Source: Thermoplasmata archaeon
Lineage (GTDB): Archaea > Thermoplasmatota > E2 > DHVEG-1
Assembly: GCA_020054495.1 (NCBI GenBank)
Contig: JAHWGK010000005.1
Span: forward strand, 33,098 to 89,142
DNA length: 56,045 nucleotides
Direction: 5' to 3'
Shown here: piece after piece, positions 1-56,045 of the stretch
Position numbering within the stretch: the first letter of the stretch is position 1
Layout of the letters: each line of letters starts with the position of its first letter
Position numbers and translations under genes: made by a program
The notes under the pieces: generated by a model
Databases searched by the model: none
What the model was told of the DNA's origin: nothing
Seen by the model: the letters and a program-made list of their open reading frames with translations, nothing else

Positions 1-606
1 GCGAAAAAATTATGGAAAATGTAAGTAGCGGATGCTATAAAAAGCTAGTGGGTGACACAAGAAATAACTGGGTGACAATGATGTTTACTACAAAAAACCG
101 TTATATGTGTTTTCGTAAACAGACTCATATAAATACATGTGTTGAAGGTTTTTATGAACTCGAACGGTTTGGGTTCGAGTTCGGTGATTTTGGTTTTGCA
201 GGAAATCATGTACACTTTCAGGTAAATGTTCCAAAAAAGTATTCAGTTGAGGTTGCTGAAATTATGCTTAAGTCATGGAGTTCAAAGTGGATGTTTGAAA
301 AACATCCTGGCTTCCGTAAAAGATATTCTCGAGGTAGCTTTTGGAGCGGTTATGAACATCATGCTTCTACAGGGCTGATTAATCTTGAGGAATCAAGTTG
401 TTATTTACGTGATCAGCAACAACACCACAAAGTGGTCGTTGTTGATGATGCTCAACAAAAATTAGACTTGTTTTTACCGCCGAGCGGGGATGCGGCATGA
501 CCGAAGCCACATAGTGGTGTAGGGCTTGCCGAGGAAGCGAAGGCGGAACAGGGGATCATAAGGGCACAGCCCTTATTTCACTTTAATCCAAAGCCAGCCC
601 TTTTTT
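1..606 (+). mobile_element. IS200/IS605-like insertion element, right end visible
   Basis: The element consists of a Y1 transposase gene followed by about 100 bases of unusually G+C-rich sequence. This tail includes a perfect 6-bp hairpin (AAGGGC-ACA-GCCCTT, 560-574) and a second AGCCCTT at about 595-601. IS200/IS605 elements end in such subterminal hairpins recognised by TnpA rather than in inverted repeats. The left end lies at or before the window start, and the exact right boundary is an estimate. No tnpB is present. Confidence 0.5.
12..500 (+). CDS. tnpA: IS200/IS605-family Y1 (HUH) transposase TnpA
   Basis: This is a single-strand DNA transposase that would cut and rejoin the element ends through a tyrosine intermediate. 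The HUH metal-binding motif is visible as HVH at residues 66-68. A candidate catalytic tyrosine is Tyr131 in CYLRDQQ, which matches the usual Y-x-x-x-Q context. At 162 aa it is close to the usual 130-160 aa. The family normally acts as a dimer with the HUH of one subunit and the Tyr of the other. It stands alone without tnpB, and a G+C-rich structured tail follows the stop. Homology assignment is by motif only; a REP-associated (RAYT) relative is the main alternative. Confidence 0.85.
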   Translation: MENVSSGCYKKLVGDTRNNWVTMMFTTKNRYMCFRKQTHINTCVEGFYELERFGFEFGDFGFAGNHVHFQVNVPKKYSVEVAEIMLKSWSSKWMFEKHPGFRKRYSRGSFWSGYEHHASTGLINLEESSCYLRDQQQHHKVVVVDDAQQKLDLFLPPSGDAA

Positions 607-955
607 CATTTTAATTTAATAAAAGATTTGAAGTATTTTGCACAAAACAATATTTTTTTTATAATTTTAACTACTTTGTACAATTTATTGATACCAACTA
701 TTAAACCTATAAAATTTATAATAAATATGCTGGGGTCTATTAAGGCAAAAAGAATGATAATTTCATCTCAAAATTTTCTATTCTTTTCTACCTCTGCCTA
801 ATTGACCCTTAATTTTTTATTTCAAATTTGATATCAGAATGTTGCCGTATCAGTTTTCTTATTAACAATTTGTTGTAAATTAACAGCTGTTAAGGATATC
901 TTTAAATTTAGTTAGTATATTATAATTTTGTATAATTAGTGGGAGGTAGAAAAAT
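607..955. other. AT-rich intergenic region with probable promoter for the next gene
   Basis: No gene is supported here. The stretch is very AT-rich. The last 40 bases contain TATA-like sequence (around 914-933) and a strong ribosome-binding site, GGGAGGTAG, just before the ATG at 956. The same ribosome-binding context precedes the other large exported-protein genes at 22223, 24369 and 26256. Confidence 0.4.
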
Positions 956-3346
956 ATGAAAAGAAAGATATTAGGAATTTTAGTTTGTACGCTATTGATG
1001 ATACTTAGTATCGTTCCGGTATTCAAATCGGATTTAAATGTAAGTGCGAAAATTATTACACCTGGAAAAACAGCTGAAAAAAATATTATTACTGATAGCA
1101 CTATTAAAATTAAGGGAAACCCTCAATTATTAAGCGATTCTTATGAAAAATATTCTGATACTCAAGGATCATATGAGGATCGTATATACGATATGATAAA
1201 TAAATTCTCAAATATTAGAGAGGGTCATTTGGATCAATATGAAAAAGATGATTATGATTTTATAAAATCAGATTATAATGCTGATAAATTGGAGTTTATT
1301 ATGAATAATGACAAATTATATTCTTTATCTAGTGAATATTTGATAAAAGGGTATGTAACAGATAAATCGAATAGTCAACCGATTGATGAAGCTCATATTA
1401 TAATACTTTGGAATGGTGATCGCTATTCTTTTGCAAGGGAATATACATATAGTAACTATGAGGGTTTCTATTCTATGAATGTTGAATTTGGAATTATATG
1501 GGGTGGCATTAGATTAGTTATCCGTGCTGGCGGCTATTTCAGTGAAGTTATGGATATTGCAGATTTTATTGAGAATTCTGGAGAGGGTGAGGAACTATGG
1601 TTTAACGCATCTTTAAATCTTGGGGCCCCTTCTGAAAACTCTGTTATTTGTGGGTATGTTACTGATATGGATACCAATGAACCTATTAAAAATGCTGAAG
1701 TGGACATCCATAGGTATGAGGATATGGTGGGATATACTGATTGGAATTATACCTATACTGATTCATCTGGATATTTCAGTATAAATGTAGCAGCAGGAGA
1801 AGAAGATTTGTTCATTCATTCAGATGATTATTATTATAATGAGATAGGTTTTATAGGATTTAATATTGAGGAATATGAATTATTATGGAAAAATGTATCA
1901 CTTATTTCACGACCTCCAGAAAATTCGGCTATAATTGGAGATATAACTGATGAGTTGACTAAAAATCCTATAGAAAATGCTATAATTCTATTAATCACTT
2001 TTTCACATCCCTTTATGTTTGATATAGATTGGACTGTAACTGATTCATCTGGACATTACCTTATAAATGTACCACCTGGTTATCCACCATATGCCCTTTT
2101 TTTATCCGAAGGATATTTCGATAATTATGCTTTTTTATATAAAAATATTGTAGAAGATGAAACTATTATAAAAGATATTTCTCTTTATCCATATCCTAAG
2201 GAAACTTCTGTTGTCTCTGGATATGTAACTGATGTAGTAACTAGTGACCCTATTGCAAATACTGAAATTTATGTACATTGGCATGATATGGAAAATCTCT
2301 ATTTTTATAGCAACTCTACTTACACTGATTCATCTGGTTTTTACAGTATGGATGTAGCCGCAGGAGAAATTAATATTATTTATTATGATTATGATAACAA
2401 ATATTTCAGAGAAAGTAGTGATTATTTTTACATAGGTGAATATGAGACGATATCAGTCGATATTTCACTTTACCCCTATCCTCCTGAAAATTCGATAGTG
2501 TGTGGTTATGTAACCGATGAAACAACTATTGATCCAATTTCAGGTGCAACTGTTCGACAATCTTGGAAAGATGATCAAAATCATTATTATTACAACTCCA
2601 CAAACACTGATCCATCTGGTTTTTACTGTATGAACGTAGCAGCAGGAAAATTTAAATTATATGCGTATGCTTATCAACATTTTTCATTTAATAGTGGAAA
2701 CTATAATTATGAAATCGGGGAATATGAGATCTTTTGGGTAAATATTTCATTGTCCCCGTATCCTCAAGAAAAATCAGTTGTATATGGCTATGTTACAGAT
2801 TCTTCAAATCATGAGCCTATAAAATACGCCATGATTGAGCTTTGGTGGAATGTAAACAGTGATAGTTATGGTAATTTTACATTTACTGACTCATCAGGTT
2901 TTTATAGCATTAATGTTCTCGCAGGAGAGATTCAATTGATATATTTTTACCCAGGATTTAATCCTGAAACTGTTGAATACAATATTGATGATTATGAAAC
3001 TTATTTGGTCAATGCTTCTATGGAACTATTCGAAATTCAAATAAGTAAACCAAAAAGGGGGCTTTATATTAATAACACAAGATTACTGCCTTTTCTATTA
3101 ATACCTACAACAATTGTGTTTGGAAGTATTGATGTTGAAGTTGATGGTCCTGATACCATGGATTTTGTACAATTCTATGTTGATGATAAACTTAAATACG
3201 AAGATTATTATAGTTGGGATCCGCCATATAATTGGTTTTGGGATGAAAAAGCATTTGGAAGATACAAAGTAACTGCTGTTTCCTTAACAAATACAATGTA
3301 CTGGAATATTGCATATGATGAAATCATGGTGTGGAAGTTCTTTTAA
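956..3346 (+). CDS. Secreted protein with tandem carboxypeptidase-regulatory-like repeats
   Basis: 796 aa with an N-terminal signal peptide (MKRKILGILVCTLLM then a hydrophobic stretch to about residue 24). From about residue 128 there are at least six repeats of roughly 90 aa. Each begins with a pattern like GYVTD...PI..A and contains TDSSGFYS(I/M)NVAAG. That pattern is typical of the carboxypeptidase regulatory-like (CarboxypepD_reg) beta-sandwich fold, which acts as an adhesive or stalk domain. The last ~110 aa form a different domain rich in Trp and Tyr. No catalytic motif is seen, so a cell-surface structural or binding role is inferred. Its signal peptide is nearly identical to that of the 1031-aa protein at 26256, so the two share a secretion leader. 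It is preceded by a canonical GGGAGGT ribosome-binding site. Confidence 0.8.
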   Translation: MKRKILGILVCTLLMILSIVPVFKSDLNVSAKIITPGKTAEKNIITDSTIKIKGNPQLLSDSYEKYSDTQGSYEDRIYDMINKFSNIREGHLDQYEKDDYDFIKSDYNADKLEFIMNNDKLYSLSSEYLIKGYVTDKSNSQPIDEAHIIILWNGDRYSFAREYTYSNYEGFYSMNVEFGIIWGGIRLVIRAGGYFSEVMDIADFIENSGEGEELWFNASLNLGAPSENSVICGYVTDMDTNEPIKNAEVDIHRYEDMVGYTDWNYTYTDSSGYFSINVAAGEEDLFIHSDDYYYNEIGFIGFNIEEYELLWKNVSLISRPPENSAIIGDITDELTKNPIENAIILLITFSHPFMFDIDWTVTDSSGHYLINVPPGYPPYALFLSEGYFDNYAFLYKNIVEDETIIKDISLYPYPKETSVVSGYVTDVVTSDPIANTEIYVHWHDMENLYFYSNSTYTDSSGFYSMDVAAGEINIIYYDYDNKYFRESSDYFYIGEYETISVDISLYPYPPENSIVCGYVTDETTIDPISGATVRQSWKDDQNHYYYNSTNTDPSGFYCMNVAAGKFKLYAYAYQHFSFNSGNYNYEIGEYEIFWVNISLSPYPQEKSVVYGYVTDSSNHEPIKYAMIELWWNVNSDSYGNFTFTDSSGFYSINVLAGEIQLIYFYPGFNPETVEYNIDDYETYLVNASMELFEIQISKPKRGLYINNTRLLPFLLIPTTIVFGSIDVEVDGPDTMDFVQFYVDDKLKYEDYYSWDPPYNWFWDEKAFGRYKVTAVSLTNTMYWNIAYDEIMVWKFF

Positions 3347-3376
3347 AACTCTTTTTTTCTTTATATATTTTTTTCA
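3347..3376 (+). terminator. Probable oligo-T terminator
   Basis: Runs of T follow directly after the stop of the exported repeat protein (two stretches of seven T). Archaeal RNA polymerase terminates at such T-tracts without needing a hairpin. Position only; not proven. Confidence 0.4.
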
Positions 3377-3397
3377 AATTCTTAAAAGTACCTATGC

Positions 3398-4468
<1,071 letters not shown>

Positions 4469-5737
4469 CTAACAAATATTAATATTATTTATAATACTTC
4501 CGACTAGATATGTCGAGGCTGCATCTGTTACACCAACTGGTATAAAATTCCCGATATCTGCTTTTTGTTTCAACACAATGGGTTTGTAGTTTTCTGTTCT
4601 TCCAACAAAAGTGTTGTTTTTACCTTTTTCAGTTATCAGAGCATTGTATTTTTTTCCAACATGCCTAAGATTATTTTCCTGTGAAATTGTGCTACATAAT
4701 TCAGTTAATATTTTTGACCGCTTTTTTGCAACCTCTGTTTTTATCCGTCCTTTCATGGTTTTTGCTTTTGTTTGTGGCCGTGCAGAATACCGTGTAATAT
4801 TTGTAATATCTGGTTTAAATCTATTTAGCAAATCAATGGTGTGTTGGAATTGCTCATCTGTTTCAGTTGGAAAACCAACGATTACATCAGTTGAAATTGT
4901 AATATTTGGGTAATTTTTTCTAAAAATTTTGATAATTTCTAAAAATTCATCAACAGTATATTTCCTATTCATCTTTTTTAATACTTCATTGTCTCCTGAT
5001 TGAACGGGTATATGTAAAAACTTGTAAATTTTTAAATTTTCAAAACCTGTGATAATCGAATCAATATTTTTCAAGACAGTATAAGGGTTCATCATTCCAA
5101 CTCTAACTCTGTATTCTCCCTTTATTTTGTTAAAATTCATGAGCAGTTCACCAAGGTTACGTCCACAATCTAAGCCATATGAGCTAGTATCTTGAGCAGT
5201 GAGCTGTATCTCTTTGCAACCTTGTTTTATTGCGCAACAAACATCTTGAATTATTTCACCCATCGGATAACTTTTCAGCTTACCTCGTGCTAGAGATGTA
5301 ATGCAGTAAGAGCATGTAAACATGCATCCTTCAGCAATTGATATTGGTGCAATTGTGTTTTCATAATATTTTGAAAACAATGTTTTGTTTTTATCAGTAA
5401 AAGATGTTTCTTCATCTTCAATAACGTCTAATATATGATGAGAATATTGAGGGGGCAAGAGTTTTGCATCTGGTAATACTGACCTAATTAAATCAGTTTG
5501 AATAGATGCCATACATCCAGCAACAATGATTTTTTTACCTGTTTTTCGAAAAACCCTCAAACGTGATAACATCCGTTGCTCAGTTGTATCAATCACAGTA
5601 CAAGTGAGTAGAACTATTAAATCAGCATCGTTTATTTTTTCAACAATTACATAGCTGTTTTCTTTTAAAATGCCTAATATTAAACTAGCATCACTCTTAT
5701 TAGCTGTACAGCCATAAACCTCTAAATAGACCTTCAT
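4469..5737 (-). CDS. tRNA threonylcarbamoyladenosine (t6A37) methylthiotransferase, archaeal e-MtaB type
   Basis: A radical SAM enzyme that adds a methylthio group to t6A37 of ANN-decoding tRNAs, giving ms2t6A. Domains in order: an N-terminal MTTase domain with cluster cysteines (VYGCTANKSD, LTCTV, VAGCMA), the radical SAM core with CMFTCSYC at about residue 138, and a C-terminal TRAM-like domain from about residue 355. At 422 aa it has the normal length of the CDKAL1/MtaB-like archaeal family. It lies 26 bases after lysS and 12 bases before gapA, so it is cotranscribed. Assignment to the t6A rather than the i6A (MiaB) branch rests on archaeal context and length. Confidence 0.9.
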   Translation of the reverse strand: MKVYLEVYGCTANKSDASLILGILKENSYVIVEKINDADLIVLLTCTVIDTTEQRMLSRLRVFRKTGKKIIVAGCMASIQTDLIRSVLPDAKLLPPQYSHHILDVIEDEETSFTDKNKTLFSKYYENTIAPISIAEGCMFTCSYCITSLARGKLKSYPMGEIIQDVCCAIKQGCKEIQLTAQDTSSYGLDCGRNLGELLMNFNKIKGEYRVRVGMMNPYTVLKNIDSIITGFENLKIYKFLHIPVQSGDNEVLKKMNRKYTVDEFLEIIKIFRKNYPNITISTDVIVGFPTETDEQFQHTIDLLNRFKPDITNITRYSARPQTKAKTMKGRIKTEVAKKRSKILTELCSTISQENNLRHVGKKYNALITEKGKNNTFVGRTENYKPIVLKQKADIGNFIPVGVTDAASTYLVGSIINNINIC

Positions 5738-5763
5738 GATTAAAACTGCTAAGAGAAAACTTC

Positions 5764-7314
5764 CTATATAACTGCTTCTTCAATTCTTTCTAATACAAAA
5801 TCCTTATTTAAATTTGATAAAAAATAACCAGCACGTGGTCCTTTTTCTTGTCCAAGAATTATCTGATAAATTGTTTTAAATGCTGTTTTTATTGGTATTT
5901 TTTCTTTTTCTGACGAATCATAGATTATTTTATGTATATCTTCAGCCTCCCAGTCTACGGAAGACAATTTCCCTGTAAGAGCTAAAAGGAATTTTTTCTG
6001 CTCTTTAGCAAGATCAACTTTTGGAAGTTTCTTTTTTACTTCAAATTTTACTATATCTGGGGCAAAATTATCTAACCAGTATCTTGCGTGTTCTGCTCTT
6101 TGCTTTAAATGATTCTCGTCGTCCTTACTCAAATCCTTTGGGATTTGCTTTGTTCTTAAAAGAATTTTTTTCACTTCATCCCAACTTTCTCCAATCTGAA
6201 TAAGTGTAACCAAATGTCGATATGGAAGTTGATATGGTATTGTTTTAGGATAATTACGCAGCTGTGAAAGCTCATAGGTTTTCTTTAGATCTTTCATTCC
6301 TTTCGTTGCTTCTTCTTTTCCAAAGTATACTCTTTCTTCTTTATCATATTCGTCTACTAAATTAAGAAGGCCAAGACCAGAATCAAATACAAGATGTTTA
6401 CCAGGTTGATTGTTCATCAGCAAAAATCTAAGTACCTCTGGAGGGGTCATAGCAAGCATTTCTCCAGCACTTAATGCTGTACCTTTAGAGCTATGCATTG
6501 CTCCTTCCCCCTTCAGCATTATAAACTCATAAACTGTGTATTTTGGTGCAGGATATCCATATATTTCTTCTACTATTTTTTCACCGGTATCTCTTGCTCC
6601 TCCAACTGTTCCAAGATCTTTACCAAAAGGTTCAAAGGTCACTCCAAGCATTTTCCATCGTGCTGGCCAATCAACTCGCCATGGAAGTTTTCCAACACCT
6701 CCTTTCGTTATATCTACTTCTCCTTCGTAACCACAGTCACATTTATATTCAATAATTGGGTAGTCGTAAAGAACTGCTTTTGCAGCAGTTAATTTCTTAC
6801 ATTTCTCACATCTAACATTAAACGGGATCCAACCTTTTGGAAGCTGTCTTTTTGATATTTTTTGTATGATTTCTTTTATTTTATCAGTGTTTTCCAATGC
6901 TATCTGAATTGCTTGGTTGTAATCTCCATTTTTATACATCTCATTAGCTCTATAGACATGAGGCTTTACACCAATTTCTTTCAAAGAATTTAAAAACGAG
7001 ACTAGGTAGTGATCAGCATAACTCTTGTGTTTTCCGCATGGACATGGAATATCAGAAATTGGCATTCCAACATATTTTTCATAGGATTTGGGAAGATAAG
7101 GATAGACTTTTCTTAAGGGATCATAGTCATCAGCTACATAGGTAAGCTCTCCATCTCCACCCTTGTCAATCAGACATCTATATACTGCATCTGTTGTTAA
7201 TATCTCACGCATGTTACCAATATGAATTGGGCCAGATGGAGTTATACCTGTAGCAAGAACATGCTTTTTTTCTTCTTTTAGTAATTCATCAGCTAAAACA
7301 TCTGCCCAATGCAT
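5764..7314 (-). CDS. lysS: Lysyl-tRNA synthetase, class I
   Basis: Charges tRNA-Lys with lysine. It is a class I type, found in most Euryarchaeota and a few bacteria, and unrelated to the class II enzyme. The HIGH signature is HIGN at residues 31-34 (preceded by GITPSGPI). The KMSKS counterpart is MHSSKGTAL near residue 275. A zinc-binding region with CPCGKH and CEKCKK...CDCGYEG is visible. At 516 aa it is typical for the family. It sits between the GfcR-like regulator (26 bases upstream) and the methylthiotransferase. The combination with gapA is a housekeeping operon rather than a pathway. The stop is TAG. Confidence 0.96.
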   Translation of the reverse strand: MHWADVLADELLKEEKKHVLATGITPSGPIHIGNMREILTTDAVYRCLIDKGGDGELTYVADDYDPLRKVYPYLPKSYEKYVGMPISDIPCPCGKHKSYADHYLVSFLNSLKEIGVKPHVYRANEMYKNGDYNQAIQIALENTDKIKEIIQKISKRQLPKGWIPFNVRCEKCKKLTAAKAVLYDYPIIEYKCDCGYEGEVDITKGGVGKLPWRVDWPARWKMLGVTFEPFGKDLGTVGGARDTGEKIVEEIYGYPAPKYTVYEFIMLKGEGAMHSSKGTALSAGEMLAMTPPEVLRFLLMNNQPGKHLVFDSGLGLLNLVDEYDKEERVYFGKEEATKGMKDLKKTYELSQLRNYPKTIPYQLPYRHLVTLIQIGESWDEVKKILLRTKQIPKDLSKDDENHLKQRAEHARYWLDNFAPDIVKFEVKKKLPKVDLAKEQKKFLLALTGKLSSVDWEAEDIHKIIYDSSEKEKIPIKTAFKTIYQIILGQEKGPRAGYFLSNLNKDFVLERIEEAVI

Positions 7315-7340
7315 TATCGATTCCTCAGTAAAATAATGGA

Positions 7341-7910
7341 TTAAATCACTCTTGCTCTTATAAGAGCACGAAGTGGAACACCATCGATACTGTTTTGAGC
7401 TCGCTTATTTAGCATTGCTAAACATAAAACAGGTTTTCCCTTTTCAGCTTTTATTGCTTTTATTGCGCTTTTAAATGTAACACCAGTTCCAACTACATCA
7501 TCCAAAATAACAACATTTTTCCCTTTTACACTAGCATAATTTGATGAAAAAACACCAGATTTCTGATAATACGGCCTGAAAATAGCCATCTCTACACCTA
7601 ATTTATCAGCAACAAATGTAGCGTATGGAATGCCATTTAATGCAATACCGACAACAGTGCTAATCTCTTCACATTCTTCAAGTATGATATCACATAAAGC
7701 ATCTGAAATAAATCCCATCCTGGAAGGATATACTCCAACAGAACGCCAACCGATTTTGAGATCTCCACTTGGTTTCTTGTTTTTTCCCTTACTTAAAAAC
7801 CATGATGCGGTTTCTTTTGATACATTAAGCTCATCAGCTATTTCATGTTCTGTAAGTCCACTCTCTTTATATTTCAATGCTTTTTTTATGAGCGACTCTA
7901 TTTCCTTCAT
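7341..7910 (-). CDS. gfcR: HTH-phosphoribosyltransferase regulator, GfcR/PyrE2-like
   Basis: 189 aa. Residues about 1-45 form a helix-turn-helix (HEIADELNVSKETASWFLS). The rest is a type I phosphoribosyltransferase fold with the PRPP motif VVILDDVVGTGVTF at about 130-143. This architecture was once called orotate phosphoribosyltransferase-like. In Haloferax volcanii the family member GfcR is a DNA-binding sugar-responsive activator of glycolytic genes, including the bacterial-type GAPDH. Here it is the first gene of an operon that ends in a bacterial-type gapA, which fits such a role. A true orotate phosphoribosyltransferase activity is the alternative. The start is set by the ribosome-binding site GAGGGTG before the ATG. 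Confidence 0.82.
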   Translation of the reverse strand: MKEIESLIKKALKYKESGLTEHEIADELNVSKETASWFLSKGKNKKPSGDLKIGWRSVGVYPSRMGFISDALCDIILEECEEISTVVGIALNGIPYATFVADKLGVEMAIFRPYYQKSGVFSSNYASVKGKNVVILDDVVGTGVTFKSAIKAIKAEKGKPVLCLAMLNKRAQNSIDGVPLRALIRARVI

Positions 7911-7933
7911 ATAATTACACCCTCAAAACTACG

Positions 7934-7944
7934 AATATAAAATC
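7934..7944 (-). promoter_or_regulatory. TATA box for the gfcR-lysS-gapA operon
   Basis: On the minus strand GATTTTATATT lies about 25 bases before a likely start site, leaving a short leader with GAGGGTG before gfcR. Archaeal TATA boxes sit about 26 bases from the start site. Inferred by sequence alone. Confidence 0.4.
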
Positions 7945-8053
7945 AATATTTAGATGTTTGCTTGGATATCTGATTGCATATAATATTTGACAGTAAAACT
8001 AAAATATCATAATAGTATGTAGTATTATACAAATTGTGAGTTAGTGAGTGGTT

Positions 8054-8221
8054 ATGGCTAAACAAAAAAAAGGCGAAGGTTTTCACTCTGCAGCAGGGCT
8101 TATTAGATACTTTGATGCTGAAGAAAAAACCTCACTTAGGATACCTCCATGGTTTGTAGCAACAATGTGCGTTGCTACAATAGTAATAATAACAGCAGTT
8201 AACATAATTTTTAAAGTTTAA
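8054..8221 (+). CDS. Preprotein translocase subunit Sec61beta (SecG homologue)
   Basis: A 55-aa tail-anchored protein. It starts MAKQKKGEGFHSAAGLIRYF, continues with DAEEKTSLRIPPW, and ends in one membrane helix (VATMCVATIVIITAVNIIF). The charged N-terminus, the G-L-x-R-Y-F-(D/E) motif and a single C-terminal helix are diagnostic of archaeal Sec61beta. This is the small accessory subunit of the SecYE channel in the cytoplasmic membrane. It has GTGAGTGG before the ATG. It converges on alaS, whose stop lies 17 bases downstream on the other strand. Confidence 0.93.
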   Translation: MAKQKKGEGFHSAAGLIRYFDAEEKTSLRIPPWFVATMCVATIVIITAVNIIFKV

Positions 8222-8238
8222 ACTATAAATAACAGAGA

Positions 8239-10968
8239 TTATTTTTTTCCTAATTTCTTTATTGTAAGTTGTTTAGCTAATTTTAAAGCTTCTTCAATTT
8301 TACTCTTGTCTGGCCCGCCACATTGAGTCATCTTTGGTTTACCACCACCACTTCCACCTGTTATTTTGCCAATTTCAGGTGCGATTTCTCTTAAATCAAT
8401 GTTTACATTTAAAGAAGCTGAAGATGTAATCTTCTTTCCATCGTAGATGTGCGCAACATAATTTGGTTCTCTTGTTATTGTGCCTGCTGTCGTTGTTGAC
8501 TCATAATCGGATATCTCTGCAATGACTTTTATCTCTGTTCCAGGTATTATCTCAGCTTTGTCAATTAACTTATTAATTTCATCTGAAGTAACTTTCTTTT
8601 TATCTTTCTGTGTTTTCTTCCAGTCCTCAAAAAGATTTTTACTAGCTTCTTTTAAATTCTTTACAGCTTTTTTCCCCTTGATTTTTGATTCATCTAAAAA
8701 TCGTTTTATTGTTTTATCTAGTTGATCAATTGACACTGAGAATATTTTTGAAACTTCTTTTAACTGCTCAGAAATATTATTTTTTTCTTTAATTTCATAA
8801 GCCTCACTAATGATATTTACAACCTGGTCATAGATATCATTTTCTTCTTTTTGATATGCATCCGCCATTTTTCCAGCTGCAAAAACAACTCGATTTACAC
8901 CATCTTGTATGCGCTCTGTTTTAATTATCCTAATTTTTTCTACTTCGCTTGTATTATTAAGATGCATTCCACCGCATGCTTCAACATCTATACCATGTAT
9001 GTTAAGTACTCTAATGGAATTTCCAGGTGGGACTCCTCCTTGATATAATCGAAAACCATGTGTTTTCTCTGCACTGTTTCTATCCATGATTTTTTTCTCT
9101 ACAGACACTGTTTGTTTGATAAATTGATTTACCAATTCTTCAATTTCGTCTTCTTCTGAGTCTGAAATAGATTTATAATGTGCAAAATCAAATCGCGCAT
9201 TGTTTAAACCCAGCTGTGAACCAGCCTGCCAAATATGTTCACCCAATAATTGCCTTAACGCGCCGTTTACTAAATGTGTTCCAGTATGATGTTTCATTAA
9301 TGTATAACGATGTTTCCAGTCGATTTCACCATGAACCAAATCACCGACATTTAAATCACCATCTATAACATGAATTATTGAATTACCCTCTTTTGTGACA
9401 TTTTTAACAGAAATTTCCGCTCCTTTTTTTGACAGAGTTCCTATATCTGCTGGTTGGCCTCCACCTTCAGGATAGAATGCAGTTTGATCAATAATGACTT
9501 CAGTTCCATTATTTATCTTGTTTTTCCACAAAACCTTAGCATCAAACTCTCTGATGTAATGATCCTTATAGTAAAGCTGCTCTGTAGAGGGAAGATCTAA
9601 CCTAATTCCTTGCTCTGCTTCCTCTTTTTTTTCATGTGAATGCAATTCTGCAACCATTGATTCAAAATTCTCTGGTATTTTTACTTTCACTCCTTGGCTT
9701 TTTGCAATATTTTTTACTATATCTGGAGGCATACCATGAGTGTCGTACAAAGCAATAAGTTGGTTTTCATCGATAGTTTCTTTTTCTTTTAGAATTCTGT
9801 TTATTAGACTTTCGCCTTTGGTAAGAGTCTCTGAAAACCTTTTTGTTTCAATATCTAAAATTTCACTAATCTGTTTCTTTCTCAATTTTAAAGAGGAAAA
9901 ATCTTTTTCAAGGAGATCAAGTTGTGTCTCTACTAGCTCACGGAGCGATGCTTCTAGTTTTATTTTTTCAATAAATCTAAGTGATCTTCGAATAATAAGC
10001 CTTGCAAGATAACCTGCCTTAACATTTGATGGAATAATCCCATCGCCAAGCATGAATGCTAGGCATTTTGTGTGGTCTGCAAGTGAATAAATACTGATCA
10101 TATCAGAATTGTTTTTTGCGTTTTCCTTCAACCAGTTTACCATTTCAGGGAAAACTGTTTCATAAACGGTTCTGGTCCCCTGTGTACACCATGCTATTCT
10201 TTCGAGTCCATAGCCCGTATCAACAATATTTAATGGATTAGGGGAGTATTTTTTATCATTGATTTCAAATTTGCCGTTATCATCTTCTTTCATGTTCATA
10301 AAAACTAGAGTTGCTATTTCCAGCCCATCTACAAGCACCTCAAGGCAAGGACCTGCATTTCCTCCTCCAAACCAAAGCTCTTCTTTGTAATTAATTGCTT
10401 CTCTTGGAATTCCAATATTTTTTACAAAATATTCATCACAGAGTCTCGCTGTTTCTTCTTTGAAATATATTTCATCTATATTTTTGTTAAACGCATGATG
10501 CCCCATCATCTCAAATATGGTTAAATGACGACCACTAACGCCTACTTCTTCAAGATCATTAAGTCTAATACATGGTTGTGAGATAACCAAAGGATTTGCA
10601 GGAGGCGGCACTTCTCCAGAAGTTGCATGTGGTTGAAAATCTGCAATAGATGCAATTGTTAGATAAATATCTGAACGCCATCGTGCAACAACAGGACAAC
10701 GTTCTCCAGTTTCAGGATACGAAAGTCTCGAATGTCCATTTCGTTCAAAAAAGGATAAAAAACTTTCTCGCACTTCAGATAAAGAAAGCGGTTTTTTTCC
10801 CACAGGTTTTCCAATGAAGCTAAATTTAACGCAAGGTTGATCTCCACAAAGTTTTGAGCTTTTGTCTAAGGTCCAGAAATAAGCTCCGCAGGATAGGCAT
10901 TTCTTCCTAACAAACCCATTTTTATGAAAGAATTTTAAATCGCACTCTTTTTGAAGAAATAAATCCAT
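8239..10968 (-). CDS. alaS: Alanyl-tRNA synthetase, archaeal type
   Basis: Charges tRNA-Ala and edits mischarged Ser and Gly. 909 aa, normal for the archaeal form. The N-terminus carries an archaeal zinc-binding extension (KKCLSCGAYFW...CGDQPC). The class II catalytic core includes RWRSDIYLTIASIADFQPHAT and MMGHHAFNK. The editing domain has HTGTHLVNGALRQ and the zinc motif CGGMH. The C-terminal oligomerisation (C-Ala/DHHA1) domain ends with GGSGGGKPKMTQCGG. Every expected element is present, so the gene looks intact. It is divergent from the membrane protein at 11038. Confidence 0.97.
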   Translation of the reverse strand: MDLFLQKECDLKFFHKNGFVRKKCLSCGAYFWTLDKSSKLCGDQPCVKFSFIGKPVGKKPLSLSEVRESFLSFFERNGHSRLSYPETGERCPVVARWRSDIYLTIASIADFQPHATSGEVPPPANPLVISQPCIRLNDLEEVGVSGRHLTIFEMMGHHAFNKNIDEIYFKEETARLCDEYFVKNIGIPREAINYKEELWFGGGNAGPCLEVLVDGLEIATLVFMNMKEDDNGKFEINDKKYSPNPLNIVDTGYGLERIAWCTQGTRTVYETVFPEMVNWLKENAKNNSDMISIYSLADHTKCLAFMLGDGIIPSNVKAGYLARLIIRRSLRFIEKIKLEASLRELVETQLDLLEKDFSSLKLRKKQISEILDIETKRFSETLTKGESLINRILKEKETIDENQLIALYDTHGMPPDIVKNIAKSQGVKVKIPENFESMVAELHSHEKKEEAEQGIRLDLPSTEQLYYKDHYIREFDAKVLWKNKINNGTEVIIDQTAFYPEGGGQPADIGTLSKKGAEISVKNVTKEGNSIIHVIDGDLNVGDLVHGEIDWKHRYTLMKHHTGTHLVNGALRQLLGEHIWQAGSQLGLNNARFDFAHYKSISDSEEDEIEELVNQFIKQTVSVEKKIMDRNSAEKTHGFRLYQGGVPPGNSIRVLNIHGIDVEACGGMHLNNTSEVEKIRIIKTERIQDGVNRVVFAAGKMADAYQKEENDIYDQVVNIISEAYEIKEKNNISEQLKEVSKIFSVSIDQLDKTIKRFLDESKIKGKKAVKNLKEASKNLFEDWKKTQKDKKKVTSDEINKLIDKAEIIPGTEIKVIAEISDYESTTTAGTITREPNYVAHIYDGKKITSSASLNVNIDLREIAPEIGKITGGSGGGKPKMTQCGGPDKSKIEEALKLAKQLTIKKLGKK

Positions 10969-11002
10969 CTCATATCACTATTGCCAACCGAAATATAAAG
11001 AA

Positions 11003-11014
11003 GGTTTATAAATA
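11003..11014 (+). promoter_or_regulatory. TATA box between divergent alaS and membrane-protein gene
   Basis: GGTTTATAAATA lies about 27-30 bases before the ATG at 11038. No ribosome-binding site intervenes, so the plus-strand transcript is probably leaderless or nearly so. Confidence 0.5.
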
Positions 11015-11037
11015 ATATCAATATCCACGGCTACATA

Positions 11038-11730
11038 ATGTTTGTTGTTGAAAATTTAACACAGATTGGCTTTTGGATACTTTACATAAGCCTACCAATT
11101 CTTGTTTTGTATATCTTATATCTGATATTAACAAAGGCTTTCAGATATATGGGATTTACTTCACTCGAGGCAATCATTATTGTTTTTATATCATTTCTTT
11201 TTGGATTTGAAATAATAATTTTTGGATTTAACATTTCCAATATTCATCTTTTCGTTTATGAGAATTGGAGAGTTGGAGTCAATATGGGTGGTGCAATAAT
11301 TCCTATATTATTGAGCATCTATTTGACAATAAAAAAGAAAATACCTCTAAAGAAAATAGCAATAGGAATTTTGATTGTAACAATAATTGCCTTTTTTGTC
11401 ACCCGGCCAGTTGCAGCAAGAGGTATTGTGGCGGCTTTTCCATATTGGCTACTCCCTGCATTTTTTGCAAGTCTAGCTTCAGTGTTTTTATCATGGAAGG
11501 ATTTTATTAGAGCTGCTCCTCTTGCATACATTTCTGGTACAATTGGGGTGTTAATCGGGGCTGATTTTTTACACCTCCCTGAACTTCTTAGTTATTCAAC
11601 TGGAAAAGTTACAACTGCAGTTATTGGCGGTGCAGATGTGTTTGATATGATTTTTATAACTGGCATACTGGCGGTGGTCCTCGATGGATTAATTATGTTC
11701 CGTCAGAGGCCAAGAGAAGGGAAATATTGA
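11038..11730 (+). CDS. Integral membrane protein, DUF1614-like
   Basis: 230 aa with about six to seven hydrophobic helices spread over the whole length. There is a glycine-rich C-terminal stretch (GTIGVLIGADFLHLP, then GGADVFDMIFITGI) that recalls the DUF1614 family of archaeal and bacterial membrane proteins of unknown function. The polar GADxxH and GGADVFD segments within the membrane are the conserved-looking sites. No transporter or enzyme motif is recognised. It is followed by a coiled-coil protein gene on the same strand. Confidence 0.7.
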   Translation: MFVVENLTQIGFWILYISLPILVLYILYLILTKAFRYMGFTSLEAIIIVFISFLFGFEIIIFGFNISNIHLFVYENWRVGVNMGGAIIPILLSIYLTIKKKIPLKKIAIGILIVTIIAFFVTRPVAARGIVAAFPYWLLPAFFASLASVFLSWKDFIRAAPLAYISGTIGVLIGADFLHLPELLSYSTGKVTTAVIGGADVFDMIFITGILAVVLDGLIMFRQRPREGKY

Positions 11731-11814
11731 CATTTTCCTTTTATCCTTCCAAATACTTAATAAATGACTAATATTTTACACTATACAACAGTCAAGTGTC
11801 TTTCGAGGTTTCCA

Positions 11815-12684
11815 ATGAGTGAATCAATTGAAGATTTAATTAAGAAAAAAGATGAATTCCAGATAAAAGCTAATGAGCTAAAGGAAAAAAGAAACAAGTT
11901 GCATTTAAAATCAAAAAAACTTGCGGATGAACGCGATTTACTGAACTCCAGTATTCGTGATATGAGAAATAAAATATCTGAACATAAACAAAATAGAGAT
12001 GAGTTGAACGAAAGAGTTAAACATGCAAAGGAACAAAGAAACAAGCTTAACAAAAGTTATAGTGATGTTAAGAAACAAACCGAGGATCTTCAGAAAAAGC
12101 GTTTATCTTCTTCTGGTGCAAACCTAAATGAGCTCAGGAAGCAGCTTAGGACTTTAGAAAATGAGCAGATGACTCAGCCTATGTCTCCTCAGAAGGAAAA
12201 AAAATTAATTGAAGTTATCTCTGAGGTTCATACTAAAATTAAAGCACAGGAGAATCTTTTGAATAGTGATCCTAGGCTTAAAAAATCGATTGAGGAAGAA
12301 AAGAGTATTAAACAGAAGGCAGAAAAACAGCATGAGCTGGTAGAAAAATTAGCTACTAGAGCTCAGGAAGAACATGAGGGCATGATAGAGCTTATTAGGC
12401 AGCTTGATAACTTGGTAAAAAAGGTAAATGTTATTCAAGAAACTATTGTGATGACTAAAATCGAAGCCGATACTGTTCATAAAGAGTTTATAGATTGTGT
12501 TGATAAAATCCATGATTTGGAAAGAAAAGTTACCACTGGTCACGAGAAGAAACGCAAAGCAAAAAAAGCTGTAGAAGCAACACATGCTCAGAAAGAGGCA
12601 ACTGAAATATTTGAGAAATTTAGGCGCGGTGAAAAACTTAGCACTGAGGATTTAATGGCTTTGCAAAAAGCTGGCTTGATTTAG
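11815..12684 (+). CDS. Coiled-coil protein (COG1340-like)
   Basis: 289 aa, almost entirely alpha-helical coiled coil rich in Lys, Glu and Gln. It opens MSESIEDLIKKKDEFQIKA and closes EIFEKFRRGEKLSTEDLMAL. The ending FRxGEKLSTEDLMxLQ is characteristic of archaeal COG1340 proteins. Their role is unknown; they resemble SMC-like or scaffold coiled coils. The ATG at 11815 is preferred because GAGG lies 6 bases upstream; an ATG at 11764 would add 17 residues. It is followed 32 bases later by mbf1, an association common in euryarchaea. Confidence 0.8.
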   Translation: MSESIEDLIKKKDEFQIKANELKEKRNKLHLKSKKLADERDLLNSSIRDMRNKISEHKQNRDELNERVKHAKEQRNKLNKSYSDVKKQTEDLQKKRLSSSGANLNELRKQLRTLENEQMTQPMSPQKEKKLIEVISEVHTKIKAQENLLNSDPRLKKSIEEEKSIKQKAEKQHELVEKLATRAQEEHEGMIELIRQLDNLVKKVNVIQETIVMTKIEADTVHKEFIDCVDKIHDLERKVTTGHEKKRKAKKAVEATHAQKEATEIFEKFRRGEKLSTEDLMALQKAGLI

Positions 12685-12716
12685 GATATTAATTTTGTTT
12701 GGAGGGATGATAAAAA

Positions 12717-13193
12717 ATGCAATGTGAACTTTGTGGTAGAGTTTGTGCTTGTAGACCTGCTACTATTGATGGTAGTAGTATGATGCTATGTCCTGGTTGT
12801 ATGAAGCATGGACAAGGCATTAAAACTAGTACGGAAACATCTGTTGGTGTTCAAAAACCTATTTTGGATAGAATTAGGAGACCAAAAGCCAAGGATGTCT
12901 ATAAGGATATGGACAAAGAGCTTGTTTCTGGTTGGAATGATTTAATCAAAAATGCAAGAAAGAAAAAAGGCCTCAGCAGAGAAGAACTGGGCTTTAAAAT
13001 TAGTGAGCGAACAGTTACCATTGCAAAAATTGAGAACGGTGATTTAAGGCCTTCTGATAAGATGGTTGAAAAACTTGAAAAGGAATTGGGGATAGCTCTT
13101 GTGGAAACAGTGTCAAGCGCTCCTTCCGTTTCAACTGGTTCTCGTTCTGGTAATCGTTTAACGCTTGGCGATTTTATTAAAAGAGAAGATTAG
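12717..13193 (+). CDS. mbf1: Multiprotein bridging factor aMBF1
   Basis: 158 aa. The N-terminal zinc ribbon (CELCGRVCACR...MLCPGCMKHG) is followed by a linker and a Cro/C1-type helix-turn-helix (NARKKKGLSREELGFKISER... IENGDLRPS) at about 80-135. aMBF1 is the archaeal homologue of the eukaryotic MBF1 coactivator and associates with ribosomes. GGAGGGATG precedes the start. The gene is followed 5 bases later by the YrdC gene, so the two are translationally linked. Confidence 0.92.
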   Translation: MQCELCGRVCACRPATIDGSSMMLCPGCMKHGQGIKTSTETSVGVQKPILDRIRRPKAKDVYKDMDKELVSGWNDLIKNARKKKGLSREELGFKISERTVTIAKIENGDLRPSDKMVEKLEKELGIALVETVSSAPSVSTGSRSGNRLTLGDFIKRED

Positions 13194-13198
13194 TAGAT

Positions 13199-13789
13199 AT
13201 GGATACGCTTGAACTCTCTAGGGCTATCACTGCATTATTGAATGGTAAGGTCATTGTATATCCTACTGATACCTTGTATGGCCTTGGTGCTGATATTTTC
13301 AATAAAGATGCAGTAGAAAAAATCTTTGAAATTAAGAAAAGACCTAGGGATAACCCTTTACCTATTGCTGTTTCTGATTTTGAAGTTCTCAAAAAGATAG
13401 CTTTTGTTGATGATAAAACCCAGCATTTGGCAGATTCTTTTTTACCAGGCAAATTGACTTTGATTTTGAATAAAAAAGATTGTGTGCCAGATATTGTTAC
13501 GGGCGGGCTTGATAAGATTGCAGTTAGAATACCTAATAGCGAGATTGCTTTAAAATTGCTATCTGAATTTGGACCTCTTACAGCTACAAGTGCAAATATT
13601 CATGGTACAAATACACCAGGTATTATAAGTGATATTAGTATGCAATTTAAAGAAAACGATGTAGCTTTATATCTTGACATTGGCAAATTAGATAGCCAAC
13701 CATCAACAATTGTTGATATGACTGGAAAAAAAATTAAAATAGTGCGTGAAGGTGCTATTCTTAAAAAAGATATCCCAGATGCGATCTGA
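13199..13789 (+). CDS. L-threonylcarbamoyladenylate synthase (Sua5/YrdC)
   Basis: Makes threonylcarbamoyl-AMP from Thr, bicarbonate and ATP for the t6A37 tRNA modification. 196 aa: a YrdC domain alone, without the Sua5 C-terminal domain. Characteristic motifs are VYPTDTLYGLGADI at about 18-31, KKRPRDNPLPI at about 47-57, and TATSANIHGTNTPG near 125-138. It supplies the substrate pathway upstream of the e-MtaB methylthiotransferase encoded at 4469. The gene touches map (the map ATG begins 2 bases after its stop). Confidence 0.93.
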   Translation: MDTLELSRAITALLNGKVIVYPTDTLYGLGADIFNKDAVEKIFEIKKRPRDNPLPIAVSDFEVLKKIAFVDDKTQHLADSFLPGKLTLILNKKDCVPDIVTGGLDKIAVRIPNSEIALKLLSEFGPLTATSANIHGTNTPGIISDISMQFKENDVALYLDIGKLDSQPSTIVDMTGKKIKIVREGAILKKDIPDAI

Positions 13790-13790
13790 T

Positions 13791-14690
13791 ATGGATAACA
13801 ATATCTATGAAAAGTATAAACTTGCAGGTAAGATTGCAGCGGAAGCTAGGGATTATGGATTAAACTTGATAAAACCTGGTGTGAGTTTTTTAGATGCCGT
13901 TAATAGTATGGAATTAAAAATATTAGATAGTGGAGCGGGTCTTGCATTTCCTGTTAATATTTCAGTTAATGAAATAGCTGCTCATTACAGTCCAAGACAT
14001 AATGATGCATTAGTTTTTAAAAAAGGGGATGTAGTTAAATTAGATATCGGTGCTCATGTTGATGGATATATTGCAGACACTGCAATAACTGTTGAAGTTG
14101 GTACCAATAACTATGAAGATATGATTAAAGCATCAAGTGGTGCATTAGACGTCGCAATTAATACTATTAAAGCAGGCATTGATCTTTTTGAAATTGGAAA
14201 AACTGTACAAGATACCATTATGTCATATGGCTATAAACCAATTGACAATCTCACAGGACATAGTATGCAGAGATATATACTTCATGCAGGAATGTCTGTC
14301 CCAAGTGTTCCAGATAGGTTACAAAGCGCTAAGCCTAAAGCCGGGGATGTTTTAGCAATTGAGCCATTTGCAACTAATGGCGCGGGTCATGTTATTTCTG
14401 GAGATGGAAGCAATATTTATTTGTGTAAGGAATCTTTTAACCCACGGCTTATTAGAACTAAAAACGCTGAAATTATTTTTAGCAGAATGAAAAGTAAATT
14501 TAAAACCCTTCCATTTGCTCAGAGATGGTTTGAAGAATTTTTTTCTCGTAGCAGTACAACATTAAGAAAGCTTTCTTTTTTAGGTCTTATTAAACATTAT
14601 CCACAACTTATTGATGCTAAAAAAGGAATTGTTACTCAAAAAGAACACACCGTTATATTAACTGAAGAAGGATGTGATGTGATAACGTGA
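13791..14690 (+). CDS. map: Methionine aminopeptidase, type II
   Basis: Removes the initiator methionine from nascent proteins. 299 aa. Metal ligands are visible in KLDIGAHVDGYIADTAITV (two Asp), GHSMQRYILHAG (His) and AIEPFATNG (Glu). The C-terminal Glu lies in the final third (VTQKEHTVILTEEG). The ~60-aa insertion after GHVISGDGSN marks type II, the archaeal/eukaryotic form. The ATG at 13791 is chosen because it gives the family N-terminus (MDNNIYEKYKLAGKIAAEAR). The 3' end overlaps the next gene by 4 bases. Confidence 0.95.
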   Translation: MDNNIYEKYKLAGKIAAEARDYGLNLIKPGVSFLDAVNSMELKILDSGAGLAFPVNISVNEIAAHYSPRHNDALVFKKGDVVKLDIGAHVDGYIADTAITVEVGTNNYEDMIKASSGALDVAINTIKAGIDLFEIGKTVQDTIMSYGYKPIDNLTGHSMQRYILHAGMSVPSVPDRLQSAKPKAGDVLAIEPFATNGAGHVISGDGSNIYLCKESFNPRLIRTKNAEIIFSRMKSKFKTLPFAQRWFEEFFSRSSTTLRKLSFLGLIKHYPQLIDAKKGIVTQKEHTVILTEEGCDVIT

Positions 14691-15547
14691 AAAATAAAAC
14701 CATTCAAAAAAATGATATAAAGATTATCAAATTCGAAGAGCTTAACTGGAAACAAATAGAAGGATTGGATAAGAATAAAACAATCTTCTTTTTACCCATT
14801 AGCCCACTTGAGGAGCATGGTCCTCATTTGCCTGTTGGAACTGATTTGTTGGCCATTCGAGATGCAACTACTGAAGCTATTAAAATTTTAAATAAAAAAA
14901 ACCCTGATTTAACCTATGTCCTCTTACCTGCAATACCTATTGGTTATTGCAAATTTAACACGGATTTTCCAGGTAGCATCTCTGTCAGTGGGAAAGTGGT
15001 TCGTGAAATAGTTTACAGTGTTGGCTTGGCTCTTGCAAATCATGGATTCAAATTTTTAATTATTTGCACGTATCATATGGCAGTTGGACATCTAAAAGGC
15101 ATATATTCTGCAATGGATAAGCTAGAATCCAAGTTTGATATAAAAACATGTGAACCCTGGAGTCCTTATTTTCACAACAAAGAAATGGAGAAACGTGAGC
15201 CAAAACTTGGTTTTGATACCCGTAAAGAAGTACATGCTGGTTTCCGAGAAACCTCTCTTATGAAATATCAATATCCATATCTTGTTGATGAGTCCTATAA
15301 GAATTTACAAAGTATATATAGAGATATGAACTCTCCCCGAGTACTTGGAAAAACATTCAAGCAACTGGGTTTAAAAGATGGATATATCGGTAGTCCTGCA
15401 AAAGCAGATGCTGGTTATGGTAGATGGTTTTTCAATGAAACTGTTAATGTTTTTGTTAAATCTGCACTTGATTTATATGGAGGAAAAAAACCACCTGAAT
15501 TACCATTGCGTATTAAAACTGCTATGAGAGCACTTTTTTGGCAATAA
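14687..15547 (+). CDS. Creatininase-family amidohydrolase (MftE/ArfB superfamily)
   Basis: 286 aa, GTG start overlapping map by 4 bases. The metal-binding signature LEEHGPHLPVGTDLLAIRDA at about 43-62 gives Glu, His and Asp ligands. A further ligand region is EVHAGFRETSLM near 185-196. The superfamily includes creatininase, the archaeal FAPy deformylase ArfB used in riboflavin/F420 synthesis, and MftE, the peptidase that trims the modified mycofactocin precursor. Its 3' end faces the radical SAM/peptide locus 93 bases away. Two roles are reasonable: an ArfB-like metabolic enzyme carried with map, or a peptidase for the neighbouring peptides. The sequence alone does not decide. Confidence 0.82.
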   Translation: MKNKTIQKNDIKIIKFEELNWKQIEGLDKNKTIFFLPISPLEEHGPHLPVGTDLLAIRDATTEAIKILNKKNPDLTYVLLPAIPIGYCKFNTDFPGSISVSGKVVREIVYSVGLALANHGFKFLIICTYHMAVGHLKGIYSAMDKLESKFDIKTCEPWSPYFHNKEMEKREPKLGFDTRKEVHAGFRETSLMKYQYPYLVDESYKNLQSIYRDMNSPRVLGKTFKQLGLKDGYIGSPAKADAGYGRWFFNETVNVFVKSALDLYGGKKPPELPLRIKTAMRALFWQ

Positions 15548-15640
15548 ATCCTGTTAGATATGATAGTCTAAAACTTAGTTAACTGGTTTTTTGTTTCTCA
15601 AGAGATTTTCCTGATTAAATTATTTAACTTATCTAAAATC

Positions 15641-16678
15641 CTAAAGTTCTTTCTCGATTTGGTAAAAACAACAAGGGTCGTTATGGGGTATACCTGTCAT
15701 GCAGGTCGACCTAGTCGTGCATCCCCCTTTGCATTCTTTTCCATATTTGCATTGTTGGCAGTTTTCTCCTAGATCTTCAACTTTAAATTTACGATTATAA
15801 GCAAAAGCGTTTGGATCATTCCAAATTTCTTTTATACTTCGCTTCTTGACGTTTCCTTCTATATAATCATCAGATAATGCAAGACATCCTTTGATGTTTC
15901 CATTGCTCTGGATTCCTAAAACAGTTTTTCCAGCATAGCAGCCCTTCCATTCAGGATAGGTGCTTAAGTTTGGAATTACTTTTGAATGAAATCCAAAATT
16001 ATGTGTTCCAACAATTGAAAATTTTTTTTTATTATACTTTTTTTGCAATGAATAAATAAATAGACCTAGTGAATAATACTCCTCGTTTGATAATACTAAT
16101 TCTTTTGGAAATCTACCAATTGGTGCTGCATCCTGAATTTGCCATATAACTTCTTCTTTAATGACAAAATCTAGGATTTTTGGTAGCTCCTTAAAATTCA
16201 ACTTGTGTACTGTGGTGATAATACCTACAGATAAACCTGCTTGTTTTGCTGCACGCATAAATGCCTTTGCTTTTTCAAATGACCCTTCAACATTTCGAAT
16301 TTTATCCTGTGTTTTAGCTGATGCACCATCAAGACCAAGCATTAGACAATCTGTTTCTAGTTTTACCAGCTCTGGAATGAATTTTTCTGGTTTAAAAAAA
16401 CCATTAGTAATTATTGATAGTGCAATTCCAAGATCTTTGATTTCTTTTGATATAACTGACCAATCTTTTCGTAAAAACACTTCACCTCCCATCAATGCTA
16501 TCCCTCCGAACCCTAAATCAGAAAGATCGTGACAGAGTTGAAGAGCCTCCTTAGTGGATAACTCGTCAGTTCTTTTTTTTCCAGCCGAGGAGCCACAATG
16601 AAGACATTTTAGATTACATTTGAGAGTCAACTCCCATACTGCTATATGAGGGTTCTGATAAGATTCTGTCAGGTTCAT
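15641..16678 (-). CDS. Radical SAM/SPASM peptide-maturase-like protein 2
   Basis: 345 aa. The radical SAM core has the [4Fe-4S] motif CNLKCLHC (Cys21, 25, 28). The auxiliary-cluster SPASM region covers GCYAGKTVLGIQSNG, GCLALSDDYIEGN, and CQQCKYGKECKGGC...CTTRST...DPCCF near the C-terminus. SPASM proteins of this size act mainly on peptides (sactipeptide, PqqE and mycofactocin MftC types). It is a close paralogue of the upstream radical SAM gene; long stretches such as EIWNDPNAFAYNRKFKVE are identical. The ATG at 16678 lies 17 bases after that gene's stop and gives matching N-termini. Location beside three paralogous small peptides suggests it modifies them; that is inference. Confidence 0.9.
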   Translation of the reverse strand: MNLTESYQNPHIAVWELTLKCNLKCLHCGSSAGKKRTDELSTKEALQLCHDLSDLGFGGIALMGGEVFLRKDWSVISKEIKDLGIALSIITNGFFKPEKFIPELVKLETDCLMLGLDGASAKTQDKIRNVEGSFEKAKAFMRAAKQAGLSVGIITTVHKLNFKELPKILDFVIKEEVIWQIQDAAPIGRFPKELVLSNEEYYSLGLFIYSLQKKYNKKKFSIVGTHNFGFHSKVIPNLSTYPEWKGCYAGKTVLGIQSNGNIKGCLALSDDYIEGNVKKRSIKEIWNDPNAFAYNRKFKVEDLGENCQQCKYGKECKGGCTTRSTCMTGIPHNDPCCFYQIEKEL

Positions 16679-16694
16679 TCTATCACATATAATC

Positions 16695-17747
16695 TCATTT
16701 GCTTTTTTGGAGCAATTCGGGTTCGATTTTGTAAAAACAATATGGATGATTATGAGGTTTATTAGTAAATCCATATGACATGCCCAAACATCCACCTTTA
16801 CAAGTTACACCATATTTACAATCTTTACAATTTTCCCCTAGTTTTTCAACTTTAAATTTTCGATTATAAGCAAAAGCGTTTGGATCATTCCATATTTCAA
16901 TGATACTTTTATTCCGAATGTTTCCTTCTATGTAGGCTTCAGGTGTTGAAAGACATCCAATAACATCTCCATTGCTCTTTATGCTTAAGATGGATATCCC
17001 AGCTTGACAGCCGTCCCATCCCTGATAAAGACCAAGCCATGGAAGATGTTGTGAATGGTATCCAAAACAATGTGCACCAATAACGGGTAGCTCTTTTACT
17101 GAATACTTTTTTTTCATTGATGCAATAAAGAGTGCAACAGAATAATATTCCTCTTTTGATAAAGCAAATTTGTTTGTAAATCTTCCTTCTGGTGTGGCGA
17201 TTTGAATTTGCCAAGCTATTTGTTTATTGAGAATAATATCTCTAATTTCTGGTAATTCTTTTAAATTCAATTTACTGACTGTAGTTATTATTGTTGTAGG
17301 TAAATTCTCCTTTTTAGATAGTGAAATATATTTCATTACTTTTTCAAATGACCCGTTTACTCCCCTTATGTAGTCGTGTATCTCTGCTTTTGCACCATCT
17401 AAGCTTGTTGAAACACTATGTGGGTTGAGTTCTTTTAATTTAGAAATTATCTCTTTACTAATGTTATAACCATTTGAAATAAATAGGAGTTTCATCCCAA
17501 GATCTTTTATCTGTTTTGCAATAATATGCCAGTCTTTTCTTAAGAATGGCTCACCACCCATTAAACATACGCCATCGGTTTTTAACTCTGCAAGATCGTT
17601 ACAAAGCTGAAGTGCCTCTTTTGTTGTTAATTCATTAGGACGGGCTTTACCTGCTGAAGAACCACAATGTAAACATTTTAAATTGCATCGAAGGGTTGTC
17701 TCCCAAACAACTTGTCCTGGGATATATTTTTGTTTTGAGTTAGTCAT
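16695..17747 (-). CDS. Radical SAM/SPASM peptide-maturase-like protein 1
   Basis: 350 aa. CNLKCLHC (Cys21, 25, 28) binds the SAM cluster, and GGEPF follows as the usual SAM-contact motif. The C-terminal SPASM domain has GCQAGISILSIKSNGDVIGC and CKDCKYGVTCKGGC...PYCF for auxiliary clusters. AAGGTGTG precedes the ATG. The gene lies downstream of three small peptide genes on the same strand, 135 bases after the last, and 17 bases before its paralogue. Two tandem paralogous maturases are unusual and could modify different residues or act as a heterodimer. Confidence 0.9.
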   Translation of the reverse strand: MTNSKQKYIPGQVVWETTLRCNLKCLHCGSSAGKARPNELTTKEALQLCNDLAELKTDGVCLMGGEPFLRKDWHIIAKQIKDLGMKLLFISNGYNISKEIISKLKELNPHSVSTSLDGAKAEIHDYIRGVNGSFEKVMKYISLSKKENLPTTIITTVSKLNLKELPEIRDIILNKQIAWQIQIATPEGRFTNKFALSKEEYYSVALFIASMKKKYSVKELPVIGAHCFGYHSQHLPWLGLYQGWDGCQAGISILSIKSNGDVIGCLSTPEAYIEGNIRNKSIIEIWNDPNAFAYNRKFKVEKLGENCKDCKYGVTCKGGCLGMSYGFTNKPHNHPYCFYKIEPELLQKSK

Positions 17748-17881
17748 TTTTACACACCTTAAAGTAAGTATTAATGATATTTAAAAACATCATTTATCAT
17801 TTTTATAGATTACTTAAGCAAAATACTTATAGAATTTTATTCAGTTTTAAAAAAAACTCTATTATCAATAAATCAGCAGGA

Positions 17882-18058
17882 TTATTTGAAATCTTTGATG
17901 CTTGTTGTTCCGTACCAACTGCTACAATAATTATTTGGACCTGCCGAAAGATAGGGTTGTTCAATTAGAGCACTGTTATCTTTTATGATATAATCAATAT
18001 CTTTTTTACTCAATCCAATCTGTTTGCAATACTTATACAATAGATTCATTTTTTTCAT
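17882..18058 (-). CDS. Putative RiPP precursor peptide 1
   Basis: 58 aa. A Lys-rich N-terminal half carries CKQIGLSKKDIDYIIKD. The C-terminal half reads SAGPNNYCSSWYGTTSIKDF plus a final Lys. It aligns with the two peptides at 18230 and 18571 over the GL(S/N)K motif and the C-terminal YGT(I/T)SIK(D/E)F. The ATG at 18058 is chosen because GGTGAT, a perfect anti-16S match, lies 6 bases upstream. A longer start 12 bases upstream would place that site inside the gene. It is not a known family to me. The precursor role is inferred from size, paralogy and the adjacent radical SAM genes. Confidence 0.72.
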   Translation of the reverse strand: MKKMNLLYKYCKQIGLSKKDIDYIIKDNSALIEQPYLSAGPNNYCSSWYGTTSIKDFK

Positions 18059-18229
18059 GCTTATCACCAATTGATAAAAAATCGGTTATTTATTATAAAG
18101 CTGCTGTCCAAATAATAACAAAACTTGTATTTCAATGTCCTCATAAGATATACCTTGTTATTATAGTAAAAAATTGATATTAAATTGTTGTAATAATAAC
18201 AAAATTTAATTTAAATCTTTTTAACAAAT

Positions 18230-18409
18230 TTATTTTTCAAATTCTTTAATGCTTATTGTTCCGTAACGTCCTCCTGGATACCAAGACGGGCCTGATGAAA
18301 GAGAAATTTGTTCATACACTGTATCGCTTAATACCTGAGTAATATCATTCTTGTTAAGTCCAACCATTTTTCCAAGTTGATGAATTTTGAGTTTGAAAGT
18401 ATTGTTCAT
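18230..18409 (-). CDS. Putative RiPP precursor peptide 2
   Basis: 59 aa, with ATG at 18409 and GAGG about 12 bases upstream. The N-terminal half (HQLGKMVGLNKNDITQVLSD) resembles the leader-like half of its neighbours. The C-terminal half is SSGPSWYPGGRYGTISIKEF followed by EK. It shares GP, Tyr, and YGTISIK(E/D)F with the other two peptides but lacks the Cys-Ser-Ser segment. That argues against a thioether as the common modification. Codons of the shared motif differ at silent positions, indicating selection on the protein. Confidence 0.7.
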   Translation of the reverse strand: MNNTFKLKIHQLGKMVGLNKNDITQVLSDTVYEQISLSSGPSWYPGGRYGTISIKEFEK

Positions 18410-18465
18410 TTGAATCCAATCCTCTTTTTACAAAAGTAATGTAACAACCACAAGTATTTATATTG

Positions 18466-18473
18466 TATATAAA
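18466..18473 (-). promoter_or_regulatory. TATA box for peptide 2
   Basis: TTTATATA on the minus strand lies 57-64 bases before the ATG of peptide 2. It suggests that this peptide has its own promoter within the cluster, which would give higher expression than the enzymes. Confidence 0.45.
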
Positions 18474-18570
18474 CAAATGTAACAAATAATCAGTATTTTG
18501 TTTCATATGGAACATTTGCTTTTATATGAAAAATACGCGTAATTTTTCTGAAATATATTTTGAATCTTTG

Positions 18571-18756
18571 TTAGAAGTCTTTGATGCTGATTGTTCCGTA
18601 ATAACTAGAACAATACATAGGACCGTCTGAAAATAAGATATTTTCTTCTCTTCTTGTATTATCTCTGATGATGTGATCTACCTCTTTTTTGTTTAATCCT
18701 AGTTTTTTTATAGCTCTATCAAGCTTTTGCCCTATTATTTTGTTATTATGTGACAT
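18571..18756 (-). CDS. Putative RiPP precursor peptide 3
   Basis: 61 aa. It starts MSHNNKIIGQKL, continues with KKLGLNKKEVDHIIRDN, and ends SDGPMYCSSYYGTISIKDF. The ATG at 18756 is preferred to one 57 bases upstream: GTGAT lies just before it, and the start then matches the other two peptides in length. This is the first of the three peptides in transcription order, 60 bases after the PaaK-like gene. It shares the MYCSSYYG-type core with peptide 1. No database family is recognised. Confidence 0.72.
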   Translation of the reverse strand: MSHNNKIIGQKLDRAIKKLGLNKKEVDHIIRDNTRREENILFSDGPMYCSSYYGTISIKDF

Positions 18757-18782
18757 GGTATCACGATACACGTATACATTTA

Positions 18783-18793
18783 TCATATAAATA
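18783..18793 (-). promoter_or_regulatory. TATA-like box for peptide 3
   Basis: ATATTTATATG on the minus strand lies about 27-37 bases before the peptide 3 ATG. The transcript would have a very short leader. Overlap with the end of the upstream gene region makes readthrough also possible. Confidence 0.4.
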
Positions 18794-18816
18794 TTTTTCC
18801 AAGAATTTAGCAAAAA

Positions 18817-20202
18817 TTAAACAAGATAGCGCTTCTCGATAAACTTGCTTCTATCTACTTTACAAATAAAATATGGATCTTTTGCTTCAAATTTGTTTAC
18901 TTCATTAATGAAAATCTCAATATTTGAACCAAGTTTTTCAACCAATTTATCTTTAATCATTGAGATAATTCGTTCTGGCGGAGTACCAACATTTCTAAGA
19001 TATTCATCAAATAGTATTTTTATTTCTAAATTATCAATTTTATGTTGAATTATCTGCATGCGTTGAATTTTATTTGCCTTAGTTTCAAAGACTGTTTCTG
19101 ACATAATTGTTTCAATAAAAGATGGCAATGCCATTTTTCCATCAGGTAGAAGAATCGAATCATTTTTTCTGCCATGGATCTTTTTTATCAATGTTCCAGC
19201 TAAACCACAATTACAGTCATTACCTAAAGTTGTAACAACATCATCCATTCCATCGTATCTTATTATGGGAGTTCCCTTACCATATAATTTTGTTAAAATT
19301 AAGGTACCAGGTTCTCCAGATGAAACATGTTCTCCATTCCTTATAAATTCTGGATATATTAAATCAGAATGAACATGATAATATCCATTTTTACATTCAA
19401 AAGCAATTGGTCCTGATTCTGTAGCAGCATAAAAATCATAAACTTTTGTTTCAAACGTTTCCTCTACAAGTTTTCTAAGGTAATTGTCTAAATATGAGCC
19501 TGAGGACATGATACATCTTGGACTTATGTTTTTACCATATCCTTTATTTTTGAGAATGGCTAACTGAATTAATGCATATGGATATCCACCGATAAACTCT
19601 GGTTGGAACTTTTCGATTTTTTTAATAGCATCCGATGAAATATCAAATAAATCAAAAATCTGAATATTTTTTTGGGAAACAATTGGTTTGATTACAGGAA
19701 AAATGCTGTTTATGAAATACTCGTTTTCAAAACTTCTTTCTGACAAATCTATAAGCAGACACATCTTAGTTTTTTTCCAATCAACATCATATTCTTTCAA
19801 CGCTCTTACTATTCCCAACATACCTTTGATTACAGTATAAATATCAAAATATATTGGCAATGATTCTCCTGTGGTTCCACCAGTTCGCGATATGATTGCT
19901 GTTTTTTTATTAAAATTAGGTGGAACGATGCCATTTGGTGAGTATTTTCTAATATCCTCTTTTGTTATAATTGGTAGTTTTTCTATGTCATTTAAACCTT
20001 TAATATCTCTTGGGTTTATTCCTGCTTTTTTGTATTTATCTCTGTACAAAGGAGTCTGATAGGCGTATTTGACCATTTTTTTTAGTGAAATATTTTGAAA
20101 TTTTTCAAGATCCTCATTTGTCCTTCTCCGAAGTCTATTGGGATCTACCAAATAACTTTTGAGTACACGACCAAGAAAAACTGGATTAAGAAGAGGATTC
20201 AT
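18817..20202 (-). CDS. PaaK/CapK-like adenylate-forming enzyme
   Basis: 461 aa. It belongs to the phenylacetate-CoA ligase/coenzyme F390 synthetase branch of the ANL superfamily. The P-loop ISRTGGTTGESLPIYFD is at about 105-121, and the adenine-binding region YAATESGPIAFEC near 258-270. A later motif GTPIIRYDGMDD near 308-319 corresponds to the Y-R-x-x-D core. Such enzymes activate a carboxylate as an acyl-AMP for transfer to CoA or an amine. The substrate is unknown. It follows deoxyhypusine synthase by 4 bases and precedes the peptide genes by 60. It may act on the peptide C-terminus or supply an acyl group, but may also be unrelated to the peptides. Confidence 0.83.
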   Translation of the reverse strand: MNPLLNPVFLGRVLKSYLVDPNRLRRRTNEDLEKFQNISLKKMVKYAYQTPLYRDKYKKAGINPRDIKGLNDIEKLPIITKEDIRKYSPNGIVPPNFNKKTAIISRTGGTTGESLPIYFDIYTVIKGMLGIVRALKEYDVDWKKTKMCLLIDLSERSFENEYFINSIFPVIKPIVSQKNIQIFDLFDISSDAIKKIEKFQPEFIGGYPYALIQLAILKNKGYGKNISPRCIMSSGSYLDNYLRKLVEETFETKVYDFYAATESGPIAFECKNGYYHVHSDLIYPEFIRNGEHVSSGEPGTLILTKLYGKGTPIIRYDGMDDVVTTLGNDCNCGLAGTLIKKIHGRKNDSILLPDGKMALPSFIETIMSETVFETKANKIQRMQIIQHKIDNLEIKILFDEYLRNVGTPPERIISMIKDKLVEKLGSNIEIFINEVNKFEAKDPYFICKVDRSKFIEKRYLV

Positions 20203-20206
20203 CTAA

Positions 20207-21148
20207 TCACATTCTTTCAAATAACGCACTAATAATAATTGGTAGAAGAATAGTTGCATCTCCATCTATTGTTACATTATTTGCTTTTTCTTTTACTTTG
20301 CCCCAGGATATTGCTTCACGAGTTTGGGCACCACTTAGACTGCCATCATATTCTACAGCGGTTGTAATATAAACCACGTGATCCAGTCCACCCTTGAACT
20401 GATTCCACCATATAGTGTGATGCTTAGATATCCCTCCACCAATAATTAGAGCACCACTCTTTTTGGCATCAAATGTTATATCCGAAAGATCTTGTTCATC
20501 TTTTAATAAATCAATAGTAAAATCTCTGTGTTCTTGATAATACATCCAAATCTGAGAGCCAAATGCGCCATCTGTTATACCTGGTATAAATATTGGTATT
20601 TTGTTTTTCCATGCCCAGTAAATTATTGAATCTTTGCAATTCTTTTCGTTTTCAAGCTGTTTTCCAAACTCCCAGACAAGGTCTTTTGTTGACCATTTTT
20701 GCTTTGTTTTATAGAGTTTTGCAAGAATTGGTTGCATTTTTTCTTCAAGAATCTTTCCATAGCATTCGTTTGGTATGAATATGTTTCCTAGTCTATTGAT
20801 TCCTCTTTTATGGAGTTGCTTGTCATCTACCACAAAAGAGCCATGATAGTAGTTCTTCCAAACTCTTGCTAGATCATGGTCAAGCGTTCCCGAGGTCGTT
20901 ATTACAACGTCAAAAAGTTTTCTTTTCAATAGTTCTTTAATTACTCCTCGTGTGCCTGTTGAACATATGCATGCAGGAAATGAAAGAAATCTCACACAAT
21001 CCTTTTCTTTGATCATTTCTTCAAGGATGTCAACTGCAACGGCTACTTTTTTTGCAGTAAATCCACCAGATTCATAAAGCTCTTTGATTAAATCATTTGA
21101 ATTCATTCCTTTTTTAAGTTGTATATCCTTGACCGGCTTATCAATCAT
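20207..21148 (-). CDS. dys: Deoxyhypusine synthase
   Basis: Transfers the aminobutyl group of spermidine to a lysine of aIF5A, the first hypusination step. 313 aa. Conserved features are the NAD-binding TSGTLDHDLAR at about 108-118, the FIPGITDGAFGSQIW segment near 193-207, and the C-terminal YDGSLSGAQTREAISWGK with the catalytic lysine in SWGK. AGAGG precedes the ATG. It sits between a MEMO1-family gene and the PaaK-like gene with very short gaps. In many archaea the gene is unlinked to peptide genes, so its inclusion here may be coincidental. Confidence 0.9.
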   Translation of the reverse strand: MIDKPVKDIQLKKGMNSNDLIKELYESGGFTAKKVAVAVDILEEMIKEKDCVRFLSFPACICSTGTRGVIKELLKRKLFDVVITTSGTLDHDLARVWKNYYHGSFVVDDKQLHKRGINRLGNIFIPNECYGKILEEKMQPILAKLYKTKQKWSTKDLVWEFGKQLENEKNCKDSIIYWAWKNKIPIFIPGITDGAFGSQIWMYYQEHRDFTIDLLKDEQDLSDITFDAKKSGALIIGGGISKHHTIWWNQFKGGLDHVVYITTAVEYDGSLSGAQTREAISWGKVKEKANNVTIDGDATILLPIIISALFERM

Positions 21149-21161
21149 AGATTTTTTCCTC

Positions 21162-22046
21162 TTAATAGATTACTAAAGCTCCGTAACCTACACAGGAGCT
21201 GCCTGGATGCACCTCATATGATGTTCCATATTTAAGCAATTCTGCTTTACTTGCACCAAGAATTTTTGCTGCAACTAGCATTACTGCTACTGGGCCATAT
21301 CCACACATAGAAATATTGTTATTTTGAACTGTTTTAATTAACTCTTCTGGGTCCAAGTTTAAAATTTGATCTATTGCAAGTTTATCTTGTTTTTCCGCAT
21401 ATTCATCGACCCTCATATCTGCAGGTGGCATGCTCATATAATTAAAACCAGCATGTGAAAAATCACTACTTGCAATAATTACAATATTTTTATCTGTAGT
21501 TTGAATTGCATCTGCAATAATTTTTCCAACCTCACTTGATGTATCATAATCTTGCATTGCCATACATATTGGTACAAAATCAAATTTTTTATCTTTTGCA
21601 CTGAATTGTAAAAATGGTAATTGAACTTCTATGCTATGTTCATACATATGTGCGTTTTCATCTCTATCTATTATATCCTTCAAAATATGTTTTGATATTT
21701 TTTCGTTTATTGGTATTTTGCCAAGTGGAGTGAGCCAAGATCCTTCAGTCATTACTGATACTCCAGAACCCATTCCTGTGTGGTTTGGACCAAGAATGAT
21801 AAAGGTGTCAGCAAAACCATTATTCACAAGATAGTTGTAAGAATGAGCAGCAATAGCACCTGAATAAATATATCCAGCGTGTGGGACTACTAATCCTTTT
21901 ATTTTTTTATTACCGGGTGTTATCTTTGGCAGAGATTGGGGTCCTCTTTTTTCTAAAAAACATTCCTCAATCGTTTGTTTAAGATTTGCTTCATCCCCAT
22001 CATAGAATTGACCCGCTACAGAGGGTTTTCTTAATTTTTCCAACAT
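21162..22046 (-). CDS. MEMO1 family protein (AmmeMemoRadiSam system protein B)
   Basis: 294 aa. Conserved metal-site-like elements are VPHAGYIYSGAIAAHSY at about 48-64, LGPNHTG near 83-89, EHSIEVQLPFLQF near 136-148, and ASSDFSHAG near 193-201. The family resembles class III dioxygenases, and human MEMO1 has been described as a redox/iron protein. In prokaryotes it co-occurs with AMMECR1 and a dedicated radical SAM protein, neither of which is adjacent here. The ATG at 22046 is chosen because GGGAGGTAAT lies immediately upstream. It is the first gene of the minus-strand run reaching to 15641. Confidence 0.92.
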   Translation of the reverse strand: MLEKLRKPSVAGQFYDGDEANLKQTIEECFLEKRGPQSLPKITPGNKKIKGLVVPHAGYIYSGAIAAHSYNYLVNNGFADTFIILGPNHTGMGSGVSVMTEGSWLTPLGKIPINEKISKHILKDIIDRDENAHMYEHSIEVQLPFLQFSAKDKKFDFVPICMAMQDYDTSSEVGKIIADAIQTTDKNIVIIASSDFSHAGFNYMSMPPADMRVDEYAEKQDKLAIDQILNLDPEELIKTVQNNNISMCGYGPVAVMLVAAKILGASKAELLKYGTSYEVHPGSSCVGYGALVIY

Positions 22047-22174
22047 ATTACCTCCCAATCTCTATATTATTTATAAGCAAATTAAATTTTGGGATATTTT
22101 GAAAGAAAGAGACATAATATTGTGAAATCATTTTTTAATCTTTTAATTTTGCTAATTTAGTATAGGATTGAAGA

Positions 22175-22184
22175 ATTTATATAC
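22175..22184 (+). promoter_or_regulatory. TATA box for the exported propeller gene
   Basis: ATTTATATAC about 40-48 bases before the ATG at 22223. It allows a start site near 22203 and a short leader carrying the GGAGGTAG ribosome-binding site. Confidence 0.5.
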
Positions 22185-22222
22185 TAATAATATAATGTTA
22201 AACTTGGTATTGGAGGTAGTAA

Positions 22223-24256
22223 ATGAAAAATAAAGTATTTTTAATTTTTATACTAACATTATTAGTTTTTGGTTGTGTAATTCCCGTTACTGGTATCAAT
22301 AATCAAAATAAACAAATTAATCAAAACGTAATTGGAAACAATCCCCCACAGATAAATTGGTGGTATGATTTAGATGCTCCATCTTTTGGATCAGCAGCAA
22401 TTGATGATTTTGACGGTGATGGAAAACCAGAAATTGTTTTTGGAACATATTTTAATGATGAGCATATTTATGCACTAAACGCTGAAGACGGAACCCTTCT
22501 TTGGAAATACAACACAGGTGGTTGTAATGATGCATCACCTGCTATTGCTGATGTCGATTTAGACGGAGATCTTGAAGTAATTATTCCTACATCTTCCCCA
22601 TATAAAGTATATTGTTTTGATGGGGAGTCAGGTGATGTGGAATGGTCAACATCAACAGGGTACCCTAATTGCATTGATTCTCCTCCAGCAATTGCAGATG
22701 TTGATAATGATAACAAACCTGAAGTTATTCTTGGTACTTTTTATGGTTATGTTTTTTGTCTTGATGGAGAAGACGGAGGGGTTAATTGGCAAGTTAATTT
22801 GGGAACTGATAGCTATATTCAGTCTGGACCTAACATACTTGATCTTGATTCTGATGGACAGCTTGACATTGTTGTTTCCCAGTATGCAGGTGACTGTCGA
22901 GTTTATGCGTTAAAAGGAGATGATGGCTCTACTCTATGGTACTCGGACCTTCCTCAGGATTATATGTATCATGGTGGATCATTTGCAGACATTGATGAGG
23001 ACGGTAAACCAGAAATTGCAATAGGCTGCTATGATAATCATGTGTATGTTTTCAATGGTGAGGACGGTAGCCTTTTATGGGATTATACTGCCCCTTACTA
23101 CATTGCTTCGCCTACTTCAATTGCGGATTTAAATAATGACGGCCATTTAGAGATTGTTTTTACATCCTATAATATTCTTGGAGTTCTTTCTCATACTGGA
23201 AGTCTTTTGTGGAGCTATCCAACTGGTGGTTCCATTTTTCGTGGAGCATCAATTGCAGATATTGATGGCGATGGTACTTTGGATGTTTGTTTTGGTTCTG
23301 ATGATGGAAAGTTAAGAGTTTTAAGAGGAGATGACGGACAAGTTGTTTGGACGTATGATTTAGAAGCTCATTATGGCGATACTTTTAATATAGATCATGC
23401 ACCTACAATTTGTGATTTTGATTCTGATGGAAAGTTAGATATCTTTGTTGTTGGTGGGTATGGAACATCATCACCATCTACTGATAATCATGGAAGGGCA
23501 TATGCTTTATCAGCAGGAGATGGAACTGGTCCAGGTTGGCCTATGTTCAGATATGACCTTGTACATAGTGCTTGTTTCGATTCAAATAATGCACCATTTG
23601 CTCCATTAATAAGTGGGCCTGATTTTGGACTACTTGGAGATGATATTGATTTCACATTTGTTTCAACTGACTCTGAGGGAGATGATATTTACTACTACAT
23701 TGACTGGGATGATGGAAATAACGAGGAGTGGATTGGGCCTTATGTTTCTGGTGAAGAAGTAACTGTAAGTCATACATGGACTTCCCCAAATAATTACGAG
23801 ATTAAGGCGAAAGCTAAGGATATTAGTGGGGATGAGAGTGATTGGTCAGAACCTTTCATTATAACAATTGTTGAAAACAGTCCACCTGATGAACCAACAA
23901 TTGATGGTCCTAATAATGGTAAACCTGGTGTTGAATATACATATTGTATTATCGCATCTGATCCTGATGAAGATAGTTTATATGTTAGATGGGATTGGGA
24001 TGATGGAACTGGGAGTGATTGGCTTGGACCTTTACAATCGGGAACAGAGGTATGTGATTCTCACATCTGGAATATAAAAGGAACATATACCATATCTGTA
24101 ACAGTTGAGGATGAGCATGGTGAGATTGTAACAGCATACAAAGATGTCATAATTCCAAAAAACAAATTTATAATTAATTCATTGTTTTTAAAGATTGCAG
24201 AGGATATTCCTTTACTAGGAAGATTATTATCTGTATCTCTCAATTTTAGATATTAA
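22223..24256 (+). CDS. Secreted FG-GAP/PQQ-like beta-propeller protein with PKD domains
   Basis: 677 aa. Signal peptide at residues 1-24 (hydrophobic FLIFILTLLVFG). Residues about 45-440 contain eight calcium-loop repeats of the DxDxDGxxE type (for example DDFDGDGKPEIVFG, DIDEDGKPEIAIG, DFDSDGKLDIFVVG) alternating with ALNAEDGTLLWKY-type blades. This is an integrin-like FG-GAP propeller. Two PKD-type domains follow at about 458-650 (YYIDWDDGNNEEW and VRWDWDDGTGSDW). The tail KNKFIINSLFLKIAEDIPLL is hydrophobic and may be a sorting or anchoring signal. It is probably a cell-surface binding protein. A decayed copy of its last bases lies at 29466. Confidence 0.85.
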   Translation: MKNKVFLIFILTLLVFGCVIPVTGINNQNKQINQNVIGNNPPQINWWYDLDAPSFGSAAIDDFDGDGKPEIVFGTYFNDEHIYALNAEDGTLLWKYNTGGCNDASPAIADVDLDGDLEVIIPTSSPYKVYCFDGESGDVEWSTSTGYPNCIDSPPAIADVDNDNKPEVILGTFYGYVFCLDGEDGGVNWQVNLGTDSYIQSGPNILDLDSDGQLDIVVSQYAGDCRVYALKGDDGSTLWYSDLPQDYMYHGGSFADIDEDGKPEIAIGCYDNHVYVFNGEDGSLLWDYTAPYYIASPTSIADLNNDGHLEIVFTSYNILGVLSHTGSLLWSYPTGGSIFRGASIADIDGDGTLDVCFGSDDGKLRVLRGDDGQVVWTYDLEAHYGDTFNIDHAPTICDFDSDGKLDIFVVGGYGTSSPSTDNHGRAYALSAGDGTGPGWPMFRYDLVHSACFDSNNAPFAPLISGPDFGLLGDDIDFTFVSTDSEGDDIYYYIDWDDGNNEEWIGPYVSGEEVTVSHTWTSPNNYEIKAKAKDISGDESDWSEPFIITIVENSPPDEPTIDGPNNGKPGVEYTYCIIASDPDEDSLYVRWDWDDGTGSDWLGPLQSGTEVCDSHIWNIKGTYTISVTVEDEHGEIVTAYKDVIIPKNKFIINSLFLKIAEDIPLLGRLLSVSLNFRY

Positions 24257-24263
24257 ACTTTGT
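24233..24263 (+). repeat. 3'-end repeat, copy 1 (partner at 29466-29496)
   Basis: These 31 bases at the stop of the propeller gene recur at 29466-29496 with one mismatch. The second copy is not attached to an intact gene. It is probably the scar of a lost paralogue. Confidence 0.7.
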
Positions 24264-24368
24264 AACCTTCTGAAATAAAGGCATACATATATTTGTTTAA
24301 TTATTTAGAAATCTTTTAATTAAACTACCATATTACAGATTTTAGATTAGTGGGAGGTAGGAATAAAT

Positions 24369-25820
24369 ATGAAAATGAGAATATTAACGATATCTATAGT
24401 AGGAATGTTTTTGATGACAGGTTTTGTAGGAATGGCTACTTCATCGAAAATAGGTCTGGGGGAGAAACCCTATACAAAAATAGGTAGTTTAATAGAAACC
24501 TTAGATCCTAATGAAAAAAAACTTTCAAATATTGCAATTGCGGATTGGACTGTTATGTATTATATGTGTGGAGATTCAAATATGGATAGTTACATACAAC
24601 CACTTCTTGATACTCTCTCTAATATTGGATCAACGGAGAAACTCAACATTGTTGTTTTAAAGGACAACTTATATTCGGGTAATTCGAAATTATACTACGT
24701 CAGTGAAACTGGAGAAAAAATTGAATTAAACGATAAATTTGGTTGGCCTGATGAAGTAGATATGAGTGATTTAAACATTCTTGAGTTATATTGCATTCAA
24801 ATGATGGAATTTTATCCTGCCGCTCATTATGCGTTAATTACGTATACATCTGCAGGAGCCGGATGGCAGGAATTTTTTTTATTGGATAAAGATAATACAG
24901 GGGATAAAATATCAACTCCTGATTTTGCACAATGTTTAAAGAGTATTGTTGATGAAGTAAATCATAAAATTGATGTTCTTTTTGTTTCATGTGCAATGAA
25001 TACAATTGAGCTTGCATATGAGATTGTTTCTTATGTTGATTATATTGTTGGTAATCAAGATTGCTTTTCAGAAGAGTCTATTGTTCCAAGATTTTCTGAG
25101 GCAGTTTGGGACCTAAGGAATGATACTGATATGAGCCCTGAAGAGTTTTCAAATAGAGCGCCTTACCGATTTGAACCTGAACCATTTTATTATTGGGAGG
25201 GTTATGGTTTTAAACTTCCATTATTAAGTAGAATCCTAAATAAGCTTCCTTTTAAGGGTTTACATACAGTCATTATATATCCTTCCTCATCAGTTATTAA
25301 CCTAAGTAAAATAAATGAGCTGGTAAACAAAATTAACGATTTATCATTAAACTTAATTATTAACTTGCAAAGTGGAAAATATAAAGAGGCAATAAGAAGA
25401 GCTAGAGAAGAAACGCAGGAATATAGTAAATGTTATTCAAAATATTGGTTTTTATCCTCAATTTATAATCGTTATGGTTTTAATATTTTAGCATATGATT
25501 GCGTTATAGATTTGTATAACTTTATTGAAGTTCTAAGATATTATATTGATAATGAGTTTATTAAAAATCAATGTAATTCCATTTTGGAATCTTTTAATGA
25601 GGTAATTCCTGCAATTAAAAAAGTATCATATGACAATTCTAATGGTTTAAGTATATATTTTCCTACACATAAAAAAATGTATAATAAATACATAGGCCGT
25701 AAAGAGATACCTTGTCCTTATGAAGATTTAAAATTTTTAAAAGATACATATTGGGATGAATTTCTAAAAACATTTTTAGATATTTTAAAAAAACATACCA
25801 CTAGACCTATCTATTATTGA
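24369..25820 (+). CDS. Secreted clostripain-like (peptidase C11) protein, catalytic His position altered
   Basis: 483 aa with an N-terminal signal peptide (RILTISIVGMFLMTGFVGM). The C11 fold is recognisable from WTVMYYMCGDSNMDSYI (60-76), LNIVVLKD (92-99) and the Cys motif DVLFVSCAMNTIELAYEI (Cys208). The family usually has a catalytic His in a W-(D/N)-HG-x-GW block. Here the matching block is TYTSAGAGW (158-166) with Ala162 in the His position. It is therefore probably not an active cysteine protease of the usual kind, although the Cys is kept. It sits between two other secreted proteins. GGGAGGTAGG precedes the start. Confidence 0.8.
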   Translation: MKMRILTISIVGMFLMTGFVGMATSSKIGLGEKPYTKIGSLIETLDPNEKKLSNIAIADWTVMYYMCGDSNMDSYIQPLLDTLSNIGSTEKLNIVVLKDNLYSGNSKLYYVSETGEKIELNDKFGWPDEVDMSDLNILELYCIQMMEFYPAAHYALITYTSAGAGWQEFFLLDKDNTGDKISTPDFAQCLKSIVDEVNHKIDVLFVSCAMNTIELAYEIVSYVDYIVGNQDCFSEESIVPRFSEAVWDLRNDTDMSPEEFSNRAPYRFEPEPFYYWEGYGFKLPLLSRILNKLPFKGLHTVIIYPSSSVINLSKINELVNKINDLSLNLIINLQSGKYKEAIRRAREETQEYSKCYSKYWFLSSIYNRYGFNILAYDCVIDLYNFIEVLRYYIDNEFIKNQCNSILESFNEVIPAIKKVSYDNSNGLSIYFPTHKKMYNKYIGRKEIPCPYEDLKFLKDTYWDEFLKTFLDILKKHTTRPIYY

Positions 25821-25981
25821 TGGCATTAGTGAAGGGAAACCTGATAAGGACTGAGGAGAAACTGACTTTTAGTCGTAGTTGGGCTGAAAAAGGAAATTAT
25901 GAGCTAAAGGTTAAAGCAATCGATAGTCATGGTTTTGAAAGCGATTGGGCAACACTAACATTTACTATTCCTAAGGAATAA
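25820..25981 (+). pseudogene. Remnant of a PKD-domain exported protein
   Basis: An open stretch of 53 codons encoding the C-terminal half of a PKD-like domain: KLTFSRSWAEKGNYELKVKA, then DSHGFESDWATLTFTIPKE. It matches the pattern of the last PKD domain of the protein at 26256 (ITVSHTWSEQGTYIIKVRAK). It has no signal peptide and begins on the last base of the clostripain stop codon. With the repeat at 26018 it forms the 3' end of a lost paralogue. Confidence 0.6.
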
Positions 25982-26017
25982 AGCATATATCAATACACCA
26001 TTCCTACAGCTCCTACA

Positions 26018-26115
26018 AAACTTCCTAACAAGTCATCCAAGTTTGCTCCCAATACTACAACGACTAATTCTACGACTTGGACTACAATAAAAATTTAAAA
26101 AAAACAAATCCTACC
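26018..26115 (+). repeat. Decayed duplicate of the 3' end of the 1031-aa protein gene, copy 1
   Basis: 98 bases that match 29279-29376 at 93 positions by direct comparison. In the intact copy they encode the C-terminal tail NFLTGHPSLFPILQRLILRL plus the trailer. Here the reading frame is broken upstream and no gene uses it. Sequence beyond both copies diverges into different T-rich trailers. Confidence 0.8.
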
Positions 26116-26195
26116 ACTCTATCTTTTCTTTTTTATAGTAATTATTTTATAACAACTCATTTTGATTTATTTGTTTTTTTGAATATTTTTGGATA

Positions 26196-26205
26196 ATATT
26201 TATAT
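26196..26205 (+). promoter_or_regulatory. TATA box for the 1031-aa exported protein
   Basis: ATATTTATAT about 51-60 bases upstream of the ATG, with a following leader that ends in GAGAGGTAG. The rest of 26116-26255 is T-rich and holds nothing else recognisable. Confidence 0.45.
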
Positions 26206-26255
26206 CATCTTATCCTATAACATATTTAACAAAATATAATGAGAGGTAGAAAAAA

Positions 26256-29200
26256 ATGAAAAAGAAGATATTAGGTATTTTTGTTTGCACGCTATTAATC
26301 ACCATGGTTTTTCCAGCAGCAGGTACATTAAATATTAATAATTCTAAAGAAGAAGGTAATGCTATTGATAATATAACAGGCTTAGTTTTTGATAATAGCC
26401 CAACAATGGTTAATATTAATAGGGAATGGTCAATTATAGCATCTTACCCGATTCCAGAGGGTGCTTCTGGGCTTGCTTATGATGGGGCATATCTTTATTG
26501 TGGTATCTATGGTGCCAATGGAGATGAGGTTTATCAGATTGACCCAAGTACGGGAAATTATCAACTAAAGTTTACTGGCCCTCAAGAAGATGCATTTGGT
26601 CTCACATACGATGGGGGATATCTTTGGACAACTGATCATCCTGGCGGTTCTTCGACACCTGCAATCGCTATGCAACTGGATATGAATGGAAACTTGATTT
26701 CTCAATTTGATCTACCAGATCATTATATGTCTGGTATTGCATATGATGATGGTGATTTCTGGGCTGCTACGTATTATCCAGACCCTTCAACTATCTACAG
26801 AGTAGACTCAACAGGTTCTATTCTCCAGCAATTCACAGCTCCTGATGACCAACCATGGGATCTTTGTTTGGAAAATGATAATCTTTGGATGGCCGATTAT
26901 TGGGGAGATACACTTTATAAAATTGATCCTTTAACTGGTAACCTTCTAGAGAGCCATGCTTCAGAGGGAGTTGATCCTGCAGGTATTGTATGGGATGGAG
27001 CATATCTTTGGTATTGTGATAACGGACAAGGAGGTAATGATTATCTCTACAAAGTAGATTTAAGTGGCAGTGGTACTCCTGGAATATATGTCCCTGTTAC
27101 CAGCCATGACTATGGAGTTGTAACCGTTGGTGATTCTGAAACTTGGGATGCTACTGTGGAAAATATTGGTTCCGCAGATTTAGAAATACAAGACGTAGCC
27201 TTTTCAGGTACTGGATCAAGTGATTTATCTTGCTCTCTTAATTTTCCCATTATAATAAATCCAAGCAGTCAAACACAAATTCCACTAATTTATGCACCTC
27301 AAGATGCTGGTGAGCTTAATGCTATTGCCTCAATCGAGTCCAATGATCCAGTTAATCCGACAGTTGATATTACCCTTACGGGAAATGCGGTTAATCCTGG
27401 TCCAGATATTTATCTATCTGAAAGCTCACATAATTATGGTACTGTGCGAGTAAATGCGTATACTCAGTGGCTTATGGAAATTGAAAACATCGGAGATGAG
27501 GTTTTATCTATCGAGGGCATTGCCTCTGATGATGGTCATTTTATTGTGGATGATCAGATAACGTTTCCATTTGATATAGGTGTACTATCCTCAGTTCAAA
27601 TTGGGATATGGTTCCAGCCTGCTGAAGATATTATATATAGTGCAATCTTGTCTATTAATAGTAACGACCCTGATGAGGATCCATATACTGTTTCTGTAGA
27701 GGGTGAAGGGTTAGACATAGATTATCCGATTGGCGAAATTTTATGGGAGTATCAAATTATTGATACTTATGATAGCAGCCCAAAAGCAATTGCTCCTATA
27801 TCTGATATTAATGGTGATGGCTTAGATGATGTAATAATATGTTCGGAAGATGATTATATCCGTTGTATTAATGGAAATGCACATGCACTGGGAGATGTTA
27901 TTTGGGAGCATGAGATTTATGCTGGTTCAGTTTATTCTCAAAAAGGTTTAGCAATTAATCAGGACATAGATGACGATGGGTATAACGATGTGGTAGTAGG
28001 ATCTGCTTGGGGTGGACGTTTAATAAGAACTATTTCAGGAAAAACCGGTGAAGAAATCTGGACTCATGACACCCATGAGTACGGTGATGGTGGATGGGTC
28101 TATCAAGTAAATTGCAGCTATGATTATAACGGCGATGGCGTACTCGATGTTTTAGCAGCCACGGGCGATGATTCATCAGATACCGGTCCAAAGCGAGTCT
28201 ACTGTCTCGATGGGAAAGACGGAATATCAATCTGGGAATGTCCCCTAGGAGGTCCTGGATTTGCTGTTATTGGTGTTGAGGATTTTACTGGTGACGGACA
28301 ACCAGATGTGGTAGCGGGTGCATCTAATGAAGATGAAAGCACTGGATATGCTTATGGTATTAATGGAGCAACCGGTAGTAAAACGTGGACATTTACTGTA
28401 GGAGGGACATCTGTTTGGGCTTTGGAACAAATTGATGATATCACTAGTGATGATATAAATGATGTAATAATTGGTGACTTTTATGGAAATATCTATGGAC
28501 TTGATGCTACAAGTGGAGATCAGGAATATAGCAATTCAGTTGGATCTTATACTATCATAACTAGATTTGTAAAACTAAATGATGTCAATGGTGATGATCA
28601 TCCCGATATAGTACCTGCACATTTAGGTAGTGGAGCCAAGATGATTGATGGATATACAGGTGATTTTATTTGGTCACATTCAGTTGCAGATAAGCCTGCC
28701 TCTGTCTCAAGAATTGAAGATATTAGTGGAGACGGAATAAATGATGTGTTAATAGGAACTCTACCTACTAATAATTACTGTTATTTCCTCGATGGTATAG
28801 ATGGCTCTGAATTGGAATCAATAAACCTTGGCACTTCGGTGGATGCTATTGCTGCTATTCCAGATATCGTCGGTGATGGCTCTATGGAGATGATCGCTGG
28901 TGGTAGAAATGGACAAATCACCTGCTTTTCAGGTGGTCTTGAGGTTGTTTCAAATAATCCTCCTAATACACCATCTATAGATGGTGAGATTAACGGTGAA
29001 GTAGGTTCAGAATATGACTATACATTTGTTACAACTGATCCTGATGGCAATGATGTTTACTATTGGATCGAGTGGGATGATGACTCATCAGATGGATGGA
29101 TTGGACCGTATAATTCTAATGAGGAAATAACTGTATCACATACATGGTCTGAACAAGGAACATATATAATTAAGGTAAGGGCTAAAGATATGTATGGTGC

Positions 29201-29351
29201 CCTGAGTGAATGGGAAACACTAGAGGTCACCATGCCAAGAAACCGAGCAATTAATGGACCATTCCTAAACTATCTGCAAAACTTCCTAACAGGTCATCCA
29301 AGTTTGTTCCCAATACTACAACGACTAATTTTGCGACTGGGACTACAATAA
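26256..29351 (+). CDS. Large secreted beta-propeller/ASPM-SPD-2-Hydin-like/PKD protein
   Basis: 1031 aa. The signal peptide MKKKILGIFVCTLLITMVF is nearly the same as in the protein at 956. Residues about 55-275 form a propeller of GLAYDGAYLYCG/GLTYDGGYLWTT-type blades. Two immunoglobulin-like domains follow at about 280-490 (VTSHDYGVVTVGDSETW, ESSHNYGTVRVNAYTQW; the choice-of-anchor/Hydin-like pattern). A second propeller with DINGDGLDDV-type calcium loops occupies about 495-890, then one PKD domain. The tail FLQNFLTGHPSLFPILQRL recurs in a decayed form upstream. The domains suggest surface adhesion or polymer binding; no catalytic motif is seen. Confidence 0.85.
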   Translation: MKKKILGIFVCTLLITMVFPAAGTLNINNSKEEGNAIDNITGLVFDNSPTMVNINREWSIIASYPIPEGASGLAYDGAYLYCGIYGANGDEVYQIDPSTGNYQLKFTGPQEDAFGLTYDGGYLWTTDHPGGSSTPAIAMQLDMNGNLISQFDLPDHYMSGIAYDDGDFWAATYYPDPSTIYRVDSTGSILQQFTAPDDQPWDLCLENDNLWMADYWGDTLYKIDPLTGNLLESHASEGVDPAGIVWDGAYLWYCDNGQGGNDYLYKVDLSGSGTPGIYVPVTSHDYGVVTVGDSETWDATVENIGSADLEIQDVAFSGTGSSDLSCSLNFPIIINPSSQTQIPLIYAPQDAGELNAIASIESNDPVNPTVDITLTGNAVNPGPDIYLSESSHNYGTVRVNAYTQWLMEIENIGDEVLSIEGIASDDGHFIVDDQITFPFDIGVLSSVQIGIWFQPAEDIIYSAILSINSNDPDEDPYTVSVEGEGLDIDYPIGEILWEYQIIDTYDSSPKAIAPISDINGDGLDDVIICSEDDYIRCINGNAHALGDVIWEHEIYAGSVYSQKGLAINQDIDDDGYNDVVVGSAWGGRLIRTISGKTGEEIWTHDTHEYGDGGWVYQVNCSYDYNGDGVLDVLAATGDDSSDTGPKRVYCLDGKDGISIWECPLGGPGFAVIGVEDFTGDGQPDVVAGASNEDESTGYAYGINGATGSKTWTFTVGGTSVWALEQIDDITSDDINDVIIGDFYGNIYGLDATSGDQEYSNSVGSYTIITRFVKLNDVNGDDHPDIVPAHLGSGAKMIDGYTGDFIWSHSVADKPASVSRIEDISGDGINDVLIGTLPTNNYCYFLDGIDGSELESINLGTSVDAIAAIPDIVGDGSMEMIAGGRNGQITCFSGGLEVVSNNPPNTPSIDGEINGEVGSEYDYTFVTTDPDGNDVYYWIEWDDDSSDGWIGPYNSNEEITVSHTWSEQGTYIIKVRAKDMYGALSEWETLEVTMPRNRAINGPFLNYLQNFLTGHPSLFPILQRLILRLGLQ

Positions 29352-29376
29352 AAATTTAAAAAAAACAAATCCTACC
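29279..29376 (+). repeat. 3'-end repeat, intact copy 2
   Basis: This is the functional copy of the 98-base repeat (partner 26018-26115). It covers the coding tail and stop of the 1031-aa protein. The tail could be a C-terminal sorting signal, since it is shared at the DNA level with a lost neighbour. That function is inference. Confidence 0.75.
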
Positions 29377-29465
29377 TCTTTTTTTTCTTTCTATCATTTG
29401 AAATGAATCAGAATGTAAAAGCCTGGTTTTTATGCATATTATTACAGAAACTTACGTGTTTGTCC

Positions 29466-29496
29466 GTATCTCTCGATTTTAGATATTAAACTTTGT
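29466..29496 (+). repeat. Orphan copy of the propeller-gene 3' end (partner 24233-24263)
   Basis: 31 bases with one difference from the end of the gene at 22223, lying downstream of the 1031-aa protein without an open gene in front. It marks a second deleted paralogue in the secreted-protein array. Confidence 0.65.
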
Positions 29497-29555
29497 CCAC
29501 AAAAAATATAAATACAATTGATGAATACGGGATGAAAGTTTAGTTGGGATTTGCG

Positions 29556-29714
29556 ATGGAGACGGTATGCCACATTGAGATAATTAAGGATGGAAGGGAC
29601 TTTGTTGCAAGAGCCCATATGGCAAATGGCTCTATCAAAGAATATCGCCATCAGGTTTTCGAAGATGTTCTCACTGAAATGGTAATAGATCTTCAAGAAG
29701 AACTTTCAGAATAA
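29556..29714 (+). CDS. Small conserved-looking protein, 52 aa
   Basis: METVCHIEIIKDGRDFVARA, then HMANGSIKEYRHQVFEDVLT and EMVIDLQEELSE. The predicted pattern is a short beta sheet (two to three strands) followed by one amphipathic helix with an acidic end. It has normal composition for a soluble protein. A TATA-like AAAAATATAAAT lies about 45 bases upstream. Function unknown. It converges on the antiporter gene, whose stop is 17 bases away. Confidence 0.6.
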   Translation: METVCHIEIIKDGRDFVARAHMANGSIKEYRHQVFEDVLTEMVIDLQEELSE

Positions 29715-29731
29715 TAATTTTTTTTTTTGCT

Positions 29732-31084
29732 TTATTTTTCCCAGTCTTTCATATCATCTGCTGCATCAGTATCGATTTTTTGTGTTTCTAATGCCTTCAT
29801 TTTTTTCATTTCATAGTGTGATATTATCGAGACTCCAATTGTTGTAACAATGGCAGTTCCCAAAATCACAACAAACGCGACATCCTCAAAAAAACCTTCC
29901 ATTGATATTCCTAAATCAAGCCCTTCTTTACTAACAAGAACAGGTCCAAAACTAATAGCAAGAATCGCTGCTGCAAGGCCACGTGGCATCATAACATTCA
30001 TGGTTTGTTTATCATCTTTTTCAAATCCACCTTTATATGTTGAGAGATACACTGCTAGATATCTTAAACCCAATAATACAAGTAACACCAAAATACCTAC
30101 GATGATAAACTCAATTCTCTGAAAACTAACCATTATTCCAAGATATACAAAAAAGAAGGTTCTAATGATAAATGAGGTAAGTGAATGAAATTGTTTTGTT
30201 TGTTCATCCATTTCAAAACCTTTACCTTCGTATTTAATCATTTTCAATACTTTTTTTCCATTCCCAAGAACTAGTCCAAACATGAGACATGATATTGCTC
30301 CCGCACCAGTTCCACCTTCATCTATTCCAACTAGTAGCGTTGTGAGAGAATAAACTAAAAAAACAACAGCCAATGTTAAAACATAAGAGAATTGCTCCTT
30401 TCTTACTTTATGCATTATAGGTAGCCAAACAAATCCTAGAATTGTTCCAACAACAATTCCAACTGAAAATGTGCTTACTAGATTTTTAATACCAAGAGCA
30501 AAATCAGGACTTCGCGCAACCACTATCATATAAATTCCAGCAAGTACTACTACAATTGCCAATGGATCAGTGATTATGCTTTCTATTGACAAAACAACTT
30601 TTGTTTTTTCTTGCAAGTTTCGTAATCTACTTGCGAGAGGAATTACAATTGGGCTGCTGGTTCCACCAACAATAGCTCCCAAAATTGCTCCAACTGCAAA
30701 ACTATCACCTAGTTCAATAGGAAGAATTCCTGCTGCCGATAGTCCCACAACTATTAATAGCGTTGCAATTAAGCTTAAACAAAAACCACTAATGGTCAGA
30801 AGTAAACCTCTGGGAGCACCTTTGAAAAGTTGATATAAGTTGATGTTAATCCCACCGTCAAATAAAATTATTACAATTGCAATTGCTGCAAAAAATTCTG
30901 AAATCGTTAGTAGTAATTCTTGACTAATCCCCCCTCTAATATTGAACGCAAATCCAACAATGAGACCAAAAAGTAGTAACCATACAATACTTGGTATTTG
31001 GGTTCTATTAAAAATATAATTACCAATGAATCCAAGGACCATTATAACTCCAAAAATTATTATTGCAGGTATTACTTCTATCAT
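29732..31084 (-). CDS. Cation:proton antiporter, CPA1/NhaP-type
   Basis: 450 aa with about 12-13 membrane helices. Typical of Na+/H+ exchangers: the early helix pair IPSIVWLLLFGLIVGF, a glycine-rich AVGAILGAIVGGTSSPIVIPL segment near 130-150, and SIESIITDPLAIV, where the N-D/T-D ion-site pattern (TDP here) occurs. The C-terminus is a short charged cytoplasmic tail without TrkA domains. It exports Na+ or K+ in exchange for protons across the cytoplasmic membrane. Start MIEVIPAIIIFG as a membrane entry. Confidence 0.88.
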   Translation of the reverse strand: MIEVIPAIIIFGVIMVLGFIGNYIFNRTQIPSIVWLLLFGLIVGFAFNIRGGISQELLLTISEFFAAIAIVIILFDGGININLYQLFKGAPRGLLLTISGFCLSLIATLLIVVGLSAAGILPIELGDSFAVGAILGAIVGGTSSPIVIPLASRLRNLQEKTKVVLSIESIITDPLAIVVVLAGIYMIVVARSPDFALGIKNLVSTFSVGIVVGTILGFVWLPIMHKVRKEQFSYVLTLAVVFLVYSLTTLLVGIDEGGTGAGAISCLMFGLVLGNGKKVLKMIKYEGKGFEMDEQTKQFHSLTSFIIRTFFFVYLGIMVSFQRIEFIIVGILVLLVLLGLRYLAVYLSTYKGGFEKDDKQTMNVMMPRGLAAAILAISFGPVLVSKEGLDLGISMEGFFEDVAFVVILGTAIVTTIGVSIISHYEMKKMKALETQKIDTDAADDMKDWEK

Positions 31085-31187
31085 GAGTAATGTAAAAACC
31101 TAAAACTTTGATTTAAACCTTCGCTTTTATTTAATAGAATCTAAAAATATGATAAATATTGAGCTGCAATTATAAAACTTTGAGCAA

Positions 31188-31379
31188 TTATCTATTATAT
31201 AACATAATTACAACGATTAATGCAGCAAGCATACCATACATCAAATAAACCATTAGTTTTCTTCTTTTAGCCATGGACTGATATTTTTGTTTACATTCTT
31301 CAGAGCAATATGTTTCACCAATAGGAATTGCTTTCATACAAATATGACAATGGGTATGTTGAGGTACATTTTCTGCCAT
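31188..31379 (-). CDS. Small zinc-ribbon membrane protein, DUF2116-like
   Basis: 63 aa. The N-terminal zinc site is HCHICMKAIPIGETYCSEEC (Cys/His pairs as CxxC and CxxxC). A basic linker KYQSMAKRRK and one C-terminal helix LMVYLMYGMLAALIVVIML follow. This matches the archaeal DUF2116 pattern. The ATG at 31379 is favoured (GAGGTTG nearby upstream); an ATG 9 bases earlier is in frame. Function unknown; possibly a tail-anchored regulator at the membrane. Confidence 0.75.
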   Translation of the reverse strand: MAENVPQHTHCHICMKAIPIGETYCSEECKQKYQSMAKRRKLMVYLMYGMLAALIVVIMLYNR

Positions 31380-31423
31380 AACAATCAACCTCTATAATAA
31401 ATATCTACTATGAAATACTTTCT

Positions 31424-31984
31424 CTAACGATTTTCTAATTTCCTAATATTTTCATTTACTGTACTTTGAAAAATTTGAAGTGCAATATCTCTTAATTCCG
31501 GTGAACATTGAGCTAAAGCAAATTCCTGTCTTCGGGCTAATTCTTTCAATTCAGGTGGGAAATACTCTAACCTATGAACCATACCGCCACTTTTGTCAAC
31601 AGCGGCATAATATACTTTTTTAACACCTGAAATAATAAGTCGCGCAAAACACATTGGGCAAGGTTCCAGGGAAGAAAACAAAATGTATTCTCTCAAGTTT
31701 TTAATGTCTTTAAAACGCTCTTCAAATTTTGTCATTACGTCCATCTCTGCATGTAAATCACTGCGGAATTGGGGTTTAAATACATGGTTTCGTCCTCTTA
31801 TGATGATTTCCCCATTTTCATGAATAAGAATTGAACCTACTCCAAAATTACCTTCTTTTGCAGCAGCTATAGCTTCATTTAATGTAATTAGTATAAACTT
31901 ATCATGTGGATATTTGGGATTAGGGATAAAAGACCTAACCTTATTATCTATTTCGTTCAATAATTTTTTTGTTAAATTATTCAT
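31424..31984 (-). CDS. Cytidine/deoxycytidylate deaminase-family zinc hydrolase
   Basis: 186 aa. The zinc and catalytic motif HAEMDVM near residue 79 supplies His and the proton-shuttle Glu, and EPCPMCFARLI near 111-121 supplies the two Cys ligands. The family includes tRNA adenosine, guanine and dCMP deaminases. The substrate cannot be fixed from the sequence. Guanine- or nucleoside-type deamination is plausible because the gene has a ~45-aa C-terminal extension. The ATG at 31984 is chosen because GGAGAG lies 10 bases upstream; 13 extra residues are possible from an earlier ATG. Confidence 0.85.
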   Translation of the reverse strand: MNNLTKKLLNEIDNKVRSFIPNPKYPHDKFILITLNEAIAAAKEGNFGVGSILIHENGEIIIRGRNHVFKPQFRSDLHAEMDVMTKFEERFKDIKNLREYILFSSLEPCPMCFARLIISGVKKVYYAAVDKSGGMVHRLEYFPPELKELARRQEFALAQCSPELRDIALQIFQSTVNENIRKLENR

Positions 31985-32099
31985 TTTATAATCTCTCCTT
32001 TTATAATAAAAACTATGTTCCAAAGCCAGGTATTAATCAAAACTAAGTAGATGCATTTTTTCTTAAAGTACATAGAGTAATACAATGTAAAATCAGTTT

Positions 32100-32594
32100 T
32101 CATTTACACACCATAAAAATTGCGTTGATCGCAAAATACAATGATAATCCACCTTCTATCAGATATAATACCTTGGAACTTCTTAAGAACAAACTCTTTC
32201 CTTTCATTCCAGCATAATTAACAATTTTTTCAATTTGTTTAGTGATTTTAATGCTATCATTCGAAAACAACAAATCCTCTAATCTTTCTGCTACTTTAAC
32301 GTTTTGTACTAACATATCTGTGTATAGTGTTATTCTTTTCTTCGAATTATATGTAAGAAAAAATGCAAAAAGGGTGAGAAAACAGGCGAGACTACTTGCA
32401 TGTAAAGGATTCTCAATGTATCCAAAAAGCAAAATGCCAAAAGTTAAACTACCAGTAATAATTGTCACACTTTGGTATACAACTGTTGCAATTAACCTAT
32501 CAAGACTATGGATTGTTTCTCTAATCATAATGTAATAAGACATACTTTGAGGATTAGAAGATTCAGTTATGAATGAAGAATTAACATTATGCAT
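32100..32594 (-). CDS. Membrane protein of unknown function
   Basis: 164 aa with two central hydrophobic helices (about 38-58 and 66-84) and one near the C-terminus (about 145-160). Between them is a charged cytoplasmic-looking region (KNVKAERLEDLLFSNDSIKI type). No family is recognised. The neighbours (a deaminase, a decarboxylase) give no hint. TTGGAGTTG lies before the ATG. Confidence 0.6.
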   Translation of the reverse strand: MHNVNSSFITESSNPQSMSYYIMIRETIHSLDRLIATVVYQSVTIITGSLTFGILLFGYIENPLHASSLACFLTLFAFFLTYNSKKRITLYTDMLVQNVKVAERLEDLLFSNDSIKITKQIEKIVNYAGMKGKSLFLRSSKVLYLIEGGLSLYFAINAIFMVCK

Positions 32595-32674
32595 TAAACA
32601 ACTCCAATTATAATATGGCCTTTACTTATAAAATACATCATTAATTGAACATCCTTTCATATTTAATGAATACT

Positions 32675-32851
32675 TCACAAATTAAAATAATTTTCAGTAT
32701 CATTCAATCTATTAATTTTATCAAGCATAAATTTTGGATCGCTTTTTATCTCAGGAATATCATCAGTTATTGGATGAACAATATATGAATAATCTCCTTT
32801 TTTTACAACAGATGCTTCCATCAATGATTTTTTAAAAATCTCAAGGGTCAT
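32675..32851 (-). pseudogene. Truncated hypoxanthine/guanine phosphoribosyltransferase (Hpt-like) N-terminus
   Basis: 58 aa: [20 protein letters not shown], then [15 protein letters not shown]. The opening matches the start of archaeal Hpt/Apt-type purine phosphoribosyltransferases (L..L..S L..APVVK.G.Y.YFVHPITDG.P). The reading frame ends in a few unrelated residues long before the PRPP motif, and no continuation is visible downstream in any frame. Its ATG overlaps the stop of the decarboxylase gene (ATGA), so it was once part of that operon. It could still be translated as a short peptide. Confidence 0.55.
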
Positions 32852-34008
32852 AGTTCTCTAACTTCTCTACATGCTTTTTCTAAATCAGGAATAAAATTAT
32901 CAATTATTTCTTTAGTGACATGTGGCATTAATACAATGCGAATAGATGATAGCCTATCCATTTTGTTTACCTTCCATCCATAATCTGTTAGTTTTTTTGC
33001 AACCTTTGATGGGTTCTTTAATTTAACACCAAGAACATTCATAGTGGGCTTAACAACAAGGTTAAGTCCTATTTCATTTATTTTTCCCTCAGTATATTCG
33101 GTTACATTCATGCATCTTTTTACTAGGTTTTCGTATCCTTTTTTTCCTAAGTATTTTGCAACAGCATATGTTGCTGCAACCGGTCCACCTGATCTAGTTG
33201 CAAGAATACCTGCTTGTTTTTTGCTACTTATATAAGGTGTTTCTACACTTATTTCGCTCAACCATTTATTTTCTTTAATAGCTAATGCCCCTAGAGGTAT
33301 AGCAGAAAATCCCATCTTATGAGCATCAACTGAAATACTACTAACACCTTTCAAACTAAAATCAAAATCTGGTAAATCATAATCTAGTTCTTTTAGAAAT
33401 GGTATTACAAAACCTCCAAATGCTGCATCAATATGTAAAAAAATATTTTCATCAATACATATTTCACTTAGTTCTGGAATTGGATCGATTGTCCCAAGCT
33501 CAGTTGATCCTGCAATTCCAACAATTGTTGCTGTATCTTTGCTGATTTTTTTTCTAATTTTTGAAATATCCATGCAATAGTTTTTATTTAATGGAATGGT
33601 GATAAGTTTGATATCCATAATCGATTTTATCTTTTCAAATGAAAAGTGAGCACTCTCTGGAATTATTACTTCTTTTTTTTTTGTTAAGTTTTTTGAAAGC
33701 CAAATAGCAGTAATGTTGCTTTCAGTTCCACCACTGCCTATTAACCCAGTAGCTGACTTTGGTGCGTTAAAAAGATTTAAAAAAAATGATAATAATTTTG
33801 ATTCCATTTCTTTTGTTCCAGGAAATAGTTCAGGATCGCCAAGATTTGTTTCTAAAAATTTTATATAGGCGTCTATTGCAATGGTATGGGGCTGTGTGCA
33901 CATTGAACCAAGTATTTGTCCACTAGAAAAAGTGAAATCTTTGTCTCTATAATTTTGAAGTTCATTTAATATTTTGTAATGCTTATTTTCTTTTTTGTTT
34001 TGTTTCAT
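32848..34008 (-). CDS. mfnA: L-tyrosine/L-aspartate decarboxylase, MfnA-type
   Basis: 386 aa PLP-dependent group II decarboxylase. The PLP lysine lies in [17 protein letters not shown] near 237-253. The pyridine-binding Asp is in [12 protein letters not shown] near 200. [14 protein letters not shown] near 93-106 binds the phosphate. In methanogens MfnA makes tyramine for methanofuran. In non-methanogens the family is thought to supply beta-alanine for CoA from aspartate. No methanogenesis gene is seen here, so the second role is more likely. It overlaps the hpt remnant by 4 bases. Confidence 0.88.
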
Positions 34009-34080
34009 TTTGTATACAACATAACGGCTAATACAAAAAAGATTTCGCTTTCTTTTACCATCACATTTTAATATAGGTAA

Positions 34081-34419
34081 ATGTATTTTGATTACATGGT
34101 GGAAAAAGAAACTGAAACTAGCACCGAGGAAGTTACATCTTTTCTGAAACTACCTGTCTATACTCGTGAGGGGACATATGTAGGACACGTTAGAAATGTT
34201 TTTCTTGATATGGATGAGAAATGCGTTAGCAGTCTGCTTGTGACTAATACTAATCCTTCACTTGTTGAGGGTACAGTTGATGTAGCTATTCCCTATAGGT
34301 GGGTCAATGCTGTTAGCGATATAGTTGTTCTTTCTCATTTTCCTGAGAGGGTTACTACAAAGAAGAAAGCAGAGAAAACCGAAGAAGAAAGTTCAGAAAT
34401 AATAGATACAATAGAATAG
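34081..34419 (+). CDS. PRC-barrel domain protein
   Basis: 112 aa. Residues about 21-92 form a PRC-barrel: LPVYTREGTYVGHVRNVFLD, then VDVAIPYRWVNAVSDIVVL. An acidic, Lys-rich tail follows. The domain occurs in RimM (ribosome maturation), photosynthetic reaction centres, and small archaeal proteins such as CdpB, which helps FtsZ-based division. This one is single-domain and archaeal, so a CdpB-like or RNA-processing role is possible but not shown. An internal ATG at 34096 is 28 bases from a TATA-like TTTTAATAT and could be a leaderless start. Confidence 0.8.
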   Translation: MYFDYMVEKETETSTEEVTSFLKLPVYTREGTYVGHVRNVFLDMDEKCVSSLLVTNTNPSLVEGTVDVAIPYRWVNAVSDIVVLSHFPERVTTKKKAEKTEEESSEIIDTIE

Positions 34420-34941
34420 GCAATAATTTAATATTGTCAATTGTTGTTATAACTTGCTTTTATTCATTTAGTGGAAGAAAGAAAACTAATTTATTGGCTG
34501 TGATGTTAGATAAAAACTATCAGATGAATTTTCCTTTTTTAAACAAATCTAAAATGATATAAATTACATCACTTTGTTTAAAATTGGAGTTATTAAAACA
34601 TTTTGATAAAATGCATGTCACATTTGTTTTTTTTTGATAAGAATCACATCGATATATTTATTTGTTTATTAATACAAATATAAAATAGGTGAAAATAGAT
34701 GAAAATTGAAATAATAGCTATATGGAAAATATTGCTTTTGTTAGCAATACCAATTGGTATTATAGGAGGAAAAGTTAAATCTGAAAAAAAACAAAATAGG
34801 AAATCCTTTTATATAATGAAAGTTATATATAATAATATAATATATAGACTGTTGGCAATAAATGTAAGGAATGTACAACAATCTTTATATACCGGGAAAC
34901 GTAAATATATATTGAAAATATTAAAAAAATGGTGATAAAAA
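34420..34941. other. Long AT-rich upstream region of the A-B membrane-protein array
   Basis: Contains no well-supported gene. A 78-codon open frame at 34699-34935 (hydrophobic first 25 residues, then basic) is possible, but its composition is what such AT-rich sequence would give by chance and it contains the promoter of the next gene. Several TTTATWW clusters are present. Confidence 0.4.
34883..34893 (+). promoter_or_regulatory. TATA box of the A1-B1-A2-B2 array
   Basis: CTTTATATACC is the best TATA match in the region. It lies 49-59 bases before the ATG at 34942, which has GGTGAT as ribosome-binding site. It would place the start site near 34915. Confidence 0.5.
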
Positions 34942-35907
34942 ATGAAGAAAAACTTCAGAAGCGTAAAAGCTACACTGATAATGGGATTATTACTAGTGAG
35001 TGTATTTGCTGCATTGATTCCTTCAGTATCAGCTGCTCCTAGTCTTGAAAGTTATGTTAACGTTCTTTATGACACAACAATAACAAATGAACCTATCTAT
35101 ATAAGAGCTGCTCAAAAGGCAATTAATGTTAATATTACATATGGTGTTACATCAGCATCAATCATACCACTTATTAGTACTATATTGTTAGCTATGCATT
35201 TAGGTCGAACTGTTCAGATTCAAGTAGAGGCTTACGAATATCCCGAATGGGCATCTGTATCAGTAAATCAATGGCCCACAGCAACAATTCAGTTAGAAAA
35301 GGAAGCTTATCCTATCATTTTAACACTTAAAGTTACTGAAGATGCACCAGCATATGGAAAAGGAGATATAAAACTTAGGATTACTGTACCAAAGGTTGGA
35401 TTAATAAACGGAATTGTTACTGAAGTTAATATCCCGTTTTCTGTAGGGTATACCCCAATTGTTTCACCTGAAGTTCTTGGAGGCGAAAGTAAAATTATCG
35501 GCCCCATGGATACAACTGTATTTCCAATTGAATTGACAAACTTGGGTAATGCAAGAACAAGAGTACAACTTGAAATAACACATATACCTGATGGTTGGTC
35601 TGCAATAATAACAAATGAAGTTATTATAGAAGAAGGAGAAGGATCAAAAGCCACAGCATACCTAACTGTTAGACCTCCAAGAGGCGTTGGATATCATGAC
35701 GATTCAGCCTCAATTGTAATACACTATACTCCTGAAATGGTAGAGCAATCAATGTTTGTTGGAAAAGCTAAATCTATAAACGTATTAGTAGAAAGCAGAG
35801 GTATCTCAATTATTGGAATAGAAGTAATAATATTACCAATAATTGTGATTATTGTAGTATTATATCTTATATACTATTACAGATTTAAAAAGAAAATTGG
35901 AAAATGA
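34942..35907 (+). CDS. Membrane-anchored exported protein A1 (NEW3-like beta domains)
   Basis: 321 aa. Signal peptide at 1-32 (LIMGLLLVSVFAALIPSVSA). Two beta-sandwich regions follow; the second, about 190-275, reads FPIELTNLGNARTRVQLEIT and resembles the NEW3/COG1470 domain. A single membrane helix near 293-312 (IIGIEVIILPIIVIIVVLYL) precedes a short basic cytoplasmic tail. It has a paralogue at 37709 (A2) with the same layout, including WSAIIT/WGASIT and GSKATAYL/GSKAIAYL. The gene begins a four-gene array with two B-type partners, so A and B probably form a membrane complex. Function unknown. Confidence 0.75.
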   Translation: MKKNFRSVKATLIMGLLLVSVFAALIPSVSAAPSLESYVNVLYDTTITNEPIYIRAAQKAINVNITYGVTSASIIPLISTILLAMHLGRTVQIQVEAYEYPEWASVSVNQWPTATIQLEKEAYPIILTLKVTEDAPAYGKGDIKLRITVPKVGLINGIVTEVNIPFSVGYTPIVSPEVLGGESKIIGPMDTTVFPIELTNLGNARTRVQLEITHIPDGWSAIITNEVIIEEGEGSKATAYLTVRPPRGVGYHDDSASIVIHYTPEMVEQSMFVGKAKSINVLVESRGISIIGIEVIILPIIVIIVVLYLIYYYRFKKKIGK

Positions 35908-35977
35908 GCTTAAACTCATTTTCCAATTTAATATTATTTAACTAGAGATAAGTTCTCCACTTTGGGGGGGAAAAACG

Positions 35978-37690
35978 ATATTACAGAAAAAAAAAAGATT
36001 ACTAGTAATATTCATTGTTACCCTACTTTGTTTTAGTTTTATAAATCAATTTTTTATTGTAGATGTTAAGGCTCAAGGACCTGTTGATCCTGGTGATCCT
36101 GAAAATCTTTTACAAAGGTTTGGGAAAATACTTACTAGTTTTGCTCAGATAATTAGATTTGCTGCTGAATCAGCAGCGGCTGATCCACCCTATTTTGAGA
36201 TAAGCTACAACGAAACTGTAACATTAGAAATTGGTATGTTGAATCTTGATACTGGTGAGTTTGAAACAAAGTGGTGGGGTCTTTATGAAGAAAGATTTTT
36301 AAAATTCGAAGTAATTGAATATCCTGGTGGGAATGAACATGGTAAATGGTATGTTACTTTTAATCCTCCCACTCTAAAAGTTCAAGAAGGAGTTTCATTA
36401 AAAACAAATGCTACTATTTCTTTAAGATCTCCTAGACTTGCTGAAGAATCAATACAAAATGGAATTCTTAAAGTTAGAATTTATGATACTTGGGTATTTG
36501 GTGATGTTTATAGACCTAGAGAAGGAGGTTATTTTGACGCATTTGGACTGAGAGCATTGTGGTTTTATTTAGCGTTAACACAAGGTTGGGGAACAGAATT
36601 GAGCGGTAGTTCTATAACAGATCCTTATGATGTTGATATTCTTGTTAGGGTAAAGCCTTTTCATTTTGTTACGTTTGATTCAATTCCATATATTGCAGTT
36701 AGACCTGATGAGATTGTTTCTATCCCAATAACTCTTCAGAATCTTGGTAATTATAATGATACTTTTAGTTTTAGAGTTGTTAGTGATCATGAAAATATTA
36801 GAATTGCTGAGCCGATGAGTATTACTTTAGCTCCTGGTGAAGTTGATAAAGCTTTTTTAGGTGTTTCTGTTCCTCCATCTGTTTTTGATTTTGGAACAAT
36901 TCATAATATTGAAATTGAAGCTTATTCGATTGATGAGGTTAATAGGACAATTGCATCTAGGACTGTTACTTTGGAGACTAAGGGCGTATATGTTTCTGAG
37001 ATAAGTGGTTTAGGTATATTTTTCTTTATTTTTATTTTCATAATTCTAGTATTATTTTTAATGATGAGACGTAGGCGTCTTCTTGATAGTATTTGTGGTA
37101 AACCTGATAAGCCTTGGGATATTCCTGAGGAAAAGAGGTATTTGGAGAGTCTTAAAAAACGGGATAAAGATAAATATAGTGAAGTTTTGAAGATGATGGA
37201 GGATGAGTATCAGTCTGCGCTTTTATGGTATGATAGTTATATTTGTTCGGTTCTTCAGCCTAAGCCTGTTAAAAAGGAAAAAAATAAAAAAGAAAAAGTT
37301 GAAAAAATTAAGGCTAAAAAAGTTAAAAAAGAAAAATCTGAAAAGAAGTTATTTTCTTTATTTAAGAAAGAGGAAAAACCTATAGAAGAAAAAATTACAG
37401 AGGATAAACAAATTGAGGAAAAATCTGTTGAAGAAAAACCTAAAAAGAAGATTAAAAACTTTTTTAAGAAAACAGATGAAGCTGAAGAAAAAACATCTAT
37501 TCAAGAAAAACCTATTGAAATAGAAGAAAAAGAGGATTTAAAAATAACTGAAGAACCTTTGATTAAGACAGAGAAAGATTATATTGATAAAAAAGCTCTT
37601 GCTGAAAAAGTTAGAAAGGAACGTGCGTTGAAAAAAATTAAACAAGATCAAGATAAACAAAAAAGAAAATTATCAAAATTAAATTTATAA
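35978..37690 (+). CDS. Membrane-anchored exported protein B1 with Lys-rich cytoplasmic tail
   Basis: Similarity with B2 extends well upstream of the first ATG (36236) through an in-frame signal peptide (RLLVIFIVTLLCFSFINQFF). No ATG, GTG or TTG suits it. The likely start is the ATA at 35978, seven bases after a GGGGGGG ribosome-binding site, giving 570 aa. Residues about 90-330 are extracellular, with an Ig-like NEW3 domain (ITLQNLGNYNDTFSFRVV). The membrane helix is at about 344-363, followed by RRRRLL. The cytoplasmic part has a WDIPEEKRYLESL motif and a long Lys/Glu tail. If ATA is not used, translation from 36236 would lack the signal peptide. Confidence 0.72.
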   Translation: MLQKKKRLLVIFIVTLLCFSFINQFFIVDVKAQGPVDPGDPENLLQRFGKILTSFAQIIRFAAESAAADPPYFEISYNETVTLEIGMLNLDTGEFETKWWGLYEERFLKFEVIEYPGGNEHGKWYVTFNPPTLKVQEGVSLKTNATISLRSPRLAEESIQNGILKVRIYDTWVFGDVYRPREGGYFDAFGLRALWFYLALTQGWGTELSGSSITDPYDVDILVRVKPFHFVTFDSIPYIAVRPDEIVSIPITLQNLGNYNDTFSFRVVSDHENIRIAEPMSITLAPGEVDKAFLGVSVPPSVFDFGTIHNIEIEAYSIDEVNRTIASRTVTLETKGVYVSEISGLGIFFFIFIFIILVLFLMMRRRRLLDSICGKPDKPWDIPEEKRYLESLKKRDKDKYSEVLKMMEDEYQSALLWYDSYICSVLQPKPVKKEKNKKEKVEKIKAKKVKKEKSEKKLFSLFKKEEKPIEEKITEDKQIEEKSVEEKPKKKIKNFFKKTDEAEEKTSIQEKPIEIEEKEDLKITEEPLIKTEKDYIDKKALAEKVRKERALKKIKQDQDKQKRKLSKLNL

Positions 37691-37708
37691 AATGGGGGAA
37701 AAAAGAAA

Positions 37709-38674
37709 TTGTCAATAAAAAATAAATCAACAATAATTCTTTTTACTTTGATATTTATTTTAATCATTTCGATGTTGTACCCTACTTCAACTGTTGCAAA
37801 AATCAAGGCTAAAGTTGTTTTAGAAATTGATTGGGATTTAGAAGAAACTCAGAAACCTGTAATTCCCAGAGATGAAATTAAAGAATTGGATATCGTTTTA
37901 AAATTTCAAGTTGTTACAAATGATTATGTGGGTAAGGGTGTGTTGATAGGTTATTTTGATGCTGGTGCTGCAGCTTTGATCAATATAAATATTATTGAAA
38001 CTTCTCCCTGGTGTTCAGCAGTTCTAAATCGAACTCGTGTTTCATTATATTTATCTGAATATGATGAGGCCAAAATAAAATTATATATGGCTATTGATGA
38101 GACTGCCCCTGCTTATGGTGATGGTTTTATAAAAATTGAAGCAAAATGTCCTTATGGAAGTGTTGGAATTGTTGAAGGTTTTGTGGGTGAATTTGAGCTT
38201 CATTTTAGTCCATCGTATCTACCGATTATTAAAACTAATTTACCTGAGATTAATACAAAAAGAATTAGTCCGCAAGAAAAAGCTATTTTCCCTATTGAAA
38301 TAGAAAATGCTGGTAATGCTAGAACAGAGATTTTATTTGATATTGAGAATGTTCCTGATGGTTGGGGAGCATCTATTACTGATACTGTTATTCTTGATGA
38401 GGCTAAAGGATCAAAAGCAATTGCTTATCTTAGGATTATTCCTCCGAATGAACTTGGTTTTCATTATGATGAGGCAAATATTCGTGTTAAAATGACTCCT
38501 GTTATGGCAGAAAATCCTGATGAGGTTGGTAATCCTTTATTTGCTACTTTTACTGTTCAAAATAGAGGATCTTCTTCAAGTGGTATTGAGATGGTTGGAT
38601 TATTAGGAGTTATAGTCCTAATAATTTTATTACTACTTTACCAGTTTGTGATTAAAAAAAGACTTAGAAACTAA
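37709..38674 (+). CDS. Membrane-anchored exported protein A2
   Basis: 321 aa, TTG start ten bases after GGGGG. N-terminal signal (IILFTLIFILIISMLYPTST). The first domain differs from A1. The second, about 190-275, is close to A1 (FPIEIENAGNARTEILFDIE, then GWGASITDTVILDEAKGSKA). One C-terminal helix near 293-312 (GIEMVGLLGVIVLIILLLLY) and a short KKRLRN tail follow. It lies 18 bases after B1 and 52 before B2, so the array is probably one transcript. Same length as A1, consistent with tandem duplication of an A-B pair. Confidence 0.75.
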   Translation: MSIKNKSTIILFTLIFILIISMLYPTSTVAKIKAKVVLEIDWDLEETQKPVIPRDEIKELDIVLKFQVVTNDYVGKGVLIGYFDAGAAALININIIETSPWCSAVLNRTRVSLYLSEYDEAKIKLYMAIDETAPAYGDGFIKIEAKCPYGSVGIVEGFVGEFELHFSPSYLPIIKTNLPEINTKRISPQEKAIFPIEIENAGNARTEILFDIENVPDGWGASITDTVILDEAKGSKAIAYLRIIPPNELGFHYDEANIRVKMTPVMAENPDEVGNPLFATFTVQNRGSSSSGIEMVGLLGVIVLIILLLLYQFVIKKRLRN

Positions 38675-38726
38675 GTGATAACTTATTTTCTTCATATATG
38701 ATAAATTCGAGAATCAATTTCTACTT

Positions 38727-40331
38727 TTGGAGAGGGGGAAAAAGAATATTCCTAGAAAAAAAAGAATACTAGTAATATTCATTATCACCTTACTTTGTTT
38801 TAGTTTTATAAATTATATTTTATCAGGAGATGTTGTTGCCCAAAGAGAGGGAGATCCTGGAGGCCCTAAAGGAATTTTACAAAATTTAGGAGTTATTCTT
38901 GCAAGAGATATATTTAAGATAATTCGTTTTGCTGCAGAATCAGCTGCTGCTGATCCACCTGTGATAGAGATCAGCTACAATGAAACAGTAACAGTAGAGG
39001 TTGGTATGTTGAATCTAGACACTGGTGAGTTTGAAACAAAGTGGTGGGGGCTTTATGATGAAAGATTCTTGAATTTTGAAGTCGTGGAATATCCTGGTGG
39101 TAATGAACATGGGAAATGGTTTGTTACTTTTGATCCACCTGCTGTAAGAGTTCAAGAAGGTGTTGTACTAAAAACAAATGCTTCTATTTCTTTAAGATCT
39201 CCTAGATTAGCTGAAGAACCAATACAAAACGGAATTCTAAAGATTAGAATTCATGATACATGGGTATATGGTAGTACTTATTTTGCTGGAGAAAATTATC
39301 TTGCAGGATACGACACCCTAATTGAAAAGATTATTGCTTGGTTGTCTTGGTTTGTTATGTCGATAGCGCCAGGAGGGTGGGGGAAAGAAACAAGTGGTCA
39401 TGCGTTAACTGATCCGTATGATGTTGATATTCTTGTTAAAGTAAAGCCTTTTCATTCAGTTGCATTTGATTCAGTTCCTTATATTGTGGTTAGGCCTGAT
39501 GAGATTGTTTCTATTCCAATTACTCTGCAAAATCTTGGTAATTATAATGATACTTTTAGTTTTAGAGTTGTTAGCGATCATGATGATATTAGGATTGCTG
39601 AGCCGATGAGTATTACTTTGGCTCCGGGTGAAGTAGATAATGCTTTTTTAGGTGTTTCTGTCCCTTCATCAGTATTTGATTTCGGAACTATTCATAATAT
39701 TGAGCTGGAGGCTTATTCGATTGATGAAGTTAATACGACTATTGCTACGAGGACTGTAACATTGGAATCAAAAGGAGTGTATTTTTCAGAGGTTAGTGGT
39801 TTAGGAATTTTTTTCTTTATCTTTATTTTCATTATTTTAGTAATATTTGTTATGATGAGGCGTAGACGTCTTCTTGATGATATTTGTGTTAGACCTGATA
39901 AACCTTGGGATATTCCTAAGGAACAAAAATATTTGGAAAGTCTTAAAAAAGAGGATAAAGAAAAATATAATGAAGTTTTGAAAATGATGGAAGATGAGTA
40001 TAAATCTGCTCTTTTATGGTATGATAGTTATATTAAATCAGCTCTTCAGCCTAAACCAGTGAAAAAAGAAAAGGTTAAAAAAGTTAAAAAAGAAAAACCA
40101 AAAAAGAAGATAAAACCTTTTTTTAAGAAGGTAGAAAAACCTGTTGAAGAAAAAACAGTTGAAAAGGAAACAAAAGAAGATTTAAACATAATTGAAGAAC
40201 CTATAACAAGGAAGGGTAAAGAATTTATTGATAAAAAAGATTTAATGGAGAAACGTAGAAAAGAAAAAGCAATTCATAGAATTAAACAAGCACAAGAAAA
40301 ACAGAGAAGGAAATTTGGAAGATCTATTTAG
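38727..40331 (+). CDS. Membrane-anchored exported protein B2 with Lys-rich cytoplasmic tail
   Basis: Paralogue of B1; MLNLDTGEFETKWWGLY and the NEW3 domain are almost identical. A TTG at 38727 opens the frame, but it precedes the GAGAGGGGG ribosome-binding site, so the ATT at 38748, nine bases after it, is the more likely start. Signal peptide (ILVIFIITLLCFSFINYIL); extracellular region to about residue 355 with LQNLGNYNDTFSFRVV; membrane helix about 358-377; RRRRLL; then WDIPKEQKYLESLK and a Lys/Glu tail. Unlike B1 it has an extra hydrophobic insert (IIAWLSWFVMSIA, about 202-214). The partner is A2. Role unknown. Confidence 0.75.
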   Translation: MERGKKNIPRKKRILVIFIITLLCFSFINYILSGDVVAQREGDPGGPKGILQNLGVILARDIFKIIRFAAESAAADPPVIEISYNETVTVEVGMLNLDTGEFETKWWGLYDERFLNFEVVEYPGGNEHGKWFVTFDPPAVRVQEGVVLKTNASISLRSPRLAEEPIQNGILKIRIHDTWVYGSTYFAGENYLAGYDTLIEKIIAWLSWFVMSIAPGGWGKETSGHALTDPYDVDILVKVKPFHSVAFDSVPYIVVRPDEIVSIPITLQNLGNYNDTFSFRVVSDHDDIRIAEPMSITLAPGEVDNAFLGVSVPSSVFDFGTIHNIELEAYSIDEVNTTIATRTVTLESKGVYFSEVSGLGIFFFIFIFIILVIFVMMRRRRLLDDICVRPDKPWDIPKEQKYLESLKKEDKEKYNEVLKMMEDEYKSALLWYDSYIKSALQPKPVKKEKVKKVKKEKPKKKIKPFFKKVEKPVEEKTVEKETKEDLNIIEEPITRKGKEFIDKKDLMEKRRKEKAIHRIKQAQEKQRRKFGRSI

Positions 40332-40341
40332 ATATTCTTTT

Positions 40342-41049
40342 TTAAATACTTGGTGAAAATCCAAGCCATATAAGGATAAAAATTGTAACCGCAACGATAA
40401 ATAACATGATCCACACTGTAGCATTCCATCTTACTACTTTTACACCATCTAAAGGACCAAATGGTAATAGATTAAAAACTGCAAAAAGAGCATTTATTAA
40501 ACAAATAAATCCAAACATTGCACCAATTTGCGTTTCAAAGAAAACAAAATAGTAAAGTGGAAATGTAATAAAGGCAATTATAATATTTGAAAGTGGCCCT
40601 GCCATTGCGATTTTTCCTGTTTCGTGATATCTTGATCCGCCCATAAACATAACTGCTCCTGGTGCAGCAAATACTAATCCTGCAAAAACTGATAGCCCTA
40701 AAGCTAAAATTAAACCAAGGGGAAACAGCCTGTATTCAGCCCAGAGGCCAAATTTTTGAGCCATGAACTTATGTGACATTTCATGAAAAAAGAAACCTGT
40801 AAGAACACCTGCAAATGCATAAGGAATTGAATTAACGATCAAATTTAAATTAGTATTAACAATCAAACCACCGCTTAACCAAAAAGAAAATGCAATTGTA
40901 AGTACAAGGACTGATATCAATATATGTGTAGTTTCTATTTTACTAAACTTGCCAGGTTTTCCTGCATCTAAAGTTCCCTTTGGAAAGTACATGTACTCCC
41001 TTGGCGGTATGTCATGAAATGAGGTGTAAATCTTTCTCTCCTGCGCCAT
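40342..41049 (-). CDS. Site-2-type intramembrane zinc metalloprotease, M50 family
   Basis: 235 aa with about six membrane helices. The zinc motif HEMSHKFMAQKFG (HExxH) lies at about residue 107. The second metal-ligand motif FNLLPFGPLDGVKV near 190-203 contributes the Asp. Proteins of this family cut membrane-bound substrates such as anti-sigma factors and transmembrane regulators. No PDZ domain is present. It faces the B2 gene tail to tail, 10 bases apart. The substrate is unknown. Confidence 0.9.
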   Translation of the reverse strand: MAQERKIYTSFHDIPPREYMYFPKGTLDAGKPGKFSKIETTHILISVLVLTIAFSFWLSGGLIVNTNLNLIVNSIPYAFAGVLTGFFFHEMSHKFMAQKFGLWAEYRLFPLGLILALGLSVFAGLVFAAPGAVMFMGGSRYHETGKIAMAGPLSNIIIAFITFPLYYFVFFETQIGAMFGFICLINALFAVFNLLPFGPLDGVKVVRWNATVWIMLFIVAVTIFILIWLGFSPSI

Positions 41050-41100
41050 AGATGATTCTCTCTAATTATTATTTATGGATTGTTTTAGTATAAATAACTA

Positions 41101-42264
41101 TCATCCAGTTAAAAGATTTGCAATATATGGAAACGCAACAATTGTTCCGATCATACTGCCTACATTTGCAAGTGCTACAACCATTAGAAGTCTTATAACT
41201 CTGTTATTCCAGAATTCTTTTAAGCTATCAATTTTACTTAGATTTTTGAAGTCCTTTATAACAGGCGTTCTGAGTTTTGCTTCAACGTATCCTGCTACCC
41301 ATCCTGCAGCAATCGCAGGGTTCAATGATGTTATTGGAGCTGCTACAAAGGCAGTCAATATTGATAGTATATGCCCTCGTGCAATCGCAGTTCCAATTGC
41401 TGAACAAATTCCATTGATTAAAAACCAATAAATAAACATCTCAAGTGCAAGATCTAATCCTTTGAAGTAAAAAGCATAAATAATTAATGCTGCAAACAAA
41501 ACAGGTATTGTATAACCAATTGCTTTCAATATGCTAAAACGTTTTTTTGGAACGTATTCTAATTCTTTTAGGTCAACATCCAGTTTTTTCTTTTCCAAAT
41601 GTTTTTTAATGCCCTTAATATGTCCCGCGCCCACTACTGCAACGACTTTTTTTCCTTTCTTGCTTTCATTAAGGATTTTTTGGGATATATATTTATCTCG
41701 CTCATGGATTAAAACATTTGTAGCACTTGGCGCAATCTTGCCGAATTCCTCCATAAGAGTAGAAATTACATCTTGGTCCATTAGTTTTTCAAGATCCAGT
41801 TCCTCAAGTTCTTCCTCACCAAATCCTACTATTGCCTTTAGAAACTCCCAAGAGAGTCTAAACTTCTCTCTAATACCCATTTTACGCCAAGCTCTTTTAA
41901 GCGTAATTGAAATATCTCTATCAATTAGTGCCACTTCTAAACCATATTTTTCCGCTTCATTCATCGCTGCTATCATCTCAGAGCCCGGCTCGACACCGTA
42001 TTCCTTGCCAAGTTTCCTTTGAATGGATGATAAAAATGTTTGTGCAAGCATCAGATAAGAATTATTTGATTTTAAAAGCTGCGTTACAGGAGTATTTTCC
42101 CATTTATCCTTTTTTGTTATTGCATCGTATCTTCTTTTACAAAGTTCAACAGCAACAATATCTGGCTTATATTTTTCAATTACCTCTTTAACTTCTTTAA
42201 CACTATCTTTAGAAATGTGTGCGGTACCAACTAATATGATATTATCATTTATTTTAACTTGCAA
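41101..42264 (-). CDS. TraB/PrgY-family membrane protein
   Basis: 387 aa. The N-terminal half is the TraB/GumN-like domain: IILVGTAHISKDSVKEV at 9-25, VAVELCKRRYDAI near 36-48, EAEKYGLEVALIDRDI near 110-125, VVGAGHIKGI near 206-215. The C-terminal half has about four membrane helices. PrgY inhibits a peptide pheromone in Enterococcus, and the fold resembles Tiki/EreA hydrolases, so a membrane metallopeptidase role has been proposed. In archaea the function is unknown. Confidence 0.88.
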   Translation of the reverse strand: MQVKINDNIILVGTAHISKDSVKEVKEVIEKYKPDIVAVELCKRRYDAITKKDKWENTPVTQLLKSNNSYLMLAQTFLSSIQRKLGKEYGVEPGSEMIAAMNEAEKYGLEVALIDRDISITLKRAWRKMGIREKFRLSWEFLKAIVGFGEEELEELDLEKLMDQDVISTLMEEFGKIAPSATNVLIHERDKYISQKILNESKKGKKVVAVVGAGHIKGIKKHLEKKKLDVDLKELEYVPKKRFSILKAIGYTIPVLFAALIIYAFYFKGLDLALEMFIYWFLINGICSAIGTAIARGHILSILTAFVAAPITSLNPAIAAGWVAGYVEAKLRTPVIKDFKNLSKIDSLKEFWNNRVIRLLMVVALANVGSMIGTIVAFPYIANLLTG

Positions 42265-42317
42265 TTTTATCTCCTTTTAGCCTCGTAATGTTGTATAGCT
42301 ATATAAAAAAAACATAC

Positions 42318-42953
42318 TTAAATCTCAGCTTCAAAATCTTCTACTGTAGGCTTGAATTTGTCATAAGATTTTATCTTACCTTGCTCTTTTAATATGGCTC
42401 TTGTTAGAAGCCAATAAACAAGAGCTAGTGCTCTTCTTCCTTTGTTATTTGTAGGTATCACTAAATCTAGGTATTTAGTCTCATTATTAGTATCGCATAG
42501 TCCTACAACAGGTATGCCTGCGTTTTCTGCTTCATGCAACGCTTGTGCATCAGCAAGTGGATCGGTTACAATAAGTAGTTCAGGCTCTAGAAAACCTTTA
42601 GCGTTAGGGTTAGTCATGGTGCCAGGTCTAAAACGCCCATCTAAAACCTGTATGCCAGTATGTTCCGCAAGCTTTTTGATTGGTTTTTGCCCATATTGCC
42701 TGACAGATACAATTAAAATATTATCGGGATCATATTTTACAAGTAACTTTGCAGCAATCTTTATTCTCTCATCAGTTTTTTTTACATCAATAATGTATAA
42801 TCCATCGTTTCTAACTTTATATATAAAATCCCTGATATCAGCTGTTTTTTGCCTTGTTCCAATATGAGCACCAGAAGTCATGTAGGTTTCCTCAGGTAGT
42901 GACATACCCTCGTCTTCCTTTTTTTCTTCCTTCTTTTTTTTCTCTTCGGCCAT
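42318..42953 (-). CDS. rpsB: 30S ribosomal protein S2 (uS2)
   Basis: 211 aa. Conserved features: YMTSGAHIGTRQKT near 24-37, DGLYIIDVKKTDERI, GRFRPGTMTNP near 105-115, EPELLIVTDPLADAQALHEA, GIPVVGLCDTNN and the C-terminal VYWLLTRAILKEQGKI. The N-terminus has the Lys/Glu-rich extension common in archaea. It lies 17 bases after rpoK, as in the conserved archaeal rpoN-rpoK-(eno)-rps2 cluster, but eno is absent between them. Confidence 0.96.
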   Translation of the reverse strand: MAEEKKKKEEKKEDEGMSLPEETYMTSGAHIGTRQKTADIRDFIYKVRNDGLYIIDVKKTDERIKIAAKLLVKYDPDNILIVSVRQYGQKPIKKLAEHTGIQVLDGRFRPGTMTNPNAKGFLEPELLIVTDPLADAQALHEAENAGIPVVGLCDTNNETKYLDLVIPTNNKGRRALALVYWLLTRAILKEQGKIKSYDKFKPTVEDFEAEI

Positions 42954-42970
42954 TAGTTTTCCTCTTTATG

Positions 42971-43150
42971 CTATGGTGCCTGGACTCTTTTAACTGTTAT
43001 TGGTATTGCATCTTCTTTAAACTCATGCATGGCTATGTCTATTGGTGAAATAATACCTTTTGGTATTTTTATAAGAGTAGGAGCTCCCATTGATATTTGT
43101 AAAGCCCGAGCTCCAACTATTCGTGCCTTTTCAAATCGAGTATATTCCAA
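42971..43150 (-). CDS. rpoK: DNA-directed RNA polymerase subunit K (Rpb6/omega)
   Basis: 59 aa. [20 protein letters not shown] at 2-21 is the conserved Rpb6/omega core that clamps the large subunit, and [20 protein letters not shown] at 34-53 completes it. TTG is the only suitable start; GGTG lies 7 bases upstream and a nearby ATG is out of frame. The N-terminus is short compared with many archaeal RpoK proteins. The usual upstream genes (rpl18e, rpl13, rps9, rpoN) are missing; a transposase lies there instead. The stop is TAG. Confidence 0.92.
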
Positions 43151-43418
43151 ATTAATGCACCATATCTAATAAACGGTAAGAGCACCAAATACTAGAAGCA
43201 TTTAAAAAGCTTACCCTTAAAACCAGTAGCTCCGAAAGTGGTCTCTAATTTTGTAAAACTAGGCATAAAAACAGATCTTATAAGTATTTCTATCAACTGA
43301 TTCACTCTGTAAAAAACAAAAATATGGATAAAAAGTGATTAGAAATCAAAAATATTGGGATATAAATCTACTCAAAATTAACTAAAAAAACTGTATAACA
43401 CATAGGATACTGCACCTG
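43151..43418. other. Intergenic region between rpoK and the transposase
   Basis: AT-rich, no open gene or tRNA seen. It should contain the rpoK promoter and the downstream end of the insertion element, but no convincing terminal inverted repeat was found. Confidence 0.4.
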
Positions 43419-44987
43419 TTATCCTCTTTCAAGGTCAACAGTGTATAATATGGTTCCAAAAAGTTTTGAAGTAACAAGATGCTTATCTCCTACCTGGTCA
43501 AAAAGAGCAAGCCAAATAAGAATATCTGTTAATATCCATAGGTTATACAATAGTACTGAGAACATGAAATAGAATAGTCTAATCAGATAATTCTTAGACG
43601 TTGTCTTTGGAAGATACGAATGTTTCTTTATCCTGTAGCTCGTTTCTACACCCCATCTTCTCCCGTATTGTAAGAAGAGTCTTTCAGCCAATTTAACATC
43701 ATTTTCATCATATTCTTCATTGGTTGCAAACGCTCGTTTTACCTTTTTACCATCCTTAAGTTCTTCTTCAACAATAACCAGGTTAAATGTGACATCTTTC
43801 ATTTCAAAATCAGTAATTACACTTGGTGAAGGAACAATTTCCAATATTTCTTTTACTGTAGTGATCTTTGTAGCAGGCATCAAATACTTAAGATGAAACC
43901 GTTGGAATACTTTTATTGCGTTTGAATCAAAGAAACCACGGTCAACATAAACCCATTTTATCTTGATCCGCTGCATTGCATATCTTAATAATTTGCTTAG
44001 GATTTGTTCCTTATTATCAAATGGCCCAACAGGTAAAGCAAGAAGTGTAAATCGTTTACCAGATTCAACTATGTTTATTGTGGCGAATTTGTAGCATTTT
44101 GTAGTTCCCCGATCTGGTTCTTTACCAACAACCATAGGGCTACTTCGATCCCCATAATAGTACCATTCTGTGAAATCTATGGCAACATCATACTTTTTAT
44201 GTACATCGAAAATGTTTGACTGGTTTGTCATATTCCAAACAATTTCAAAAAGTGTGATAAACATCTTATGAAGTTGTTTATGATCTTGGTAGTTTTTCAG
44301 ATGATATAGTAGTGTATCTGCATCAGGGCAACCACATGACCGTAGTTCTCTGAAGGTTTTGTTTCCATTCTCTGCGAAATCCCTGGTTTGCCCCATATGG
44401 ATCATGAGGTCTAGGAATTGATTCTTGGTATAGACTGTGTTGGGGTTGAGATCTATAAAAGGGCTAAATCTCTTCTTGAATAGTTTACATATCTCCTTTG
44501 TTTTCTCATTTTTCTGAAGATATTGATTTCTTTCTTTGGTCTGTTTCTTTGGAATTTCAGGTTCCAAAGTCTTGATGTCTAGAAGGATACCGAATTTTTC
44601 TGAGATTTCCTCGATTTTATCCGCTGCAAACTCTAGTATCTCTTTTGTTTCACTATCGAGGATATGGTGAATGAAGTATCCTATGGTTCTTCGATCTGGT
44701 GTCTTTGTAAATCCGAGTTTGAATTTTTCAGATGGATGTTTATTCAAATATTTGGTCAGTTTTGTATGAAATTTGATCCCCTTGAGTTTCTGAAATAAAA
44801 TAAGTTTGAAAAGTGATTCATAGGGGAATTTTATCTTCCTATAATTGATTTTAATGAATGAGTATATATCAAATCTATTTAGAAACTCAGCTATCGCTAC
44901 ATTCTTTTCTGTTTTGAATAGTTCGAATGTGTTATATATCTCCTTTTCAATTTTAGAATTGGAGATATTTTGTTTGCTTGGTGGCAT
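43419..44987 (-). CDS. IS4-superfamily DDE transposase (ISH3-like or related)
   Basis: 522 aa. The transposase core has the catalytic Asp in DVAIDFTEWYY near 261-271, a second Asp in WVYVDRGFFDSNAIKVF near 338-354, and the Y-(2)-R-(3)-E-(6)-K signature in YGRRWGVETSYRIKKH near 455. This fits the IS4 superfamily of DDE transposases, and the ~520-aa length and domain order fit archaeal ISH3-like members. The gene is intact. AGGAGGT precedes the ATG and a strong hairpin lies just upstream of that site. It has interrupted the usual neighbourhood of rpoK. Confidence 0.88.
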   Translation of the reverse strand: MPPSKQNISNSKIEKEIYNTFELFKTEKNVAIAEFLNRFDIYSFIKINYRKIKFPYESLFKLILFQKLKGIKFHTKLTKYLNKHPSEKFKLGFTKTPDRRTIGYFIHHILDSETKEILEFAADKIEEISEKFGILLDIKTLEPEIPKKQTKERNQYLQKNEKTKEICKLFKKRFSPFIDLNPNTVYTKNQFLDLMIHMGQTRDFAENGNKTFRELRSCGCPDADTLLYHLKNYQDHKQLHKMFITLFEIVWNMTNQSNIFDVHKKYDVAIDFTEWYYYGDRSSPMVVGKEPDRGTTKCYKFATINIVESGKRFTLLALPVGPFDNKEQILSKLLRYAMQRIKIKWVYVDRGFFDSNAIKVFQRFHLKYLMPATKITTVKEILEIVPSPSVITDFEMKDVTFNLVIVEEELKDGKKVKRAFATNEEYDENDVKLAERLFLQYGRRWGVETSYRIKKHSYLPKTTSKNYLIRLFYFMFSVLLYNLWILTDILIWLALFDQVGDKHLVTSKLFGTILYTVDLERG

Positions 44988-45000
44988 TCAAGGACCTCCT

Positions 45001-45033
45001 GCCAAAGGGGGAGCTGCAACTCCCACCTTTGGC
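45001..45033 (-). promoter_or_regulatory. 5' hairpin of the transposase mRNA
   Basis: A 14-bp inverted repeat (GCCAAAGG.GGGAG and its complement, one mismatch) with a 5-6-base loop. On the transcript it directly precedes the AGGAGGT ribosome-binding site of the transposase gene. Such hairpins in insertion sequences limit translation from outside readthrough transcripts. It could also be a terminator or part of the element end. Confidence 0.65.
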
Positions 45034-45163
45034 TATTTATGTCAATTTATATGTCTATTAATATGCATATTATTATGCATATATAAAACTTTGGGGCAAT
45101 ATTTATATATAAATTGAGGTCAAAAATTTTAAATATTAATATGCCTATCTAGTTTTGAAACAT

Positions 45164-45346
45164 ATGGGAGAAAAATCCTCATTAACGAAGGCATCTTCAA
45201 AAAGTGAATCTTTGAGGGCAACAGTACCAAAAGGAATAGTGAGCTTTCTAAAACTAAAAATCGGTGAAACCCTTGAATGGGAAATGGAGATAAAAGATGG
45301 CGAACGTGTTGCTATGGTAAGACCTAAACGAAAAAGATCTCGCTAA
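45164..45346 (+). CDS. AbrB/SpoVT-like DNA-binding protein
   Basis: 60 aa. SESLRATVPKGIVSFLKLKI, then GETLEWEMEIKDGERVAMVRP matches the swapped-hairpin AbrB fold (S.RVTIPK.I...L.I..GD.L.W....G). It ends in a basic KRKRSR tail. Small archaeal AbrB-like proteins are transcription regulators or antitoxins. No toxin gene is adjacent. TATA-like AATATTTATATATA lies about 64 bases upstream, between the transposase hairpin and this gene. A TTG 9 bases earlier is in frame. Confidence 0.75.
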   Translation: MGEKSSLTKASSKSESLRATVPKGIVSFLKLKIGETLEWEMEIKDGERVAMVRPKRKRSR

Positions 45347-45471
45347 ACGATAAAATCTAAAAAAGAAAAAGCGTCCTAATGTAAGAGAAAAATTATTTTG
45401 CCTTATACTCAGGTTTTATGCAACTCAGTTAGAGTAACATATTGGACTCTATATCGGTCATCAATTCATTA

Positions 45472-45834
45472 CTATTCATGAAGTCTTTCGATGCACCACA
45501 CTTTTTGATCTAGTGTGACTCTGATTTCGTCTCCTCTTTTCAGTTGTAGTGCTTGTATGCAGTCTTGTGCATCTTCCCAGAGTACCTCTAAAACTTTTTC
45601 TTTCCCGTTGTCCAAACGTGTTCTGAGTATCCATGGTCCTATAAATCCAGGAGCGGAAGGTTGCGATCCCTGAAATGTGCCCTCATATTTATCCAATATA
45701 ATAGGAACGCCTTGATAACCACACTCTTTGCAAGAACATTCCAATTTTTTGTTATTATCGGTTGCCACTTCATCTTTTATTGTTGTCTGACAAAAATTTT
45801 TACTACCGCATTGTGGACAAGCAAGAAGTTCCAT
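45472..45834 (-). CDS. Zinc-ribbon protein of unknown function
   Basis: 120 aa. The N-terminal zinc ribbon is CPQCGSKNFCQ...CSCKECGYQG (CxxC and CxxC). A beta-rich domain follows (PWILRTRLDNGKEKVLEVLW, then KRGDEIRVTLDQKVWCIERL). An ATG at 45861 would add nine residues; MELLACPQCGSK is the more natural start. No family recognised. It is transcribed away from the redox module. Confidence 0.6.
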   Translation of the reverse strand: MELLACPQCGSKNFCQTTIKDEVATDNNKKLECSCKECGYQGVPIILDKYEGTFQGSQPSAPGFIGPWILRTRLDNGKEKVLEVLWEDAQDCIQALQLKRGDEIRVTLDQKVWCIERLHE

Positions 45835-45980
45835 TTTTCTGTTCCCAGCATAACACAACATTTCTAGTAATTTATATTTTTCCCGTCTAAAACCTAGAAA
45901 ATTTGTTTTTCAGAATGAAAAAATGATGATTCCGGTTTAATGACCACGCTTTGGAAAAACGGAGACTCACATGCTGTTTG

Positions 45981-46508
45981 CTAACGAACATTAATCCTGA
46001 GTTTCATATACTCCTCTGTTATTTCTACTCTTTGTGGATATTTGCTAAAAAATCCTTCAAAAAATGTTTTAATGAATTTTGTAGATTCTAGGACTGCCAT
46101 TACCAGTGTAAAACTCTGTTTAGAATCGATGTTTAACTTATACCAGTTTGTTTTCTCAACATATTCTAAAACCTGTTTTACGTCTCTGATGCCTTTATCA
46201 AAATACTCTTCTCTATGACCATCTCCAATCGTATAAACCTCATCCCAGAATTTTTTAGATCCTTCTCCAATCTCGGCGAATATCGATTTCCAATGCGCAA
46301 TATCTATTATTAAATGCTCTTTGTTTGCTAAGTAATCTATATATGTCAAAATATCTTGCAGAGGTGCTTTTTCTGTTGCATCTTCCATGGATTCTAAACA
46401 ATTAAGTGCCCTTCGAATTATATCTGCCTGTGAAGTATTATATTTTGTTAGATATTTCTTAATAGTTGATATGGATTTTCCGTCTAAAGACACACTTAAT
46501 CGTTCCAT
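45981..46508 (-). CDS. Ribbon-helix-helix regulator-like protein
   Basis: 175 aa. MERLSVSLDGKSISTIKKYL at the N-terminus, then YNTSQADIIRRALNCLE, is a ribbon-helix-helix (MetJ/Arc-type) DNA-binding pattern. The remaining ~125 aa are an unrecognised helical domain that may bind a ligand or partner. It is divergent from the E subunit gene at 46680, which itself begins with a ribbon-helix-helix domain; the shared 170-base spacer contains repeats. It may be the regulator of the redox module. An upstream ATG (46571) would add 21 residues. Confidence 0.7.
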   Translation of the reverse strand: MERLSVSLDGKSISTIKKYLTKYNTSQADIIRRALNCLESMEDATEKAPLQDILTYIDYLANKEHLIIDIAHWKSIFAEIGEGSKKFWDEVYTIGDGHREEYFDKGIRDVKQVLEYVEKTNWYKLNIDSKQSFTLVMAVLESTKFIKTFFEGFFSKYPQRVEITEEYMKLRINVR

Positions 46509-46598
46509 AGTATCCTTTTTTCTTTGATATGTGAGGACTATATAATCTTTTATGTCCACGAATATGAGCATCGATTAAACATGATTAAATATTGTTAT

Positions 46599-46668
46599 GG
46601 ATTCGCAAATACCTTTTTAACAAACAAGCGAATTTTCGACATGAAATGGTGTTAAACCGTTAAACACA
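46599..46668. promoter_or_regulatory. Repeat-rich operator-like region before the redox module
   Basis: An inverted pair ATTCGC (46601-46606) and GCGAAT (46628-46633), and the paired repeat GTTAAACcGTTAAACA at 46651-46666 inside a near-palindrome. Ribbon-helix-helix proteins bind such tandem or palindromic 6-8-base sites. The proximity to two genes with that domain makes autoregulation plausible. Confidence 0.4.
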
Positions 46669-46679
46669 AGAGGTGTTGT

Positions 46680-47486
46680 ATGAAAAAAGAAAAAATCAAA
46701 TCCCATTTTGTTGGCGTAAGGTTAACAGAAGAGCAGAAAAAGGCTTTATCTAAGTTAGAAAAAACATCTGACCTAAGTAAAACAGATATTTTACTGCGAG
46801 GCCTAGAGCTTCTTTCTGAGTATTATTCATTAGGCCTTGATCGCCCTCCACTAAATGTTGAGCTTAAAAAACTTGAAGAAGAAGCAATGCACCATTTCCA
46901 GGAATTAAAACGGATCAAACGGAGAGAAGAATCAGTAAGAGAAATGGTGCAAGAGTTGCGAGATGTTGACGAAATTATAGATGAATATAACGGTGATAAA
47001 AGCGATCTGATTCAAGTTCTTCTCAAAATTCAGGCTAAGAACCATTGGCTTCCTAAACCTGCTTTAATGTGGGTTTCAGAAAGATTAGATATACCAATGT
47101 CTCAGATTCTTAACATCGCCACGTTTTATAAGGCATTCAGCTTGGATCCACAGGGAGAACACCTTGTTAGAGTATGCTTAGGGACCGCTTGCCATGTAAG
47201 AGGTGGACCGAAAGTTTTGGATGCAGCAGAGCAATTTTTAGGAGTTAAATCTGGCGAGACAACGTCTGATCTTAAGTTTACTTTAGAGAGTGTGAATTGT
47301 CTTGGTTGCTGTGCTTTAGGGCCAGTGATGATGGTGGATGATGCGCATTATGGAAAACTCGATTCATCAAAGATAGGAGAAATCCTTTCAAAATACCGTA
47401 TGAAAGACGTAGAGCGAAGCGAGGACAAAATGAAGGGAGTAGCTCCAATTATACATGAGAGCAAGCCCCCAAATCGAGGTAGGTGA
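46680..47486 (+). CDS. NuoE/HoxE-like [2Fe-2S] subunit fused to an N-terminal ribbon-helix-helix domain
   Basis: 268 aa. Residues about 8-55 ([20 protein letters not shown], then [15 protein letters not shown]) look like a ribbon-helix-helix DNA-binding domain. A coiled stretch follows at about 60-100. From about 104 the thioredoxin-like NuoE fold begins: [28 protein letters not shown]. The [2Fe-2S] cysteines are in [11 protein letters not shown] and [10 protein letters not shown]. It is the small diaphorase subunit that passes electrons from the NADH-oxidising flavoprotein. The DNA-binding fusion is not usual for the family. It overlaps or abuts the F subunit gene. Confidence 0.85.
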
Positions 47487-47491
47487 TATAC

Positions 47492-49360
47492 ATGAAAAAA
47501 TTACAATCAACATCAGATATGGAAAAACTCAGAAAGGAACTGCTACAGAAGAAAGATTCTAGCAAGTCATGTATTTCGATATGTTCTGGAACGGGTTGTC
47601 ATGCATATGGTTGTGAAAAGGTTGTCAGTGCCTTTGAAGAAGAACTTAAAAAACAAAAATTGAAATGCAAGGTAGAGATTAAAAGGACTGGTTGTCACGG
47701 GTTCTGTGAGAAAGGCCCTATTGTTGTTATCTACCCTGAGGAGATATGTTATCTTCAGGTAAAAATAGAAGATGTAACGGATATCGTTTCTCAGACAATA
47801 AAAGCAGGGAAAATAATTGACCGTTTGCTGTATACTGATCTTAAAACTGGTAAAAAAGTTGTTCATGAGTCTGAAATACCATTTTATAAAAATCAAACGA
47901 GACTTATTTTTGGAAACAATCGTAAAATTGAATCTAAAAACATTGGTGACTACATTGCTCTTGATGGTTACAACGCTCTTGTAAAGGCACTTTCTGAAAG
48001 GACACCTGAAAAAGTACTAGAGGAGATAAAAAAAGCCAATCTCCGCGGCAGAGGTGGAGGCGGTTTTCCAGCAGGAATAAAATGGGAAAGTGTTCGTAAT
48101 GCGCTCGGTGAGCCTAAATATGTTATTGTTAACTGCGATGAAGGAGATCCAGGAGCGTATATGGATCGAAGTCTGATGGAAGGGAATCCGCATAGTGTCA
48201 TTGAAGGGCTCATTATTGGTGCTTATGCAATCGGTTCACATGAAGGATATATCTATGTACGTCAGGAGTATCCTCTTGCTGTGGAGAACACTGAGCTTGC
48301 GATAAAACAGGCTGAGGAGTACGGATTGCTTGGTAAAGATATCCTTGGCTCCGGATTTGATTTTACTATCAAGATACATAGAGGTGCTGGTGCATTTGTT
48401 TCTGGTGAATCCAGTGCCTTGATGTCAGCAATCGAAGGAAAGGTTGGAGAGCCAAGACCAAAATATATCCATACATCGGAAAAGGGATTGTGGGATAAGC
48501 CAACGTGTTTGAACAATGTTGAGACGTGGGCGAATGTTCCGTTTATCATCAACAAAGGAGCAGATTGGTTTAGAAACATGGGGACTGACAATAGCAAAGG
48601 AACCAAGATATTTTCGTTGGTCGGAAACGTCAATAATACAGGGCTAGTTGAAGTGCCCATGGGAATCACATTACGAGAGATCATATATGATATCGGCGGT
48701 GGCATACCAAACGGGAAAAAGTTTAAAGCAGTGCAAACTGGAGGTCCATCTGGAGGATGCATTCCTGAGAGCCAACTGGATCTCCCCGTAGATTTTGATG
48801 AACTTAATAAAGTTGGTTCGATGATGGGTTCTGGCGGTATGATCGTTATGGATGAGGATACCTGCATGGTGGATATTGCTCGGTATTTTGTCAAATTTCT
48901 CTCACAGGAATCCTGTGGAAAATGTACACCCTGCAGAGAGGGATTACGCCATATGCTCCGAATTTTAGATGATATTACATCGGGAAAGGCTACAGAAGAA
49001 GATATCAAACGTCTTGAAGAGCTCTCTGAGGTTGTCAAAGAAGCATCATTGTGTGCCCTTGGCCAAACCGCTCCGAATCCCGTTCTTAGCACTCTCAAAT
49101 ATTTTAGGGATGAATATGAGGCACATCTCCAAGGTGAATGCCCTGCAAAGGCGTGTAAAGAACTTATCCAATATTATATCGATCCTGAAAAATGTAAAGG
49201 CTGCGGTCTTTGCCTTAAGAAATGTCCCGTAGGTGCAATATCTGGTGAGAAAAAAGGCGTTCACACGATTGATGTTGAAAAGTGCATAAAATGTGGAGCA
49301 TGCTTTGAGGTATGTAACCTCGATGCAGTTTCAAAAATATCTAGTAAAGAGCGTAAGTAA
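47492..49360 (+). CDS. NuoF/HoxF-like NADH-oxidising flavoprotein subunit
   Basis: 622 aa. Order: N-terminal thioredoxin-like [2Fe-2S] domain ([24 protein letters not shown]); FMN/NADH-binding core with [15 protein letters not shown] near 178-192 and [18 protein letters not shown]; the [4Fe-4S] site [16 protein letters not shown] near 472-487; and a C-terminal double-cluster ferredoxin ([23 protein letters not shown]). This is the layout of the NADH subunit of electron-bifurcating hydrogenases, formate dehydrogenases and similar complexes. The ATG at 47492 is preferred because AGGTGAT lies 5 bases upstream. No hydrogenase or Hdr gene is next to it. Confidence 0.93.
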
Positions 49361-49395
49361 AAGAGTAAACATATAACTAAAAAAGGTTAGAAAGA

Positions 49396-49998
49396 ATGAA
49401 GAATATATCATTAACGATTGACGGGAGAAATGTTAAAGCACAGGAGGGAATGACCATTCTTCAGGTTGCTCAGTCCTCTAATATCGAAATCCCTACATTG
49501 TGTCACCATGAGTATCTTGAGCCGTATGGTGCATGTCGATTGTGTACTGTAGAGATAATAAAGAATGATAAAACGAAGCTTGTGGCAGCATGTTGTTACC
49601 CGGTAGAAGATGGATTAATAGTAAAAACCTCCTCTGAAAGGGTAAATAAAATCCGTAAAATAATTTTAGAGCTATTGCTGCCTTTGGCACCTACTGGACC
49701 GTTGTATGCTTTAGCTGAGAAGCATGGTCTGTGTGAGTGTGTCAAAAAGAGCGACGAAGAAAGCGAATGGAGGATGATAAAAGAGTTGCGTTTTCCTGCT
49801 GAAAAACCGACCTATTGTACTCTATGTGGCTTATGTGTACGCTACTGTACAGAGATTAAAAAAGGAAATGTAATCGGGTTCATTGGCAGGGGTGTAGACC
49901 GTAAGATATCTTTAGTTCCAGAAGAAAACTGTGGCTTTTGCCGCGACTGTGAAAATATTTGCGAAGGAGGTAAATTTTTCTCCCTTCTTGAACTTTAA
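49396..49998 (+). CDS. HoxU/NuoG-N-like ferredoxin subunit 1
   Basis: 200 aa. Plant-type [2Fe-2S] domain at about 1-75 (CHHEYLEPYGACRLCTVEI, then AACCYPVEDG). Then a [4Fe-4S]-binding region: CTLCGLCVRYCTEIKK near 142-157 and CGFCRDCENICEGG near 179-192. The usual NuoG His-Cys motif between these domains is absent. It would carry electrons from the F subunit to an unknown partner. A close paralogue follows 50 bases downstream; the pair is probably a recent tandem duplication with different specificity. Confidence 0.85.
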   Translation: MKNISLTIDGRNVKAQEGMTILQVAQSSNIEIPTLCHHEYLEPYGACRLCTVEIIKNDKTKLVAACCYPVEDGLIVKTSSERVNKIRKIILELLLPLAPTGPLYALAEKHGLCECVKKSDEESEWRMIKELRFPAEKPTYCTLCGLCVRYCTEIKKGNVIGFIGRGVDRKISLVPEENCGFCRDCENICEGGKFFSLLEL

Positions 49999-50048
49999 TT
50001 TATTTATAATGATTTGATAAAAAGATAATACTAAAAAAGGTGAAAATA

Positions 50049-50666
50049 ATGAAGAATGTATCGTTAACAATTGATGGGAAGAATGTCCAAGCAGAAGAAG
50101 GGACGACAGTCATACAGGCAGCTCAACAAGCAGGTATTACTATTCCAAATCTATGTCACGATGACAGGTTTGAGCCCTATGGGGCATGTCGCTTTTGCAT
50201 GGTAGAAATTGAAAAGAATGGTCGGAAAAAACTTGTTGCATCATGTTGTTATCCTGTGGAAGAAGGATTAGTCGTCGATACAAAGACTGAAAAAGTGGAA
50301 AACATTCGAAAGATGCTTATTGAACTATTGTTGGCAGTATCTCCTTCTGGCTCGCATACAGAGTTAGCAAAAGAATATGGTATCAAAGAATCGCGTTTTA
50401 AGCTAGAGAGTTCTCCTGAGACTCCTTGTGATTTATGCGGTTTGTGCGTTCGTTATTGCACGGAGATTAAAAAGAAGAATGCTGTGTGTTTTGTCGGTCG
50501 TGGTGTCGATCGTACTGTTGCTTTAGTTCCAGTAGCATCTGATGGATGTTCTTCTTGCAGAGAGTGTTTTGATGTTTGTGATGCAGGTAAGATGGTTTAT
50601 CTAGTGGAAATGTTACAAGAGATTTCATGTCCCCCTTTAAAATCTAAATTTTATCAGAATTTGTAG
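50049..50666 (+). CDS. HoxU/NuoG-N-like ferredoxin subunit 2
   Basis: 205 aa. Same arrangement as its upstream neighbour: CHDDRFEPYGACRFCMVEIE, ASCCYPVEEG, CDLCGLCVRYCTEIKK and CSSCRECFDVCDAG. The start at 50049 follows AGGTG; a GTG 9 bases earlier is in frame. It differs mostly in the linker (LAKEYGIKESRF) and C-terminus. Two such subunits in one module suggest two alternative electron acceptors. No acceptor enzyme follows; the next stretch is non-coding. Confidence 0.85.
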   Translation: MKNVSLTIDGKNVQAEEGTTVIQAAQQAGITIPNLCHDDRFEPYGACRFCMVEIEKNGRKKLVASCCYPVEEGLVVDTKTEKVENIRKMLIELLLAVSPSGSHTELAKEYGIKESRFKLESSPETPCDLCGLCVRYCTEIKKKNAVCFVGRGVDRTVALVPVASDGCSSCRECFDVCDAGKMVYLVEMLQEISCPPLKSKFYQNL

Positions 50667-51002
50667 ACAATATAATTTTTAAGAAGAAAGGCATACACTA
50701 TGCAACTGTAGGCTCGAAACTAGAGAAAGTATTGTCAGCATATTTTGGAAAAACAATCTATATAACAACAAGAAGTATGAAAACAATCAGAGCTCTAAAA
50801 TAAAAGTGATAGATATTAAGGCAGATATAGAAATAAAGAAGCAATATACTCTGGAGAAAACGCGAACCGAGCAGGGCCAACGCTTTTAACATAAAAATAG
50901 ATAAAAACTAAAGCTGAAATACACCTTCAAGATGAAAGTGTAGTTAAATAGTTTCTGCCGTTAGGAATCTAACTATTGTAATCTTTATTACTTTCCAACA
51001 GG
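50667..51002. other. Intergenic stretch with a broken gene fragment
   Basis: 336 bases without an intact gene. The first part contains the fragment listed at 50687. The remainder shows no promoter or hairpin that stands out and reads as decayed sequence. It separates the redox genes from the convergent malic enzyme locus. Confidence 0.4.
50687..50803 (+). pseudogene. Gene fragment, possibly DUF1697-like C-terminus
   Basis: An open frame without a start codon encodes KGIHYATVGSKLEKVLSAYF, then GKTIYITTRSMKTIRALK. The pattern of a helix followed by TTRSMKTI resembles the end of DUF1697 proteins, but I cannot confirm this. No upstream part of the gene is seen. Confidence 0.3.
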
Positions 51003-52775
51003 TTATTCTGTCTTTATTATAGGATGATATCTGGGTTTCCACATCCTAGATTTGATATCCTCAATACTATATTCAGCAGTACCTTGTTCTTGTGCGATTT
51101 GATGTGTTGTAACAAGAGCTATGTGTGCACTAATTTCTCTGATATTTTTAAACGATGGGTAGATTATTCCCCGGGAAATGAGCTTATCGGGTGTTAGTTC
51201 TGATAATGTATAAGCTGATTCTGTGAAAACTTCATCGCTAATATAGTGTCCGCCACTGAGAATCCCACCAAGACCCACACCTGGAAAGATGAAAAAGTTA
51301 TTTCCTTGACCTATCAAAACATTTCTACCATTATACTGAAAAGGTGCAAAAGGTGAACCTGTGGCAACAATGGCTTTTCCTTTTGTAGCTTTGTAGATTT
51401 CCTGTGGCATTGCTTCAGAATTAGAGGTGGGATTTGAAAGAGGTAATATAATTGGATGTTCAGTATTATCGGCCATTGCTTTAAGGATAGTTTCAGTGAA
51501 ATGACCAGCACATCCTGAGGTTCCGATGAGTACTGTTGGTTGGAAATTTGTAATAACCTCTTGAAGAGCGAGTAGAGAAAAATCTTCTGCATCCCAGCTC
51601 TTGTAAACATTTTTTCCCATAGCAAATGGTTTTTTATAATCTTCAACATTCTTTCGCTCCTCTGTGACCAAGCCTTTGCTATCGAGAACTGCAATTTGAT
51701 TATGTGAAGCCTTTTCTGATAACTTTAATTTAGACTTTAGACAAGCAGCAATCCGACGTGCAATACCAATGCCACCAGCACCTGCACCATAAATGACAAA
51801 ACGTTGATCTTTAAGTTCTCCATTAAAACATTTCAAAACATTTAGTATCCCTGCAAGGGCAACAGAACCAGTTCCTTGGATGTCATCATTGAAACTAAGC
51901 ACCTTATATCTATATTTGTCAAGAATTGCAAATGCATTTTGTCTGCTAAAATCCTCCCATTGTATGAGTATATTTGGGAATTTTCCTCTTATCTCATTGA
52001 TGAATTTATCAATAAACTCTTCATATTCCTCTCCTTGTAGACGACCGGATTTATAACCAAGCTAGTAGGGGTCTTTTAAATCAAGAGGGTTGTCTGTCCC
52101 GACATCCAAAGTCAGCGGTATTGTCTCCCATGGCCGTATACCAGCTCCAAGTACATATAAAGCAAGTTTACCAATAGGTATATCTATACCACCGATGCCT
52201 TGATCACCTAGTCCAAGTATGCCCTGATTATCAGTGACAACAGCAATAGATGGACGTTTAAAACTGAAATGATCAAACACTGAGCCTACGTTATCAATGT
52301 CGAAGGGTGAGAGAAAAATACCTCTAAAACGTGCAGAATCCCTAGAATAAAGTTGCACAGCGTCACCTACTGTAGGCGTATATATTATCGGTATAATGCC
52401 TTTCATATATTTGTAGGTGAATGCATAAAAAAGAATCTCGTTTCTGTCTTGAAGATATCTTAGGAAATTATATCTGGCAATACTGATCTCTTTTTTAAGG
52501 AGACTAGATTTTTCTGAGTCAAACTCTTTACAGGACTTACAAATCTCAAAAGACTTCCCAAGTCTGATATATCTTTGATATACCTTTTCCACCTGTTGAT
52601 CAAGAGTTAGAATACGTGGAGGGAGAAGTCCATTAAGACCAAAAAGATTCCTTTCTTCTTTTGTGAAAGCAGTACCTTTATTTAACAGAGGAGCACGGAT
52701 AACATCGTTCCCTTCTGCATCTGTCACAAACACAATATTGTTATTATCTTCTTTAACATCAAACTGAACTGTCAT
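51003..52775 (-). pseudogene. NAD-dependent malic enzyme gene interrupted by one in-frame TAG
   Basis: Oxidative decarboxylation of malate to pyruvate. The frame is continuous from the ATG at 52775 to 51003 except for one TAG (at 52062-52064) in KDPY-stop-LGYKSGRLQG. Related enzymes read DPLYLG here, so the stop replaces a tyrosine. Upstream part: IIPIIYTPTVGDAVQLYS, SIAVVTDNQGILGLGDQG. Downstream part: LSFNDDIQGTGSVALAGILN, FVIYGAGAGGIGIARRIAAC. The total of about 590 codons is the normal length. Options are a fresh pseudogene, a sequencing error, or suppression by readthrough. Several housekeeping genes here stop at TAG, so general pyrrolysine use is not indicated. Confidence 0.85.
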
Positions 52776-52913
52776 ATCCTCTCACTTTACACAATCCGAT
52801 TAAATAATGTAACAATATAGATTCTTTCTCCTCAGTAATCTCTTTATCATATCCTTTTCTATTCTCGGCTGTTTCTGAACCTTTACAATCTAAACATCCT
52901 TTCCTCTTTCAGT

Positions 52914-53015
52914 TCATCTACCGTCCTTCTCTTTCTTTTTTGCTCTATAAAATAACCAGGTCAATATGAATATACCTAACGCAACGATACCTAAACCTAT
53001 TAATGTGTTGCCCAT
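52914..53015 (-). CDS. Tiny single-helix membrane protein, 33 aa (tentative)
   Basis: MGNTLIGLGIVALGIFILTW, then LFYRAKKKEKDGR. One strongly hydrophobic helix and a basic tail form a coherent membrane-peptide pattern. The region is otherwise non-coding. Unverified and short. Confidence 0.35.
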   Translation of the reverse strand: MGNTLIGLGIVALGIFILTWLFYRAKKKEKDGR

Positions 53016-53216
53016 TTTATTTTTCTCTTTTTTTATTCTAAGGATTCCCCTTTTTCATCACAGTTTCTAACTTCTGCTATATCATTTAGTTCCAATCCAT
53101 AAACCGCAAATGCTTTTCCACATCCAACTCTTTTTTTATTTCTTTCGCTTCTTCAAGAACATCCATCGTAACACCTCATTTTAATCAACATAAAAGATTT
53201 AAATTTCTTACTTTTT

Positions 53217-53339
53217 ATATTTCCGCTCCTCCACCGTCACAGTAATATCGTCTTTAAGAAATATCTTCCTTGGAGACGATTTGTGACTTATGGTTATAAA
53301 CCCTAAAGATTCAAGATAATCAATTACTTGTTTTTTCAT
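53217..53339 (-). CDS. Small basic protein, 40 aa (tentative)
   Basis: MKKQVIDYLESLGFITISHK, then SSPRKIFLKDDITVTVEERK. GAGGGAAATAT precedes the ATG. The pattern is one helix then three strands. No family is known; it could be real or a remnant. The rest of 52776-53470 has no supported gene. Confidence 0.4.
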
Positions 53340-53470
53340 ATATTTCCCTCCATTTTTTACTCATCAACTGTTTTACTTTAAACTCATAAAATTTAGCTAT
53401 TAGTTTTTGTTCATTCTTTTTCATTTATATAATCAATTCCTCTTTTTCCTTTCTATATATTTATTTTATT

Positions 53471-53659
53471 TCAATGGCTATAAAAGGTGATTCGTGTCAT
53501 TAACCGCCTACATCTTGGGCATATAATTGGAAAATTTGGCATACCCTGTTTTGATATAATGAAATTACAGTTTGGGCAGAGATATCGATTGCTACAAACT
53601 TGTGAACCCCTATCGCCTAGCTTCATTCTTGCTCCTCGTCCAAAACCTCGACTTGTCAT
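53471..53659 (-). CDS. Small zinc-ribbon protein, 62 aa
   Basis: Basic Gly/Arg N-terminus (MTSRGFGRGARMKLGDRGS) followed by a zinc ribbon: CPNCNFIISKQGMPNFPI, then CPRCRRLMTR. The CxxC-CxxC spacing fits a treble-clef or ribbon site for nucleic-acid binding. No family is assigned. The ATG lacks a clear ribosome-binding site. Confidence 0.55.
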   Translation of the reverse strand: MTSRGFGRGARMKLGDRGSQVCSNRYLCPNCNFIISKQGMPNFPIICPRCRRLMTRITFYSH

Positions 53660-53900
53660 CTTTATAGTTACTTCATCTCAATGCTTCATTTTTTTATTTC
53701 AAGAAAATTATACTACTCTCTTTTTTCTGACATACATATACATTCTTTCGTGCAGTTCTCTTATTCTTTTATCTGTATGTTTTTCATATTTATCCATTTA
53801 TTTTTCGCCTTCCTCCCAAATTTATCTTTTTTTAATTGTCCAGTTGTATTTTTCAAGAAGTGGACTCATTTCACTTTCAATTCTTTCACGTTCATCTTTT

Positions 53901-54221
53901 TCACGTCTGTTCTAAAAATTTTCTCTCTCTTCTTTTCGCTTCTTCTTTTTTCCCAGGTTTTTCTCCCCTTTTCCTATGTTTCTCTTCAGCTTTTTCTTCT
54001 AGGTGTCTCTTCTCCTTTGCTATTCCACCTTGTAAAACTCGCATTCTAGAATCCATGGCTCTAATCTTTTCCTCAATATGTCTCTTTTTAACGTTAAACT
54101 CTGCTTTGGTAATCTTATGGCTTTCACATTTCGCTCTAAGTTCATCGATTTTATCATGATCTTTTTCAATGTTTTTTTCCAAATTTAAAATATTTCTCTC
54201 TAATTTCCTAGCAAAACTCAT
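53901..54221 (-). CDS. Charged coiled-coil protein, 106 aa
   Basis: MSFARKLERNILNLEKNIEK, then DHDKIDELRAKCESHKITKA and EFNVKKRHIEEKIRAMDSRM. It is a long amphipathic helix with leucine/isoleucine heptads and a Lys/Glu/Arg-rich end. GGAGGTAAAACAGT precedes the ATG, so expression is likely. A binding or scaffolding partner is unknown. Confidence 0.65.
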   Translation of the reverse strand: MSFARKLERNILNLEKNIEKDHDKIDELRAKCESHKITKAEFNVKKRHIEEKIRAMDSRMRVLQGGIAKEKRHLEEKAEEKHRKRGEKPGKKEEAKRRERKFLEQT

Positions 54222-54566
54222 ACTGTTTTACCTCCTAAAAACACGTACTTTTTATCTTTCATAATAATTCCTCCAAAAAAGATATGCCAATTCCGATTGG
54301 TGTCTATATCGACTCATACTTCTACCTCGTAATTTTTTTAGTAGAAGTCGTCAGCCCAATAATGAGCGGTTCTGGCGGGCGTCATGGCAAAGACGTCATG
54401 GCGGACGTCAAGGTGGACTTCATCGCCTACATTATTACAGATATCTACTATGCTATATATTTTTCTATTTTTTATGGTCTTGGATCACAATTGTTTTTAA
54501 CGCATTAAATTGTCAAAGAACGCTTTTCAAGTTATCTTTTTATACCACTTTTTAACATAGAATCTG
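54222..54566. other. Non-coding stretch with a G+C-rich tandem repeat and a promoter
   Basis: No supported gene. At 54378-54416 a G+C-rich patch contains three tandem units of about 12-14 bases sharing CGTCA(T/A)GG. A 74-codon open frame crosses it but has no ribosome-binding site. A TATA-like TTTTTATACC at about 54536-54545 serves the next gene. Confidence 0.45.
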
Positions 54567-55034
54567 ATGTCACAAAAACTATCACAAGAATTAATAGAAA
54601 AAATTAGAAAAGAAGTAAAGGACGGTAAATCTAAGTATCAAACAGCAAAAGAACTTAACCTTCGTAAGGAGACTGTTTATAGAATTGCAAAAGATCTTCC
54701 TAGTCGTCCTTGCGGATGGCCAGGTATCCGGGGAGAAACTCTGGAACTTTTACAGGATATATTAACTAAGGGATATGCAGTATATTCTAATTATAATACA
54801 AAACAGAAATACATAACATTGAGGAAGTATTTTCCAACGATTTGTAAGGTTAAAATGTATGGGAAAAATATCTTCTTTCTTGAGGATAAATCAGACCTTG
54901 CTGCTAGAGTTTTCCTTGAAAACATCAAGAGAAAGATTATTAGTTATCATGAGTTAAGACAAATAACTAGGGTTTTTGGAACAAGTCTTAGTAGGGAATT
55001 CCAAATGAAGCCAAAGTTCATTTGGATTAATTGA
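54567..55034 (+). CDS. Helix-turn-helix protein of unknown function
   Basis: 155 aa. An N-terminal helix-turn-helix (EKIRKEVKDGKSKYQTAKEL, then NLRKETVYRIAKDLP) of the resolvase/transposase-like type is followed by an unrecognised domain rich in aromatic and basic residues (PKFIWIN at the end). The ATG is 22-31 bases from a TATA-like box with no ribosome-binding site, so the message is probably leaderless. Its stop codon lies inside a 24-bp perfect palindrome. It may be mobile-element related. Confidence 0.65.
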   Translation: MSQKLSQELIEKIRKEVKDGKSKYQTAKELNLRKETVYRIAKDLPSRPCGWPGIRGETLELLQDILTKGYAVYSNYNTKQKYITLRKYFPTICKVKMYGKNIFFLEDKSDLAARVFLENIKRKIISYHELRQITRVFGTSLSREFQMKPKFIWIN

Positions 55035-55054
55035 CCTGTCAATTGACAGGTCAA
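55031..55054. promoter_or_regulatory. Perfect 24-bp palindrome, TTGAC half-sites
   Basis: TTGACCTGTCAA directly followed by its reverse complement, without a loop. It lies between the stop codons of two convergent genes (54567 and 55065). It may be a protein-binding site, since the same half-sites recur at 55344, or a terminator-type hairpin. Confidence 0.6.
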
Positions 55055-55064
55055 GATAAGACTT

Positions 55065-55310
55065 TTATAATCTGTGCGTAGAAGAGTGTGTTTTTAGCAT
55101 ATGATCCGACAGATTTTTTGTTTTTAGCCGGATCCCACATAAGCGACATATTGTCCATTCAGGGGCTGATGAAGATTTGGGAACACATACACTTATCAGA
55201 AATTGATTCAGCAACTCATCTACAGTTAATTGTTGACTCCGAGCAATCTGTTTAATTGTCTTCGCGGTCTTCTCCCTAACTGTAATATTTGACCAACCTT
55301 TCTCGGGCAT
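55065..55310 (-). CDS. Small DNA-binding-like protein with ribbon-helix-helix-like N-terminus and C2H2-like zinc finger
   Basis: 81 aa. MPEKGWSNITVREKTAKTIK, then QIARSQQLTVDELLNQFLIS resembles a ribbon-helix-helix domain. The C-terminus WTICRLCGIRLKTKNLSDHM, then LKTHSS gives CxxC-x12-HxxxxH, a C2H2-like finger. The ATG at 55310 is preferred: a TTTTTATTCC box sits about 27 bases upstream, making the transcript leaderless. An upstream in-frame ATG (55367) would lie inside the palindrome at 55344. A regulator of its own promoter is a reasonable inference. Confidence 0.6.
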   Translation of the reverse strand: MPEKGWSNITVREKTAKTIKQIARSQQLTVDELLNQFLISVCVPKSSSAPEWTICRLCGIRLKTKNLSDHMLKTHSSTHRL

Positions 55311-55343
55311 AATATAAGGAAATACAAAACGGGAATAAAAAGT

Positions 55344-55367
55344 TTGACAGGTCAATTGACTGGTCAA
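55344..55367. promoter_or_regulatory. Near-palindromic TTGAC operator-like site
   Basis: TTGACAGGTCAA next to TTGACTGGTCAA, matching the 55031-55054 palindrome apart from two inner bases. It lies immediately upstream of the TATA-like box of the zinc-finger gene, a typical position for an archaeal activator or repressor site. Confidence 0.55.
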
Positions 55368-55444
55368 GATACACCACTTTTATCATTAACCATATGGTTT
55401 TAAATATCATGAGCACTCATTTGGAAATCTCTTAGTACCCAAAT

Positions 55445-55457
55445 TTGACAGTTGACT
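55445..55457 (+). promoter_or_regulatory. TTGAC direct half-sites before the IS1634-type transposase
   Basis: TTGACAGTTGACT followed by AAATAAAGG. It is again directly upstream of a TATA-like sequence. It may be a third binding site or part of the insertion-element end. Confidence 0.4.
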
Positions 55458-55487
55458 AAATAAAGGTGTTCTTAGTCACGTTAAATT

Positions 55488-56045
55488 ATGAACCAAATAA
55501 CGAAACTAAGAACAGAATATGTAAAACCAAACAACAATATATCTTTTCCTATCGGCACTGTTCTCACAGTGCAGAAATATTATGAACATCTTAAATTATC
55601 TAAAATATTCAGTAAATTTAAGAAACGAGGAAAAGACATAAACGCCCTCATCGAGTCTTTATTGAGCTATAAACTCACTGAGAATCAGAGTATTACCAAG
55701 GCTGCAGATTGGATCAATCGAGATGAAGTGCTAGCTACATTTAAACTTGAGTCCTTTGAACAAAGAACTCTTTACAGGGTACTTGAACTCATTGGTGATA
55801 ACCGAGAAGAGATCATAGCAGATATTCAGGATGTATTGTTTGAGTTATATGATTTTGAACATACAGACATTAACATGGATTGGACGAGCCTTATCCTTTA
55901 TGGAGCTAAATGTCCACTTGGCCGATATGGATATAGTCGTGATCATCGTCCAGATAAGAAACAAATAACCTTGGGCATCAGTGAACTATCTCATCCTATC
56001 AATATTCCGATAGGTATGACTGTTCGTGAAGGCAATGTCAATGAT
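55488..56045 (+). CDS. IS1634/IS4-superfamily transposase, 5' part (runs off window)
   Basis: The first 186 codons are visible. MNQITKLRTEYVKPNNNISF, then FPIGTVLTVQKYYEHLKLSK is the usual beginning of IS1634-type transposases. DINMDWTSLILYGAKCPLGR, then GYSRDHRPDKKQITLGISEL contains the first catalytic Asp and the RDHRPDKKQ motif. The rest of the gene and element lies beyond the window. The TATA-like box and TTGAC half-sites lie just upstream. Confidence 0.85.
   Translation, partial: MNQITKLRTEYVKPNNNISFPIGTVLTVQKYYEHLKLSKIFSKFKKRGKDINALIESLLSYKLTENQSITKAADWINRDEVLATFKLESFEQRTLYRVLELIGDNREEIIADIQDVLFELYDFEHTDINMDWTSLILYGAKCPLGRYGYSRDHRPDKKQITLGISELSHPINIPIGMTVREGNVND

Follow-up and report, generated by a model that had tools for sequence, protein, structure and literature searches.

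PlpX acts with the RRE protein PlpY to excise tyramine from X-Tyr-Gly (PMC11002830); its natural sites are MYG and LYG (PMC10533398), and the precursors of these spliceotides are Nif11 or nitrile-hydratase-like (Morinaka 2018; PMC11002830, PMC10533398). Spliceotide products have been called protease inhibitors (PMC11117315, PMC10373908), and an earlier review stated that no natural spliceotide had been isolated and that no role was known (PMC8868522). A review states that Scott et al. (2022, Chem, doi 10.1016/j.chempr.2022.09.017) report the splicease reaction from throughout the bacterial kingdom. The RiPPs known from archaea are few. MftC and PqqE are SPASM enzymes whose short peptide substrates contain a key Tyr.

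In this work we analysed a window of 56,045 nucleotides from a Thermoplasmata archaeon (contig JAHWGK010000005.1). It contains three short peptide genes flanked on one side by a tandem radical SAM (rSAM)/SPASM pair and on the other by a PaaK/CapK-like adenylating enzyme (Table 1). This locus resembles the PlpX/PlpY systems in having a SPASM rSAM and a precursor in which Tyr-Gly is conserved and preceded by a variable residue, and in that several splice events per precursor would be possible; in addition, the rSAM clade of the window shares the WQxQ and WxGC residues with the nif11_3 clade (TIGR04103), which we take to be the PlpX splicease family from its LYG core and its neighbours. It differs from them in that the nif11_3 enzyme found is only about 36% identical, the leader is different, the archaeal cassette adds a second rSAM, a TPR-methyltransferase and CapK with no PlpY noticed, and the archaeal core runs on into [IV]SIKDF, while other groups of the tail family have Ser, Ala, Tyr or Phe after the second Tyr of the core (Y2).

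A second comparison is with the GDL/DUF1843 loci (TIGR03913) of Azospirillum (L208) and Aureibacter (L210), where three tandem peptides of 56–64 amino acids lie upstream of one SPASM rSAM, x-Y-[GAM] occurs in 6/6 peptides and, in Aureibacter, a class I methyltransferase follows the rSAM. The DUF1843 annotation was confirmed by Pfam for one peptide of each locus. However, these DUF1843-family peptides have the motif near the N-terminus, the GDL rSAM is only 32–33% identical and longer (474–518 aa), and a second rSAM or CapK is absent from the stretches seen. TIGR04133 with its rSAM-associated putative lipoprotein (Treponema, L212) offers a SPASM gene beside a small lipoprotein, as in the Elusimicrobia loci described below, but rSAM1 of the window scores 163 bits against a cut-off of 425, TIGR04133 lies on a very long tree branch and the Treponema lipoprotein weakly matches other domains. 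The mycofactocin/PQQ systems (L214) differ by lower rSAM scores and other partner genes.

The peptide genes and their cassette

Table 1. Features of the peptide cassette in the window
Feature	Start	End	Strand	Length	Remarks
Precursor peptide 1	17882	18058	minus	58 aa	ATG at 18058; core YCSSWYGTTSIKDFK; Trp before Y2
Precursor peptide 2	18230	18409	minus	59 aa	core YPGGRYGTISIKEFEK; Arg before Y2
Precursor peptide 3	18571	18756	minus	61 aa	ATG at 18756; core YCSSYYGTISIKDF; Tyr before Y2
rSAM1, radical SAM/SPASM enzyme	16695	17747	minus	350 aa	rSAM and SPASM cysteines present
rSAM2, radical SAM/SPASM paralogue	15641	16678	minus		56% identical to rSAM1
CapK/PaaK-like adenylate-forming enzyme	18817	20202	minus	461 aa	

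A sequence-only reading of the window had proposed that three ORFs on the same strand encode 58- to 61-aa peptides of a new precursor family adjoining SPASM rSAM genes. The three ORFs and their coordinates were confirmed, the peptides are homologous and align end to end, and the existence of the family is supported, the modification itself being still inferred. The GL[SN]K[KN][DE] block and the YGT[IT]SIK[DE]F tail that were said to be shared are present in 3/3 peptides, while the GPxxY attributed to the core is found in peptides 1 and 2 only, peptide 3 having GPMY. Core codons do vary silently, as claimed (ATA, ATC or ATT for Ile, GAT or GAC for Asp); the Tyr-Gly-Thr of the tail is TAC GGA ACA in all three peptides, with no codon variation. 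It was also correct that peptide 2 has no Cys in its core, and the argument that a modification common to all three cannot be a Cys thioether, Tyr-based chemistry being likelier, held as well, Tyr2 being present in all cores collected. Two findings had been named as refuting, and neither was made: none of the sampled genomes of the phylum had clear copies but no enzyme of the rSAM clade, and in the libraries that were searched the tail resembled neither a known DNA-binding family nor a ribosomal one. That reading covered only a small part of the family, as the tail is also found on membrane-type, lipoprotein-like and Kunitz proteins of other phyla.

An A+T-rich, TATA-like stretch (judged by eye) precedes each peptide gene, and for this reason the three genes may be transcribed separately. 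In the AlphaFold model of peptide 3 (7-row alignment, mean pLDDT 63) the leader forms two helices, at residues 3–18 and 23–43, and pLDDT is under 50 across residues 39–55.

The peptides recur in the genome of the same organism (assembly G000), which shows that they are not chance ORFs: at least five extra copies lie elsewhere in the assembly, one of them truncated by a contig end. A search with one peptide found copies on contigs C204 (the window), C166, C237 and C168, and a profile search added one copy on C168, truncated at the contig end, to the two whole copies of that contig. The C237 copy (L051:6005–6181) stands alone, and its start codon overlaps the end of the preceding ORF, which we take to be hisI (recognised by eye).

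The start of rSAM2 is inferred to be the ATG at 16678 and not the listed position 16795, because homology begins near 16675. The AlphaFold model of rSAM1 (pLDDT 92) has SkfB, PqqE and SuiB as its best PDB Foldseek matches; this predicted likeness of fold supports peptide modification but no particular reaction. Nine loci of the window's own family (f1), the window included, were mapped: peptides, the tandem rSAM pair and CapK are each present in 8/9, the three together in 6/9, and a methyltransferase in 7/9. The exceptions are L058, which has rSAM1 alone, L063 (a 10.6-kb contig), which is without CapK, and L063 and the window, which are without the methyltransferase; L049 shows no peptides because its contig starts inside rSAM1, so that any peptides would lie off the contig. 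The cassette methyltransferase is about 435 aa long, and the one examined has TPR repeats and weak methyltransferase matches. Positions 15547–15641 of the window contain no cassette methyltransferase; the syntenic locus L055 (G010) has one at 5561–6916. L049 is a second cassette of the window's own genome, on contig C228, with a truncated rSAM1, rSAM2, the methyltransferase, a third rSAM and a second CapK, and it may be, by inference, that C168 is its missing start. The full cassette is also present in G266, which belongs to another family within the same class. Neither a protease nor an exporter was recognised among the cassette genes, no PlpY-like RRE partner was noticed among the cassette ORFs (no dedicated RRE search was made), and Pfam scans of the window rSAMs, one methyltransferase and two further rSAMs revealed no RRE domain.

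The proximity of SPASM rSAM genes and short peptides is also what would be expected if the peptides gave rise to a redox cofactor, as the precursors of PQQ and mycofactocin do, and if the creatininase-family neighbour (14687–15547) were an MftE-like peptidase; the match of this protein to the MftE model is weak, with 50.8 bits for a cut-off of 172. We consider this explanation highly improbable. The creatininase gene lies on the opposite strand and recurs only in the syntenic L055 (window and 19 loci compared), the many paralogs with differing cores in each genome do not suit a single cofactor, and the rSAMs score far under the cut-offs of the mycofactocin and PqqE models. With the MftC model the window rSAMs reach 118 and 135 bits for a cut-off of 265, so that mycofactocin membership is not met, and no match to MftA was found among 36 peptides.

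Co-occurrence of the peptides with one radical-SAM clade

Among 60 relatives, the first peptide profile detected clear copies in G000, G010, G018, G027, G029, G030, G033 and G034, and rSAM1 at 65% identity or more was found in these same eight genomes only. The exception is G009, whose peptides, leaderless and multi-core, escaped the first profile, and which carries an rSAM2-type enzyme only (this MAG is 83% complete). In a 389-genome sample of the phylum, clear soluble peptides were found in 12 genomes, all of them among the 23 that have the rSAM clade (defined as E 1e-90 or better). The P value of this co-occurrence, 6e-17, is not corrected for shared ancestry, related genomes not being independent, and the peptide and rSAM counts come from two 389-genome samples that were taken as identical (same count and handles). 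In ten of the other 11 rSAM-clade genomes the enzyme is accompanied by a precursor of another type; in G037 no precursor was seen beside the rSAM, and the contig stops just past the gene. Clear soluble peptides without the rSAM clade were not found in the sampled genomes of the phylum, to which the search for soluble copies was limited. Some peptide copies are distant from every rSAM gene of the same genome.

Weak peptide matches in six genomes were judged to be chance and excluded from the co-occurrence count: they lie inside ORFs of 329 and 622 aa (G005, G026) or of 113, 506 and 440 aa (G031, G159, G305), or in a 34-aa frame (G001:C149).

The tail as the conserved part of the precursors

The peptides match what is expected of RiPP precursors: in several genomes their short genes adjoin the gene of a probable modifying enzyme, they consist of a leader and a core, and the core can be repeated. 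The consensus of the core is Y1-x3..7-Y2-G-[TSA]-x-S-x-x-[DE]-[FL], and only Tyr1, Tyr2 and the Gly after Tyr2 are strictly invariant in an alignment of 36 peptides from 8 genomes. In three position-matched G010/G034 pairs, the core has a pN/pS of 0.083/0.46 and the leader one of 0.181/0.47. L063 precursors have tandem cores, with two and three units of YKAGTxYGTVSxKD, the L111 precursor has four core units of 15 residues, and in L058 and L116 precursors are fused head-to-tail as double precursors. In G009 the leader is gone, and peptides of 26 and 27 aa end with YKSGGGYGTISIKEF. The tail is thus likely to be the functional unit of the precursors, because cores repeat, the leader can vanish and the core has a lower pN than the leader.

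Of 57 cores gathered with an expression, three turned out to be chance ORFs and were left out of the entropy count. In the remaining 54 soluble cores the residue after Y2 is Gly in 53 (the expression allowed G or S), and the residue X before Y2 is Tyr in 15, Arg in 11, Phe in 8, His in 6 and others in the rest, which corresponds to 3.0 bits; positions −4 and −6 are as variable as X, with 3.4 and 3.1 bits respectively.

No Pfam match at E 0.01 was obtained for any of the 36 peptides, which excludes them from the DUF1843 precursors by that measure, and no family or chain in Pfam, NCBIfam or PDB covers the peptides. The isolated weak matches come from one member in NCBIfam (E 0.0019), one member in PHROGs (E 0.003) and a PDB profile search (E 0.023).

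The same tail in other archaea and bacteria

A collection of 84,980 species genomes was scanned with the rSAM alignment, and the 80 best loci were taken with rSAM similarity as the sole criterion. These loci come from Thermoplasmatota, Thor-, Loki- and Helarchaeota, Elusimicrobia, Syntrophus, Smithellaceae, Nitrospiraceae and others. The tail expression was met in 66/80 loci (129 ORFs, not each inspected), compared with 0–2 ORFs per set when these 80 loci were simulated ten times with a first-order Markov model; neither form of the motif is present in nine of the 80. The tail expressions were written post hoc, after the sequences had been seen, about ten of the 80 loci belong to genomes already used, several Asgard loci are near-copies of one another, and the assignment of membrane helices and lipoboxes rests on inspection by eye, without a predictor.

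In Thorarchaeota the tail is present on small ORFs beside the rSAM, behind a hydrophobic stretch (YVPGTDYASIRPKDFL, TYVPGSLYGTISPRDF), and Lokiarchaeota have a like tail in the same arrangement (VYPRGTLYSSISLKDF). In Elusimicrobia it is on lipoprotein-like proteins (GYPCGTRYYTVSPKDF) in 11/12 of the cluster, L146 being without it. In four bacterial loci, all from MAGs (L147, L152, L155 and L162), the tail is C-terminal to a Kunitz-type domain (TYPVSKYGGVSIRDF), in ORFs that have an N-terminal leader and lie just before the rSAM or overlap its start. The Pfam Kunitz model is matched with 3.7e-15 in L152, 1e-13 in L155 and 22.5 bits in L162 for a cut-off of 21, L147 being just below it with 19.9. 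A methyltransferase whose start resembles that of the archaeal cassette (by eye) is present in 18 of the 27 bacterial loci examined. Closer to the window, nine loci of its own family have a single rSAM and a membrane-type precursor ending with YxxxSxxDF, and L202–L205, from its phylum, have an rSAM-clade enzyme and several precursors that contain two hydrophobic stretches and terminate in xYG[VA][YFH]; three of these four have a methyltransferase in the stretch fetched. An AbrB-like ORF (by eye, MNSI..LD.RGRLV) is found just upstream of membrane-type or soluble precursors in L071, L073 and L079.

The residue that follows Y2 varies between these groups. Gly is found in 14/14 cores of L202–L205 and in 4/4 Kunitz cores (expressions that allowed G or A), in 21/29 Thor cores, and in only 1/9 membrane-type cores of the window's own family. 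In Loki it is Ser in 34/35 distinct cores and Gly in 1/35, and in Elusimicrobia it is Tyr or Phe in 11/11 cores and Gly in 0/11. The presence of Y1 in 100% of the Thor, Loki and Elusimicrobia core sets is by construction, because the expressions required it.

One could suppose that the peptides are unmodified helix–turn–helix-like regulators or antitoxins and that the rSAM genes are chance neighbours. The leader is indeed predicted to be helical by AlphaFold, and weak helix–turn–helix matches exist (PF20317, E 0.068; phrog_1381, E 0.003, in 1/36 members). Nevertheless, some peptides have lost the leader and kept the tail, the highest conservation is in the tail and not in the helices, and the link to one rSAM clade holds across phyla, all of which make this explanation very hard to sustain.

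Relatedness of the enzymes

In a 77-row rSAM tree, rSAM1 forms one clade (9 rows, support 96/99) and rSAM2 another (9 rows, support 91/87). The 17 groups of the tree, defined by taxon or precursor type, require 17 changes for a minimum of 16, and the nif11_3/GDL clade is placed next outside the rSAM clade of the window. The deepest order is uncertain because outgroup branches are long and the four outgroup rows do not fall on one side of a branch; the TIGR04133 row, which falls inside the tree on a branch of 5.4, adds to this doubt. The best model scores of rSAM1 and rSAM2 are with TIGR03913 (GDL) and TIGR04103 (nif11_3), far below both cut-offs: 218 and 219 bits for the window rSAMs with TIGR03913 (cut-off 592), and, with TIGR04103, 211 for rSAM1 and 189 for rSAM2 (cut-off 725), so that membership of the PlpX type is not met. 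In a scan of seven rSAMs, the two of the window and five of other groups, the highest scores were 228/725 bits for nif11_3 and 219/592 for GDL. The best named plasmid-record matches are from Agathobacter (36%), Nostoc (nif11_3, 36%) and Azospirillum (GDL, 32–33%); the Nostoc nif11_3 gene adjoins a Nif11 precursor ending with SIALYGLPPELF (ALYGLPPELF) and a 71-aa ORF.

When 67 rSAMs of the clade were compared with four nif11_3/GDL-type enzymes and four outgroups, Q180, Q182, W244 and G264 were common to the first two sets and absent from the outgroups, and the WQxQ signature is common to this clade and the nif11_3/GDL enzymes. With only four splice-type and four outgroup sequences, the argument drawn from WQxQ is limited.

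Proposed reaction and alternatives

We propose that the three window genes encode RiPP-type precursors, whose N-terminal helical leader would be recognised by the maturation enzymes and whose modified part would be the C-terminal tail, Y1-x-x-[GS]-x-X-Y2-G-T-[IVT]-S-I-K-[DE]-F. The two tandem SPASM rSAM enzymes would act on this tail, in a splicease-type reaction that would excise tyramine (−135.08 Da) at Y2, and X, by our own inference, would become the specificity residue of a protease-inhibiting product. The inhibitors would be small and soluble in the window and probably membrane-held or lipoprotein-borne in relatives. What is shown is the gene family, the tail, the co-occurrence with the rSAM, the multi-core and leaderless precursors and the Kunitz fusions. 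That the peptides are post-translationally modified at all is an inference in which we have strong confidence. Splicease-type chemistry on the tail is inferred as well, and the case for it is balanced by the case against. A set of protease inhibitors is the role that suggests itself because such products are reported to inhibit proteases; this too is inferred, and we are inclined to doubt it rather more than to accept it. Taken as a whole, from RiPP precursors through rSAM tail splicing to protease inhibitors, the explanation is as likely to fail as to stand.

The main objections concern the motif and the role. Tyr2-Gly preceded by a variable X is merely consistent with splicing, because the expression required G or S and because positions −4 and −6 are equally variable, and the lack of Gly in most Loki, Elusimicrobia and membrane-type cores counts against X-Y-G as a strict rule. 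For the inhibitor role the support comes from citing reviews and from the Kunitz fusions, which fit this role but amount to four loci in distant bacteria.

It is possible, though less probable than splicing, that another rSAM reaction acts on the same tail and yields a constrained or D-residue peptide instead of a ketoamide, either by cross-linking Tyr2 to Tyr1 or to the side chain of a neighbouring residue, or by epimerising the conserved Ile/Val or Ser. In support of this possibility, both Tyr are invariant in the 36-peptide alignment, Y1 is present in Asgard ORFs beside the rSAM, found without a motif filter, in which Gly after Y2 is often absent, and SkfB, SuiB and PqqE are among the best solved folds for rSAM1. 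These three enzymes make cross-links or thioethers. Against it, Y1 is missing at −5/−6 in 7/9 membrane-type cores of the window's own family and is replaced by Phe in 1/4 Kunitz cores, and the closest named enzymes by sequence are the nif11_3 and GDL maturases. Two particular chemistries were excluded: a universal three-residue cyclophane at Y2, as the residue at Y2+2 is Gly in 2/4 Kunitz and 5/9 membrane-type cores, and a Cys thioether (sactipeptide or ranthipeptide) as the common chemistry, as core Cys is absent from peptide 2 and from most relatives.

Splicing remains our preferred reading, with confidence that is no more than evenly divided: the peptide system would work like the spliceotide system, yet it fails the family cut-offs and we do not count it as a member.

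Novelty and prospects

Searches of the literature on archaeal and Asgard rSAM RiPPs, on Kunitz domains with rSAM and on spliceotides found no description of the family, overlap with Scott et al. (2022) being unchecked, and searches on TIGR04103/TIGR03913 and DUF1843 found no description of the peptides either. The precursors and enzymes of the family are now listed for further use. Should the splicease reading prove true, the variants in which Ser, Ala, Tyr or Phe follows the Tyr would show how much departure from X-Y-G tyramine splicing tolerates, and the Kunitz fusions would make a natural role of spliceotides directly testable. The rSAM may also be useful for site-specific protein modification, because one tail motif has been moved onto very different proteins.

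A bolder reading, which we put forward only as a possibility, is that a tail-splicing system of Thermoplasmatota, Asgard archaea, Elusimicrobia and syntrophic bacteria makes ketoamide protease inhibitors. It is likewise conceivable that the tail, placed on soluble or membrane peptides, lipoproteins and Kunitz proteins, would give inhibitors that differ in their P1 residue, made within the cell or exposed at its surface. If so, the family could provide the first archaeal example of such chemistry and the first case in nature of a Kunitz domain combined with a ketoamide warhead.

The Arg of peptide 2 is a putative P1 residue and, although a link between the two is untested, a clostripain-family (C11) peptidase is encoded nearby, at 24369–25820 on the plus strand (PF03415, 9.7e-21), about 6 kb from the peptides.
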